Below, one piece after another: positions 1 to 43,468 of a DNA stretch of 43,468 bases. The notes under the pieces were generated by a model. That model ran no database searches and was not told the origin of the DNA. It worked only from the letters and a program-made list of their open reading frames with translations. How positions within the stretch are numbered: the first letter of the stretch is position 1; the number at the start of each line of letters is the position of its first letter. The stretch comes from a virus. The DNA lies in IMG/VR virus record IMGVR_UViG_3300011253_000764, positions 1 to 43,468 of that record; one strand, written 5' to 3'. A program made the translations under genes and the position numbers.

Positions 1-21
1 GCTTGGCCTGCTCGGCTTCGC
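1..21. repeat. Terminal direct repeat, left copy (circular-map overlap)
   Basis: Bases 1-21 are identical to bases 43448-43468. A single open reading frame continues without interruption from position 1 into position 43447, so this is best read as the overlap left by linearising a circular (or circularly permuted) assembly. A 21-bp repeat is too short to be a typical phage long terminal repeat. Confidence 0.9.
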
Positions 22-1414
22 GGGCCTCGGCATCGTGAATGGTGGTGAGGAGTTCGTGGCGGGTGTGTCCGTGCGTTGCCGTCCCATCAGGGGACACCCC
101 AACGAATTGGCCGCCGCCAACCTCCGTAAACACCCACCCACGCGCCTCCGAAGCCTCCAACTCACGGGCCTCGATGGCGTTGAGCAGTTCGGGGAGGTCA
201 ACGCCGCTACGAGTCGGCTCGCTAGGGTGCGTGGCGTACACCCGGACGGACAGCGGCATCTTGCGCTTGAACACCCACCCCCGCCCCTCGGCAGCGGCCT
301 TGCGGGTGGCGATGGGGTCGGGCTCGCTGTAGTCATCCGCCGTCCCAGCAAGTCCCGCAGCAACATCGTTCACGGGGAATCCGTCGTCGCCGCACTTCTT
401 ACACCGCGCGAACACGGCACCGTCAGCATCGGGCGGAAGGTCCACGATGGGGCCGCAGTCGTCGGGGTGGCCGGTGGCTTGGCCGATGTTGAGCAGGCGT
501 GAGAGGATAGCCGGCTCGCTCGCCTTCCCGTGGTCCACGCCGAGCGCGTACCGCAGCGAGTCCACCGCAGTAGCACCCACGGGGCGCGAGGTCTTGCGTT
601 CGATGTGCTCGCGAATCTCTCTAGATGTTGTGCACCACGGCGTGTCGCCGAGGTCGGGGTGCTCTCCCGCGTAGTGCTGCCCGTCGTAGTGCTCCACAAT
701 CAGCCACCCGTTCTCCTCGGTGGCCCCACACAGCGACGAGAGCAGCGGGTTGGCGTACCCGCGAATCGTCGACGGGTCAAGAAAGGCGGCACCGCCCGGG
801 TTGGTTCCCGTCGACGGTGCCGGAACAGGTCCCACGTCCTGGTGGGTCTGTGCTGCTCCCTTAACCGGTCCGCTCGCCTCCCGCTCCCGCAACTGCTGCC
901 GCGCGATGGCGGTGTCTACGCCGTGGGCGTCGAGGATGGCGAGGGCCTCGTGGATGGTGGAGGCGGTGCCTACCGGGCGACTGCGCGGCCTGCACACGTC
1001 CGGGCCTTCCATGTCGAGGTTCCATGCGATCATGTCGAGCGAGTAGAACAGCGCCCCGTCATGCCCCACGCTCACCGTCTCCGGCAGCACCACGCCCGCC
1101 TCACGCAGCCGCGCATCGGTGGCGAGCATGGCGGCGCTGAGGGTCTTGTAGATGCCGGGTGCCTCGTGACGCCCCTCCTTGAAGAGCCAGACTGACGCCT
1201 CCCACATGCCCCCGTATGGCTCGACACTGCCATGGGTGTCGTCGGGCTGTCCGCGGGAATGGTCGCGCCACCATCCGTCGCAGTCGTCCTTGCGCCACAC
1301 CCCCAGCGTGACACCCTCCGCCGTTTCTGCGGGCTCGGGTGTCACGGTCTTGCCGCTCGCCTCAAGCGCCGCCACCCGTGCCTCTAGCGCCTTCATTCGC
1401 TTCTTCGTCTTCAT
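1..1414 (-). CDS. Large unknown phage protein, N-terminal 471 codons (continues at 43447-42930)
   Basis: The ATG at 1414 overlaps the TGA of the preceding gene (ATGA). No stop occurs down to base 1, and the frame continues across the circular join to a TGA at 42930, giving about 643 aa. I do not recognise the family. The start is helical (basic, then MKALEARVAALEA), followed by a Trp-rich segment near residues 35-75 and a CKKC pair near residue 335. Two related segments of about 48 residues begin with RGWVF near residues 374 and 422, each followed by a helix rich in Glu/Ala. It is the longest gene of the third minus-strand transcription block. The Cys pair and repeats suggest a multidomain binding protein, but no function is assigned. 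Confidence 0.85.
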   Translation of the reverse strand, partial: MKTKKRMKALEARVAALEASGKTVTPEPAETAEGVTLGVWRKDDCDGWWRDHSRGQPDDTHGSVEPYGGMWEASVWLFKEGRHEAPGIYKTLSAAMLATDARLREAGVVLPETVSVGHDGALFYSLDMIAWNLDMEGPDVCRPRSRPVGTASTIHEALAILDAHGVDTAIARQQLREREASGPVKGAAQTHQDVGPVPAPSTGTNPGGAAFLDPSTIRGYANPLLSSLCGATEENGWLIVEHYDGQHYAGEHPDLGDTPWCTTSREIREHIERKTSRPVGATAVDSLRYALGVDHGKASEPAILSRLLNIGQATGHPDDCGPIVDLPPDADGAVFARCKKCGDDGFPVNDVAAGLAGTADDYSEPDPIATRKAAAEGRGWVFKRKMPLSVRVYATHPSEPTRSGVDLPELLNAIEARELEASEARGWVFTEVGGGQFVGVSPDGTATHGHTRHELLTTIHDAEAREAEQAK

Positions 1415-1542
1415 CGCTCCACCTCCCCAGCGCCGTCGCATTCCTTGCACGGAATCCAGTCGTCACCCTCGCTCGTGCGCTTGCGGGTCTCGCCTTCGCC
1501 CCAACAGGTCTCACACTCTTCGGTCTCGGTCTCTTCGCTCAT
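1411..1542 (-). CDS. Small DnaJ-type zinc-finger protein (43 aa)
   Basis: ATG at 1542 overlaps the preceding stop (ATGA), and its own TGA overlaps the ATG at 1414. The 43-residue product is very acidic at its start. It carries two CxxCxGxG motifs, CETCWGEG at residues 10-17 and CKECDGAG at residues 32-39. This is the spacing of the cysteine-rich zinc-binding repeats of DnaJ/Hsp40 and of many tiny phage proteins. It probably binds one zinc ion through the four cysteines. There is no J domain, so it is not a chaperone by itself; a role as a protein- or RNA-binding accessory is only a guess. Confidence 0.75.
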   Translation of the reverse strand: MSEETETEECETCWGEGETRKRTSEGDDWIPCKECDGAGEVER

Positions 1543-1871
1543 CGCTCTCTCCGTGTGCGGGCATCCCTGCGCCGCTGTGCTCTGTTTCGGTTGTCGGTGT
1601 CGTCTGTCTTGCGCGACATGGTGCTGAGGGTCTCGCGCTCGGATGGCGTGAATGAAGCCCAGATGTTGCCCATGTGCTGCATACAGTCTCGCATCAAGCC
1701 GCTGTGCAAGTCGGCGCTCTTGCGGATGGCCTCAAGCGCGGGCGCCATGACCTCCGTTTGGTCTTCCGTTAGCTTGCTTCTGATGCACTCTAAGCCCTCG
1801 CGCGTAAGCTGCACCTCCCTCTCACCATCCCCGTCGTCAACGATGATGATGGCGTCTGGACCGATGTGCAT
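1539..1871 (-). CDS. Hypothetical protein (110 aa) with basic C-terminus
   Basis: ATG at 1871 overlaps the previous stop by one base (TGATG), and the end overlaps the next ATG by four. The N-terminus has a short strand-rich part (MHIGPDAIIIVDDG). The middle is helical with several Met residues. The last 20 residues are strongly basic (RAQRRRDARTRRER), which suggests nucleic-acid contact. I do not recognise the family. It sits in a run of small unknown genes transcribed from the promoter at 2930-2958. Confidence 0.7.
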   Translation of the reverse strand: MHIGPDAIIIVDDGDGEREVQLTREGLECIRSKLTEDQTEVMAPALEAIRKSADLHSGLMRDCMQHMGNIWASFTPSERETLSTMSRKTDDTDNRNRAQRRRDARTRRER

Positions 1872-2167
1872 CACGGCCTCCCGATGTAGGCGGCGATGAG
1901 GATGGCGGACCCGACCGGGATCCCGGCACTCACCATCAGGTCCTCCACGTTGTATTCGCTCATGTGCCTGGGCTCCCCACCTCCGGCTGGGATCACACAC
2001 CCCGAGCAAAGCGAGCTGTCCGTGCGGCACTCCAGCGTCAGCGCCCCGCCCTTGTGTTCCACGATCGCTGTGGCCTGGCTGTAATCCCTGCCGTGAAGAA
2101 CGAACGACCCGTGAACTACGGTCACCTCGTAGGGGCCGAACGTCTTGCTGTGTACGGTTCGGCGCAT
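1871..2167 (-). CDS. Hypothetical protein (98 aa)
   Basis: A GTG at 2170 precedes the ATG at 2167; the ATG is chosen because it forms the TGATG junction with the upstream gene. The first 55 residues look like beta strands. A CSGC pair lies near the middle. The last 25 residues are hydrophobic (VSAGIPVGSAILIAAYIG), compatible with a weak C-terminal membrane segment. I do not recognise the family. Confidence 0.65.
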   Translation of the reverse strand: MRRTVHSKTFGPYEVTVVHGSFVLHGRDYSQATAIVEHKGGALTLECRTDSSLCSGCVIPAGGGEPRHMSEYNVEDLMVSAGIPVGSAILIAAYIGRP

Positions 2168-2481
2168 CACACCACCCCCACAGCATGGTCACGCAAGAAG
2201 CCGGCATGCTCCAGTTGCTCGTCAGCCCACACGCGGCACAAGCGCTCATGTTCCAGCTTCGCGCCAAGGGCCACAGCAGCACACCACGCGAGCGGCTGAT
2301 CGCCGACGCTGATGTAGTGCTGCACGTAGTCCTGCGCGGCTTGCTCGTCGGGGCACAGCTGCCACATGGGGAGCTCGATTCGTGCGCGCTGCTCGAGCGC
2401 GTCGGTCTCGGGTCCATCGTCACCGGGTAGCAAGAACATCAGCGCCATCGTGAGCGCTTGTGCGGCTGGGGTTCGGCTCAC
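2167..2481 (-). CDS. Hypothetical protein (104 aa)
   Basis: GTG start at 2481 in a GTGA overlap with the preceding gene. The product is mostly helical, with a short hydrophobic N-terminus (ALTMALMFLLPG) that is too short and too late to be a convincing signal peptide. Its role in this operon of small accessory genes is unknown. Confidence 0.65.
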   Translation of the reverse strand: MSRTPAAQALTMALMFLLPGDDGPETDALEQRARIELPMWQLCPDEQAAQDYVQHYISVGDQPLAWCAAVALGAKLEHERLCRVWADEQLEHAGFLRDHAVGVV

Positions 2482-2891
2482 GCTGCACCGCCTGTGAGCA
2501 CGAAACCCTCGGCGATGAGGCGGGCGTCAACGGCGGCTTTGGCCTTGCCGCGAGACTCGAACCGGCCGAGCGCATCGTTGTCGAGGCCTCCTGTTGGCCA
2601 GTACACCGCGTGCCACACACCCGCGACGTTCCACACGGTTCCATAGGCGAAGCCGATGTCATAGCACCGCTCTGCACGGAACAGTCGCCCATCATCGCCC
2701 TCTCTCCACTTGGCGAGCACGATCCCACCCTCATCCACCGGCAGCATCGGTCGGCCAGCGTCGATCCACTCAATCAGGGCGCCGGTCTGATGCTTCGTCA
2801 GCTCGCACCAATCATCCACGGTGGCGTCATCACGGTCGATGCCCGCCAGCGCCGCCAGCAGCTTCCCGATCGTCTCGTGCGGCTTACTCAT
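2478..2891 (-). CDS. Hypothetical protein (137 aa), first gene of third early block
   Basis: The ATG at 2891 has a clear GGAGG five bases upstream and is the first gene after the promoter at 2930-2958. An in-frame ATG at 2903 would add four residues. The product is acidic and Trp-rich. Its C-terminal half has the pattern W.AVYWP...LGRFESR.KAKAAVD..L, a form I associate with small phage proteins of unknown role. The ending GFVL resembles part of the 643-aa protein further along the operon. No enzyme motif is seen. Confidence 0.75.
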   Translation of the reverse strand: MSKPHETIGKLLAALAGIDRDDATVDDWCELTKHQTGALIEWIDAGRPMLPVDEGGIVLAKWREGDDGRLFRAERCYDIGFAYGTVWNVAGVWHAVYWPTGGLDNDALGRFESRGKAKAAVDARLIAEGFVLTGGAA

Positions 2892-2905
2892 TCGTACCTC
2901 CATGC

Positions 2906-2923
2906 GCGGGAATCCCCTCCCGC
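2906..2923 (-). other. Stem-loop at +1 of promoter P3
   Basis: Six-base arms GCGGGA and TCCCGC (2906-2911 and 2918-2923 on the plus strand) flank a six-base loop. The stem begins about seven bases after the -10 element, so it would form the extreme 5' end of the transcript. Equivalent stems follow the other promoters of this genome. Confidence 0.6.
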
Positions 2924-2929
2924 TCCAAC

Positions 2930-2958
2930 ACACTACCGCGCTAGGTGTGGTGTGTCAA
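2930..2958 (-). promoter_or_regulatory. Sigma70-type promoter P3 (minus strand)
   Basis: On the minus strand: TTGACA (2958-2953), 17-bp spacer ending in GCGG, then TAGTGT (2935-2930). The TGA stop of the 2955-3419 gene lies inside the -35 hexamer. The arrangement matches P1 (10407-10435), P2 (5720-5748) and P4 (12102-12130). It would transcribe the run of small genes from 2891 through the circular join. Confidence 0.75.
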
Positions 2959-3419
2959 CTGTGGTCATCATCTTCTCCGAGGGCCTCGCGCAACTGTTCC
3001 GCGCTCATGCCGCTGGCGTCGATGATTACGCCGCTCTTTCCGGTGACCTTGACCGCCGTCTCTTTCGTGATGCCCATGCGATCGGCGAGTGAGTCTGCGG
3101 CACCCTTGCGCACCATATCGGCCACCTCGTAGCGCTTGACGACCTCGCCGGTGTCGTCGTCGTGTTCGGTGTAGGGGCGCCCCTCGGCGAGCTCTGCCAG
3201 GACACCCACAGCAAGCGCGGCAAGGTGCGAGCGCTGGTGCAGGATCTTGCGCAGGCCCTGCTCGTTGGCGTCATCGATCTGCGCGACCACATCGGGGTCC
3301 TTGAGCGTCTGATGCACGGCTTGCGGGCTGACCCCCAGGACCTTGCCGATCTCGGTGCAGCCCTTGCCCATCAGCGCGAGCTCAATGACTCTCGGCACCT
3401 TCTTCGCTCCTACGCCCAC
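2955..3419 (-). CDS. Putative terminase small subunit (HTH DNA-binding)
   Basis: GTG start at 3419 preceded by GGGAG; 154 aa. Residues about 8-45 form a helix-turn-helix (VIELALMGKGCTEIGKVLG, then SPQAVHQTLKDP) followed by a long helical stretch (residues 50-80) and an acidic tail. This matches the usual plan of small terminase subunits: an N-terminal HTH that recognises pac/cos DNA and a helical oligomerisation core. It directly follows the RusA gene and lies about 5 kb (through the join) upstream of TerL in the same transcription direction. An ordinary regulator is the main alternative. No other small-terminase candidate was seen. Confidence 0.5.
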   Translation of the reverse strand: MGVGAKKVPRVIELALMGKGCTEIGKVLGVSPQAVHQTLKDPDVVAQIDDANEQGLRKILHQRSHLAALAVGVLAELAEGRPYTEHDDDTGEVVKRYEVADMVRKGAADSLADRMGITKETAVKVTGKSGVIIDASGMSAEQLREALGEDDDHS

Positions 3420-3434
3420 ATCAATCTCCCTGAT

Positions 3435-3449
3435 TTTGGTTCAACCAAA
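3435..3449. promoter_or_regulatory. AT-rich perfect palindrome between RusA and TerS-like genes
   Basis: TTTGGTT-C-AACCAAA reads as a perfect inverted repeat with 7-bp arms. It spans the stop codon of the RusA gene and lies 16 bp before the next start. AT-rich symmetric sites are rare in this GC-rich genome. It could be an operator; it is too weak for a terminator. Confidence 0.4.
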
Positions 3450-3908
3450 CCACCCAGTACCCACAACGCTCATAACAACCCTAGAACCCTCTGGATCGTC
3501 GTCAGCCATGTACACCTTCGCGACCCAGCCTATCACGACCTGACAGTCATCGTGCCACAGGATGCCATTCCCAGCGTCTGCAACGGTGCCGGCGATGTTG
3601 TCGAAATCCCCCACACCGGACGGCGCAAAGAACGCCCGTCCGTCGCTCCAGACGTCAGCAGGGACCCACGGCGGCTTGCTCTTCGGCCGCTGGACGTACC
3701 GCTTGACCTCCAGCCGTAAGGGCGTGTGCTTCGGGTACGGGTCGCGGCCCCACGCCGAGCGCATCTGCTGACGGTAGCTGCTCACACAGTCGCGGTAGTT
3801 CGCCGGCATGTAGTGGCGTGTCTTGCCGCGCTGGTGGCTGCTCTTTGGCCTCGCCTTCGGAACATGGTTCCCGTGCAGCACGAGCACGAACGGTGCAGCG
3901 TCACTCAA
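3441..3908 (-). CDS. rusA: RusA-family Holliday junction resolvase
   Basis: RusA-type endonucleases resolve Holliday junctions and branched phage DNA before packaging, acting as dimers with Mg2+. From a TTG start at 3908 the product is 155 aa, near the usual RusA size of about 120-150. The TTG overlaps the upstream TGA (TTGA), and GGGGAGG lies five bases before it. The family signature is clear: GDFDN at residues 100-104, Asp111, N-G, then the acidic pair DD at 120-121, with Lys131 behind it. The start LHGNHVPKARPK matches the usual RusA N-terminus (G-x-P-x-xK). It precedes the small-terminase candidate, consistent with debranching before packaging. Confidence 0.85.
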   Translation of the reverse strand: MSDAAPFVLVLHGNHVPKARPKSSHQRGKTRHYMPANYRDCVSSYRQQMRSAWGRDPYPKHTPLRLEVKRYVQRPKSKPPWVPADVWSDGRAFFAPSGVGDFDNIAGTVADAGNGILWHDDCQVVIGWVAKVYMADDDPEGSRVVMSVVGTGWFG

Positions 3909-4333
3909 GACCGCCTCCCCGTCAGCGTCGGCCCCGACTCTCCAGCGGAGAGCTCGCCCATCGTCTGAATGAGCCGCACCGCTTCTTCCTGCACGCCGTT
4001 CACCCAGCCGTCGCGCTGGATGTGGTCCAGCGTGCGCTCGAGCAGCTCCCTCGCAGCGGTGATGCACTCCAGCGGGCCCGCATCAGGCAGCACCACCACC
4101 GCGCCATCTGCCCGCATCACCGAAGCGACCTCGGCCTGTGGGGCACGCAGTGTGACGCCGTGCTTTCCAGATGCAAGCCACACCTCACCACCGCCAGCGG
4201 AGACGGTGAGGAGTTGCTCAGGCGCGAACCTGCAGCCGTTGTGCCAGATGTAATCGCAGTCGCTCATGGTGGGGCCTCGCTTGTGGGTGCCGCACGGTAT
4301 CGCGTTCTGGGCGGGGTGTGGGTGGTCAGGCAT
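3905..4333 (-). CDS. Hypothetical protein (142 aa)
   Basis: The ATG at 4333 has GGAGG six bases upstream and follows the 23-codon mini-gene. A second ATG at 4267 (120 aa) is also possible, with a weaker GAGG site. The body begins MSDCDYIWHNGCRF and has strand-rich and then helical halves (ARELLERTLDHIQRDGW, QEEAVRLIQTMGEL). No recognised family. The end overlaps the RusA start. Confidence 0.65.
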   Translation of the reverse strand: MPDHPHPAQNAIPCGTHKRGPTMSDCDYIWHNGCRFAPEQLLTVSAGGGEVWLASGKHGVTLRAPQAEVASVMRADGAVVVLPDAGPLECITAARELLERTLDHIQRDGWVNGVQEEAVRLIQTMGELSAGESGPTLTGRRS

Positions 4334-4397
4334 GGTCGGCCTCCACATCGTCGCAGTCGGGCGCAATCGTCGAAGTCGCAGTCCCGGCGGGGGTCAC
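4326..4397 (-). CDS. Possible 23-codon mini-gene
   Basis: GTG at 4397 forms a GTGA overlap with the preceding stop and opens a 23-codon frame ending in TGA at 4326, just before the ATG at 4333. Only the overlap pattern and position support it; its GTG may simply be chance. It may serve to couple translation across the junction. Confidence 0.35.
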   Translation of the reverse strand: MTPAGTATSTIAPDCDDVEADHA

Positions 4398-4591
4398 GGG
4401 GTCACCTCCACAAGCCGCTTGCATGCGCGCGGCTTGCCGTTGTTCGTGGTCTCGTCGCCGCACTTCTCGCACTTGGCGCGGTACCGGTGGTGGCCGTTCC
4501 GAAGCTGGTGGTACTTGCGCACGGAGGACACGCCGTAGCACTCGTAGGCGAGGCGTCCGCCGCATGCCTTGGTGGCCTTGCTGGTGCTCAT
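4394..4591 (-). CDS. Small zinc-ribbon-like protein (65 aa)
   Basis: ATG at 4591 in an ATGA overlap with the winged-helix gene. The 65-aa basic product has cysteines at residues 10 and 18 and a CEKCG pair followed by a further Cys (KPRACKR), the pattern of a small zinc-ribbon nucleic-acid-binding protein. Its place directly after two winged-helix genes suggests a regulatory or replication accessory role, which is inference. Confidence 0.65.
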   Translation of the reverse strand: MSTSKATKACGGRLAYECYGVSSVRKYHQLRNGHHRYRAKCEKCGDETTNNGKPRACKRLVEVTP

Positions 4592-5028
4592 GCCGCCACC
4601 CCCGCCAGCCGATCAACCATCGCGGCACCCTTGGGCGTCACTTTGTAGCGGCCGTCGACCATCTCGATCATGTCGATCCGCTCGCACGAGTGCAGGCGCT
4701 GACGAGCTTGCTCGCGGTTCAGGTCGTAGTCCTCAGCGAGCTCCTGCAGCGTGCCGATGCCGTCCTGCACGGCCATCAGCGTAGACTCTTGCTGCACCGA
4801 CAGCGCGCGCGGGTCGGCCAGCTTGTCGAGCGCGATGTGCGCGGCCTTGGTTAGTCGCCACACGTCAGCCTCTCCGCGCTTGCCTCGCTCGGTGTGCATC
4901 TGGCGCTCAGTGTACTGGAGTCGACGGCGCGCCTCCCGGACGGTGACGCCCTGCTTGCGTGCCAGTGCTGCGGCGGTGTCGTGGCCTGCGTCGATGTCGC
5001 GCAGGGTCTGTGCTCGGTAGTGGGTCAT
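4588..5028 (-). CDS. Double winged-helix DNA-binding protein, paralogue of 5025-5447
   Basis: ATG at 5028 in an ATGA overlap. The 146-aa product has an N-terminal HTH (residues about 5-37, TLRDIDAGHDTAAALARKQG then VTVREARRRLQYT). A second HTH lies in the C-terminal half (LQELAEDYDLNREQARQRLHSC), followed by a wing ending DGRYKVTPKGAAMVDRL. The order HTH - linker - [VQDGIGT] - HTH - wing matches the preceding gene, whose equivalent is VDEGIDT, so the two look like a tandem duplication. They probably bind DNA as regulators or replication accessories. Confidence 0.7.
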   Translation of the reverse strand: MTHYRAQTLRDIDAGHDTAAALARKQGVTVREARRRLQYTERQMHTERGKRGEADVWRLTKAAHIALDKLADPRALSVQQESTLMAVQDGIGTLQELAEDYDLNREQARQRLHSCERIDMIEMVDGRYKVTPKGAAMVDRLAGVAA

Positions 5029-5447
5029 TGCGGTCTCCGTGAGAGAAGGCCGACCACGATGCGGCCGGCGACGGTCAACGTGATGACGTTGGCTTCGTGG
5101 TCGACAGTGGTCAGGCGGGTACTGGTGAGGTTGTTGATTGCCGCGCACAGCTCGAGCGCGGTCATCTGTTCGTATTCGGCCGCGATCTCCATCCACGTAT
5201 CGATGCCTTCATCGACGGAAAGAAGGACGGCGACTTCATCCTGATTCAAGTTGCGATGAGTCACGGTGTAGATGTGGCCGCGCTTTCCCGGCTTCTGGGT
5301 CTTCATGATCAGCTGATGATCGATGCAGTCCGCCAGCCGTCGATGCACCTGCGATGTACTGATGCCCAAGTGGTTGGCCATCTTGGTCGTGGTGTCGTAC
5401 CCGTCACGAATCAGCGCGACCATCTCCCGTCGTGCCTTGGCGCTCAT
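5025..5447 (-). CDS. Double winged-helix DNA-binding protein
   Basis: ATG at 5447 in an ATGA overlap; 140 aa. Residues 5-40 form a clear HTH (MVALIRDGYDTTTKMANHLG, then ISTSQVHRRLADCIDHQLI), with a wing region of basic residues (KTQKPGKRGHIYTVT). A second, weaker HTH lies at about residues 75-110, and the C-terminal strand-helix ITLTVAGRIVVGLLSR matches a winged-helix ending. It is paralogous in layout to the next gene. Regulation of phage operators is the natural guess; the target is not known. Confidence 0.72.
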   Translation of the reverse strand: MSAKARREMVALIRDGYDTTTKMANHLGISTSQVHRRLADCIDHQLIMKTQKPGKRGHIYTVTHRNLNQDEVAVLLSVDEGIDTWMEIAAEYEQMTALELCAAINNLTSTRLTTVDHEANVITLTVAGRIVVGLLSRRPQ

Positions 5448-5683
5448 GCCGCATCCTCCCGCAGCACGTCGTCAGCGCTCGCCAGCATCCGCAGGTGGTC
5501 GAGCGCGCCGGCTTCGATGTCCGCTGCCTCCCCGTCGGTCCAATCGGGCAGATCGCCGCAGCCGTCGACCTCGGACACGTAGAGCGCGCCGCTGTAGCCC
5601 ACGTCAGACTCGGGCGGCTCGACGGCCATGGTGATGGTGTGCGGAACGTTGCCGCGCTCGTAGATGAATGCGAATGTGCTCAT
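5444..5683 (-). CDS. Acidic hypothetical protein (79 aa)
   Basis: First gene after promoter P2. The ATG at 5683 has GGAGG five bases upstream in the leader CACGGAGGACAGC, almost the same leader as that of the first plus-strand gene at 12188. The 79-aa product is acidic, strand-rich in its first half and helical at the end. Small acidic early phage proteins often act as inhibitors or DNA mimics, but no family is recognised. Confidence 0.7.
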   Translation of the reverse strand: MSTFAFIYERGNVPHTITMAVEPPESDVGYSGALYVSEVDGCGDLPDWTDGEAADIEAGALDHLRMLASADDVLREDAA

Positions 5684-5695
5684 GCTGTCCTCCGT

Positions 5696-5713
5696 GCGGC
5701 CATCCCGGGCCGC
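5696..5713 (-). other. Stem-loop at +1 of promoter P2
   Basis: Arms GCGGCC and GGCCGC (5696-5701, 5708-5713) flank a six-base loop. The stem starts about seven bases downstream of the -10 hexamer, so it would cap the 5' end of the transcript, as at P1 and P3. Confidence 0.6.
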
Positions 5714-5719
5714 CCCATT

Positions 5720-5748
5720 GTTGTACCGCGTCCAGTTTGGCGCGTCAA
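5720..5748 (-). promoter_or_regulatory. Sigma70-type promoter P2 (minus strand)
   Basis: TTGACG (5748-5743), 17-bp spacer ending GCGG, TACAAC (5725-5720), then AATGGGGCGG. P1 at 10407-10435 has the same -35, spacer length, -10 and following bases. The TGA stop of the 5745-6014 gene lies within the -35 element. It drives the winged-helix / RusA / small-terminase block. Confidence 0.8.
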
Positions 5749-6014
5749 CCACTTTCCGGAATTCGATAGAAGTATCTTTGTCGCCGCTGCTTTTCCTTGG
5801 TTCTACCGGCAATCTGTCGGAACGCCACCGGGAACGGGCACAAGCGCGCCGCTAGGTGCCGGTGCTCGCGATGCCAGTCAGCGTGCTCGCCAGCCGGGCA
5901 CGAGCACGAACCGAACGCACGCAGCTCGTCTAGCGGCATCATCCGCAGCAGCACCAACGTCGGACCGAAGTGCAGCCGACCGTGGGTCAGCCACTCGGAG
6001 TCGCGGGCGCTCAT
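5745..6014 (-). CDS. Small Cys/His-rich hypothetical protein (89 aa)
   Basis: ATG at 6014 overlaps the DnaB stop (ATGA). The 89-aa product has a Cys/His-rich core (CSCPAGEHADWHREHRHLAA, then C) that could bind zinc, and a basic C-terminus. It closes the replication block; its TGA is part of the P2 -35 hexamer. No family recognised; a helicase accessory role would fit the position only. Confidence 0.65.
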   Translation of the reverse strand: MSARDSEWLTHGRLHFGPTLVLLRMMPLDELRAFGSCSCPAGEHADWHREHRHLAARLCPFPVAFRQIAGRTKEKQRRQRYFYRIPESG

Positions 6015-7390
6015 CGACGGCGACCGGGCAGCGGGTAGTCAGCGTCTAGCACGTCGTCTGCGGTGCCGGTCCAGCGGTCGTCAACGGCGCGCAGGGTGGG
6101 CACATCGCGGAACAGCAAGAACTCGCCATCAAAGCGCACGGCCACCTCGCCGCACGGCCCGTGGCGGTTCTTCCTCACGATGATCTCCGCGTCGGTCGGG
6201 TCTGCACAGTCGTCGTAGACCGTGGGCCGGTAGACGAAACACACGGCGTCTGCGTCTTGCTCAAGGTCGCCGGACTCCTTGAGGTCAGCCATCAGAGGGC
6301 GCTTGTCGGCTCGCTGCTCACACTGCCGATTCACCTGGGCGAGCAGGATGACGTGGCACCCCATGCTCTTCGCGAGCTCTTTGATCGCCCTCGAGAGGTC
6401 GCCGACAGCCTCGCGCCGGTTCTGCCTTGGGTCGTTGGCCTGCACGAGTTGCGCGTAGTCGAGCACGATGAGATCGAGACCACCGAGCCGCGATGCGGTG
6501 CGCTTTGCTGACGCCTTGATCTGCTCCACAGTGCGGCCGGCTTGGTCGTCGATGATGAGCGGCTGCCTCTCTGCCCACCCGAGCCCACCCTGCAAGCGGT
6601 CGAACGTGTCGTTATCCATCGGTCGCTTCTGTGTCGCGCTCATGGGCGTCTTGCTCACCGAGCAGCCGGCGCGCAGGTACCACTCTTTGGCCTGCATCTC
6701 GAGCGACTGGATGTGAACCCGTCGTGCGTTCGCTCCCCACTCGAAGGCGATGCAGCCGGCAAGGGCACTCTTCCCCATCGCCGGGCGGCCAGCGATGACG
6801 GTGACGCGCCCCGGCGCGAGCCCTCCAAGCATGTCGTCTAGCGCCTGGAAGCCAGACGGGATCGACGCCGAGATAGGCGACAGGAGCTCAACGCACAGAT
6901 CCCCCACCACCTCTTCACCCGTGCGGATCTCGCGCATGGAGCGTGTGCGGAGGTCGTCGACGGTGCGCGCTAGGTGGTCTAGCAGATCCTCGGTGTCTGC
7001 CCGCTGAGACGCATCCGAGAACGCCTTCTGTGCAGCGTCCATGACGGCCCGGTTTCGCGCGAGCTTGGCCACGACCTCGGCGTAGTATCGAAAATTGACC
7101 GTGCTCGGGCAGTGATCCTCGAGCTGGGTGACGTACTCAATGCCGCCGAACTCGTCGTCGTTGTCGCCGTGCAGCACATGGATCCGCTCGGGGACGCTGA
7201 CGTTATCCACCGGCATCCCGACACGGTGCATGTCGAGCATCAGCCGCATCAGCTTGCCGTGGTCTTGCCGGTAGAAGTCTGCGGGGCCTGCGATCTCGGC
7301 GATCTCAACCAACAGCTCAGGGTCTCGCAGGATGGCGCCCAACAGTGCGCGCTCGGCTTCTAGGCTGTGTGGTCGGGTCAGGTCTTTCAT
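6011..7390 (-). CDS. dnaB: Replicative DNA helicase, DnaB family
   Basis: Hexameric 5'-3' helicase that unwinds the fork for phage replication. The ATG at 7390 overlaps the initiator stop (ATGA) and gives 459 aa, the normal DnaB length. The N-terminal domain starts with the typical PHSLEAERALLGAIL (residues 7-21). The RecA-like domain has Walker A GRPAMGKSA at 201-209, LEMQ near 230 and Walker B LIVLDYAQLV at 307-316. The C-terminal loop motif LLAQVNRQCEQRADKRP and the segment DLKESGDLEQDADAVCFVYR are diagnostic of DnaB. It lies directly behind the initiator gene, as in many phages. Confidence 0.95.
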   Translation of the reverse strand: MKDLTRPHSLEAERALLGAILRDPELLVEIAEIAGPADFYRQDHGKLMRLMLDMHRVGMPVDNVSVPERIHVLHGDNDDEFGGIEYVTQLEDHCPSTVNFRYYAEVVAKLARNRAVMDAAQKAFSDASQRADTEDLLDHLARTVDDLRTRSMREIRTGEEVVGDLCVELLSPISASIPSGFQALDDMLGGLAPGRVTVIAGRPAMGKSALAGCIAFEWGANARRVHIQSLEMQAKEWYLRAGCSVSKTPMSATQKRPMDNDTFDRLQGGLGWAERQPLIIDDQAGRTVEQIKASAKRTASRLGGLDLIVLDYAQLVQANDPRQNRREAVGDLSRAIKELAKSMGCHVILLAQVNRQCEQRADKRPLMADLKESGDLEQDADAVCFVYRPTVYDDCADPTDAEIIVRKNRHGPCGEVAVRFDGEFLLFRDVPTLRAVDDRWTGTADDVLDADYPLPGRRR

Positions 7391-8520
7391 GCGGTGCCTC
7401 GGTTGATCTGTGCGTGGGCTTGAATGAACTTCGCTTCCAGCCGATCGAGCTCGTACAGCGTCGACCGGCTCAAGTCGTTGATGGTGGTGCCGAGCCTGCT
7501 CAGCGTGGCCTTGATTCCGTGTGGCCACGTCGATGCTCGAGGGTCGGGAATCTCTCGGCGATAGAAGGCGCGGTCCTCAATGCATCGACGCAGAAAGGCC
7601 CACGCATCCCGTGCTGACCGGTCCAGATCGGCGTCACTGTTGCCGACCCGCGCGCCTTCCCCGCTGTCTTCCCAGCGCTCGGCCATCTCCAGATAGGTCT
7701 CAAAGTTGCCCGGCCTGCACACGGTGTCCCAGCTGTACGGGCCCTTCCCGGGGTGCTCGCCACGGAGCAAGCACGCTCGATCGTCTCCCGAGAGTTGCCA
7801 CCAGCGCACCACCAGCTTTACCGCCTCGGGTCCGTGGTCCTTGATGCGAGCCGCCAGAGCCACCCCACGGCCCACGCCGGGACGCAGGCGGGGCGAGCGT
7901 GGGGCTCGGTCTCCGGTGGCCTCACAGCGCCTTGTAGCTGCCTCTGTGTACACGTCCAAGACCTCGTTGAAGATCTGGATCGGTGTCATTGGCTTTTCAG
8001 GGATGACGGGTGTGACCTCGGGAGCGAGTCGCAACTGATGAACCGTCCCTCCCTGCTCAGCCTCGACAGACTCACTCACGCCGGCCGGCTTGCCGGACGT
8101 GTATGTGTCTTCTCTGTGCTCTGTGCTCTGTGCTCTGTCTCCTACGCGCTGTGGAGTTTCGCTGGCGACTGGCTGGCGACGAGCTGGCGGTTCCTCATCG
8201 ATATCCGGTGTTGCCTCTAGTTCCGGCTGGCGCTCGGCTGGCGACTGGCTGGCGGTCGGCTGGCGAATCGTGATCTCCTCACGCATCTTCCACGCGCCCT
8301 CATCCCGCAGCATCGAGCGCACCTGATGATCGGTCCAGCCCCATCGCCGTCGAAGCGTGGGGCGTCCGGGGACTCGCTCGACCTTGCCAACCGCAACCTG
8401 ATCTTCCCACCACGCCAGATCGGTGATCACTGCCGACTCGCTCCACACGCCAGCGATCTGCTCGGCGATCTCAGGCCAAGCGGACACGCGCACCCGGAAC
8501 CACGGGCTCGTCTTCTTCAT
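7387..8520 (-). CDS. Replication initiator / helicase-loader protein containing origin repeats
   Basis: ATG at 8520; 377 aa. The N-terminal third (residues 1-80) looks like a winged-helix DNA-binding domain (VITDLAWWEDQVAVGK, then GWTDHQVRSMLRDEGAWK). Residues about 85-160 form a low-complexity Gln/Pro/Glu linker. The C-terminal part is helical (IKDHGPEAVKLVVRWWQLSG, and a C-terminal helix ELDRLEAKFIQAHAQI). This order, and its position directly upstream of and overlapping dnaB, fits a lambda O / replisome-organiser type initiator. The linker is encoded by iteron DNA (8161-8265) and by a 7-bp tandem repeat (8112-8139), as expected if the origin lies inside the gene. The family assignment rests on layout, not on a signature. 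Confidence 0.7.
   Translation of the reverse strand: MKKTSPWFRVRVSAWPEIAEQIAGVWSESAVITDLAWWEDQVAVGKVERVPGRPTLRRRWGWTDHQVRSMLRDEGAWKMREEITIRQPTASQSPAERQPELEATPDIDEEPPARRQPVASETPQRVGDRAQSTEHREDTYTSGKPAGVSESVEAEQGGTVHQLRLAPEVTPVIPEKPMTPIQIFNEVLDVYTEAATRRCEATGDRAPRSPRLRPGVGRGVALAARIKDHGPEAVKLVVRWWQLSGDDRACLLRGEHPGKGPYSWDTVCRPGNFETYLEMAERWEDSGEGARVGNSDADLDRSARDAWAFLRRCIEDRAFYRREIPDPRASTWPHGIKATLSRLGTTINDLSRSTLYELDRLEAKFIQAHAQINRGTA
8112..8139. repeat. 7-bp tandem repeat in initiator gene
   Basis: CTCTGTG is repeated head to tail at 8112, 8119 and 8126, with a fourth copy CTCTGTC at 8133. Seven is not a multiple of three, so this is a DNA-level rather than a protein-level repeat. It lies 22 bp from the iteron cluster and is less GC-rich than its surroundings, so it may be part of the origin. 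Confidence 0.75.
8161..8265. repeat. Seven GCTGGCG iterons at 11-bp spacing (putative origin of replication)
   Basis: The heptamer GCTGGCG occurs at 8161, 8172 and 8183, and again at 8226, 8237, 8248 and 8259. Within each cluster the step is exactly 11 bp, about one helical turn, so all copies face the same side of the DNA. The period is out of phase with codons. The repeats lie in the linker of the initiator gene, the same placement as the lambda origin inside gene O. The initiator is the expected ligand. Confidence 0.75.
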
Positions 8521-8547
8521 CTGATACTCTCGACACGATGTTGTTGG

Positions 8548-8647
8548 GTGTGATATCTAGCACCCAGACGCTTGCTGACTCGACACCAGTAGGCGACCGG
8601 GGCAGGGTTGAGCGCGCCAACGCTCCCCTGCCCCGTCTATATCACAC
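8548..8647. repeat. 9-bp inverted pair flanking the initiator leader
   Basis: GTGTGATAT at 8548-8556 and its reverse complement ATATCACAC at 8639-8647 bracket the gap between the 8642-8875 gene and the initiator gene, with the strong hairpin between them. The left copy also sits in the weak dyad GGGTG...CACCC (8546-8565). They may be regulator sites; chance cannot be excluded for one pair. Confidence 0.4.
8598..8635 (-). terminator. Strong hairpin between methyltransferase block and initiator gene (terminator-like, no U tract)
   Basis: Arms CGGGGCAGGG (8598-8607) and CCCTGCCCCG (8626-8635) pair perfectly. The stem continues with GAGCG/CGCTC (8610-8614, 8621-8625) across a two-base bulge, leaving a six-base loop. 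That is 15 base pairs, nearly all G-C. It lies six bases after the stop of the preceding minus-strand gene. Neither side has a run of T, so it may be a pause site, processing site, Rho-assisted terminator or origin structure rather than a standard intrinsic terminator. Confidence 0.5.
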
Positions 8648-8875
8648 TCTGGTCAACCACGCCGGATCCCCAGACTCGATCCCGTCCGCAAGCCACTGCC
8701 ACACCTCGTGCGCGGTGCCGGTGAACAGCACGGACCCATGCGCGTCCAAGATGTGCTTGCTCTGATGATGCGCCGGCCGGTGAGTCAGCCCACGGTCGGC
8801 TAGGTGCTGGGTGAGGATGCGGCCGTCTCGCAGTCCGAGGCGGGTCATGCGGGCGGCGTGTTCTTCCTGATTCAT
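8642..8875 (-). CDS. Hypothetical protein (77 aa) behind the cytosine methyltransferase
   Basis: ATG at 8875 overlaps the methyltransferase stop (ATGA). The 77-aa product is His-rich in the middle. It ends with a typical small-phage-protein pattern, SKHILDAHGSVLFTGTAHEV followed by WQWLADG. No catalytic motif. Co-transcription with the methyltransferase suggests an accessory role. Confidence 0.65.
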   Translation of the reverse strand: MNQEEHAARMTRLGLRDGRILTQHLADRGLTHRPAHHQSKHILDAHGSVLFTGTAHEVWQWLADGIESGDPAWLTRV

Positions 8876-10263
8876 CTGTCACCCCCAAAGAGTTCGATTT
8901 GCCCGACGGTCGGCAGTCCGGGGAACTGGGCGCGCACCACGGCTTCGGCGGCCTGTGGGCACACGCTGTTGCCAATGCGGGCGACCTGCTCGCGCTTGTT
9001 GCCGGTCAGCACGTAGGAGTCGGGGAAGCCCTGGCAGCGTGCGAGCTCGCGGGGCTGCAGCATCCGCATCCGAATGTCGGTGATGACCCAACGCTCGCCA
9101 TCGATCTCGACGAGCACGTTGATCAACCCGAACCGGTCGCGAGTCGTGATGGTGCGGAGCGGTGCGGTGACACGCTGGCCGATGCCGGTCCCGTAGTAGC
9201 TAGTCAGAAAGGGCATGATGTGGCGTGCGTTGTTGCCGCTCACCCTCGCGATCTCGGCCTCGCACAGCGCGTGGTGGTCGGTCGCGGTGATGGTGCCGAG
9301 TGGGCGGTCGACGCCATGCCCGACGACCCCGCCGTAGTGCTTGGCGAGCCATGCGCAGACGACGGCGTTCTGACTACCCTGCGCGGTGACGGTGCCGAAC
9401 GGGCGGTGTACGTCGCGGGTGCGCGGGGCCTGGCCCTTGCGCTCGCCGTTGCGGGTGCTGATGATCCACGGGGTCGCGGTCTCGCCGTCAATGGAGACCA
9501 CATAGGGCTCGTCTGCTTCGATGACGTACTTGACGAGCCCGTGTGCGATGCGGGCCATGGTCTTCTCGGCGAGCGGCTTCTTGCGGTTGAAGATCGACCG
9601 TGTGGGCAGCGTCCAGTCGGCGCAGTCGGCGTAGGTCCGGTAGCGGCTCGGTCGTCCGGGCCCGTGCGTCGGTGCTGGCCACGCGATGGGCTTGCCGTCG
9701 CAGCGGGCCACGAGGAACAGGCGGCGGCGATGGGTCGGGCTGCCGTAGTTGGCGGCGTCCAGCACCCGATGCTCGACCGTGTAGCCGAGGTCCCGGAACG
9801 CCTGCAGGAAGGCCCGCCACGTCTCACCGGCGCGTTCTGGGATGGGCTGGCCTTCTTCGTCGAGCGGACCCCATGTCTTGAGCTCCGCGACGTTCTCGAG
9901 CGCGATGACGCTCGGCCGAGTCTCGCGCGCCCAGTCGATGACGACCCAAGCGAGGCCTCGGATGCCCGAGTCCTTCGGCTTGCCGCCCTTCGCTTTGGAG
10001 AAGTGCTTGCAGTCAGGCGACGCCCACAGCAAGTCAATGCGCTCGGTGGCCCCGTACTCCTTGGGATCCACGTCCCACACGCTCTCACAGAGGTGGAAGG
10101 TGCGCGGGTGGTTGCGCTTGTGCATCTCGATGGCGGCGGGGCTGTGGTTGACCGCCAGCACGGGGCAGGTCCCGGTGGCTCGGCGGATGCCCTCGGAGGC
10201 ACCGCCACCGCCGGCAAAGAGGTCCACGCTGATGAACTCGGTGAGGTGCCGGGCGAGCGTCAT
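8872..10263 (-). CDS. DNA (cytosine-5-)-methyltransferase
   Basis: Transfers a methyl group from S-adenosylmethionine to C5 of cytosine, most likely protecting phage DNA from host restriction. The ATG at 10263 overlaps the mini-membrane gene stop (ATGA); 463 aa. Motif I is DLFAGGGG (residues 14-21). The catalytic motif is ASPDCKHFS with Cys85, a PDC rather than PPC variant. The ENV motif is at 123-125, motif VIII is SPTHRRRLFLV, and the C-terminal motif X is GNSVCPQAAEAVV. The target region has three related segments (RPFGTVTA, RPLGTITA and APLRTITT). No restriction endonuclease lies next to it, so it is an orphan enzyme. Confidence 0.92.
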   Translation of the reverse strand: MTLARHLTEFISVDLFAGGGGASEGIRRATGTCPVLAVNHSPAAIEMHKRNHPRTFHLCESVWDVDPKEYGATERIDLLWASPDCKHFSKAKGGKPKDSGIRGLAWVVIDWARETRPSVIALENVAELKTWGPLDEEGQPIPERAGETWRAFLQAFRDLGYTVEHRVLDAANYGSPTHRRRLFLVARCDGKPIAWPAPTHGPGRPSRYRTYADCADWTLPTRSIFNRKKPLAEKTMARIAHGLVKYVIEADEPYVVSIDGETATPWIISTRNGERKGQAPRTRDVHRPFGTVTAQGSQNAVVCAWLAKHYGGVVGHGVDRPLGTITATDHHALCEAEIARVSGNNARHIMPFLTSYYGTGIGQRVTAPLRTITTRDRFGLINVLVEIDGERWVITDIRMRMLQPRELARCQGFPDSYVLTGNKREQVARIGNSVCPQAAEAVVRAQFPGLPTVGQIELFGGDR

Positions 10264-10364
10264 GACAGCACCAACGCAACAGCGGCGAGCGTGGACACAG
10301 TGAACACGAACGCGAGGCCGCCTAGGAGGTCTTCGGACGTGAGGGTGAAGAGGTCGCGAATCAT
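10260..10364 (-). CDS. Mini membrane protein (34 aa)
   Basis: ATG at 10364 has GGAG six bases upstream and follows promoter P1. It ends in TGA at 10260, in an ATGA overlap with the methyltransferase start. The sequence is a short amphipathic start (MIRDLFTLTSEDLLGG) and one hydrophobic segment (LAFVFTVSTLAAVALVLS) to the end, a single C-terminal transmembrane helix. It may be a membrane-active early protein or a translation leader for the methyltransferase. Confidence 0.6.
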   Translation of the reverse strand: MIRDLFTLTSEDLLGGLAFVFTVSTLAAVALVLS

Positions 10365-10381
10365 GGGCGGCTCCAAAGTGA

Positions 10382-10401
10382 GGCGGGCTCAACTACCCGC
10401 C
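10382..10401 (-). other. Stem-loop at +1 of promoter P1
   Basis: Arms GGCGGG (10382-10387) and CCCGCC (10396-10401) with an eight-base loop. The stem starts about six bases after the -10 element, at the expected transcription start, matching the stems after P2 and P3. Confidence 0.6.
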
Positions 10402-10406
10402 CCACT

Positions 10407-10435
10407 GTTGTACCGCACGCAGTCAGCCCCGTCAA
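10407..10435 (-). promoter_or_regulatory. Sigma70-type promoter P1 (minus strand)
   Basis: TTGACG (10435-10430), a 17-bp spacer ending in GCGG, then TACAAC (10412-10407) and AGTGGGGCGG. Nearly identical to P2. The TGA stop of the 10432-11133 gene is inside the -35 hexamer. It drives the mini membrane protein and methyltransferase, and perhaps the replication genes beyond the hairpin. Confidence 0.8.
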
Positions 10436-11133
10436 CCACCAACTGTAGAAACATGAGGCCAGCCAGCACGAACACACAGCCGAGCCCACGCAAGCGCAAG
10501 GTGTACCGACGTTTTCACGATGCTGTCAGAGTAGCGAATGTCTCCACTCCCCTGCTCCATCAGCGCGAAGTGGTCAGGCTGCTGCACGAGCACGAACGAC
10601 CGGCCGCCCCATGTGGTCGCCCAGGTGTAGTCAGACGCCTGTTCCCACACGACGCGCTCCGGCACCGGGTCGAGCTCGTCGAGCTGCTCACGAATCGACT
10701 CGAGGTCATGCCACTCGCCATTCCCATCACTGTCCCCGTCGCTGTCGTCGCGGTACTTGCCGGCAGCGTCGCGAATCCGGTAGCCGAGCACCATGCTGCA
10801 CTCGATGTTGCGAACGATCTCGAGCTCTGGATCGTTCTTCCGTCGCCGCATCCCGTCCACCATGCTGGCGAGCTTGGCGCGTGTGCAGTCCTTGGTGGGC
10901 CGCCACACGATGCGGCCCACGTCGCCGCCGCTGGACACGACGAGCAAGCGGCCCGACACGTCAGCAGCGCGCTCGGCCTCACGCTCGGCCCGCTGCTTGT
11001 CTCGCCGCCGGTGCTGCCGTCGCCGGTCGGTGCAGGTCTTGCAGCCTGTCGAGTAGCTGCGGGAAGGGACGCCGCACGATGAACATGGCGTGACACTTCC
11101 CCTTGTTGCGATTGCTGTGGGTGTCACGGTCAC
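10432..11133 (-). CDS. Zinc-finger hypothetical protein (233 aa)
   Basis: GTG start at 11133 in a GTGA overlap. Cys17, Cys20, Cys31 and Cys34 form a C-x2-C-x10-C-x2-C zinc finger, followed by a very basic helix (RRRQHRRRDKQRAEREAERA), so nucleic-acid binding is likely. The middle has an Asp/Gly run (DDSDGDSDGNGE) and the C-terminus is strand- and Trp-rich. It is the last gene of the first minus-strand block behind the HTH regulator. No family recognised; a transcription or antitermination role is conjecture. Confidence 0.7.
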   Translation of the reverse strand: MTVTPTAIATRGSVTPCSSCGVPSRSYSTGCKTCTDRRRQHRRRDKQRAEREAERAADVSGRLLVVSSGGDVGRIVWRPTKDCTRAKLASMVDGMRRRKNDPELEIVRNIECSMVLGYRIRDAAGKYRDDSDGDSDGNGEWHDLESIREQLDELDPVPERVVWEQASDYTWATTWGGRSFVLVQQPDHFALMEQGSGDIRYSDSIVKTSVHLALAWARLCVRAGWPHVSTVGG

Positions 11134-11765
11134 GACTCTTCCTCAACAATGGTGCCGTCCGAGTAGATCTGCGGGGTTCTTCGGCACCAAGATACCATCG
11201 GCATCACGACCGCCACGACTTCGCCGTCAACCACCACCTGATGGGCGCCGACATCCGAGCAGGAGACAACAACCCCAGAGAGCAGGAGAGGAGCAAACCT
11301 AGCGTTGAAGATTGAGACCGTGGCTTCGGTCGCGCCCGCTGTGTCTAGCAGTCGGGAGATCTCTTTGGCCGCGTTCTTGATGTGGTCCGCCTGCATCCAC
11401 TTCTTGCGAACGGGCTCAACCAGGGTCGGCCCACCTCGCCGGACGATGATGCTGCCGTTTGTCGCCCACTGCGCACCGTCAACCGTGACCCATGCCTCGG
11501 CCGGCGGCTCGGTCGCGTACCACCTGCTCGGGCTGAACGGGGCCGCATCGCCCACCGTAATGCTCTCCACGTCCTCGGCGCTGACCCGCCTTATGTCGCT
11601 GCCCTCTGAGAGCCACGACGGGACCTCATACAAAAGCTCGACACTCTGCGCCATGCCGATCTGCTGCTCACGGAGAGGCAGCGACTTATCAACAACCACC
11701 TCACAGGTACCCTCGATCACGATCCGGTAGGTGATGGTGGTCTTCTCTTCGGCGGTGTTGCTCAT
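11130..11765 (-). CDS. Hypothetical protein (211 aa)
   Basis: ATG at 11765 overlaps the HTH gene stop (ATGA). The first 60 residues look like beta strands (ITYRIVIEGTCEVVVDKSLP). A Trp-containing acidic middle and a helical segment (KKWMQADHIKNAAKEISRLL) follow, with strands to the end. No motif or family recognised. Second gene of the leftward unit. Confidence 0.7.
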   Translation of the reverse strand: MSNTAEEKTTITYRIVIEGTCEVVVDKSLPLREQQIGMAQSVELLYEVPSWLSEGSDIRRVSAEDVESITVGDAAPFSPSRWYATEPPAEAWVTVDGAQWATNGSIIVRRGGPTLVEPVRKKWMQADHIKNAAKEISRLLDTAGATEATVSIFNARFAPLLLSGVVVSCSDVGAHQVVVDGEVVAVVMPMVSWCRRTPQIYSDGTIVEEES

Positions 11766-12073
11766 GGCGTCACCTCCAACAAGTCATCCCAGCAATCCGA
11801 GTGCAGACCGAGCCGCAACGCATCGGCCTCACCGCTCCCCATATCGGCGAGCAGGTCGATCGCCTCACGTAGCCCGTGGTGGTCGACGCTGGCCAGCTTC
11901 GCAAACCCGAGCACCCTGCGCACGGACACACACCCCTGGCCGTGCAGCAGCCGCGTCACGCTCCCGCCCTTGGGCAGTGCGAGCGCCTCACGAAGCCCGC
12001 GCTGAGTCATGCCTGCGCGCTGGAGCCACTGCTCCATAAGCGTCGCCCATTGTGCCTGTAGATCCCTGTCCAT
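11762..12073 (-). CDS. HTH regulator, candidate Cro/CI-like switch protein
   Basis: First gene of the leftward unit. The ATG at 12073 has GGAGGG upstream; 103 aa. Residues about 17-55 have a lambda-repressor-like HTH layout: WLQRAGMTQRGLREALALPK, then GGSVTRLLHGQGCVSVRRVL and GFAKLASV. It is small and has no obvious second domain, like Cro. It sits against two back-to-back promoters and a 25-bp dyad (TTCACC...GGTGAA, 12075-12099) that overlaps its own ribosome-binding site and likely transcription start. This fits an autoregulated repressor controlling the choice between the two divergent units. The DNA target is inferred. Confidence 0.65.
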   Translation of the reverse strand: MDRDLQAQWATLMEQWLQRAGMTQRGLREALALPKGGSVTRLLHGQGCVSVRRVLGFAKLASVDHHGLREAIDLLADMGSGEADALRLGLHSDCWDDLLEVTP

Positions 12074-12074
12074 G

Positions 12075-12099
12075 TTCACCCTCCGTGGTGTGTGGTGAA
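12075..12099 (-). promoter_or_regulatory. 25-bp dyad over leader of HTH gene (operator or +1 stem-loop)
   Basis: TTCACC (12075-12080) and GGTGAA (12094-12099) form an inverted repeat with a 13-base centre. It begins near the P4 transcription start, and its downstream arm includes the end of the Shine-Dalgarno stretch. It could act as an operator for the HTH protein, or as an RNA stem that partly hides the ribosome-binding site. Confidence 0.5.
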
Positions 12100-12101
12100 T
12101 C

Positions 12102-12130
12102 TTTCTACCGTGTTTGGTTGCGCTCGTCAA
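12102..12130 (-). promoter_or_regulatory. Sigma70-type promoter P4 (leftward, minus strand)
   Basis: TTGACG (12130-12125), 17-bp spacer ending in ACGG, TAGAAA (12107-12102). Same class as P1-P3. Its spacer overlaps the -35 of the rightward promoter P5. Confidence 0.75.
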
Positions 12131-12146
12131 CCGGAGACAGTAAGGT
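12118..12146 (+). promoter_or_regulatory. Sigma70-type promoter P5 (rightward, plus strand)
   Basis: TTGCGC (12118-12123), 17-bp spacer, TAAGGT (12141-12146). Weaker match than P4, as expected for a promoter that needs help or escapes repression. The -35 elements of P4 and P5 are one base apart, so polymerase probably cannot occupy both at once. Confidence 0.6.
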
Positions 12147-12152
12147 GGTGGG

Positions 12153-12170
12153 GCGGCGAGGGATTGCCGC
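12153..12170 (+). other. Stem-loop at +1 of promoter P5
   Basis: Arms GCGGC (12153-12157) and GCCGC (12166-12170) with an eight-base loop, starting about seven bases after the -10 of P5. It follows the same plan as the minus-strand promoters. Confidence 0.5.
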
Positions 12171-12187
12171 ATCACACGGAGGACAGA

Positions 12188-12433
12188 ATGACTGACAAAT
12201 GGGAATCCGGCGACCTTGCATGGCTGCCCTGCTACATCACCCACGAAGGCGCACAGGTGTTGTCGTCTCTCAAGCTGGTGCAGGTCGACTACCTTGTCGG
12301 CTCCACGGGCCGCGTAGCCTACCGCAGCAGGGAGGCTCTCGACCGCCTCGGCGCACACACCGGCAAGTGCCACGGGTCGGCGCTGCTGGGCCTGGATGAT
12401 CTTCGAGTGCCGGCGCATCTGGAGGTGAAGTGA
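12188..12433 (+). CDS. Hypothetical protein (81 aa), first gene of rightward unit
   Basis: ATG at 12188 with GGAGG five bases upstream (leader CACGGAGGACAGA, shared with the 5683 gene). The 81-aa product starts with MTDKWESGDLAWLPCYIT and ends VPAHLEVK. No family recognised. It overlaps the exonuclease start (TGATG), so the two are translated together. Confidence 0.7.
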   Translation: MTDKWESGDLAWLPCYITHEGAQVLSSLKLVQVDYLVGSTGRVAYRSREALDRLGAHTGKCHGSALLGLDDLRVPAHLEVK

Positions 12434-13281
12434 TGGCCATTCACTACGACATGAGCTTCAACGCGTACCGCAGGCTCGACGGCTGGAACTGGAGCAAGAT
12501 CAAGCTCCTCGTGAACGGCTCACCGAAGCACGTCAAGCACGCCGTAGGAACCGAAGACGACGGCGACACGACGGGCCGCCTCAAGCTGCGCGCAGTCCAC
12601 ACCATGACGCTGGAGCCGCACAACTTCGAGCGCGACTACCTCGTGTACGACGGGCCGCTGAGCAAGGCCACCCGGAACACGAAGGCCTACAAGACGTTCG
12701 TAGCCGAGAACGGCGGCAAGCACGTCCTGCTCCCCGCCGATGTCGAAGAGATCAAGGCCACCGCCGCCGCCTACCGCGCTCACCCCGTGGTCGCCGAGTT
12801 CCTCGCGGACGGCAAGCCCGAGGTGACGCTCACCTGGACGCACCCCGCAACCGGACTCCCATGCAAGGGGCGGTTGGACTGGCTGACCCCGACCGCGATT
12901 CCCGACCTCAAGGGACTCGGCACCGCGCACCCGCGTCAGGTCGGGTCGCTCGTCGCGAAGAACCTCTACCACGGTCAGCTCGCCCACTACCGCGAGGGCG
13001 CCGCACAGAACGGCCTTGGTGAGCTGGACACGTTCATCATCTCCGGCGAGGGCAAGGGAGCCCAAGACGTGGGTGTGTTCGACCTCGGGGCTGGCGTTGC
13101 ATTCAGTGCGCTCTGGTCTGGCCAGAGGCTCCGTGAGCGACTGATGGGCAAGCTTGCGTGGTGCGTTGAGCATGACCGCTGGCCCGGAGCCGCCGACTTC
13201 GATGCGTGGCCGAACCCGATGACGTCGACCGTCGGTCTTGACCTGCCCCCATGGGCCGAAGAATCAGAGGAAGGTGAATAA
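12433..13281 (+). CDS. RecE-like PD-(D/E)XK exonuclease (DUF3799 type)
   Basis: Probable 5'-3' double-strand exonuclease for phage recombination. ATG at 12433 with GGAGGTG upstream (a GTG at 12430 is in frame). 282 aa, the usual size for this family. The N-terminus MSFNAYRRLDGWNWSKIKLL corresponds to the S-x-xK-xLL start typical of the family, and AVHTMTLEPHNFERDYLV is its conserved His-containing motif. The PD-(D/E)XK core is CKGRLDWLTPTAIPDLKGLG (the D and DLK residues of motifs II and III), followed by the YHGQLAHYREG helix with the Q-x3-Y motif. The next gene encodes a putative ssDNA-binding partner. Confidence 0.85.
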   Translation: MAIHYDMSFNAYRRLDGWNWSKIKLLVNGSPKHVKHAVGTEDDGDTTGRLKLRAVHTMTLEPHNFERDYLVYDGPLSKATRNTKAYKTFVAENGGKHVLLPADVEEIKATAAAYRAHPVVAEFLADGKPEVTLTWTHPATGLPCKGRLDWLTPTAIPDLKGLGTAHPRQVGSLVAKNLYHGQLAHYREGAAQNGLGELDTFIISGEGKGAQDVGVFDLGAGVAFSALWSGQRLRERLMGKLAWCVEHDRWPGAADFDAWPNPMTSTVGLDLPPWAEESEEGE

Positions 13282-13898
13282 TGGCGCTACTTATCAGCGA
13301 GCTAGCCCGCGCGAAGGTTGATCAGCTGATCGCCGACGACCTGAAGCACCGAGACCTTGTGGCGACCATCACTGGTGCTCGCGAGGGCAACGCAGAACAG
13401 CGGCTAGTGCTGGCCCTCGACTCGTGGCCGCAGCCGTGGAAGCCCTGCAAAACGATGCAGCGCCTACTTGGCGAGGCATGGGGCGATGACGCCGAGCAGT
13501 GGGTAGGCCGACGGGTACACCTGTATCGCGACGAGACGGTGAAGTTCGACAAAGACCGGGGCGGTGTTCGGGTTCGGGCAATCTCCCATATCAGCCACCC
13601 GGTGTCGGCGAGACTCACGGTGTCGAGGGGTAAGCGCAAGACGTACACCGTTGTTCCGCTTGTCGAGGAGAAGCCACCCACCCTCGCCAGCATGTGCGAG
13701 CAGCACGGCATCACGCCCGAAGGCCTCGACAAGTGGCATCGCGCACAGTTCGACGGAAAGCCCGCACCGGCTGACGGAAGCGACACGGCTGCCGAGCTCG
13801 CCGCGTACCTGCCCACGAACACCGAGTGGTTGACGGCCGCAAAGCGCGCGTCATCGACCATCATGGGAACCGAACAGGGCCACGGGAGTGAGGAATGA
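13281..13898 (+). CDS. Putative OB-fold ssDNA-binding/annealing partner (205 aa)
   Basis: ATG at 13281 overlaps the exonuclease TAA by one base. Residues about 25-125 look like an OB-type beta barrel, with the pattern KTMQRLLGEAWGDDAEQWVG and then RRVHLYRDETVKF....GVRVRAI. I associate this pattern with small proteins beside RecE-like nucleases. The C-terminal part is a linker plus a helical domain with an acidic end (GHGSEE), as in single-strand binding proteins. Binding ssDNA for the exonuclease, or annealing, is the likely role; the evidence is pattern and neighbourhood. Confidence 0.5.
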   Translation: MALLISELARAKVDQLIADDLKHRDLVATITGAREGNAEQRLVLALDSWPQPWKPCKTMQRLLGEAWGDDAEQWVGRRVHLYRDETVKFDKDRGGVRVRAISHISHPVSARLTVSRGKRKTYTVVPLVEEKPPTLASMCEQHGITPEGLDKWHRAQFDGKPAPADGSDTAAELAAYLPTNTEWLTAAKRASSTIMGTEQGHGSEE

Positions 13899-14293
13899 CC
13901 ACCGAAATCAATGCCGCAGCACGCGACGCCCTAGCCGCCGTGCTCAAGCTGTCCCGAGAGCGGGCCGACCTGTCGCAAGAGCAGATCGCCGCCGCTGTCG
14001 GGGTGAGCAAGACAGCCGCCCACCGCTACGAGACCGCAAAGCAGCGACCACCGCTCGCCGTCATTGCTGGCTGGGCCGTCGCGTGTGGCCTCAGCGCTCG
14101 CCTGCGCATCGGCACGGGTGACCCTGTGGCTATCGGTGACGAGCAGGCCGTGCGGTTCGCGCTCGACGCTGCACGCTCTACGGTGGGCATTGAGCACGCC
14201 GTGCCGAGCTCCACCGCCATTGACCTCGGGTCGCTCGTGTGGCTGGCCGATGCTGCGGATATGCAGGTGTGGATTGTGTGGGGTGAGTCGTGA
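13895..14293 (+). CDS. XRE-family helix-turn-helix regulator
   Basis: ATG at 13895 overlaps the previous stop (ATGA); 132 aa. The N-terminal 65 residues are a clear XRE/HTH_3 domain: LKLSRERADLSQEQIAAAVG, then VSKTAAHRYETAKQRPPLAV and IAGWAVACGL. The C-terminal half is of unknown fold and Trp-rich (SLVWLADAADMQVWIVWGES). It is the second HTH regulator of the divergent region, opposite in direction to the 12073 gene, so a CI/Cro-like pair is possible. Confidence 0.8.
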   Translation: MTTEINAAARDALAAVLKLSRERADLSQEQIAAAVGVSKTAAHRYETAKQRPPLAVIAGWAVACGLSARLRIGTGDPVAIGDEQAVRFALDAARSTVGIEHAVPSSTAIDLGSLVWLADAADMQVWIVWGES

Positions 14294-14757
14294 GTCGCTG
14301 GACACGAACCGGCCCGCACTCCTCATGCCTCGTGGAAGGCGGCGAGATCATCGCGTCCACCGCCAGCATCGACGGCGGCGCATCGTGGTGGGTGTCCGTG
14401 CTCCAGAGCGGGTCAACCCTCGGGCGTGGCACCGTCTACGATGCACAGCAGCATTGCGAGCGAGCCCTGCGTGCGCTGCGTCCGGCGCCGATGCCTGAGC
14501 GGGTGGACGTTGATGCGCCACTGACAGATGAGGCCGTGAGGGAGGCTTGCGCCTACGCCCTGCGAGAGCAGCGCGGCGAGGGCCACGCTACTGGCTGGGT
14601 CCCGATGTGCCGCTCAGCATGGGTGGAGATCGTGCATATCGCGCGCATCCTTCGTGCTGCGGGTGTCTTGGTGCTCGACCCCGAGAACGTCGCCTTCATA
14701 CACATGGAGGCCCTCGAGGCCATCGCCAACGGTCGCGACCCAGGAGAGATCGCATGA
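14290..14757 (+). CDS. Hypothetical protein (155 aa)
   Basis: GTG start at 14290 in a GTGA overlap. The first 60 residues are strand-rich with tryptophans (SRWTRTGPHSSCLVEGGEII, ASWWVSVLQSG). The remainder is helical (TDEAVREACAYALREQRGEG, then HIARILRAAGVLVLDPENVA). No family recognised. It lies between two HTH-type genes of the rightward unit. Confidence 0.65.
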   Translation: MSRWTRTGPHSSCLVEGGEIIASTASIDGGASWWVSVLQSGSTLGRGTVYDAQQHCERALRALRPAPMPERVDVDAPLTDEAVREACAYALREQRGEGHATGWVPMCRSAWVEIVHIARILRAAGVLVLDPENVAFIHMEALEAIANGRDPGEIA

Positions 14758-15032
14758 GCAAGGTTACCCACACACGCGCCCGCAAAGCAGAGGACGCAGC
14801 ACTAGCCGTCATTGAGCACGGCCTAGACACCTCCGAGTTGCTCGCCCACGACATCGGTCGCAGCGTCAAGACAGCCCGAACACGGCTCGATCACGCGGTG
14901 ATTCTGGGTCTTCTCACGAAACACAGGCGCCCCACGCCGACCGGTGGCCCTGATTCGGTCTACTACCGCCCGACAGCAGTGGGGCGCAAGATCCTAGACC
15001 GAGCAATCCACCAGCGGCGTTCCCGTGGCTGA
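14754..15032 (+). CDS. Winged-helix DNA-binding protein (92 aa)
   Basis: ATG at 14754 with AGGAGA upstream, overlapping the previous stop (ATGA). The 92-aa product is a single winged helix: ALAVIEHGLDTSELLAHDIG, then RSVKTARTRLDHAVILGLLT and a wing DSVYYRPTAVGRKILDRAI. A longer in-frame frame opens at 14547 but overlaps the previous gene fully, so the ATG is preferred. Its layout resembles one half of the paired winged-helix proteins at 4588-5447. Confidence 0.7.
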   Translation: MSKVTHTRARKAEDAALAVIEHGLDTSELLAHDIGRSVKTARTRLDHAVILGLLTKHRRPTPTGGPDSVYYRPTAVGRKILDRAIHQRRSRG

Positions 15033-15219
15033 TCCGGTGCTCGAGCTAGCCGCACAGATGGCTGACGGCCTGATGTACGGTGCAGAGATTCAGGCGCGCA
15101 TGATGCCGCCGAGCCAGCAACAACCACTCCCCCGCCGCCTGCAACTGGAGCACGTCTGTGCACTGGCGATTCGCGGCGAACTGTTCCATTCCACTACTGT
15201 TCACGAGAGGAAACAATGA
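15025..15219 (+). CDS. Hypothetical protein (64 aa)
   Basis: GTG start at 15025, eight bases before the end of the previous gene; ends in an ATGA overlap with the next. Helical, with a basic middle (MMPPSQQQPLPRRLQLEHVC). No family recognised. Confidence 0.5.
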   Translation: MADPVLELAAQMADGLMYGAEIQARMMPPSQQQPLPRRLQLEHVCALAIRGELFHSTTVHERKQ

Positions 15220-15341
15220 GCGATATCAAGACGATGATCTGGGCCGACTTTCTGCGCGAGTGCGCGACGACCCACGAGGGAGACGTGATGCTGATGCCTG
15301 CGGGTGCTGTGCTTCGGTGCGCGCTGGTGGTGTCGCTGTGA
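15216..15341 (+). CDS. Small hypothetical protein (41 aa)
   Basis: ATG at 15216 preceded by GAGAGGAAACA, a good ribosome-binding site, and joined at both ends by four-base overlaps (ATGA before, GTGA after). The product begins MSDIKTMIWADFLRECATTH and ends in a short hydrophobic stretch (AVLRCALVVSL). Its overlaps argue that it is translated. Confidence 0.55.
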   Translation: MSDIKTMIWADFLRECATTHEGDVMLMPAGAVLRCALVVSL

Positions 15342-16639
15342 GCGGCGTGGAGTTCCCGGTGCGCGTGGCGTTGCCGGCAGATGAGAGGGGCGTGCGGTAC
15401 GACCTCAGTGGCTCCGAGGTGACGTCCGGTCAGGTGTACAAGGGCCTCTACACGGTGTACTGGGCCGTTGACGGCAAGGCGGTCAGTGTCTCGGCTAGCG
15501 AGGGCAGTGTGCCTCACGTGCTCAAGGCCCTCGGCATCATCGACGTCACCGAGCGCGGGAAGGCTTGGGAGTGGGACGTGGAGCCGGCAGGGCTGTACGA
15601 GGTCCGCGACTTCGCCGACCATGAAGGCTGGGCGGTATGGGCATCGACAGAGGCTGGGCACGCGTGGGCTGTGGCGTGCAAGTCAGCCCGCGGCACTTTG
15701 GTCATCGCCCAAAGCCGCGCCCCCTCCCTCAACGAAGCCAAGGCCCAAGCCGACCACTACGCCGCGATGCTGTACGAGCTCGACGGCGGGGCGTTTGTGG
15801 TGCCGATGCCGGAGCCGGAGGCCACCGAGCCAACGCGGGAAGCCGAGTGGATTGCGTGGGCTGATGCCATGCTCGCCGCGTCGCCCGAAGACGCGACCGA
15901 CGTCGAACTGTGGACGACGCTTGAGCGCGCTTACACGGCCTACCAGCGAGGTAAGCAAGCCCCCGAGACCGCGCCAAGCCCCGCCGCAACCCCACAGCCG
16001 CCGCCCACCGGCGACGGCCCCCGCGTGCTTGACCTCGTGCTTGCCGACCTGACCGCCCGCGCCGAGGTGGGCCGCGAGAAGTACGGCACCTATCTGCGTG
16101 CGGGCAACGGGCGCGACGCGCTGATGGACGCGTACCAGGAGGCGCTGGACCTGTGCATGTACCTGCGTCAAGCGATGATGGAGCGGGATGGCGTGAAGGT
16201 ACCCGAAGCCCCCGAGCCCCGCTTCTACCCGAGCCAACTCACCGACTTCTTCGCTCGCATGCGCTCCATCGCCCTCACGCTGGACAGCGACACGAACAAC
16301 CCCAACAGCAACGACTGTGCCACCATCGCGCAGGACATCGAGCGGGCGCTTGGGCTATCGTGGGACGGGGAGGGGCATACGGTGCGGGAAGTCCAGACCC
16401 CCGTGCCGCCGCTGTTCGGGGTTGTGTTTGATGGGGTGTGGCAGGACAGTACGTGCGGCGCAGACCTCATCTCCGACTGCGGATCGGCTCGGCTCCGCTT
16501 GTGGTTCGATGTGAGCGGGGCTTTGCTTTCGAGCATCGAGAAAAACGGGATGGTGGTCGGGTTTGCGGAAGACGCTACCGCTCAATCCCTGGCCGCCGAA
16601 GCTGTCGACCTCGGTGCCATCGTGCGGGGTGGGGAATGA
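15338..16639 (+). CDS. Multidomain protein with MazG-like (all-alpha NTP-PPase) segment
   Basis: GTG at 15338 (GTGA overlap) is chosen; a longer frame from 15158 overlaps two small genes and is less likely. 433 aa. Residues 1-165 and 300-433 are of unknown, strand-rich type; the two halves are joined by a Pro-rich linker near residue 215. Residues about 229-285 (VLDLVLADLTARAEVGREKY, GNGRDALMDAYQEALDLCMY, LRQAMMERDG) have the R-x3-G-x2-KYG and GRDAL-DAY-E-LD-YLR pattern of MazG-like nucleotide pyrophosphohydrolases used by phages to cleave (d)NTPs. The usual EExxD metal motif is only partly visible, so activity is uncertain. Confidence 0.65.
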   Translation: MSGVEFPVRVALPADERGVRYDLSGSEVTSGQVYKGLYTVYWAVDGKAVSVSASEGSVPHVLKALGIIDVTERGKAWEWDVEPAGLYEVRDFADHEGWAVWASTEAGHAWAVACKSARGTLVIAQSRAPSLNEAKAQADHYAAMLYELDGGAFVVPMPEPEATEPTREAEWIAWADAMLAASPEDATDVELWTTLERAYTAYQRGKQAPETAPSPAATPQPPPTGDGPRVLDLVLADLTARAEVGREKYGTYLRAGNGRDALMDAYQEALDLCMYLRQAMMERDGVKVPEAPEPRFYPSQLTDFFARMRSIALTLDSDTNNPNSNDCATIAQDIERALGLSWDGEGHTVREVQTPVPPLFGVVFDGVWQDSTCGADLISDCGSARLRLWFDVSGALLSSIEKNGMVVGFAEDATAQSLAAEAVDLGAIVRGGE

Positions 16640-16806
16640 GGCAGCACTACAAGACGGCGTACAGCATGGCCGCTGATGCGTTGGAGCGCTCGACACATCC
16701 GAACCCGCTCCTGTCGTGGCCGCTGTCATCCCTGGAGCGGCACGCGCGGAGCCGCGCCCGCATTCTGTCGTGGCCCGAGTGGTGGGCACTGCGGGGTGCC
16801 CTGTGA
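16636..16806 (+). CDS. Small basic hypothetical protein (56 aa)
   Basis: ATG at 16636 overlaps the previous stop (ATGA) and the end overlaps the next GTG. The product is Arg- and Trp-rich (SLERHARSRARILSWPEWWA) and probably helical. No family recognised. Confidence 0.55.
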   Translation: MRQHYKTAYSMAADALERSTHPNPLLSWPLSSLERHARSRARILSWPEWWALRGAL

Positions 16807-17012
16807 CCACCTGCGACGCCATCGGAATCGCCCTAGTCGTCGCCCTATTCGGCTCCCCCGTGTGGATTCACCTGATCGCGCTGTTGTACCTGCTGTGGCG
16901 AGAGCCGGGGATCCGGCCGTGGTCTTCGGCTGCTCACGCCGGAGAGGCCGAGCCGACCGCCTGCCGATGTGGCGAGCGCGACTGCGTGGTGTGTGGTGGG
17001 GGTGGGCGGTGA
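16803..17012 (+). CDS. Small membrane protein with Cys-rich tail (69 aa)
   Basis: GTG at 16803 in a GTGA overlap. Residues 5-31 are strongly hydrophobic (IGIALVVALFG, PVWIHLIALLYLLW), either one long or two short membrane helices. The C-terminus has four cysteines in two pairs (CRC, CVVC). It precedes another membrane protein, so the two may work together in lysis or membrane remodelling. Confidence 0.55.
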   Translation: MTTCDAIGIALVVALFGSPVWIHLIALLYLLWREPGIRPWSSAAHAGEAEPTACRCGERDCVVCGGGGR

Positions 17013-17203
17013 GGGACCACCTGATCATCTTCGCGGTCTGTGCAGTCGTGCCCTTGCTCACGACCCTGACCGGCGACGAGAACGGCGATGCACTCCCGCT
17101 GCTGATGGGCTCTGCTCTGGCGCTTCTGTTCGCGGAGACGCGACGGCAGTGGCTTGAGCTGGTGGCGCTGCTTGCCGAGCGGGAAGACAGGGGTTCGCGA
17201 TGA
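17009..17203 (+). CDS. Putative holin-like membrane protein (64 aa)
   Basis: GTG at 17009 in a GTGA overlap. Two membrane segments (HLIIFAVCAVVPLLTTLTG and LPLLMGSALALLFA) are joined by an acidic turn (DENGD), and the C-terminus is charged (ETRRQWLEL...EREDRGSR). Small size, two helices and a charged tail fit class II holins, but there is no adjacent endolysin on this strand. An alternative holin-like protein lies next to the amidase at 18647-19069. Confidence 0.45.
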   Translation: MRDHLIIFAVCAVVPLLTTLTGDENGDALPLLMGSALALLFAETRRQWLELVALLAEREDRGSR

Positions 17204-17541
17204 CCCCCTACCGCCTACACCTGCACAGCGACCACACTCTCGCATCCGCAGGCACCCGCCACCACGTAGCATCATGGGCGGCCACGAGAGCCTCACAAGC
17301 ACTCTCGCGCGCCCGTGCGTTCTGCTGGAGCCACGACCCACCGAGGATGCTGCAGGTCCGCGTCACCGGTCCCGCGTGCTGGGTCGCCGAGATCCGCAAG
17401 CGTGCAGAGGTGGCCCACGACCATCGCGAGGGTGGGCCCGAGGGATGGGACGGGTTCGACGGGCTGCCTGATGCGCTCGCGGTGTGGGGGACGCGGCCGG
17501 ACGGGTTAGCCGATGTGCCGATGCTGGAGATCAAGCCATGA
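17200..17541 (+). CDS. Hypothetical protein (113 aa)
   Basis: ATG at 17200 overlaps the preceding TGA. The product is rich in His, Trp and Arg (RLHLHSDHTLASAGTRHH near the start). A strand-rich middle (MLQVRVTGPACWVAEIRKRA) and a glycine-rich segment follow. No family recognised. It overlaps the HAD phosphatase start by four bases. Confidence 0.6.
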   Translation: MTPYRLHLHSDHTLASAGTRHHVASWAATRASQALSRARAFCWSHDPPRMLQVRVTGPACWVAEIRKRAEVAHDHREGGPEGWDGFDGLPDALAVWGTRPDGLADVPMLEIKP

Positions 17542-18053
17542 AAGTACTGTTCCTAGACTTCGATGGGGTGCTCGGGCCGGTGATGTTCGTGCCGGACGTG
17601 CGTATCACGGGGCGCGATGATGCTGCTATGCACATCGGCTGCCAAGATCAGATCCGGCGGGTCGTCGACGCCACCGGCTGCAAGGTGGTGATCTCGTCGA
17701 ACTGGCGACTCTCCGACACCGTGGACCAAATGCGTGTGTGGCTACGGCGGGCCGAAGTCATCCCCATGTGGGAGACCGTGGTGGGCATGACGCCGGAGCC
17801 GGTGCGCACGTCGCGCTTCTACTCGGGCAAGCCGCGCGGAGACGAGATCACGGCGTGGCTTGCCGAGCATCCGGAGGTGACGTCGTTCGCCATCGTGGAC
17901 GACATCGTGGATGCGTGCATGGTGAGTGATGCCGACTCGGGCGATTGGTTCCGCGACCACCTGCTAGAGCCCTGCTTTGTGCAGACGATGTGCAACCACG
18001 GCTGCACACGGGCCGATGCTGATGCGCTGATTGCGCTGCTAGGACCCGCCTAG
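17538..18053 (+). CDS. HAD-superfamily phosphatase (Swiss-army-knife RNA repair HAD type)
   Basis: HAD hydrolases use an aspartyl-phosphate intermediate. ATG at 17538; 171 aa. All four motifs are present: I FLDFDGVLG (residues 5-13, nucleophile Asp7, acid Asp9), II VISSNWR near 55, III Lys in SGKPRGDEI near 98, and IV FAIVDDIVDA near 115. The small cap and SSNWR form resemble the HAD domain of RNA-repair proteins, where it would remove end phosphates. No RNA ligase or kinase was seen nearby. Nucleotide or nucleic-acid end phosphatase is the best guess. Its last 15 bases overlap the convergent amidase gene. Confidence 0.85.
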   Translation: MKVLFLDFDGVLGPVMFVPDVRITGRDDAAMHIGCQDQIRRVVDATGCKVVISSNWRLSDTVDQMRVWLRRAEVIPMWETVVGMTPEPVRTSRFYSGKPRGDEITAWLAEHPEVTSFAIVDDIVDACMVSDADSGDWFRDHLLEPCFVQTMCNHGCTRADADALIALLGPA

Positions 18054-18650
18054 GAACGCCAGCACACCAGCCGCCACCGCCTCGGCAATCCGTCGCCGTC
18101 CCGTGGTCACGAGCTCACGGTGCTTCGGGTGGCCCACGCTGGCGACCTCAACCAGCGCACGCGGCATGTCGGACGGGTAGCTGGATAGGCACACCTGCCC
18201 CTCTCCCTCCCACGCCATGCGCTGTAGCCGGTAGCCTTTGCGACGCTCGGTGATGGCTAGCGCGGTCCCGTTGGGCTTGCCGGTCTCCCAGCTACCCAGG
18301 ATGGCCCGTGGCGTCTCCGGCAGCTGCCCGAGCGCGTGGAGCACGTCCATGGCCAGCCGGTCGCCCTCCGGTTCGTGTGGCATCGTCAGGGCCAGCGCGT
18401 AGGGGTCCCACTGCGCACTCTGCACGTCCATGTGGACCGACAGCACGCCGTCAGCTGGCAGTCCGTGCCAGCGCTTGTGGTACGGCACATCGGGGGCAAC
18501 GTGGGTGGCTACACCCGCATCGGCCAGCATCTCGGCGACCATGTGGCACACGTCCAGCACGGCCTCACGCTCGACACACCAGCGAGAGGACGCGCCACGC
18601 TTTCGGCTGGTGCCGTTGCCGTGGCCGGGGTCGAGGATGAACGTCTTCAA
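18039..18650 (-). CDS. N-acetylmuramoyl-L-alanine amidase (endolysin)
   Basis: Cleaves the bond between muramic acid and the peptide stem of peptidoglycan to release progeny. TTG start at 18650 overlaps the TGA of the holin-like gene (TTGA), and GAGG lies upstream; 203 aa. The Amidase_3 zinc site is visible: His in ILDPGHG (residues 5-11), Glu in VEREAVLDV near 28, His in LSVHMD near 72, and the catalytic Glu in VEVASVGHP near 167. There is no signal peptide or separate wall-binding domain, so a holin is needed. It is the last gene of the long minus-strand unit, and its end overlaps the convergent HAD gene. Confidence 0.9.
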   Translation of the reverse strand: MKTFILDPGHGNGTSRKRGASSRWCVEREAVLDVCHMVAEMLADAGVATHVAPDVPYHKRWHGLPADGVLSVHMDVQSAQWDPYALALTMPHEPEGDRLAMDVLHALGQLPETPRAILGSWETGKPNGTALAITERRKGYRLQRMAWEGEGQVCLSSYPSDMPRALVEVASVGHPKHRELVTTGRRRIAEAVAAGVLAFLGGS

Positions 18651-19069
18651 GGGGCGGCCTCAATCTGGGCGGGTGCAGGACTCGTGATGCGGTCGAGCAC
18701 TGCGCCGGCTACCTCGTGAGTCACAACGCCCCCCACGGTGAGGATCCCGAGGGCGATCAGCATCCACACCTGATTCGGTAGGTCGTTGAGGCTCTTCGCG
18801 AAGGACTGCCCTGCCTGCGACGCGGGCGCGGTCTCGGTGACCACTCCCGGCAGCGGTGTGCGCTCGCTGTTGAAGTCGCGGTTGGGCTTCTCACGCATCT
18901 CACGGGCCAGTGTGGCGAGCTCCTTGGAGATCGCCCCCGTGGACTTCAAGATCGCCCCTAGCTGCTCGTCACTCCTGATCGCGGATTCTGTCAGCTCCTG
19001 CAATTTTGCCTCCCGCCTCTCGGCTCCCTTCTCCAACGACTCGACCCGGTAGGCCAACAGATCCGGCAT
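18647..19069 (-). CDS. Holin-like protein with coiled coil and C-terminal membrane helix
   Basis: ATG at 19069; 140 aa. Residues 5-60 are a coiled coil (YRVESLEKGAERREAKLQEL, SDEQLGAILKSTGAISKELA). A polar linker follows, then one hydrophobic helix (VWMLIALGILTVGGVVTHEV) near residues 107-126 and a short tail. This order resembles XhlA-type phage lysis proteins. Position directly before, and overlapping, the amidase supports a lysis role. Alternatives are a spanin-like protein or a membrane-anchored tail component. Confidence 0.6.
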   Translation of the reverse strand: MPDLLAYRVESLEKGAERREAKLQELTESAIRSDEQLGAILKSTGAISKELATLAREMREKPNRDFNSERTPLPGVVTETAPASQAGQSFAKSLNDLPNQVWMLIALGILTVGGVVTHEVAGAVLDRITSPAPAQIEAAP

Positions 19070-19071
19070 GG

Positions 19072-19626
19072 TCACTCCTTCGGGGATGCCCGCTTCTTCT
19101 TCGGTGCGGCCTTCTTCTTCGGCTTCTCGGGCTGCGACCAATCGGCGAGCGCATCGGCCGCCTCGGTGGCGACCTCGAGCGCGACCGGGCGGAACAGCCG
19201 CGTGATCATCAGGTCGCTCGCCTTCTCCACGAGAACGTTGTGCGGCTTGATCTTCTCGTCGATGAGGGCGCACGCAGCATCCACGGCGTCGGCGATGGCC
19301 TTGGCGCGGTCGGTGCCGTTCGCGTGGGCGAGCACGATGGCGGACACAATGAGGTCAACCGCCTCACCCTGTCGCGCGCTGCGGCCCGCACCGATCTCGT
19401 AGACGTCGTGCATGATGCCGGCCACGAGAGGCTTGAGCGCACGCCTCAGCAGGATGTCGCTGATCGTCTCCAGCGGCTCGGCAAACACCAGAGCGGTGTC
19501 GGCGCGGTCGATGAACAGGCTCAGCGCGTGGCGGCCTTTCGCGTGGCCGTCGAGGTCGGAGCGCTCGGCAGCGGCGGCGATGGACTCACGGAGGGCGGTC
19601 AGCAATGGGCGGTCGGTCTTGGTCAT
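19072..19626 (-). CDS. Helical protein with Lys-rich tail (184 aa)
   Basis: ATG at 19626 is chosen because it starts just after the upstream gene; a longer in-frame opening at 19857 would lie inside that gene. The body is almost wholly helical. It ends in a lysine- and proline-rich tail of about 17 residues (KPKKKAAPKKKRASPKE). Such tails bind nucleic acid or acidic surfaces. The position between the fibre genes and the lysis genes fits a virion or lysis accessory. No family recognised. Confidence 0.65.
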   Translation of the reverse strand: MTKTDRPLLTALRESIAAAAERSDLDGHAKGRHALSLFIDRADTALVFAEPLETISDILLRRALKPLVAGIMHDVYEIGAGRSARQGEAVDLIVSAIVLAHANGTDRAKAIADAVDAACALIDEKIKPHNVLVEKASDLMITRLFRPVALEVATEAADALADWSQPEKPKKKAAPKKKRASPKE

Positions 19627-19634
19627 GCGGGGCC

Positions 19635-20402
19635 TCAGGGGAGGGTGGAGTGAGCGACGTGAGCGCCGCCGAAAGCGTAGGAGATCGTGGTGCCAGAGTT
19701 GGCGGTGTCGCCACCGGGCCCAGCTGGAGCACTCACGCTGCTGGCGTAGAGCGCGAAACGACCGAGGCCGCCCACGTTGTAGAGCGCCGTCGAGTCTGGG
19801 ACATTCGCCGACAGGGACACCGACAAGACCCCGTGGACGTCTGCAACGGGCGCCCATGCAGACGCACCGGGACTGACGCCGCTACCGTAGGTCCCGGGCG
19901 ATGCAACGGCCATGATGGTCGCGGTCAGCGGCTCGGCAGCACAAGCGATCGCGCCCGAGCCACCCGATACGGTGAGCGTCATGCCGTAGTCGGGATCCTC
20001 ACCGTTGCCGACGAGCACAAGCGTGGTGCCGACCACAGAGACGGTGACCACCTTGTCGCCGTCCGCGTTGATCGCCGTCTCTAGGTCCGTGAGCAGCGTG
20101 GCAAGGTCGGCAGGAGTGGTCGACACATACGGGCCTTCAAAGGCGGTCTCAATCGTGTAGGTGGTGGTCGCGTCGTGCGTGAAGCTCAGCACCACCGTGC
20201 GGCCCAGCGCTCGACCGGCAGACCACATTCGGACCCAGGTGGCCGCGCGAGGTGTGCCCGAGAAGTTGCTCCCACCGTTCGCGAGCAGCACGCCAGCGGC
20301 ACCATCTGTGGGCCACGTCGTGTAGTCGGTGCTCTCGGTCCACGTCCACTCAGCGATGCCGGCAAGGGCCGCGAGGTCGTTTGCGATGTCCGATACAGCC
20401 AT
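19635..20402 (-). CDS. Probable tail fibre/receptor-binding accessory protein (255 aa)
   Basis: ATG at 20402 (GGAGGTGAG upstream) overlaps the lipoprotein stop; a GTG at 20405 is also in frame. The product is beta-rich with many Ser, Thr and Gly. It includes a segment typical of phage structural proteins (LTDLETAINADGDKVVTVSV, GTTLVLVGNGED) and a glycine-rich end with possible tip function. Its place after baseplate and fibre genes supports a distal tail role. Confidence 0.6.
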   Translation of the reverse strand: MAVSDIANDLAALAGIAEWTWTESTDYTTWPTDGAAGVLLANGGSNFSGTPRAATWVRMWSAGRALGRTVVLSFTHDATTTYTIETAFEGPYVSTTPADLATLLTDLETAINADGDKVVTVSVVGTTLVLVGNGEDPDYGMTLTVSGGSGAIACAAEPLTATIMAVASPGTYGSGVSPGASAWAPVADVHGVLSVSLSANVPDSTALYNVGGLGRFALYASSVSAPAGPGGDTANSGTTISYAFGGAHVAHSTLP

Positions 20403-20860
20403 CACTCACCTCCAAAGCGAACGCGAAAGTCAACGACGGTAGGCCGATCTGGCGAGACTGCGTGTGTGATGATCTGCGCGCGAGGCGGCTCGGTGCGAAC
20501 CCGTGGCGTGGCATTGGCGAGACACACCAGCGGGGAGTCCTCTGCGTACCCCTCGCACGATGCGATGACCCAGCCGTCATGGGTCACGAGTCGGGGCGCG
20601 ACCCAGCCTGAGCCGTCTAGGGTGACGTCAATGAGGAGCACTTCCTGCGACGACCTGACGCGGGTGCGCGCTTCCATCGTGTGCCACTTGCGCTGCTCGA
20701 ATGCTCGATACCACGGGCCGGTGACTGTGTAGAATCCGGAGCCTCGCGCATCTTCGGCGAACCCGCTGTCGGGCTCGTCGATCTGTTCGGGCTCGCAGGC
20801 GGTGAGGCCGATGGCGAGGATGGAGAGCATGACGGCGGCGGTTGCGATTCGGTGGAGCAT
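20402..20860 (-). CDS. Phage-encoded lipoprotein (152 aa)
   Basis: ATG at 20860. A type II signal peptide is clear: basic start MLHR, hydrophobic core IATAAVMLSILAIG, then lipobox LTAC with Cys22 as the lipid-carrying residue. Glu at +2 favours outer-membrane placement by the usual Lol rule. The mature 131 residues are strand-rich with three more cysteines. It lies between two tail-fibre-type genes, so it is made late. Known phage lipoproteins at the cell surface block receptors (as T5 Llp does) or act in lysis (Rz1); this one is larger than Rz1. Confidence 0.75.
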   Translation of the reverse strand: MLHRIATAAVMLSILAIGLTACEPEQIDEPDSGFAEDARGSGFYTVTGPWYRAFEQRKWHTMEARTRVRSSQEVLLIDVTLDGSGWVAPRLVTHDGWVIASCEGYAEDSPLVCLANATPRVRTEPPRAQIITHAVSPDRPTVVDFRVRFGGE

Positions 20861-20867
20861 GTGGGCC

Positions 20868-21518
20868 TCAGTGCGCGATGATGGAAGAGATCGTGTAGTC
20901 CAGCGAGAGTTCACGGAACTCCATGGCATCGACGCTGTTGAAGTCGATCACCACACGGTAGAGAGTGTTGGTGCTGATCGTCTCATTCGGCGCCATCGTG
21001 GACGCTGTGAGATCGTTGCCGATGGAGCCGCCGAACGTGTCGGGGCTGTCGGTCAGGTCGGTCCAGACACCGGACCCGGCGTAGTATTCGATGGCGTAGT
21101 CGGCCGTGTTCGTGGTTCCTGCGTCGAACTTGAGTCGGATGGTTCCGAGCGTGCGGGTGGTGCCCACCGAGTAGCCCGCGAACAACTGCGTGACGTCGAT
21201 GTAGGCCAGCGCCGGCCCCGCCGCGCTGTGCGTCAGAACGTCGCCGTCCTGCGTGATGTTGGTGCCGGTCACCGAGCACGACCCGAGCGCCATCCGCCGC
21301 ACCATCGCCTGCGTGGAGTCGGTGGCGAGGGTGGCGCCATCAAAGGCGCTGGCGAAGTAGGTCACCCAGCCCGAGAGGGTCGCAAACACGAAGTTGAGAT
21401 TCGGCGCGGTCGGCTTGTCGCCGGGGTCATAGCCGCTGGTCTGCAGTCCAGCGTCAGGCTCGGTGCGCTTTGCAGCCGCCACCCAGTTGAGTAGGTTGAT
21501 CGTCGGTCTTGTCGCCAT
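20868..21518 (-). CDS. Putative tail fibre protein (216 aa)
   Basis: ATG at 21518. The N-terminal segment (AAKRTEPDAGLQTSGYDPGD, KPTAPNLNFVFATLSGWVTY) is the short baseplate-attachment pattern common at the start of tail fibres (SGY-x-GDKP-x-x-x-NW...W). The rest is beta-rich (FDAGTTNTADYAIEYYAGSG). It is short, so it may be a fibre base completed by the proteins encoded by later genes. It directly follows the baseplate genes. Confidence 0.7.
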   Translation of the reverse strand: MATRPTINLLNWVAAAKRTEPDAGLQTSGYDPGDKPTAPNLNFVFATLSGWVTYFASAFDGATLATDSTQAMVRRMALGSCSVTGTNITQDGDVLTHSAAGPALAYIDVTQLFAGYSVGTTRTLGTIRLKFDAGTTNTADYAIEYYAGSGVWTDLTDSPDTFGGSIGNDLTASTMAPNETISTNTLYRVVIDFNSVDAMEFRELSLDYTISSIIAH

Positions 21519-22079
21519 CTAGATACTCCCGGCCAACTTGCCGGAACCGAACCCGGCCCCGCCAGCGCCCGCCAGCGTGAATGCTTCGTCATCAGGATAC
21601 ACGCGGTCTATCACGGCCTGCACTCCTGCGGGCTTTGCGATGTTCACCTGCCGGCGCACTTCGTCTCGGAAGCCCTGCGTGCGGCGAATGTCGGTGGCGA
21701 TGAGGCGGAAGATCGGAAAACCCGGATAGGTCACGAGCTCCACGTTTTCGGCGCCGAACACTTCCGAGGCCCACAGCAGGACGTCGGGCGTGCTGCCAGA
21801 GCTGGCCACCGCGTAGCCCTTGGACCGGATCAACACGCGGTAGTCACTGTCGGGCATCCCGGATCGAGGCACCGACACGAGCGAGCCCCACTGATCCAGC
21901 GAGTCACCGGTGGCGATACTGATGCCGGTGTTGAGCAAGTCCTGCGCGTCGTCGTCAAGCTGCTGAACGCCCGCCGCGATAGCTCGAGCGAAGGCGACCC
22001 AGCCGGGTAGGTTCGCGAACTGCCACGGGACCAACTCTTCGGCGCGGTCTGCCCACACGACGGGATCGGGGACGCTCAT
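21519..22079 (-). CDS. Baseplate-to-fibre protein, DUF2612-like (186 aa)
   Basis: ATG at 22079 overlaps the baseplate J stop (ATGA). The pattern VQQLDDDAQDLLNTGISIAT, GDSLDQWGSLVSVPRSGMPD and SDYRVLIRSK is typical of this class of tail proteins (a gpI / DUF2612 role), in which the product links wedges to fibres. It ends in a glycine-rich segment (GAGGAGFGSGKLAGSI). Position after baseplate J is the usual one. Confidence 0.75.
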   Translation of the reverse strand: MSVPDPVVWADRAEELVPWQFANLPGWVAFARAIAAGVQQLDDDAQDLLNTGISIATGDSLDQWGSLVSVPRSGMPDSDYRVLIRSKGYAVASSGSTPDVLLWASEVFGAENVELVTYPGFPIFRLIATDIRRTQGFRDEVRRQVNIAKPAGVQAVIDRVYPDDEAFTLAGAGGAGFGSGKLAGSI

Positions 22080-23236
22080 CAACTCACCGTGATGGTTGAG
22101 AGGGTGGCGATCTCGTCGTAGTCGACCGAGGTTGACGTGCCGGTGCCGTTGAGGGTCACCCCGGAGACGTCCAGCACGCCGTCGACTGTCGCTACGGCCT
22201 TGATCACCGCCATCAGGTAGACGTCATCGCCTGGGCCCAGCGTGCTGAACAGGCTGGCCAGCGCGGACTCGATGCCGGGGGTGACGGTCGCTACCGTCTC
22301 GCCAGCCGCCACGGTGACCGACATGGCTACCGTTACCGACACCGCTGTAGCCCAGTCCCAGTACATCACGCGCGACACGTCGGTCACGAGGTCGGTGACG
22401 GTCGCGGACTGCGATCCGCTGGTGGAGATGCCAAGCGGGATGCGCTGGTAGAGCACGAGTGCTGCGGCGTTGCGCTGTGTGGTGGTGAGGCTGGACGGGT
22501 AGAGCACGGCGCGCGTCGAGTAGGCCCCGAGAGACCCGACCGGTGCTGCCGTGGCGTTCTCTTCCACGGATGCAGCCGTCACACCGTCGACGGCCTCCAG
22601 TGCAGCGCGGATGCCACGGATGGATCGGTTCGCGCCGCCGCCGTTGATCTCGGCCCGCTGTCTCTGCCGAAAGCTGGCGTCGGTCTCGATGTCGGACCCG
22701 AGCGCGGCTGCTGCGGGATTGGTCACACTGTCGAGCCCGACGATCGGCGTATCGACGACCGTGACACTTGAAGCCGGCGCAGCGATAGGGCCTGTCACGG
22801 TGCAGGTAGCGACCACAGAGGCCACACCTGCACCCGCATCGCCAATGGCCACCTCAGCGGAGGTCGACCAAAACGCGAGACCATCGGGGCCGCCACCCTG
22901 CATCAGCGTGCCAGCGGGAATCACGGTGGTGTCGGTGCCGGTGAGGGTCAGCGTCACCGAGCTGTAGGTGGCTACCGCACGGGTCACACCAACCATCGCG
23001 CCGATGTCGTCGAGCTGCACACCGCTCGCGTTGTTCTGGTTGCGCTCGTCGTACACGGCGCGCTGCGTCTCGGACTGCTCACCCATGAGCTCGGCGCAGA
23101 CGTTGATCAGGAACCCCAGTGGCTGATCGTCCGAAAAGTCGTAGTTGAGCCCCGTGGCATCAAAGGCCGCGATGATCAACGCGCGAAAGTCGGAGGCTCG
23201 GCGGGCCACAAAGCCCTGTGTACTCAGTCCAGCCAT
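22079..23236 (-). CDS. Baseplate J-like protein (wedge)
   Basis: Component of the contractile-tail baseplate wedge (P2 J / T4 gp6 class). ATG at 23236 overlaps the previous stop (ATGA); 385 aa, the normal length. The N-terminus has QPLGFLINVCAELMGEQSET near residue 40, and the core DIETDASFRQRQRAEINGGG followed by RSIRGIRAALEAVDGVTAAS is the family hallmark (ET-D-x-FRxR). The C-terminus carries the repeated strand-turn pattern of this family (GDDVYLMAVIKAVATVDGVL). Confidence 0.92.
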   Translation of the reverse strand: MAGLSTQGFVARRASDFRALIIAAFDATGLNYDFSDDQPLGFLINVCAELMGEQSETQRAVYDERNQNNASGVQLDDIGAMVGVTRAVATYSSVTLTLTGTDTTVIPAGTLMQGGGPDGLAFWSTSAEVAIGDAGAGVASVVATCTVTGPIAAPASSVTVVDTPIVGLDSVTNPAAAALGSDIETDASFRQRQRAEINGGGANRSIRGIRAALEAVDGVTAASVEENATAAPVGSLGAYSTRAVLYPSSLTTTQRNAAALVLYQRIPLGISTSGSQSATVTDLVTDVSRVMYWDWATAVSVTVAMSVTVAAGETVATVTPGIESALASLFSTLGPGDDVYLMAVIKAVATVDGVLDVSGVTLNGTGTSTSVDYDEIATLSTITVS

Positions 23237-23658
23237 CACGACCCCCCGGAGAATGCGCCACCGATCCACTCGTAGCGCGGTGGATCACCAGCCGCGACCG
23301 GTGCAGTGTAGCTGATGGTGATCTGCCCCTCTGCCGCAATCACGGTGCCGGTGACGATGATGGTGCGTGTACCCGAGTCGAAGCTGCCCGAGAGCACCAC
23401 GGACACGACGCCGGGCACCTCTTCGATCGCGCTGGTCATGGTCTGAACCACGAGGTCGACGGGCGCCGGCTTGGTGGTGCTCCACGTGTAGTAGGGCATT
23501 CCCACACGGCGATCTGGTAGCCACTCGCCTCGGTGCGTCTTGAGCTTGACGCCGATGCGTTGGGCGATCTGCTCGATGGTGTCGAGGCGCACACGCTGTG
23601 CCACGGCGGGTAGGTCGCCGGTCGAGGTGAGCGTGATGCCGTAGGTGCGTGCGGTCAT
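23236..23658 (-). CDS. Baseplate wedge protein, gp25/DUF2634-like (140 aa)
   Basis: ATG at 23658 overlaps the spike gene stop (ATGA). The product has the small wedge-protein pattern: early strand (YGITLTSTGDLPAVAQRVRL), a helix with QRIGVKLKTHRGEW, then DRRVGMPYYTW and VQTMTSAIEEVPGVVSVVLS. It is placed between spike and baseplate J, where gp25-like wedge proteins usually lie. It likely nucleates sheath assembly on the baseplate. Confidence 0.7.
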   Translation of the reverse strand: MTARTYGITLTSTGDLPAVAQRVRLDTIEQIAQRIGVKLKTHRGEWLPDRRVGMPYYTWSTTKPAPVDLVVQTMTSAIEEVPGVVSVVLSGSFDSGTRTIIVTGTVIAAEGQITISYTAPVAAGDPPRYEWIGGAFSGGS

Positions 23659-24323
23659 TCGGCCTTCACCTTTGTTGCTCCGGAGGCTGTAGGCCACGCG
23701 GATAGAGCGGCCACAAGGGACGCTTTGAACGCTGCACCGCCGTCCGTCGGGGTGACTGGCGCGGCGCTGATTGCGTTCTTCAACGTGGTGAAGTCTGACG
23801 CCACCTCATCATTGAGTGCCACCTTGCTGGACGCCGAAGCTGACCCCAGCCGCACATCGTCCGACCGCAGCACCATCGCCCCCTCTGCATACGCGCTCGA
23901 GGGCAACAGGTCGGCGTCGGAGTACAGGCCCAAGATGAACACAGCATCCGAGAGGTCCATCCTGCGCGTATCGCCGGGTGACGTGTCCTCATTGCCGGTG
24001 CGCTTCCATGCCGCAATGTCGCGGTCACACAGCATCATCATGCCCGTGTCACCCTCGGCAGGGTCCACGGTGATCGAGCCGTTCGCGCCGCCCACCCACT
24101 GCACGGGCACATTGCTCACGGCGGGTAGCTGCACGTACTCGGACACGAGTCCGGTGGACGGGTCGCGGAACGGGATCCGCACCGTCGGCCGAATGCGGGC
24201 GCGCTGTGTGGACCGGTCGTAGCTGAGCAGCACGGCGGGCACGGCGGTCCGCACCTGACCCACAGCGGACCGGACTGCAGCCTGCAGCGCATCGGCTAGC
24301 GTTGGGTCATCGGTGCTGCTCAC
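23655..24323 (-). CDS. Baseplate spike protein, phage gp138 N-terminal-like
   Basis: The tail-tip spike that punctures the outer membrane. GTG at 24323 (GTGA overlap with the hub gene) gives 222 aa; upstream in-frame codons lie within the hub gene. The OB-like N-terminal domain has VLLSYDRSTQRARIRPTVRI, then PVQWVGGANGSITVDPAEGD and TGMMMLCDRDIAAWKRTG. This matches the gp138 spike family (short C-terminal spike, no lysozyme). It follows the hub gene, as in other small myoviruses. Confidence 0.85.
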   Translation of the reverse strand: MSSTDDPTLADALQAAVRSAVGQVRTAVPAVLLSYDRSTQRARIRPTVRIPFRDPSTGLVSEYVQLPAVSNVPVQWVGGANGSITVDPAEGDTGMMMLCDRDIAAWKRTGNEDTSPGDTRRMDLSDAVFILGLYSDADLLPSSAYAEGAMVLRSDDVRLGSASASSKVALNDEVASDFTTLKNAISAAPVTPTDGGAAFKASLVAALSAWPTASGATKVKAE

Positions 24324-25141
24324 AGCGGTACTCCCGTCACAATCGCATACCACGGCTGCCCGTGGGTGTCGCCAGTGTACCGCACATCAGAGGCCACGTA
24401 GTCGCGGCCCGGGATGCCCTTGCTCTGGACGCGGTACCGAGATCCCGGACGTAGCGAGGCGTCTAGCAGCGCGGTCGCTTGCAGGCCCTTGTCGGTGGGC
24501 GTGGGGCTGCCGATTAGGTTGCGGTTCTTGGCGCTCAGCACCAGCGAGGTGTCGGTGGCCGCCGCACCCGTGGGCACGATGTAGACCTGACCGCCGTCCA
24601 CCCACCATTGACCATTGACGCCAGCCGCGAGACGGTCGAGCACGTCGGAGGCTTGCCCGAAGATGGTGGTCCCCTCGGTGAGCGAGAGATCGGGAAGCGT
24701 GACAGCACCCTCTCCAAATCCTAGCGCTTCTGTCACGCTGTCGAGCAGGTCTTGAGCGCTGGGGATGCCTGCGAACTCCTGCGACACCCGAGCGCCTGCG
24801 ATCTGCGGGCCACCGTCGGCTACCTCAATCGTGGTCACGCGGTCGGGGCCTTGCTTCTCGCTGCGCACAGAGCCGGGCACTAGCTCAGCCTCCATCAGCA
24901 GCCGAGGCACGCCCTGTCCGCTCGGGTCCGCGTAGCCAGCGAGCAGGCGCACCACGGCGCTCGGCTCTTGCAGCATCGACACGCTGGACGGGCTGAGGTT
25001 GTAGACGGTGATGGTGCCGCCGTTGGGCTGACCGCTCGTGCTCAGTCGTAGGTCGAACTGGACACGCAAGCCGGAGATCCGCCGCCCGGTGTTGCCGCGC
25101 TGGCCGAACTCGAGCACGCACCGGCGCTGTAGCAAGCTCAC
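24320..25141 (-). CDS. Baseplate hub protein (gpD/XkdQ-like)
   Basis: GTG at 25141 in a GTGA overlap; 273 aa. It begins CVLEFGQRGNTGRRISGLRV and has QFDLRLSTSGQPNGGTITVY followed by NLSPSSVSMLQ. This is the start seen in hub proteins of Pam3-like and Mu-like baseplates, a tube-like domain then VLDRLAAGVNGQWWVDGGQV, YIVPTG. It connects the tail tube to the spike. Placement between plug and spike supports it. Confidence 0.8.
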   Translation of the reverse strand: MSLLQRRCVLEFGQRGNTGRRISGLRVQFDLRLSTSGQPNGGTITVYNLSPSSVSMLQEPSAVVRLLAGYADPSGQGVPRLLMEAELVPGSVRSEKQGPDRVTTIEVADGGPQIAGARVSQEFAGIPSAQDLLDSVTEALGFGEGAVTLPDLSLTEGTTIFGQASDVLDRLAAGVNGQWWVDGGQVYIVPTGAAATDTSLVLSAKNRNLIGSPTPTDKGLQATALLDASLRPGSRYRVQSKGIPGRDYVASDVRYTGDTHGQPWYAIVTGVPL

Positions 25142-25482
25142 GAGATCCCCAGGTCGGGATAGGTGGTCGCGTCCAGTGTGCTCTCGTCGTAGCTCACCAG
25201 CCGCACCGAGTCGCCGAGATCATCGCGCGCGTAGTCGTCTTGTCCACGGATGAGCACCACACCGCTCGGCAGGCCTTCCAGCACGACGCCCTGCCACGGC
25301 ATCCAGCCCGCACTCATGCGGCGCCCGAGGATGAGCGGCTCACCAGCGCGCGTCAGGATGTCGACGTACCACGCATCTAGGCGCTCGCTCCACACATAGC
25401 GGATCATGAACTGATCAAGGTCCAGATCGGTGGTAAGTCGGTGCGCTGCGGCATCTGGAAAGCCGACGATTGCCTGTGCCAT
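25138..25482 (-). CDS. Baseplate plug protein (Pam3 gp18-like)
   Basis: ATG at 25482; 114 aa, the normal length. The product has the conserved layout of this family: DLDQFMIRYVWSERLDAWYV, DILTRAGEPLILGRRMSAGW, then GVVLIRGQDDYARDDLGDSV and RLVSYDE. In cyanophage Pam3 this protein plugs the baseplate. The ending GTGA overlap couples it to the hub gene. Confidence 0.85.
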   Translation of the reverse strand: MAQAIVGFPDAAAHRLTTDLDLDQFMIRYVWSERLDAWYVDILTRAGEPLILGRRMSAGWMPWQGVVLEGLPSGVVLIRGQDDYARDDLGDSVRLVSYDESTLDATTYPDLGIS

Positions 25483-25483
25483 T

Positions 25484-26020
25484 CTACAGCCCCAGCATGG
25501 AGGCGAGCAGCGAGCGCTCGGCCTCGGGTTCATCGACGGTCTCGGATGCTTGCTGGCCCGCGTTCTGCTCGTCGCTCATCTGCGGCTCGACGGCGGCCAC
25601 CGGCGCGGGAATGGTCACAAACTCGGGCGTCGCGAACTGTGCCGCCTGCCACGTCATCGAGAATTCGAGCCGTCCCACGTTGTCATAGGAGCACGAGAAG
25701 GTTCCGAGCAGCGCTTGCCGCACCTGACCCATACGCGGGACGGTGATGGTACACGGGACGCCGATGCAAGACGACAGGAAGGCGCGCGCATTCAGCAGCC
25801 GCGCCTCACCCGTCGGCTTGTCGCCAGCGAGTGCAGGTGTCGCGGTCTCGATGCACACGATCTGGTAGGTGTCGGGGAGCCGCTGCACATGGTCTGTGAC
25901 GTCGGTGCCTTCTTCCTGCGGGTGCTGGCTGATGGTCGCTCGCACCTGTGGCGTCGCGGTCGTCACGCCGTCAAAAGTGAAGACAACTTCATCGGTCTCG
26001 CGCTCGATCATCATGCTCAT
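25484..26020 (-). CDS. Dit-like baseplate/tail protein (178 aa)
   Basis: ATG at 26020 overlaps the tape-measure stop (ATGA). Residues about 30-140 match the Dit-like pattern: DVTDHVQRLPDTYQIVCIET, GEARLLNARAFLSSCIGVPC, then ITVPRMGQVRQALLGTFSCS and RLEFSMTWQAAQF. The C-terminal 40 residues are acidic and probably disordered. It sits between tape measure and plug, the normal place for the distal tail ring protein. Confidence 0.75.
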   Translation of the reverse strand: MSMMIERETDEVVFTFDGVTTATPQVRATISQHPQEEGTDVTDHVQRLPDTYQIVCIETATPALAGDKPTGEARLLNARAFLSSCIGVPCTITVPRMGQVRQALLGTFSCSYDNVGRLEFSMTWQAAQFATPEFVTIPAPVAAVEPQMSDEQNAGQQASETVDEPEAERSLLASMLGL

Positions 26021-27711
26021 GTGGGGCCGCCTCGGAAGAACTGCATTGCGGACCGAATGCCGCCGTCAGCCTGCCCCATCGTAGCGCGTCCCGTGGCCTG
26101 TGGGTCGGCGTTCCCGTTGACGGTGATCTGCTGGTTGACGCTGAGGGCTCGGCTTGCTGCGGCCCCGCTCTGGACTCCACCTGCGAGCGCGCTACTCGTG
26201 CTGCCGGTTGCGGCGTTGAGCATCCCGAGGCCTGAGGTGAACGTGTCGAAGATCGACCCGAGGCCCTCTAGGCCCATCTGGAACTCTTTGAGCTCCGCTT
26301 TGGCGAGATAGCCAAAGAACTCGGCGAGGTAGCCAACCAGGGACCCGAGCCACCCGCTCATGGTCTCGAACGTCTCGCTGAGCGCGGTCAGCGCTGGGTC
26401 GATCGTCTCACCCACGATGTCGCCGAGAGCCTTGAGTGATTCCCAGGCTGAGTCAGCGGTGGAACCGAGCGTCTTGAGTGTCTCGATGAGCTGCCCCGCG
26501 AGGGTGTCGGTGCCCTCGAACTGCTCAAGGAACGTACCCAGCGCCGACTCACCGCCCGCCATGTGGGTCTGGAAGTCCTCAAACGCGAGGCCCAGCGCGA
26601 TCACCGCAGCGGCGAACAGCAGCACAGGCGGAATCAGGTACGCGAACAGCGTCAGGAGTCCGCCGAGCACGGCCAGAACGCCGATCGCGATAGACCCGCC
26701 ACCGAGTAGCGCGAGGCCACCAGCGACCGCCGACAGCGCCGACGCGAGACCGCCCACGATGCCCACGATGGCGAGCGCAGCCGTGGCCACAACCGCAGCA
26801 GACGCGATGCCGAGCAGGCCCGCGACAATGACCGCAGCCGCAGCCGTGAATGCCTTGGCGTTGCGTTGCACGACCCGCTGCACCTTCACGAAGGCGCGCT
26901 CTACCGAATCGCCCCAGCGCTCCACGTTGGCCGCAATCATCTCGCGGAATGCCGTTGCACCGTCGAGCACGACCGCCGCCAGCCGGATCATCGTGGGGAT
27001 GAGCGCCGCACCGATCTGGTTGCGGATGCCCTTCACCTCGACACCGATCTGACGGGTCACCTCGACGTAGCGCTTGGACGCTGCGACGGCCTCCTCATCC
27101 AGAGCGCCACCGCTGGCGATGATCTCTTCGGTGTACGCCTTGAGGCCTGCAGAACCCTTCATCAGCATGGGTAGCAACTTGCGGCCAGCATCATCACCGA
27201 GGATGCGCACAGCAGCGGCGGCCCGCTTGGTGGGGTCTTCCATGCCCGCGATGGAATCGGCGAACAGATGCACGAGCTGGGAGGGGTTCTTGCCCTCAAG
27301 GTCTTGCACTGCGACGCCAGCGAGCGCGAAGTCATCCACGAACGAGGCCATTCCGCCCTTCGCGTCTTCGGCACGGTCAGCCAGCGTGGTGAACAGGTCG
27401 GCCACGTCGTTGAAATCGGCCCCGAACTCACGCGCACCGGCTGTGATGCCGGCGAGCTCCTGCGACGTGGTGCCGAGTGCCTTCGCGAGGTTGTCGAGCT
27501 CCACGGCCTCACGAGCCGTCGCGTCAGCTTGCAACCCGAGAGCCGTGGTCACAGCAGCGACCGCACCCGCAGCAGCGCCGGCCATCGTGAGCAGCGTGCC
27601 CAGGCCTTCCTTGATCTGATCGATGCCTAGATCGAACTTTCGGAAGCCCGAATCATCGACCTCAACGCCGACCGAGACGAGCAGTTCGCGGATGACCTTT
27701 GAGCTAGCCAT
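26017..27711 (-). CDS. Tail tape measure protein
   Basis: Sets tail length and is ejected with the DNA. ATG at 27711; 564 aa. Typical composition: Ala/Gly-rich helices, several hydrophobic segments near residues 290-375 (AFTAAAAVIVAGLLGIASAA, LFAYLIPPVLLFAAAVIALG) and helical repeats throughout. The N-terminal part begins VSVGVEVDDSGFRKFDLGID, the usual tape-measure start. It follows the tail chaperone genes and precedes the Dit-like protein. It is short, so the tail should be short. Confidence 0.93.
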   Translation of the reverse strand: MASSKVIRELLVSVGVEVDDSGFRKFDLGIDQIKEGLGTLLTMAGAAAGAVAAVTTALGLQADATAREAVELDNLAKALGTTSQELAGITAGAREFGADFNDVADLFTTLADRAEDAKGGMASFVDDFALAGVAVQDLEGKNPSQLVHLFADSIAGMEDPTKRAAAAVRILGDDAGRKLLPMLMKGSAGLKAYTEEIIASGGALDEEAVAASKRYVEVTRQIGVEVKGIRNQIGAALIPTMIRLAAVVLDGATAFREMIAANVERWGDSVERAFVKVQRVVQRNAKAFTAAAAVIVAGLLGIASAAVVATAALAIVGIVGGLASALSAVAGGLALLGGGSIAIGVLAVLGGLLTLFAYLIPPVLLFAAAVIALGLAFEDFQTHMAGGESALGTFLEQFEGTDTLAGQLIETLKTLGSTADSAWESLKALGDIVGETIDPALTALSETFETMSGWLGSLVGYLAEFFGYLAKAELKEFQMGLEGLGSIFDTFTSGLGMLNAATGSTSSALAGGVQSGAAASRALSVNQQITVNGNADPQATGRATMGQADGGIRSAMQFFRGGPT

Positions 27712-27961
27712 TCTGGTACGCCTCCCGCTCTCGTCTCAGGTCTCGGATCTCTCGCACGGCGTCCATCACCGCATGAGCCTCGACCACATCAGCCCACGCC
27801 CATGACCGGATAGCTGCGAGGCCGTCCGGTATGTCGTCGCTGAGCACGATCCCCCACAAGCTCCAGTCGACCCCGAGACGAGCGGCACGCTGCTGTATCG
27901 CTCGTTCCATGGGGTCGGCATCTGCTACGCCTTCGCGCTGGTGGAGCCAGTGGGCACCGGA
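27704..27961 (-). CDS. -1 frame extension of tail assembly chaperone (GT-like T part)
   Basis: The -1 frame relative to the chaperone gene is open from 28003 to the TAG/TGA region at 27704, ending seven bases inside the tape-measure start. After a slip at TTTTTT (27966-27961) it adds 85 residues, giving a 238-aa fusion. The extension has a helical, charged end (WADVVEAHAVMDAVREIRDL, RREREAY). Independent starts also exist (ATG at 27910, 68 aa, no clear ribosome-binding site; GTG at 28003). The position between chaperone and tape measure is where lambda T lies. Confidence 0.6.
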   Translation of the reverse strand, partial: SGAHWLHQREGVADADPMERAIQQRAARLGVDWSLWGIVLSDDIPDGLAAIRSWAWADVVEAHAVMDAVREIRDLRREREAYQNG

Positions 27962-28419
27962 AAAAACCGGTTTGCTTGGGCGATCTTCACGACTGCCAGC
28001 CACATCTCGGCGTAGTTGCCGGCATAGGCGGTATCGAAGTTGGTGTCGTTGCCGAGCGCCGCCCCATCTCGCAGCGAGCGCGACAGGATACGACGAGCCA
28101 ACGACGGGCCATCTAGGGAGGCCAGCACAGACTCAAGGTCAGCGCCCGCAGCACGAAGATCCACATGGTCCGACACTAGCTTCACGATGTCGGCTAGGTC
28201 GAGGTTCTTGTCGTCACTCTTGAGCGACTCGGCAGCGTCGGCCAGCTTCTTCAGCACGCCGTCATCCGACAGCACGAGGCCGATCAGGCGAGGCAGCGCA
28301 GGTCCGCCCGCTCGGATCATCTCGTAGCTGATCTGCATGCCCTCTGACGGCTTGTGCAAGACAACGGTGTAGGTGTGCGGATTTCCCGCGTAGTCGTGAA
28401 CGATGATCTCGGTGGGCAT
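27925..28419 (-). CDS. Tail assembly chaperone (G-like, TAC family)
   Basis: ATG at 28419; 164 aa. Binds the tape measure to guide tube assembly. The product has the TAC-like layout: VHDYAGNPHTYTVVLHKPSE, then a helical body and the conserved end NFDTAYAGNYAEMWLAVVKI, AQANRFFP. It lies immediately before the tape measure and after the tube gene, the fixed place for this chaperone. Its codons 152-153 (TTT TTT) are a slip site; see the extension. Confidence 0.78.
   Translation of the reverse strand: MPTEIIVHDYAGNPHTYTVVLHKPSEGMQISYEMIRAGGPALPRLIGLVLSDDGVLKKLADAAESLKSDDKNLDLADIVKLVSDHVDLRAAGADLESVLASLDGPSLARRILSRSLRDGAALGNDTNFDTAYAGNYAEMWLAVVKIAQANRFFPVPTGSTSAKA
27961..27966 (-). promoter_or_regulatory. 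Putative -1 frameshift slip site (TTTTTT)
   Basis: On the minus strand the chaperone frame reads CGG TTT TTT CCG. The six T form a slip run, and the -1 frame after it is open to 27704. Eleven bases downstream a small stem CTGG/CCAG (loop CTCCA) could pause the ribosome. It is not the classic X-XXY-YYZ heptamer, because the preceding base is G, so efficiency may be low. Confidence 0.55.
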
Positions 28420-28442
28420 TGCTGGGCCTCCCTAGTTGGTGA

Positions 28443-28895
28443 TCAGGTGATGGAGTTGGTGGCGAGCGGCGCGCTCACAACCTTGGGGCGCGGCATGGAG
28501 AAGACCCACACGCGCGAGCCAGGGCCCTGCGCCTTGGTGATGGTGGGGCGCGTCTTGAGGATCGCGTCACCGGTCACGAGGTCGCCGCTGATGGGGTCGA
28601 GGATCTGCACCGGGACCGCGCCGAGCAGCCCGCCAGCCTGCGCGACACCCTGCGCCACCTCAACGGCACCGAGGTCACGAGCGGCGCGACCGTTGGCGGC
28701 GACGGTGATGGTGAGCTCGCGGCGCCCATCGTTGGTGGCGCTGTAGGTCGTGATGCCGTCGAGGCCCTGAGAGTCGACCACGGCGTCGGTGACGGGGGAG
28801 AGTTCAATCGCCCCGTCTTCTCCGTACTCACTGATGATGAAGTCGCCCACGATGCAGGAGACGGCGCGGAGGTTGTAGAATCGTGCTTGTGCCAT
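28443..28895 (-). CDS. Tail tube protein, DUF3277-like
   Basis: ATG at 28895; 150 aa, the usual length for tubes of this group. The start RFYNLRAVSCIVGDFIISEY and the block SATNDGRRELTITVAANGRA fit the DUF3277-type structural protein. It forms the inner tube of the contractile tail. It lies directly behind the sheath gene and before the tail chaperone, the standard order. Confidence 0.82.
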   Translation of the reverse strand: MAQARFYNLRAVSCIVGDFIISEYGEDGAIELSPVTDAVVDSQGLDGITTYSATNDGRRELTITVAANGRAARDLGAVEVAQGVAQAGGLLGAVPVQILDPISGDLVTGDAILKTRPTITKAQGPGSRVWVFSMPRPKVVSAPLATNSIT

Positions 28896-28898
28896 GGG

Positions 28899-29993
28899 TC
28901 AGCTCCGGTACAGGTCGAGGGTGGTCTCTACGTAGAGGGCAGAGGACAGGAACTGTGCCGATCCGCTGAACCGCAGCTTCTGCGCAGTGATGTCGGCCGT
29001 GGTGATGGACTCGCCCGCAAAGGTGAAGTCGTCGCCACCATCATCCGCGCTTCGGAAGTGGCCAGCGTCGACGCCCTGCTGCAGCACCTGCGAGGCGGCC
29101 GCAACGATGAGGCCCTGGCCCGCTGCATTCATGGGCAGCTTGCGGCCGAGGGTGATCTGCGAGGCCATCACGTTGATGATCGCGGTCTCCAGTCGGCTAC
29201 GCACCCAGTCTGCACTGAGGCGCTCGTAGGCGGGGCGCGTCGACAGCATCTGCCCAGTCCACGCCACATTGAGCGTGGTGGGGCCGTAGCGCGCCACGTA
29301 GTTGCAGCCGTTCGCGAGCACGAATGCGGCCTGGGCAGCGGTGAGGTCGGTGGTCAGTGCGCTGATGCCCACGACCTTCACGTTGCTCGGCGCGCTCTGA
29401 CTGTCGGGGTTCGCGACGTTGAGCCACGAGGCCAACCAAGCGATGTCGGGGCGACCCGTCGCGGCGGTCGGAGCGTCGTGGTAGAACGCGGCGACCTGCT
29501 CCAGACCCGAGACGGTCGAGTAAGCGGCGGGCACTCCGGTGGTCTTCCAGTCGGCGTCGCTGGACGCGAGCGCGAAGATGTAGCCCTCGAGCGCCTCGAC
29601 AGCAGTGCCAACGGCGACCTGCACAGCAGCCGTGGTCGAGTCGATCGCCAGCGCGTAGAACACCGCACCGGCAGCGAGGCAAGCCGTGAGTCCGTCGGGG
29701 TAGGTCTCGGCGCTGGCCGTGTCCACGCGGCCTACGAGCACGCTTGACGGTGCGGGAGACTGCGAGAACGCGAGATCCACAAGCGCCTTGGTGTCGGTGG
29801 TGATGTAGCCAGCAGTGGCGGCGGTCGCGGTGTCCGTGGTCGAGCTGTACGACACGAAGCGCTCACCGTTGAGATCGTTGCCGGTGCCGTCTGCCTCATC
29901 CACGAGAATGAGCATGGTGCCGAAAGCAGCGCCGGTGACACCGGGGGCCTGCAATCGCAGCGTGATAGTGATCGGTTGGATGACGGTGGTCAT
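28899..29993 (-). CDS. Tail sheath protein, DUF3383-like
   Basis: ATG at 29993; 364 aa. The product has the plan of a short contractile sheath of the DUF3383 class: PGVTGAAFGTMLILVDEADG, FAFSQSPAPSSVLVGRVDTA-like motifs, a middle with SDADWKTTGVPAAYSTV, then YVARYGPTTLNVAWTGQMLS and a C-terminal SITTADITAQKLRFSGSAQF. A sheath next to the tube shows that this is a myovirus-type phage. It contracts to drive the tube into the cell. Confidence 0.85.
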   Translation of the reverse strand: MTTVIQPITITLRLQAPGVTGAAFGTMLILVDEADGTGNDLNGERFVSYSSTTDTATAATAGYITTDTKALVDLAFSQSPAPSSVLVGRVDTASAETYPDGLTACLAAGAVFYALAIDSTTAAVQVAVGTAVEALEGYIFALASSDADWKTTGVPAAYSTVSGLEQVAAFYHDAPTAATGRPDIAWLASWLNVANPDSQSAPSNVKVVGISALTTDLTAAQAAFVLANGCNYVARYGPTTLNVAWTGQMLSTRPAYERLSADWVRSRLETAIINVMASQITLGRKLPMNAAGQGLIVAAASQVLQQGVDAGHFRSADDGGDDFTFAGESITTADITAQKLRFSGSAQFLSSALYVETTLDLYRS

Positions 29994-30000
29994 GCGTGCC

Positions 30001-30537
30001 TCAGGGGATGGGTACCGTGATGGTCTGGGTGATGTCGGACGGCGTACCGTCGTAGGTCTGCGTCACTTCGATTGTTTCCGCATGTGGCACCTCGGCCGCG
30101 TCTGTGGCGTCACTGTACACCACGGTCACAGATACCCCATAGCGCACTTCTAGGTCGCTTGTCATGGGCACCGGCACGCGAGACACTGCACTGATGCTCT
30201 CCACGTCCATCGTGGTGAGCAGGGCAGCGGTCGAGGATAGCTGCAGGGTGCGCGCAAGGGCCTCAAGCGCAGGGGCCGACGCTTTGCCGTAGCCCTGAAT
30301 GGAAAGGGTCGCGCGACGAGCTCCACGCTGCGACTCTTGCAGCGCGCCGTCCTGAAAGTTGAGCACCACATCATCGGTGAGGTAGATGGGCGTGTCATAG
30401 GTGAGCACGCCGATCGTGATGTAGGGCAGCGCTGGACGTGGGCCGGTGTCGTCGGACGGGATGACCTCGGCGGTGCTGTAGCCGGTGACGCCGACGATCC
30501 ACCCGTGGGCCTGCGCGTACACGTCGGAGTAGCTCAT
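30001..30537 (-). CDS. Neck/tail terminator protein (gp12-like)
   Basis: ATG at 30537 overlaps the previous stop (ATGA); 178 aa. Family-like features: HGWIVGVTGYSTAEVIPSDD, then RPALPYITIGVLTY and ATLSIQGYGKASAPALEALA. This is the layout of phage neck-terminator proteins that cap the tail tube and sheath. It lies directly before the sheath gene, as expected. Confidence 0.75.
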   Translation of the reverse strand: MSYSDVYAQAHGWIVGVTGYSTAEVIPSDDTGPRPALPYITIGVLTYDTPIYLTDDVVLNFQDGALQESQRGARRATLSIQGYGKASAPALEALARTLQLSSTAALLTTMDVESISAVSRVPVPMTSDLEVRYGVSVTVVYSDATDAAEVPHAETIEVTQTYDGTPSDITQTITVPIP

Positions 30538-30884
30538 GTGGCCCCCTCGTCCAGCCGACCGAGCCACACCTTGTAGTGCGGGATGATGGACCGCTGACGG
30601 GCTGCACCGAGGCACACGTACACCACGCCGTCGACCACGATACGATCGGCGCTCACACCGTTGTACTGATCAACCGTCTTCACGGTGCTCGTGGTGTACC
30701 CCTTACGCAGCACACGCTCACGGTAGCCGGATGACTCCAACTCACGGCGGTCAGCTTCTCCGAGCGGCTGGAAGCTCATTAGGATGGTTGAGTCTGTCGT
30801 CGTGCCAGGTACCCAGTTGCCCAGCGAATCGCGGGAACCGGCGGCTGATGTGCGCAGGGTGACGGGTTCTTCGCCGAGGATCAC
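30534..30884 (-). CDS. Head closure / head-tail joining protein (116 aa)
   Basis: GTG at 30884 in a GTGA overlap. The beta-barrel-like product begins ILGEEPVTLRTSAAGSRDSL and has STILMSFQPLGEADRRELES, then TVDQYNGVSADRIVVDGVVY with a final strand. This matches small head-closure or stopper proteins in size and pattern. Placement between the gp10-like protein and the tail terminator supports a connector role. Confidence 0.65.
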   Translation of the reverse strand: MILGEEPVTLRTSAAGSRDSLGNWVPGTTTDSTILMSFQPLGEADRRELESSGYRERVLRKGYTTSTVKTVDQYNGVSADRIVVDGVVYVCLGAARQRSIIPHYKVWLGRLDEGAT

Positions 30885-31468
30885 TCGCCACCCCCGTCGA
30901 TCGCCTTGCCGAACTTCCGCGTCTTACGCACGTCGTAGCCGATCGCCTGACGCATCCGGCCCGAATCGATCAGCGGGTTGTCGCTACCCTTGGCCGCGAT
31001 GGTTTGCGCGGCGTTCGGTGGCGTCTGGAGCGTCGTGATCTTCTCCTGCACGTCGTCTTTCATGCGCTCGCCGAGGATGCCCAGCACGGTCGGTACGGAC
31101 TCTTTGCCGTCGACCACCAGCCCGAGGCCCTTTGCGAGCACGTTGACGTAGTTGCCCTCTTGCTCATCGAAAGTCGACCGCATGAATGAGCGCTCAGGGG
31201 TGCGCTCGAAGCCAAATTCATTCATGGCAGCGACCTCGGCCAATGTGGGGTCGCTCGCCTTTCCTGGCACTGCTCGACGGGCGCCCGGCTTGCCTACGGT
31301 CTTGGTGCGCTTGCCACCGCCGTCGCCCTGCCGGATACCGACAACGACAGTGTTGGGCCCTCCCGCCGCCTCCAGAACGTCACTCAACACCTTCTTGTAG
31401 CCTCGGTCGCGGTCAATGACGCGCTGCTGAAAGCCTTTGTTGGTGGTGAAATCGGAAGGGCTGGCCAT
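30881..31468 (-). CDS. Head-tail connector protein, HK97 gp10-like role (195 aa)
   Basis: ATG at 31468 (ATGA overlap); a non-ATG codon at 31477 would add three residues. The conserved segment is EVAAMNEFGFERTPERSFMR, STFDE, the FG-x-x-x-P-R-x-FMR motif common to minor tail/neck proteins of this class, followed by LKDDVQEKITTLQTPP-like helix and NPLIDSGRMRQAIGYDV. It lies in the connector cluster. Function: joining the neck to the tail. Confidence 0.72.
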   Translation of the reverse strand: MASPSDFTTNKGFQQRVIDRDRGYKKVLSDVLEAAGGPNTVVVGIRQGDGGGKRTKTVGKPGARRAVPGKASDPTLAEVAAMNEFGFERTPERSFMRSTFDEQEGNYVNVLAKGLGLVVDGKESVPTVLGILGERMKDDVQEKITTLQTPPNAAQTIAAKGSDNPLIDSGRMRQAIGYDVRKTRKFGKAIDGGGE

Positions 31469-31839
31469 CAGAAGCACACCGGACCGGCGAGGCGAGGCCC
31501 GGTGATCGCCAGCGAGCCCCGCAGCTGCAAGAACTGCCGACCATAGACGGTCTCGGATAGGCCTGCATCAGCCCATCCGCCGCCACCGGCAGACCCGTAG
31601 GAGCGGGACACGTCGCCCGCCTTATCCGCAGTGATGGGCCCAGCCGCGCCACCGCCACCGGCTGACCCATTGGCCGCGATCTGGAGCAGGTGGCACGTCA
31701 TCCATGTGACGCCGAGTGCTGTCTGCTCCCCCCATGCCGCGTAGGGCACGAGGGGGGTAGCGATCGTGATCATGGTGTCGATGCTCGCGTTTCCGGCGAA
31801 CTGGGGCGCAAGCGCGACGACATCATCAGCGATCGCCAT
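31468..31839 (-). CDS. Head-tail adaptor, DUF4054-like (123 aa)
   Basis: ATG at 31839; 123 aa. The helical protein begins VALAPQFAGNASIDTMITIA, has PYAAWGEQTALGVTWMTCHL with a gly-rich linker, then SETVYGRQFLQLRGSLA. This is the DUF4054 pattern, equivalent to gp6/gp15-type adaptor proteins that attach below the portal. It lies four bases after the small gene encoding the 78-aa protein. Confidence 0.8.
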   Translation of the reverse strand: MAIADDVVALAPQFAGNASIDTMITIATPLVPYAAWGEQTALGVTWMTCHLLQIAANGSAGGGGAAGPITADKAGDVSRSYGSAGGGGWADAGLSETVYGRQFLQLRGSLAITGPRLAGPVCF

Positions 31840-31842
31840 GGG

Positions 31843-32079
31843 TCACCCTACCCGCAGACGGGGCGGCTGGCTCTTCATCATGCCCTGCACGAGCGGGTTG
31901 GTCTGGATCTTCTTCCAGTCCGCTTCGGGGATCTGAACCTTGTTGGTCCCGTTCTTGGGGTCCATCTGGCACAGTTGCAAGTCGGGGATCTTGTGCACCA
32001 CGTCGCCCTCGCCACGAAGCAAGATCGGGTGGGTGCCGCAGTTCTCAAGGGTGACCATTCGCTGGGTCTTGTCGCTCAT
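31843..32079 (-). CDS. Small hypothetical structural-region protein (78 aa)
   Basis: ATG at 32079. The product has a strand-rich start (QRMVTLENCGTHPILLRGEG, DVVHKIPDLQLCQMDP) and a helical end with WKKIQTNPLVQGMM. Small proteins of this type are common directly behind the major capsid gene; a connector or decoration role is possible. No firm family. Confidence 0.65.
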   Translation of the reverse strand: MSDKTQRMVTLENCGTHPILLRGEGDVVHKIPDLQLCQMDPKNGTNKVQIPEADWKKIQTNPLVQGMMKSQPPRLRVG

Positions 32080-32111
32080 CTCGTGAAGTCCTCATGCGGT
32101 GCGGAGTAGAA

Positions 32112-32142
32112 GGGCGGTCGGATGCACCAGAGCCGACCGCCC
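32112..32142 (-). terminator. Hairpin behind the major capsid gene
   Basis: Perfect 10-bp arms GGGCGGTCGG (32112-32121) and CCGACCGCCC (32133-32142) with an 11-base loop, starting eight bases after the capsid stop. The minus-strand transcript continues TTCTAC, a weak T-rich tail. It may partly terminate transcription or protect the capsid mRNA from 3' decay. Confidence 0.55.
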
Positions 32143-32149
32143 ATGCTGA

Positions 32150-33289
32150 CTACCGGGTGACGAAGGCCACAAGGTCGTCGCCTGCGTTCTCGGCGTAGAA
32201 GCCACCGAAGCGAGCGTAGCCGATGATGGTGATGGACAGGCCATTCACCTGGGGCGGGAGGGTCGTGAAGCCCTGGGGCTTGATGATCCGGCCGCTCATC
32301 GGGTCCTTGTTGAACGCGTAGATGCAGTCAGTGCCAGCGCCGCCAGCATCCTTCAGCTCGCCAGCCTTGTGGATGTTCGCGAGGCTGTTGATCACACCGT
32401 TGTTCTCGATGAACCACGTAAGGATCGACTTGTCGCGACCGGTGATGCGGGTGCTCGCCAGCTTGTTGTAGAGCTGGTCGGGCATCGCGAGATCGGTGAC
32501 CTCGAAGGCGCCCGAGCTGTCGTTGCCCGCGTTCTGCACGATGAAGTTGAGCTCGGCGATGATGTCGTCAGGGTTGGCGACAATGTTGGCGTTGCTGAAC
32601 GACACCGTGGACACGTATTTCGGCGTCCACGGGAAGTTGAGCGCGCCATGCAGGCCAACGTCGGTGTCGCCGTTCCACGCGACCTTGTTGCCGAGCTCGT
32701 CGACGGCGCGGCGCATCTGGTTCATCTCGCGAGCCTGCTGATCGAATCCCGCGAAGGATGCGGCGGCGAGCTGCTGGATCGTCATCGACATCGACACCAC
32801 AGCGGTGCGGATCGGCGCGGTGGTCTCGTTGGCGGACAGGGCCACCTGCGGGATGTCCGAGCCGCGACCCTTGTACCAGCCAGCCTGACCGAATGCGTAG
32901 TCGCGCACGGCACGGTAGGACTCGGCACCAGCGCTGACGGTCGAGTCGACACCGAAGATGCGCTCAGACGACAGCGGCGACTTGCGTTCGGTCGTGCGAG
33001 ACAGCAGGGCTTCCAGTGCGCGGGCACCGAACACGCCGGCCGACGGGTTGGCTGCGTCCATGCGAAAGCCGTAGCGCTCGGCTGCGTCGAGGTTGATGCG
33101 ACCCGAGAGGCCGGCACGCTGCAGGGAGACGTCAAGCTCTGCGGCAACGCGCGCTTCAGCATCGCGACGGAAGTGGGCGGGCGCCTCGTAGGTCGAGCCT
33201 ACGTGAGTCGCGAGCGAGTTGATCCCGTCGAGAGTCAGGCCACCGAGGTCGCCGCCTCCGATCTGGATCACGTTGTTGTGAATGGTCAT
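32150..33289 (-). CDS. Major capsid protein, DUF2184 type
   Basis: Forms the icosahedral shell (HK97 fold). ATG at 33289 with GAGGAG seven bases upstream; 379 aa. The product has the N-arm pattern (THVGSTYEAPAHFRRDAEAR), a core with REMNQMRRAVDELGNKVAWN and GDTDVGLHGALNFPW, and the C-terminal FTTLPPQVNGLSITIIGYAR, FGGFYAEN typical of DUF2184 capsids. It follows the protease/scaffold and cement genes and is followed by a hairpin, both usual for the capsid gene. Confidence 0.9.
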   Translation of the reverse strand: MTIHNNVIQIGGGDLGGLTLDGINSLATHVGSTYEAPAHFRRDAEARVAAELDVSLQRAGLSGRINLDAAERYGFRMDAANPSAGVFGARALEALLSRTTERKSPLSSERIFGVDSTVSAGAESYRAVRDYAFGQAGWYKGRGSDIPQVALSANETTAPIRTAVVSMSMTIQQLAAASFAGFDQQAREMNQMRRAVDELGNKVAWNGDTDVGLHGALNFPWTPKYVSTVSFSNANIVANPDDIIAELNFIVQNAGNDSSGAFEVTDLAMPDQLYNKLASTRITGRDKSILTWFIENNGVINSLANIHKAGELKDAGGAGTDCIYAFNKDPMSGRIIKPQGFTTLPPQVNGLSITIIGYARFGGFYAENAGDDLVAFVTR

Positions 33290-33300
33290 CGGGTGACTCC

Positions 33301-34422
33301 TCAAGCAGCCACGCGCACGAGCGCGAGATCGTTGGTGGTGGAGAGCTCCCAGCTGAGCTGGGGGATCAGGACGCGCGCAGAGGATGCGGCGGTGTAGAGC
33401 AGGCCAGCGGCGTCGCAGTAGACCTTACCCTTGTAGGCGGGGGTCTGTGCGGAGTCGCGGGCGACGAAGATGCGGCCGGACTGGAGCACGTCCATCGGCT
33501 CGTTGGCGGGTGCCTCGCTGTTGATGGTCGAGAGGCTGGAGCTCTGCACGTCGGTCGAGCGTGCGAGGACGCCCACGAAGCTGTCGGCCATGGAGGTCGA
33601 GAGGCTGCGGGTCGAGGTGAGCGAGCTGAGCGTGGTGCCGCCGTCGCTCATGCTGTAGTCGGCCACGAAGGACGCACCAGCAACCTCGGCGGTAAGCACG
33701 AGTTCATCAGATCCGCCCGCCGATGCAACCACCGTGTTGGCGGGCATCATCAGGTTGACCTCGGCCAGCATGGCAGCCGTGGAAGCCGTCTTGCTGGTGG
33801 CCTGCGCGAGCACCGGGGTACTGTAGCGCTGGCCGTCGATCTCAATGGAGACCTGCCACGTTGAGGTGCTGTTGTAGGTGTAGGCGAGGGTGTCGACCTG
33901 CGCGGTGTAGCTGGCGGGCAGTCCACCGATCAGGTTGTGGCCGTTGCTCGAGCGCGTGCCGCCGGAGAAGATGGCGCGACCGTGAGCGATGGCAGACACG
34001 CCGACTGCGGCCGTGGTTGCGGCCCACGACAGCTGTGCATCATCCTCGGACACGGTGAACACGTCGCCAGCGATGCGGCCGGTGAGGATCACGGTGTTCG
34101 TGGAGCTCGTCGCGAGCACGTAGGCGCTGGCGAACGGGTCGGCCACGATGGCGGCGGCGATTGCAGTGGCGACCGTGGTCGTGGTCTGGCTGGTGCCGAC
34201 GGTGACCGACACGGTGTTGCCGTTGATGATCACGCTGTAGGTCTTGGAGTCCGTGGCCCCCGAGACGGTGAGCGTGGACACCTGCGCGACGCTGCCCTGC
34301 GAGTTGAGCACGGTGGTGAAGTCGAGCGAAGTGCTCAGTCCTTCAAGCTGACCGAGAGCGGCCAGAATGGAGTAGCGAGAGGCGCGCTGCTGGGGCGCAC
34401 CGAGTCCAAAGTTGGTGGTCAT
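33301..34422 (-). CDS. Capsid cement/decoration-like protein (373 aa)
   Basis: ATG at 34422 (overlapping the protease gene by four bases). Very Ser/Thr/Ala-rich beta protein. The N-terminus MTTNFGLGAPQQRASRYSIL and the end PAYKGKVYCDAAGLLYTAAS, LIPQLSWEL resemble the cement proteins that precede DUF2184 capsids. The middle carries an insert with Ig- or lectin-like strands (SGATDSKTYSVIINGNTVSV). It likely coats the capsid and may bind host surface or mucus, which is inference. Confidence 0.7.
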   Translation of the reverse strand: MTTNFGLGAPQQRASRYSILAALGQLEGLSTSLDFTTVLNSQGSVAQVSTLTVSGATDSKTYSVIINGNTVSVTVGTSQTTTTVATAIAAAIVADPFASAYVLATSSTNTVILTGRIAGDVFTVSEDDAQLSWAATTAAVGVSAIAHGRAIFSGGTRSSNGHNLIGGLPASYTAQVDTLAYTYNSTSTWQVSIEIDGQRYSTPVLAQATSKTASTAAMLAEVNLMMPANTVVASAGGSDELVLTAEVAGASFVADYSMSDGGTTLSSLTSTRSLSTSMADSFVGVLARSTDVQSSSLSTINSEAPANEPMDVLQSGRIFVARDSAQTPAYKGKVYCDAAGLLYTAASSARVLIPQLSWELSTTNDLALVRVAA

Positions 34423-34934
34423 GCGGTCTCCTTGCCGGTTTCACGGGCGGCGTTCTTGGCGTAGATGTCGGGCTCAGCGTCCTTCTTGGGCGTGGGCTTG
34501 GGGTCGATGGCGAGGCCGTCGAAACGGGCATCGGTACCGAACTTGCCGAGGGCCAACACGAAGCCGTCCACATGCTCAGCGGTGATCTCGGCGGCCTTGG
34601 CGATGGACTCACGCAGATCGGCGTTGCTCCCCTCGGCGTCGATCTTGAGCGCGGCACATGCCTTCTCAAGCGGCGCACGGGCAGCGATGTAGGCCTGCGC
34701 AATGGCGGCCTCATCCACGGCATCCAGCTTGGCGCGGAGGTCCTTGACCTCTGCCTCGGCTGCATCGGCGCGGAGCTGCTCGGCACGCTTCTCGCCAATG
34801 GCGGTAGCGAGCTCGCTGGCGTCGGCGTCGTTCTTGGTGTCGGGGCTGTCGAGGATAGCCTTAGCTGCCTCATCGGCCTTTTCTTGCGGCAAGCCTGCAC
34901 TGAGCAGGAGCGCCACGATCTCGTCGAGGCGCAT
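34419..34934 (-). CDS. Nested capsid scaffold protein (internal start in protease gene)
   Basis: An in-frame ATG at 34934 inside the protease gene has AAGGAGG five bases upstream, the best ribosome-binding site in this region. It would give a 171-aa protein of pure helical, Ala/Glu/Lys-rich type (LLSAGLPQEKADEAAKAILD, KRAEQLRADAAEAEVKDLRA), the composition of capsid scaffolds. This is the plan of lambda C/Nu3, in which the protease C-terminal part is also made alone as scaffold. Confidence 0.65.
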   Translation of the reverse strand: MRLDEIVALLLSAGLPQEKADEAAKAILDSPDTKNDADASELATAIGEKRAEQLRADAAEAEVKDLRAKLDAVDEAAIAQAYIAARAPLEKACAALKIDAEGSNADLRESIAKAAEITAEHVDGFVLALGKFGTDARFDGLAIDPKPTPKKDAEPDIYAKNAARETGKETA

Positions 34935-35510
34935 AGGCCCCTCCTTGTCGGGTGTGGTGGTCGGTGCGGCATCATCAACCACCATGGTGGCCTCATCTGC
35001 CCGTAGTGATGCGGGCGAGCCATGACGGCCACGCTCCACGATCGCGAGGTGGTTGTACCGGCGATTCTTCTGCTCGGCGTCGTAGGGGCCGAACTGAGGG
35101 TGCGTGCCAGCGGTGGGCAGCACGTCGCAGGTGTAGCCGAGGGATAGCTGGTGGGTCCCAGCGTCGACGGCCTGCACTGCATCGCCACGACGAACAGCGA
35201 CGCGAACGCGGATGTACCCGCGTTCCTCGACTTCCAGATCGCCGTCGATGTCTCCCACGCCGTACTCGCCCACGTTGGACGCGTCGACCATGACGGTAGG
35301 GTGCCCGAGCGTGACAGGCTTGCGGCCCAGCGAGACGAGACTGTCACGCTCAGACAGGGTGTCAGCAGTCACGAGCTCACGGATAGTGGAGCCGTCTGCC
35401 GTCACGTAGGTGTAGACGCCCGGACGTGCCGCGTACCCCTCGGCTAGCAGGTAGCCCTCGGGGGTGCGGACGGGGCGCAGTAGCTCGGCGCGATCTGTAC
35501 GGACGGCCAT
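34419..35510 (-). CDS. Prohead protease-scaffold fusion, DUF2213 type
   Basis: Matures the capsid by cleaving scaffold. ATG at 35510 with GGAG upstream, after promoter P6; 363 aa. The N-terminal 180 residues are a DUF2213-type protease: VTLGHPTVMVDASNVGEYGV (His), HQLSLGYTCDV (Ser), NRRYNHLAIVERGRHGSPAS (His and GR-x-G). The C-terminal half from about residue 193 is an alpha-helical scaffold with its own internal start. A short linker rich in Thr, Pro and Asp joins them. Confidence 0.88.
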   Translation of the reverse strand: MAVRTDRAELLRPVRTPEGYLLAEGYAARPGVYTYVTADGSTIRELVTADTLSERDSLVSLGRKPVTLGHPTVMVDASNVGEYGVGDIDGDLEVEERGYIRVRVAVRRGDAVQAVDAGTHQLSLGYTCDVLPTAGTHPQFGPYDAEQKNRRYNHLAIVERGRHGSPASLRADEATMVVDDAAPTTTPDKEGPMRLDEIVALLLSAGLPQEKADEAAKAILDSPDTKNDADASELATAIGEKRAEQLRADAAEAEVKDLRAKLDAVDEAAIAQAYIAARAPLEKACAALKIDAEGSNADLRESIAKAAEITAEHVDGFVLALGKFGTDARFDGLAIDPKPTPKKDAEPDIYAKNAARETGKETA

Positions 35511-35529
35511 TCAGCGACTCCACAGGGTG

Positions 35530-35558
35530 AGCATACGCGACTGTATCCCAGCGCGCAA
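35530..35558 (-). promoter_or_regulatory. Putative late promoter P6 (minus strand)
   Basis: TTGCGC (35558-35553), 17-bp spacer, TATGCT (35535-35530), 20 bp before the protease start. The 11-mer GTGAACAATCG lies upstream at 35588-35578 and recurs behind TerL. It would boost the protease, scaffold and capsid genes. Confidence 0.55.
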
Positions 35559-35577
35559 CAATCCGCAGATCCGGCGT

Positions 35578-35588
35578 CGATTGTTCAC
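35578..35588 (-). repeat. GTGAACAATCG element, copy 1
   Basis: Eleven-base element reading GTGAACAATCG on the minus strand, located 19 bp upstream of the P6 -35 hexamer. A second identical copy is at 40272-40282 before the portal gene. A binding site for a late activator is one explanation. Confidence 0.45.
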
Positions 35589-36460
35589 TCTTGGAACCTC
35601 GGCACGTTCTCGCGAGTAGGTGACGCCTTGCTGCCCTGCCGTGCCCAGTCGGGGAGGGTTGGGCGCGCAATGCAGCGGCAGGCGAAATCTTGCCCCGGAT
35701 GACCCGTGGGCGGTGGCTCTTGCCATGAGAACGCCTGCCCCTGATTCTGCCGATGGGTCTCGCGCACTCGCTGGTCCCGCGACGTCTCCCAGGTGTACGA
35801 CGTGATGCCGACGTCCTTCTGCTGGGCCTCGGTGATCTGCCCGTTCAGCTTGGCCAACTCGGTCCGAGCAATGAGGTTAGCCCTCGACCTCGCGACGCCG
35901 TACCGATCTGCGAGGATGCCGCTCAACGTGTCGACCGTCTGACCCCTCGCCTGTGCCGTCTGGATGTAGTCGGCGACCTCGGAGAAGTACTTGTTGGGGA
36001 TGCTGTTCGGGTCACCGGTCGCGCCAATCAGCATCGCGTTGAGGTCGGTCCAGTCGTTGATGACGTCGCGCTGAATGCCACCGAACGCGGCAACCGTGGG
36101 GAAGCTCGGGGCCACCTTCGCGCCTAGCTGCTGCTCCATCGCTCGCAGGGCATAGCGGGCCGTCTGCTCGGCGGTGCGGTCGAGGCTGGCGAGCACCTTG
36201 GACCGCGCTTCCTCTTCCATCTGCTCGGCGATGTACTGCGCCGCAATGAGGCCCACTAGACCGTCAATGCCGGGCGGGATGAGCGGGTCTACTTCATCCA
36301 TCCGGATGTTCTGCTGTGCGAGCGCGTGCCGAAGATGCTTCACGAGGTAGCGGTGAGCTCGCAGCGCCACGCCTCGCAGCGTCTGCGCGTAGCTCTTCTC
36401 GATCGCCACCGGGTATCCGAGCGGGACGGTGGTGAGTTGCTCGGAGAGGGGCGCGCTCAC
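35585..36460 (-). CDS. Minor head protein, SPP1 gp7 / Mu F-like
   Basis: Head morphogenesis protein ejected with or attached to the portal. GTG at 36460 in a GTGA overlap; 291 aa. The C-terminal domain is diagnostic: YGVARSRANLIARTELAKLN, GQITEAQQKDVGITSYTWET, SRDQRVRETHRQNQGQAF and GHPGQDFACRCIARP (R-x-TH-x-x-x-G, P-N-CRC pattern). It sits three genes behind the portal, slightly farther than usual. Confidence 0.88.
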   Translation of the reverse strand: MSAPLSEQLTTVPLGYPVAIEKSYAQTLRGVALRAHRYLVKHLRHALAQQNIRMDEVDPLIPPGIDGLVGLIAAQYIAEQMEEEARSKVLASLDRTAEQTARYALRAMEQQLGAKVAPSFPTVAAFGGIQRDVINDWTDLNAMLIGATGDPNSIPNKYFSEVADYIQTAQARGQTVDTLSGILADRYGVARSRANLIARTELAKLNGQITEAQQKDVGITSYTWETSRDQRVRETHRQNQGQAFSWQEPPPTGHPGQDFACRCIARPTLPDWARQGSKASPTRENVPRFQE

Positions 36461-37635
36461 GATGCGTCCACGTTCCTGTGCTCGATCAGCGAGAACCGGC
36501 CGTTTACCGTGGTGCCGGTGCGCGTACTGACCGCCTCCAACCAGAATACGGCACCGTCTCCAATCGGGAACGGTAGCGGTGGGGTCAACTCAACCCCGCC
36601 GTTGAAGGTCGTGTTGATGAGTTGGCGGAAGACCTCATACTTGGCGTTGCTCACGGCCGAATAGACCCAACCCTTGACGGTTACGATCGGCTCGGTCCCG
36701 TTTCCGAATCGGGCCACGTTGACGGTGATCCACTCCGCGAGCGCCTGTGATCCCTCCTGCACATGGAAGATGCACTGCTGCGTGGTTCCAGAGCCGGCCG
36801 GCAGTTGGCCTTGGATTGTCGCGTCGGTCGTTGCTGTCGCCGTGATGGTGCCGGCGTTGACCTTCCCGCTACCCGCGAGAGCCACCGCGATCCGGTTGAT
36901 GCCCAGCCACGTCTCAGCGGTGACCACGGGGGTCGTGCCGGCCGGAGTGACCACAACGACCTGCTCGCGCCGGTTCGCGTCGACGCCGTACACCACCAGA
37001 GACTGCGCACCGGTTCCGCCCGATGCGTCATCCGTGCTCGTGCTCACGATGGATAGCGTGCGCGCCGTGGTCATCGGGGAGTAGGACCCACCCCAGGAGG
37101 CGAGCAATTCGGCGGTCGTGCCTACATCTTCGTTGTAGCCGAATTTGTTCCACAGGGCGGACCCCTGACGCAACCCTAGCGACACCTCGGCCTTGAAGTC
37201 TGTTGGCCTCACGCTGATGCTGTCGAAGTCCTGCGACAGCGTGCTGTCAAGCGGCGCGTTTAGGTCGGCCTTCTCTCCCAGCGTGGTTTGCAGCCTGAGG
37301 TACGTCTGGTCGCTGGCCGACGTGTTCGTGAAGACCACTCGGACATACGCGCGAGTGATGGTGAATCGGTGCGGCGGGTCGATCTGGGCGGTGCGGTAGT
37401 AGCGGGTCAGCGTGCTGTCTACGTTCACCCCGTCCGGCGAGAACTGCGCCGAGTAGCTGCCGTTCTGGTCGGTCTTGACCGCGATCACGACAGAATCGTA
37501 GAGCGTCGCGTCTACCCACTCACCCGTGAACGTCGCGCCCGCAGCCAGCGGCGCCGCGGTGCTGTTCTGGCTGTTGATGGTGTTCGGCGTCGCGCCTGAA
37601 GACTGACCTGAGGACGCGGACGGGCTAGCGGGCAT
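36457..37635 (-). CDS. Beta-rich virion protein, possible head fibre/decoration (392 aa)
   Basis: ATG at 37635 with GAGGTG six bases upstream. The N-terminus is Ser/Asn/Gln-rich and probably disordered (about 30 residues). A jelly-roll-like module follows (GATFTGEWVDATLYDSVVIA, YSAQFSPDGVNVDSTLTRYY, YLRLQTTLGEKADLN), and then strand-rich domains (TLSIVSTSTDDASGGTGAQS). No known enzyme motif. It lies between portal and gp7-like genes, an unusual place for a large fibre-like protein, so head decoration or a portal-collar appendage is likely. Confidence 0.6.
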   Translation of the reverse strand: MPASPSASSGQSSGATPNTINSQNSTAAPLAAGATFTGEWVDATLYDSVVIAVKTDQNGSYSAQFSPDGVNVDSTLTRYYRTAQIDPPHRFTITRAYVRVVFTNTSASDQTYLRLQTTLGEKADLNAPLDSTLSQDFDSISVRPTDFKAEVSLGLRQGSALWNKFGYNEDVGTTAELLASWGGSYSPMTTARTLSIVSTSTDDASGGTGAQSLVVYGVDANRREQVVVVTPAGTTPVVTAETWLGINRIAVALAGSGKVNAGTITATATTDATIQGQLPAGSGTTQQCIFHVQEGSQALAEWITVNVARFGNGTEPIVTVKGWVYSAVSNAKYEVFRQLINTTFNGGVELTPPLPFPIGDGAVFWLEAVSTRTGTTVNGRFSLIEHRNVDAS

Positions 37636-37643
37636 CAATCACC

Positions 37644-38459
37644 TCAGGACGGGAATGCAACGGGGTCTAGTAGACGATACTTCATCTCTAGCACCATGCT
37701 GTAAGAGCCGCTAGGAGCCGCGTCGTAGCGAGAATACAGACCCACCGAGATGAACTGATCAGCCGGATCAATGTCCGCCGATGATCCGGTGGTGGCGTCC
37801 GCGAACAGCAGCGAACCGTCGGAGTAGTAGGCGCACAGATTGATCACCGGCGTGCGAGACTGCGAGCTGTCATCCATCCGCGACGTGCTGCCGAAGATCA
37901 GGCCGACATTGGTGTAGTCTACGGGCCAATCGAACTCATCGCGCACGACCTCGGACAAGAACCGCATGTCGATGCTGCGGGCGTTGCCTGCACCGCCGCC
38001 CTCGAGCGCAGCAGCCATGACGCAGCCGCCCGTGGTGCTGCCGATGTTGGCCTGTCCGGTGTCTCCGTAGATGCTCCCGACAGCAGGACCCACACCCCAA
38101 CCCGTGGGCACCGATGCGCTGATGATCTCGATCGAGATCTCGATGGTCTGCCCGTTCGCGAGTGTGGACGTGAACAGATCGCCCGGCTCGAACTGTAGCT
38201 GCGGCATCTCTTCGTAGCCGTCGACCACGGTAGACACGTCGGTCCACGTGATCGTCCATCGTCCGGGGTCGCCTTCGGTCCAAGACAGCGTGTCAAATGC
38301 GCTACTATTGACGATCTCGGGGACGCTTCCGTTCCACCCGGCAGACAGCGCGAAGGTGAGCGGCGCCCAGTCCTGCACTACGCGCGGGTCATCTCCCCCA
38401 CCGGTCGACGGCACCGTGGGAACGGTCGGCCCCGGTGCTCCTGCTGGCACCACAGGCAT
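37644..38459 (-). CDS. Beta-rich virion protein with proline-rich N-terminus (271 aa)
   Basis: ATG at 38459 overlaps the previous stop (ATGA); a GTG at 38462 is also in frame. The first 27 residues are Pro/Gly/Val-rich. The rest is a strand-rich lectin- or jelly-roll-like domain with tryptophans (RWTITWTDVSTVVDGYEEMP, QTIEISIEIISASVPTGWGV, GSIYGDTGQANIGSTTGGCV). A carbohydrate-binding decoration protein is possible, not shown. Second of three structural genes between portal and gp7. Confidence 0.6.
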   Translation of the reverse strand: MPVVPAGAPGPTVPTVPSTGGGDDPRVVQDWAPLTFALSAGWNGSVPEIVNSSAFDTLSWTEGDPGRWTITWTDVSTVVDGYEEMPQLQFEPGDLFTSTLANGQTIEISIEIISASVPTGWGVGPAVGSIYGDTGQANIGSTTGGCVMAAALEGGGAGNARSIDMRFLSEVVRDEFDWPVDYTNVGLIFGSTSRMDDSSQSRTPVINLCAYYSDGSLLFADATTGSSADIDPADQFISVGLYSRYDAAPSGSYSMVLEMKYRLLDPVAFPS

Positions 38460-38845
38460 CACGCACCCCGGATGATGATGGTGGAGTGAATCACGTTGTT
38501 GGTGCCCGAGTCGGGCGTGGCTCTCCAGAACATGCGGCCGCTCTGTAGTGCCTCGTAGGCGTACTGAGCAGCGTCCGCGATCTCGGCAGCAGCGGTCGTG
38601 CCGGCGCTCTCGAAGATGGAGTCACTGAACGCCGCACCGGTCGCGCTGTAGGCTGACGGCAACACCGTGGTGGCGTCTCCGCTGATCTTGGTGCTCTTCA
38701 CCAGCAGCACCTCACCAGCCAGCGGAATCACGATCGGATTATCGTCGCCACCCGCCTCGGATGCTGCGGCCACGTCGACCTCAACCAGCTTGATGATCGT
38801 CAGGTCGCCGTACTGTCGCACGGTCGCGGTGTAGTCGTAGGCCAT
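38459..38845 (-). CDS. Small structural protein (128 aa)
   Basis: ATG at 38845. Strand-rich product with the end YEALQSGRMFWRATPDSGTN, NVIHSTIIIRG. It resembles the C-terminal SGR.FVARDS segment of the cement protein encoded at 33301-34422 (DVLQSGRIFVARDSAQTPAY), so the two may share a fold. It is placed directly behind the portal gene. Confidence 0.6.
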   Translation of the reverse strand: MAYDYTATVRQYGDLTIIKLVEVDVAAASEAGGDDNPIVIPLAGEVLLVKSTKISGDATTVLPSAYSATGAAFSDSIFESAGTTAAAEIADAAQYAYEALQSGRMFWRATPDSGTNNVIHSTIIIRGA

Positions 38846-38848
38846 TGG

Positions 38849-40225
38849 TCAGGCTCCGAGGTCTGGGGATAGGTCTTCTTCGGTCTCGGCGGGCTCGCTG
38901 AGCGGGTCCGGTGTCCATTCGATGCCGGCACCGGAGCCAAAGCGACCCTCGCCGATCTGCTCAGCGGTGAGCACTCCGAGCGCGTGGTACGTCGCATCGG
39001 CTTGCGATTCCTTGGTGCCAATCTCGGCAAGCTCAGCACGGGTCGGCTCGTCCACGGGCGGCACTTCGATGGTCACCGACGCGCCGGGTGGCAGCATGGT
39101 CTCGGCGATCTGCATCATCGCGGGCACAAGTCGGTCCTGCGCCTCTTGCGCGACAGTGGCGGCCCACGATCGGGCGGCGCTCTTGTCGTCGGTGCTCATG
39201 CCGCCGGGTGCTTGACCCCAGAAGATCGTTGCAGGGCACGGAACCAGGGAGCTGATCTGCGTCTGCGCGGACTGGTCGATGTCCTTCCAGCCCGACCACG
39301 TCTTCTGGATCGACTCGTACTTCTCATCCTTGCCGAGCAGGATGATGCTCATGTAGCTACGGGCTTTCGCGAGGTAGCTCATCCGTTCCATGAAGCCCGA
39401 CCCCTGCGGCCCGGAGCTCTTCGCGTCGAGCATCGGAGAGCTCACCACCGTCATCGACGCCTCTTGAACCATCGCATCACGGGCGGAGTCCATGCCCTCT
39501 TTGCCAGCGATGGCGGTCCAGATGCCTTCTACCACGCTGTCGTCGTGACCCTTGGTCGTGTAGCGCTTGCTCGGTGGCGATAGCTTGCCGGGAATGTACA
39601 CGAGGCGAGAATGGTGCACGATGGCGCCCGCGAGAGAGCCGCCACCTGGGCCGCTCGGGCTCACGGTGTAGGTCTCTGGCTCACGGTAGCGGGGGAGCTC
39701 GATCCGACTCTGGTAGGTGAGCGGGTCGACCTCGGAACCGTCTAGCACCGTCAACGCGGTGATCTTGGCGGGGCGCTTGAGTGGCTTGGCAAGGTCTTCG
39801 GAGTCGGTGCTCGCAAGGAACACGTACCCGCCGCCCACCAGCCGCCCCATCTTCCACGCACGGCGCACGGCCTTGAGCGCTTGCAGGTCGTTGAGCTCCT
39901 GCTCTAGCACCTGCTCATCATCAACCATCACGGTCACCGGTCGACGGGTCGCGTAGTCGGGGATGATGTCGACGATGCGCGCCGTGAGCCCGCTGATCGC
40001 GTAGAGCCGCAGCAACTCCTCATCGGTGCGTTCTTCTCGCAGCAGGTTGACGCTGTACGAAGCGCCCTTGTCGACGCCCGCGTACCCGCCGCCGGTCATC
40101 TGGTTGGCGATGCTGGCACCGTCTGCGCGTGGCACCGGTTCGGGCTGCAATGCCGAGTCCAGCCGCCTCTCAGCGTACGAGAGTGCAGACACAGCGAGGC
40201 TACGGGTGCGCGGGAGAATCGGCAT
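38849..40225 (-). CDS. Portal protein, DUF1073 type
   Basis: Dodecameric channel for DNA packaging and ejection. ATG at 40225; 458 aa. DUF1073 portal motifs: SYSVNLLREERTDEELLRLY, AISGLTARIVDIIPDYATRR, then AVRRAWKMGRLVGGGYVFL and VHHSRLVYIPGK-type strand; later PCPATIFWGQAPGGMSTDDK and the C-terminal FGSGAGIEWTPDPLSEPAET. It follows TerL after 66 bp. The C-terminus is acidic. Only the portal fold is present; there is no Acb1-type nuclease part. Confidence 0.9.
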   Translation of the reverse strand: MPILPRTRSLAVSALSYAERRLDSALQPEPVPRADGASIANQMTGGGYAGVDKGASYSVNLLREERTDEELLRLYAISGLTARIVDIIPDYATRRPVTVMVDDEQVLEQELNDLQALKAVRRAWKMGRLVGGGYVFLASTDSEDLAKPLKRPAKITALTVLDGSEVDPLTYQSRIELPRYREPETYTVSPSGPGGGSLAGAIVHHSRLVYIPGKLSPPSKRYTTKGHDDSVVEGIWTAIAGKEGMDSARDAMVQEASMTVVSSPMLDAKSSGPQGSGFMERMSYLAKARSYMSIILLGKDEKYESIQKTWSGWKDIDQSAQTQISSLVPCPATIFWGQAPGGMSTDDKSAARSWAATVAQEAQDRLVPAMMQIAETMLPPGASVTIEVPPVDEPTRAELAEIGTKESQADATYHALGVLTAEQIGEGRFGSGAGIEWTPDPLSEPAETEEDLSPDLGA

Positions 40226-40232
40226 AGCTGGG

Positions 40233-40261
40233 AGCGTAGCACATCAGGAAACAGTGCGCCT
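40233..40261 (-). promoter_or_regulatory. Possible late promoter P7 (minus strand)
   Basis: AGGCGC (40261-40256), 17-bp spacer, TACGCT (40238-40233). It resembles P6 (TTGCGC-17-TATGCT), including the following CTCCC / CTCACC. The -35 is weak, so it would need an activator; the GTGAACAATCG element lies 10 bp upstream. Confidence 0.35.
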
Positions 40262-40271
40262 ATGTGTGGGG

Positions 40272-40282
40272 CGATTGTTCAC
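40272..40282 (-). repeat. GTGAACAATCG element, copy 2
   Basis: Same 11-base element as at 35578-35588, here in the gap between TerL and portal, 10 bp upstream of the possible P7 -35. Confidence 0.45.
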
Positions 40283-40291
40283 CTGCGTGCA

Positions 40292-41728
40292 TCACCACGA
40301 GTCCATGAACCCGAACGCCGACTTGACCGCATCGACGCCGGTCTGCTCTTCGGATGTCCACCGTGCGAGCGCCTGGGTCACACAGTCCACTTGGTCGTCA
40401 TTCTTGCCAGCTGGGAACGCGAGCATCTCGGGCTCGAGGTCTTCGGCGACCCACGAGGCCTGAGGATGGTGGACGTTCCCAGCCTCGTAGCACCACGACA
40501 CCGCGTGAGCTCGCACTTCCTTGCCGCCTTCGGGATTGACCGGAATCATGCCGGGGACCTTGTCGTGGAGCAGCGCCATCACGGCCGGTCCGTTGGCCTT
40601 GTCTTCCACGAGCACGCCGTTGACGTAGGAGTGCCGCTGCCTGAACTGGAGCAGCGCCGTCACCGTCTCGGGGAACGTCATCGTTCCGCGCACCTGCCCG
40701 AGCAGGTAGTAGTCGGCACCGATGCGGCCCCATGCTTGCATGACGACCGGATCGGAATCGTCTTTGCCCTTGAAGGCACAGTCAACGCTGATGAGGCTGT
40801 CGTCCCACTGTGTCGACCACGGGTTGAGCGTGTGCGTGCGGAACCACTCGCGCTTGAAGATTGCGCCGGCATCGGGGGATGGTCGCTGCTGGTAGAGCGC
40901 CTCCCACACGCGGGAGCCTACTGCGCGCTTGATCTTGTCGAGTTGCTCGATGGGGTAGCGGTCGGGGTGCAGTGCCTCGCCGGGTTGCCTCCAGTCGTAG
41001 TCGGGCGGCTCATCCCATGCGACGGCGGGCAGGATGAGTTGCTGCCACTGGTCGCCACCGTTCTTCGCCTCTTCTAGCAGGCGGCCAGTGAGGTCGTCGT
41101 GGTGCCACCGAGTAGCCATGACGATCACGCCGCCACCGGGGGCAAGGCGGGTGTAGAGCGTCGACCGGTACCAGTCCCAAATGTCGTCGCGCCTGTTCTT
41201 GCTGAGCGCCTCTTTCCAGTCTTTGATCGGGTCGTCAACGATGATGAGGTGGCCACCCTGACCGGTGACGCCCGTGCCGACGCCGACGCCCTTGTACTGC
41301 CCGCCGCCCTTGATGCCCCACTCTTGCACTGTGGCAGGCTCACCGGGTTGCAGGTGCGGCCACAGGTCGGTGGCCTCGATGGCGACTGCGCGAGCGCTGC
41401 GGCTGTTCTTGTTCGCGAGGTCTTGCGAGTAGCTGGCGCAGATCACCTCGTGACCCGGGTTCAGCCCCAAGTGCCAGTTGGGGTAGCGCTTGCTGACGAT
41501 CTCGGATTTGCCAGCACGGGGCATCGTGGAGACCATGAGGCGCGGGGATTCGCCACGCTCCACGGCTGCGGTGAAGTCTTGCAGGGTCTCGCATAGCAGT
41601 CTGTGGAATCGGCCAGCCTGGTACCCGGGAACGCGCCGCCGAACGAACTCGAGCAGGTCTTTCCGCTGGAGCTCGCGCCGCAGCTCCTGCCGAATCGCCT
41701 GCGCTCTGGTGAGTCTCTTTGCGTTCAT
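40292..41728 (-). CDS. terL: Terminase large subunit
   Basis: ATPase-nuclease motor that packages DNA. ATG at 41728; 478 aa, standard length. ATPase: Walker A variant STMPRAGKSE at residues 67-76, Walker B HLIIVDDP at 160-167, and motif VMATRWHHDDL near 203. RNase H-like nuclease: SVDCAFK with Asp316, VEDKANG with Glu375-Asp376, and NDDQVDC near 442. The start has only a weak ribosome-binding site but overlaps the stop of a leader frame (ATGA). In-frame TAG codons upstream exclude a longer form. Confidence 0.97.
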   Translation of the reverse strand: MNAKRLTRAQAIRQELRRELQRKDLLEFVRRRVPGYQAGRFHRLLCETLQDFTAAVERGESPRLMVSTMPRAGKSEIVSKRYPNWHLGLNPGHEVICASYSQDLANKNSRSARAVAIEATDLWPHLQPGEPATVQEWGIKGGGQYKGVGVGTGVTGQGGHLIIVDDPIKDWKEALSKNRRDDIWDWYRSTLYTRLAPGGGVIVMATRWHHDDLTGRLLEEAKNGGDQWQQLILPAVAWDEPPDYDWRQPGEALHPDRYPIEQLDKIKRAVGSRVWEALYQQRPSPDAGAIFKREWFRTHTLNPWSTQWDDSLISVDCAFKGKDDSDPVVMQAWGRIGADYYLLGQVRGTMTFPETVTALLQFRQRHSYVNGVLVEDKANGPAVMALLHDKVPGMIPVNPEGGKEVRAHAVSWCYEAGNVHHPQASWVAEDLEPEMLAFPAGKNDDQVDCVTQALARWTSEEQTGVDAVKSAFGFMDSW

Positions 41729-41769
41729 CGTGCCGTCATGCTAGCGTGTCCGTGGCTGCCATCGTGCAT
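41725..41769 (-). CDS. Possible 14-codon leader mini-gene before terL
   Basis: A frame from the ATG at 41769 (14 codons) ends in TGA overlapping the terL ATG (ATGA). A competing 8-codon frame starts at 41762 with GGAGG seven bases upstream and stops at 41736. One of the two probably feeds ribosomes to terL, whose own ribosome-binding site is weak. No product function is implied. Confidence 0.3.
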   Translation of the reverse strand: MHDGSHGHASMTAR

Positions 41770-41778
41770 CCTCCGTGA

Positions 41779-41831
41779 AAAATCCCAGCCGCCAGCATCC
41801 TCTCGGGGGTGCTGGCGGTCTGGGTTTGGGG
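41779..41831 (-). terminator. Intrinsic terminator between methyltransferase gene and terL
   Basis: On the minus strand: CCCAG-a-CCGCCAGCA, 12-base loop, TGCTGGCGG-CTGGG, then ATTTTTC. That is a 14-bp stem with a one-base bulge, followed by five T, a textbook Rho-independent terminator. It separates early genes from the late terminase and virion genes. Readthrough would need antitermination, or terL must have its own start signal. Confidence 0.85.
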
Positions 41832-42404
41832 TCAACGGCTCCATTCGATCTCGCGGGTGTCGGTGCCTCGGTGACGCCCATTCGCCCATTGGTACTGAGC
41901 AGTCTCGCGGACGTGCTTCGGCCACGGTCTCGGTACGATGGGGCGCATGGCGAACGGTCGCCGCTCACCCTGCATGATGTGCCGCCAGCGCTTGACGCCG
42001 CCACCGAACGACCACGGGAGGATGAGCGCGACGTGCTCGGCGATGGCTAGTGCTGCCCCAACGTGAGCGATCGCCGTGGTGCCACTGAACGGCGGATTCC
42101 CGATCGCGAGGTCCACCCGCCCGAGCGTTGGCGCAACCTCCACCCAGTCGCCCACAATGGCGCGGCCGCACATCGCTAGGCCCTTCGCTTCGGGGTCGAG
42201 GTCCACGCCGATGACCTGCGCCCGTGGCCAGTGTCGCCGGATGTGCGGGATGAACGAGCCGCCACCCACGGAGATCTCCACGATGGTTCGCGGTGCGTCC
42301 ATGCGTGCGAGCCACCATGCGTCTACGGCGGCCACGAGTGAGGCGGCGCACGGGCCGGGTGTGTAGTAGCGGTCGAGCGGGTCTCGGGCTTCGGTGGCGG
42401 TCAT
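41832..42404 (-). CDS. DNA N6-adenine-type methyltransferase (190 aa)
   Basis: ATG at 42404 (ATGA overlap). The SAM-binding motif is TIVEISVGGGSFIPHIRRHW near residue 40 and the catalytic motif is LAIGNPPFSG near residue 102 (NPPF), as in amino-methyltransferases acting on adenine. A conserved VIGVDLDPEA acid loop lies between. It is short and has no clear target-recognition domain, so the DNA site cannot be given. It is the last early gene before the terminator. An alternative is a methyltransferase-like protein for another substrate. Confidence 0.8.
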   Translation of the reverse strand: MTATEARDPLDRYYTPGPCAASLVAAVDAWWLARMDAPRTIVEISVGGGSFIPHIRRHWPRAQVIGVDLDPEAKGLAMCGRAIVGDWVEVAPTLGRVDLAIGNPPFSGTTAIAHVGAALAIAEHVALILPWSFGGGVKRWRHIMQGERRPFAMRPIVPRPWPKHVRETAQYQWANGRHRGTDTREIEWSR

Positions 42405-42646
42405 GGGGTCACCTCCGAGCCGTCAGGCAATCGTACCCAGACCGTATCCGCGCCCATTCCCGCATACAGCAGCAGCATCGCCGGCAGCGCGATTGCAGAC
42501 AACCCGATTCCGAGACATAGGGCGCCGCTCCATGGCCCGCCTATCGTGGCCATCCACAGCGCGGCCCACACGGTACCTAGCAGAGCCACGAACAGCAGCC
42601 CGTAGGCCACAGGCGCGTACACGCCTCGGTGTACAGGAACAATCAT
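42401..42646 (-). CDS. Small membrane protein (81 aa)
   Basis: ATG at 42646 (ATGA overlap). Two hydrophobic segments, residues about 11-32 (PVAYGLLFVALLGTVWAALW) and 38-60 (GALCLGIGLSAIALPAMLLL), are followed by a short polar tail (VRLPDGSEVTP). It may be an inner-membrane protein of the exclusion or take-over type. A holin role is less likely because of its early position. Confidence 0.65.
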   Translation of the reverse strand: MIVPVHRGVYAPVAYGLLFVALLGTVWAALWMATIGGPWSGALCLGIGLSAIALPAMLLLYAGMGADTVWVRLPDGSEVTP

Positions 42647-42933
42647 TGGGCCACCATCCCGTGCGCGGCCTTGAACAACTCGAGCGCGGCGGTCAGTGGG
42701 TCGGGGCCAGAGCGCTCCTCCGAGCAGCCAGGCCCGAACCACGCTTCGGCCTCGTAGCATCCATCGCCCATGTTGATGCACCAGCGCGCGTCCTCTGGGT
42801 TTATGGTCAGTGAGCCGAGCAGGCGCGTGGCCTCCGCGACGGTGGAGGTCGCGTCGCCATAGTCTGCCTGCTTGAGCGCCTCCCGGCACTCCGGCGTCAT
42901 GCTCGCGAGCACGGCCTTTGCTGCGGGGGTCAC
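42643..42933 (-). CDS. Hypothetical protein (96 aa)
   Basis: GTG at 42933 in a GTGA overlap. The product has helical ends and a Trp/Cys middle (DARWCINMGDGCYEAEAWFG, PGCSEERSG) in which the Cys residues could pair or bind metal. It is an acidic protein. No family recognised. Confidence 0.65.
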   Translation of the reverse strand: MTPAAKAVLASMTPECREALKQADYGDATSTVAEATRLLGSLTINPEDARWCINMGDGCYEAEAWFGPGCSEERSGPDPLTAALELFKAAHGMVAQ

Positions 42934-43468
42934 AACGCCACCTCCGCCCCGAGCTCACGGGCCTTGGCGATGGCGTCCGCGCGGGTTCCGATGCCGGTGG
43001 CTAGGCACTTGCCGTCAACCGCGATCCACCAGTGCCCGCGCTCAAAGCGCTTTTCGCGCTCCCCACGGTCTGGGCCGAAGCAGGCCCCGCCAACGTTGGT
43101 CCCTCCGCGCTCCGCGTCCATCCAGTCGTCTCCGTCCTCCTTATCCGCGGGGTCGAAGAAACCCCACTCCCCCGACAGCACCACACCCTCAAGCGGCTGG
43201 GCCCTGGCTACATCCGCGACAAGACCTTCGATGTCGTGGCCGGACACGTGTAGGTCGCCCTTGGATGCCCACCAGCGTGCGAGCCGTGTGGTCGCTGCGG
43301 TGTCGTCCTTGACCACGAACCCGCGCGCCTCAAGGTCCGCAACCCGCGGGTCCTTGGCGGGCTTGGCTTGCCCGGCCCCTGCGATCAGCCTCTGCGCCAG
43401 GTCGTCACCGATCGTGTACCGCATCGAGTCCAAGGAGTCGTCTAGGCGCTTGGCCTGCTCGGCTTCGC
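42930..43468 (-). CDS. Large unknown phage protein, C-terminal part (continues from base 1)
   Basis: Continuation of the gene starting at 1414; the frame enters at 43447 and ends at the TGA at 42930, giving the last 172 residues. Within this part lie RYTIGDDLAQRLIAGAGQ, a third RGFV-type segment (VADLEARGFVVKDDTAATTR), Trp-rich motifs (LARWWASKGDLHVSG) and a closing FERGHWWIAVDGKCLATGIG, TRADAIAKARELGAEV domain. A separate start (TTG at 43433 or ATG at 43424) inside this part is possible but not needed. Confidence 0.8.
   Translation of the reverse strand, partial: EAEQAKRLDDSLDSMRYTIGDDLAQRLIAGAGQAKPAKDPRVADLEARGFVVKDDTAATTRLARWWASKGDLHVSGHDIEGLVADVARAQPLEGVVLSGEWGFFDPADKEDGDDWMDAERGGTNVGGACFGPDRGEREKRFERGHWWIAVDGKCLATGIGTRADAIAKARELGAEVAL
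43448..43468. repeat. Terminal direct repeat, right copy (circular-map overlap)
   Basis: Identical to bases 1-21. See the left copy; the true circle is 43,447 bp. Confidence 0.9.

Follow-up and report, generated by a model that had tools for sequence, protein, structure and literature searches.

The question raised by this locus is why a phage gene adjoining a helicase gene carries, within its own coding sequence, two clusters of short direct repeats one helical turn apart, and whether these repeats mark the place where replication starts. Our analysis suggests that the array is very probably the replication origin of a contractile-tailed phage, placed where the initiator gene of that phage encodes its linker. 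The stretch analysed, referred to here as the window, comprises 43,468 bases and is the entire record of an uncultivated virus of bacteria. The bases 1-21 and 43448-43468 (GCTTGGCCTGCTCGGCTTCGC) are identical, and these printed ends suggest a complete circular or permuted genome. The window genes scanned include those for tail sheath, baseplate, portal, large terminase and DNA methyltransferase, which points to a contractile-tailed phage. At 17484-18053, Pfam recognises a HAD_SAK_2 domain (3.9e-23), which is of the Swiss Army Knife RNA repair type. The original prediction had placed the initiator gene directly before dnaB, which the DnaB matches in Pfam and phrog confirm, and the inferred dnaB start codon overlaps the initiator stop codon (ATGA). 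The GC-skew plot proposed there as a check was uninformative: the skew is lowest near 13 kb, at a switch in gene orientation, and does not point to the array. Upstream of the initiator gene, an operator-like inverted repeat (GTGTGATAT at 8548-8556 and ATATCACAC at 8639-8647) and a perfect 10-bp GC-rich inverted repeat (CGGGGCAGGG / CCCTGCCCCG, within 8598-8635) are present. The features of the locus are listed in Table 1.

Table 1. Features of the putative origin and its surroundings in the window.
Feature	Position	Strand	Basis
dnaB-type replicative helicase gene	6011..7390	-	Pfam DnaB_C 4.7e-72, DnaB N 2.8e-23; phrog_19 2e-95
Initiator gene, 377 aa (P0001): N-terminal helix-turn-helix (HTH) domain, disordered linker, C-terminal domain	7387..8520	-	ORF and AlphaFold2 model
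C-terminal domain, residues 175-290, presumed helicase contact	7651..7998	-	Model; family matches of relatives
Presumed DNA unwinding element, with (CACAGAG)x4 at 8112-8138 (plus strand (CTCTGTG)x4)	8095..8144	-	Low stability, tandem repeat
Terminal element CTCCACAGCGCG, made up of a degenerate final iteron and CGCG	8145..8156	-	Found at the ends of complete arrays
Cluster II, three CGCCAGC iterons, 11-bp step	8161..8189	-	Kept in relatives
36-bp spacer, fixes the 43-bp (four-turn) offset	8190..8225	.	Offset kept in relatives
In-phase middle element AACACCGGATA (gene sense), family trend AACGCCGRAA	8202..8212	-	Row display, consensus
Cluster I, four CGCCAGC iterons, 11-bp step	8226..8265	-	Kept in relatives
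Conserved N-terminal domain, residues 11-82, predicted iteron binder	8275..8490	-	Alignment of relatives, model

On the plus strand, the heptamer GCTGGCG starts at 8161, 8172 and 8183 and then at 8226, 8237, 8248 and 8259 (whole array 8161-8265), and all steps inside either cluster are exactly 11 bp. Since the gene is encoded on the minus strand, the repeat reads CGCCAGC in gene sense and the four-copy cluster comes first, followed by the 36-bp spacer, three further CGCCAGC, a degenerate copy, CGCG and a 50-bp stretch containing (CACAGAG)x4. The distance of 43 bp given in the original prediction is correct as the start-to-start offset of the clusters (8183 to 8226), but not as a gap, since 36 bp separate the heptamers. 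GCTGGCG occurs 50 times on both strands of the window as opposed to 21.9 +/- 5.0 times in shuffles, and a search of the 43,468 bases for chains of at least three 7-mers with steps of 8 to 39 bp returned only this array (chain of 4, step 11). When synonymous codons were permuted 20,000 times with the protein fixed, at most 5 CGCCAGC per gene were obtained compared with the 7 observed, and a chain of 4 was reached in none of 2,000 such shuffles. The predicted arrangement of three plus four repeats at 11-bp steps is thus borne out by the positions, the uniqueness of the chain and the codon shuffles. The statement that the protein is unrepeated, from which the original prediction derived selection at the DNA level, holds only in part, as RQP and PA recur in rotating frames. 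The array thus contains helically phased direct repeats as in iteron-type origins, and it lies within the initiator coding sequence as in lambda-type origins, while its heptamers are non-palindromic and do not form the inverted repeats of about 19 bp, bound by dimers, of the lambda type.

The structure of the encoded protein (P0001) was modelled with AlphaFold2 from 17 relatives; a fold from the single sequence was poor (pLDDT 40). In the model, pLDDT is about 83-97 for residues 11-80, mostly below 50 for residues 82-162 and mostly 72-97 for residues 175-290. The modelled N-domain is all-helical with an HTH (helices 53-60 and 64-72), and the predicted disordered linker coincides in the DNA with the iterons and the melting tract. 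P0001 itself has no significant family match in Pfam or phrog, nor do the initiators of the relatives in Pfam. The C-terminal parts of three relatives (L038, L035 and L051) match phage initiation families (1.6e-6, 1.5e-4 and 3e-4, respectively), and the families matched by the C-termini of relatives are phrog_345 and phrog_678 ("replication initiation O-like") and phrog_19658; homology of the initiator to phage O-like proteins is possible in view of the C-terminal matches of relatives (1.6e-6 and 3e-4), P0001 itself having no such match. Neither a sequence search nor a fold search with the model gave a significant match for P0001 in the PDB, and no solved relative of the N-domain was found there. 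When compared with a library of predicted viral structures, the model comes closest to an HTH protein from an uncultured marine virus (2e-5), and a "replication initiation and membrane attachment" protein ranks lower (E 0.15). Close relatives of the full 377-aa protein were absent from the phages, viral contigs and genome contigs searched, a clear relative of the N-domain was absent from 50,697 phage and 72,556 plasmid records, and a pattern search of GTDB genomes yielded no confirmed N-domain.

Relatives of the locus were collected from the DNA side and from the protein side. The first DNA pattern, three heptamers at 11-bp steps, matched 19 viral contigs. Across the DNA searches, an N-domain of about 80 residues that aligns with that of P0001 is encoded beside the array in the matches whose two clusters lie 43 bp (or 43 plus 11k) apart (the window, L008, L009, L011, L012, L013, L015, L020, L021, L022, L024, L071, L073), and matches in other arrangements do not encode it. 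With the pattern CTCCAGC, two members with the same combination of array and N-domain were found, together with L069, a truncated contig in which the array is followed by CACGCGC and a tract rich in A and C but which stops short of the region of the domain. A looser pattern gave one further member (L028) as well as unrelated arrays without N-domain (L027, L029-L034). The protein search with the N-domain added relatives with differing iteron sequences which the DNA patterns had not found (L035, L036, L043, L051-L055, L058, L060), and in every one of them lag 11 gives the highest signal between lags 4 and 30. N-domain and array are therefore linked in every complete locus, whichever side the search started from. 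Because the relatives have a common ancestry and near-duplicates occur among the loci (L008, L009, L013 and L022; L015 and L020; L052 and L053), there are fewer independent cases than rows.

In 17 of the 18 family genes, lag 11 ranks first; in the window it ranks second, behind the 7-bp tract. In a stricter scan, the lag-11 value was higher than in any of 200 synonymous shuffles for 12 of the 18 family genes and for none of 12 other window genes, and any other lag reached this in at most 3 of the 18. The signal is weak in L052 and L053, where 9 and 16 of 1,000 synonymous shuffles reach the observed value. The spacing between the clusters is conserved as well, across many viruses whose relationship is only distant: the cross-cluster lag is 54 (43+11) in most relatives and 55 (44+11) in L035 and L036, while in L051 the lag of 55 ranks second, and in most relatives 54 or 55 is the top of lags 35-59. 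A script that measured the offset in 13 arrays gave 43 bp for 10 of them and 43 or 44 bp plus whole 11-bp steps for the other three, the longer values being due to skipped degenerate copies. In L043 (4989-6206), the initiator linker contains several repeated iteron-spacer units (CCTACCGGTCG type), apparently an amplified array.

Three elements absent from the original prediction were recognised in addition, namely the CGCG end, the (CTCTGTG)x4 tract and the in-phase element in the spacer (Table 1). The middle element AACGCCGRAA is loose, with weaker support than the iterons. The terminal element takes the form CYCC(A/C)CACGCGCG or near it in complete arrays, with the variants CACGGGCG in L051 and CACGTGCGCG in L021, and none was identified in L043. 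An easily melted stretch follows the CGCG-type element in 16 of 16 loci tested; a melted tract beside the iterons is also a feature of lambda-type origins. In the window, only 5.2% of the 40-bp windows within 1.6 kb are less stable than this stretch, and the corresponding share in 15 relatives is 0-2.6%. The stretches are mostly A/C-rich, with a mean gene-sense composition of 39% A, 31% C, 17% G and 13% T; that of the window has just 48% A+T, as low stability is a relative measure in high-GC genomes. As regards the neighbouring genes, DnaB directly follows the initiator in the window, L060, L038, L042 and L055 and is found at a distance of 1.8 kb in L054. In L043, the initiator is followed by a DnaC-like loader, and in several relatives the next gene encodes a small protein without a match of known function, for which "loader" is a guess from position.

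Taken together, the single N-domain family, the spacing kept while the iterons change, the melted tract, the C-domain families and the helicase or loader neighbours support the predicted set of initiator-bound iterons in an initiator gene beside dnaB. From these features we infer the following course of iteron binding, its stoichiometry, unwinding and helicase recruitment at an active origin. The N-terminal HTH domain would bind each 11-bp iteron with one protomer per helical turn, as the one-turn direct repeats suggest one protomer per site. Seven or more protomers would thereby come to sit along the same face of the helix, the two blocks being held in register by the four-turn offset of 43 bp, and the resulting complex would strain or open the adjoining DNA on the far side of CGCG. 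Attached through the disordered linker, which is encoded by the very DNA of the array, the C-terminal domain could then recruit the phage DnaB encoded by the next gene, and in relatives with a loader gene it would presumably be the host DnaB that is recruited. This is the most parsimonious interpretation, since initiators arrayed on DNA, a tract that opens and a helicase that is loaded are also the components in lambda and iteron plasmids (PMC5043065).

Other functions of the array must be weighed against an origin. As an autoregulatory array, it would let the initiator bind its own coding sequence and block transcription or sense copy number by handcuffing, with the origin elsewhere. For split parC arrays, repression of the promoter to which they belong has been described (PMC5016525), and a protein bound within a transcribed region would be a roadblock. 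However, an operator needs no melting stretch, yet 16 of 16 loci have one, the arrays lie mid-gene rather than at the promoter, and their spacing is constant despite differing neighbours, so that we regard autoregulation in place of an origin as improbable; alongside origin function it may occur. The nearest look-alike of the array is found among centromere-like partition sites. In R1 parC, 11-bp repeats in two groups around a promoter are bound by ParR (PMC5016525; PMC9426499), and in tubC split blocks are bound by the winged-helix protein TubR (PMC5016525), so that short direct repeats divided by a spacer into two blocks, and a small DNA-binding protein that reads split, phased repeats, are known from these sites. 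They are, however, situated upstream of par operons and outside replication genes, and their small binding proteins have a filament-forming partner, whereas the present array lies inside a gene adjoining dnaB. The neighbour of the DNA-binding protein is DnaB and not the NTPase partner of ParMRC or TubZRC systems, no ParM, ParA or TubZ relative was found in the part of the window gene set that was scanned, and the C-terminal domains of relatives are of the replication type. Because of this gene context, a use in partition is very improbable.

It could also be that the iterons form the origin but are read by a host factor or another phage protein instead of the N-domain, whose binding is itself a prediction for a domain without a solved relative among those searched. 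This is quite improbable in view of the linkage of N-domain and array in every complete locus, and base 2 of the iteron covaries with HTH residues (Fisher p about 0.015 each, from hand-tabulated counts with ancestry ignored), which is suggestive of a pairing between domain and iteron. Neutral tandem slippage in a low-complexity linker might be considered because the linker is predicted to be disordered and holds another tandem repeat, (CTCTGTG)x4. It can hardly be credited, however, as the bases between the heptamers vary while heptamer and 11-bp step persist, the 43/44-bp offset and the CGCG end recur across loci with different iterons, and lag 11 beats synonymous shuffles.

The reading as an origin raises the question of how far the layout extends. 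In the cultured Streptomyces phages Eastland (gp41) and Raleigh (gp39), CGAATCG-type repeats also occur at 11-bp steps with one 43-bp step, although the N-terminal domain, the iteron and the initiator family differ from those of the window. In the Eastland initiator gene, CGAATCG is found at 371, 382, 393 and 436 (43 bp from 393 to 436), and in Raleigh, according to the printed rows, CGAATC starts at 448, 43 bp after 405. The two phages are related and count as one case, which was noticed after several genes had been examined. A lag-11 signal is present in the cultured phages Raleigh, Eastland, JKSyngboy and Zucker, and it is absent from most other tested members of the Raleigh/Eastland initiator family and from most of the ordinary O-like and DnaB-linked initiators of cultured phages tested. 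In Arthrobacter phage Zucker (L094), partly palindromic GTTCG-type repeats with lag 11 are located at offset 361 of the initiator gene and precede tandem repeats of CATCC. Other initiator-like genes that contain 11-bp repeats were seen in L030 and L075, where an A-rich tract comes after them, and in L016, with repeats alone; in L075 (1060-1200), three CGGAACTCCAG repeats and a degenerate fourth at 11 bp precede a TAAAG-rich tract. Intergenic TGGCGAAGGTY repeats at 11-bp steps follow an apparent AAA/RepA-like helicase gene in L034 (3310-3470; also L027 and L029). In the literature searched, which covered few subscription journals, neither 11-bp iterons nor the 11/43 layout were found for phage origins. 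We consider it possible, with rather more doubt than confidence, that several unrelated initiator families share a general, undescribed class of phage origins, in which two blocks of one-turn iterons, offset by four turns, are followed by CGCG and a melting tract within the initiator linker and the initiators form a continuous array of one protomer per turn.

For phages that have no cultured representatives, the locus thus offers a candidate origin together with a DNA-binding family as its probable reader, and the 11/43 signature would be a simple means of locating origins in uncultivated phage genomes. With their matching pairs of initiator and iterons, the relatives form a natural series for testing specificity and spacing, and since the spacing recurs in cultured Streptomyces phages, the question of the helical array is accessible at the bench.

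Among known systems, iteron plasmids have longer iterons at intervals of about two turns and use Rep proteins as initiators. For RK2, P1, F, R6K and pSC101, direct-repeat iterons in helical phase, bound by monomers and adjoined by an opening region, have been described (PMC5043065). The helical phase beside an opening region is common to these and to the present array, which differs in its one-turn repeats and its position within a phage gene. In bacterial oriC, DnaA boxes are followed by a DnaA-trio tract that is bound as a single strand (PMC10797057); the likeness is one of layout, an array of initiator sites and then a tract, as there is no DnaA homology here. The likeness to lambda O/P put forward originally applies to position and layout, but not to the type of iteron. 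The lambda ori consists of 19-bp near-perfect inverted repeats bound by O dimers, with P as the loader (PMC5043065), and it is situated in gene O, so that in both cases repeated sites inside the initiator gene are adjoined by a melted tract and then by a gene for helicase recruitment or the helicase itself. In contrast to lambda, the repeats here are non-palindromic, direct and one turn apart in two blocks offset by 43 bp, the phage has its own DnaB, and P0001 is without a sequence match to O families. The locus is thus likely an origin inside an initiator gene, for which the lambda-like placement is known and the one-turn, non-palindromic iterons of the 11/43 layout appear to be new.
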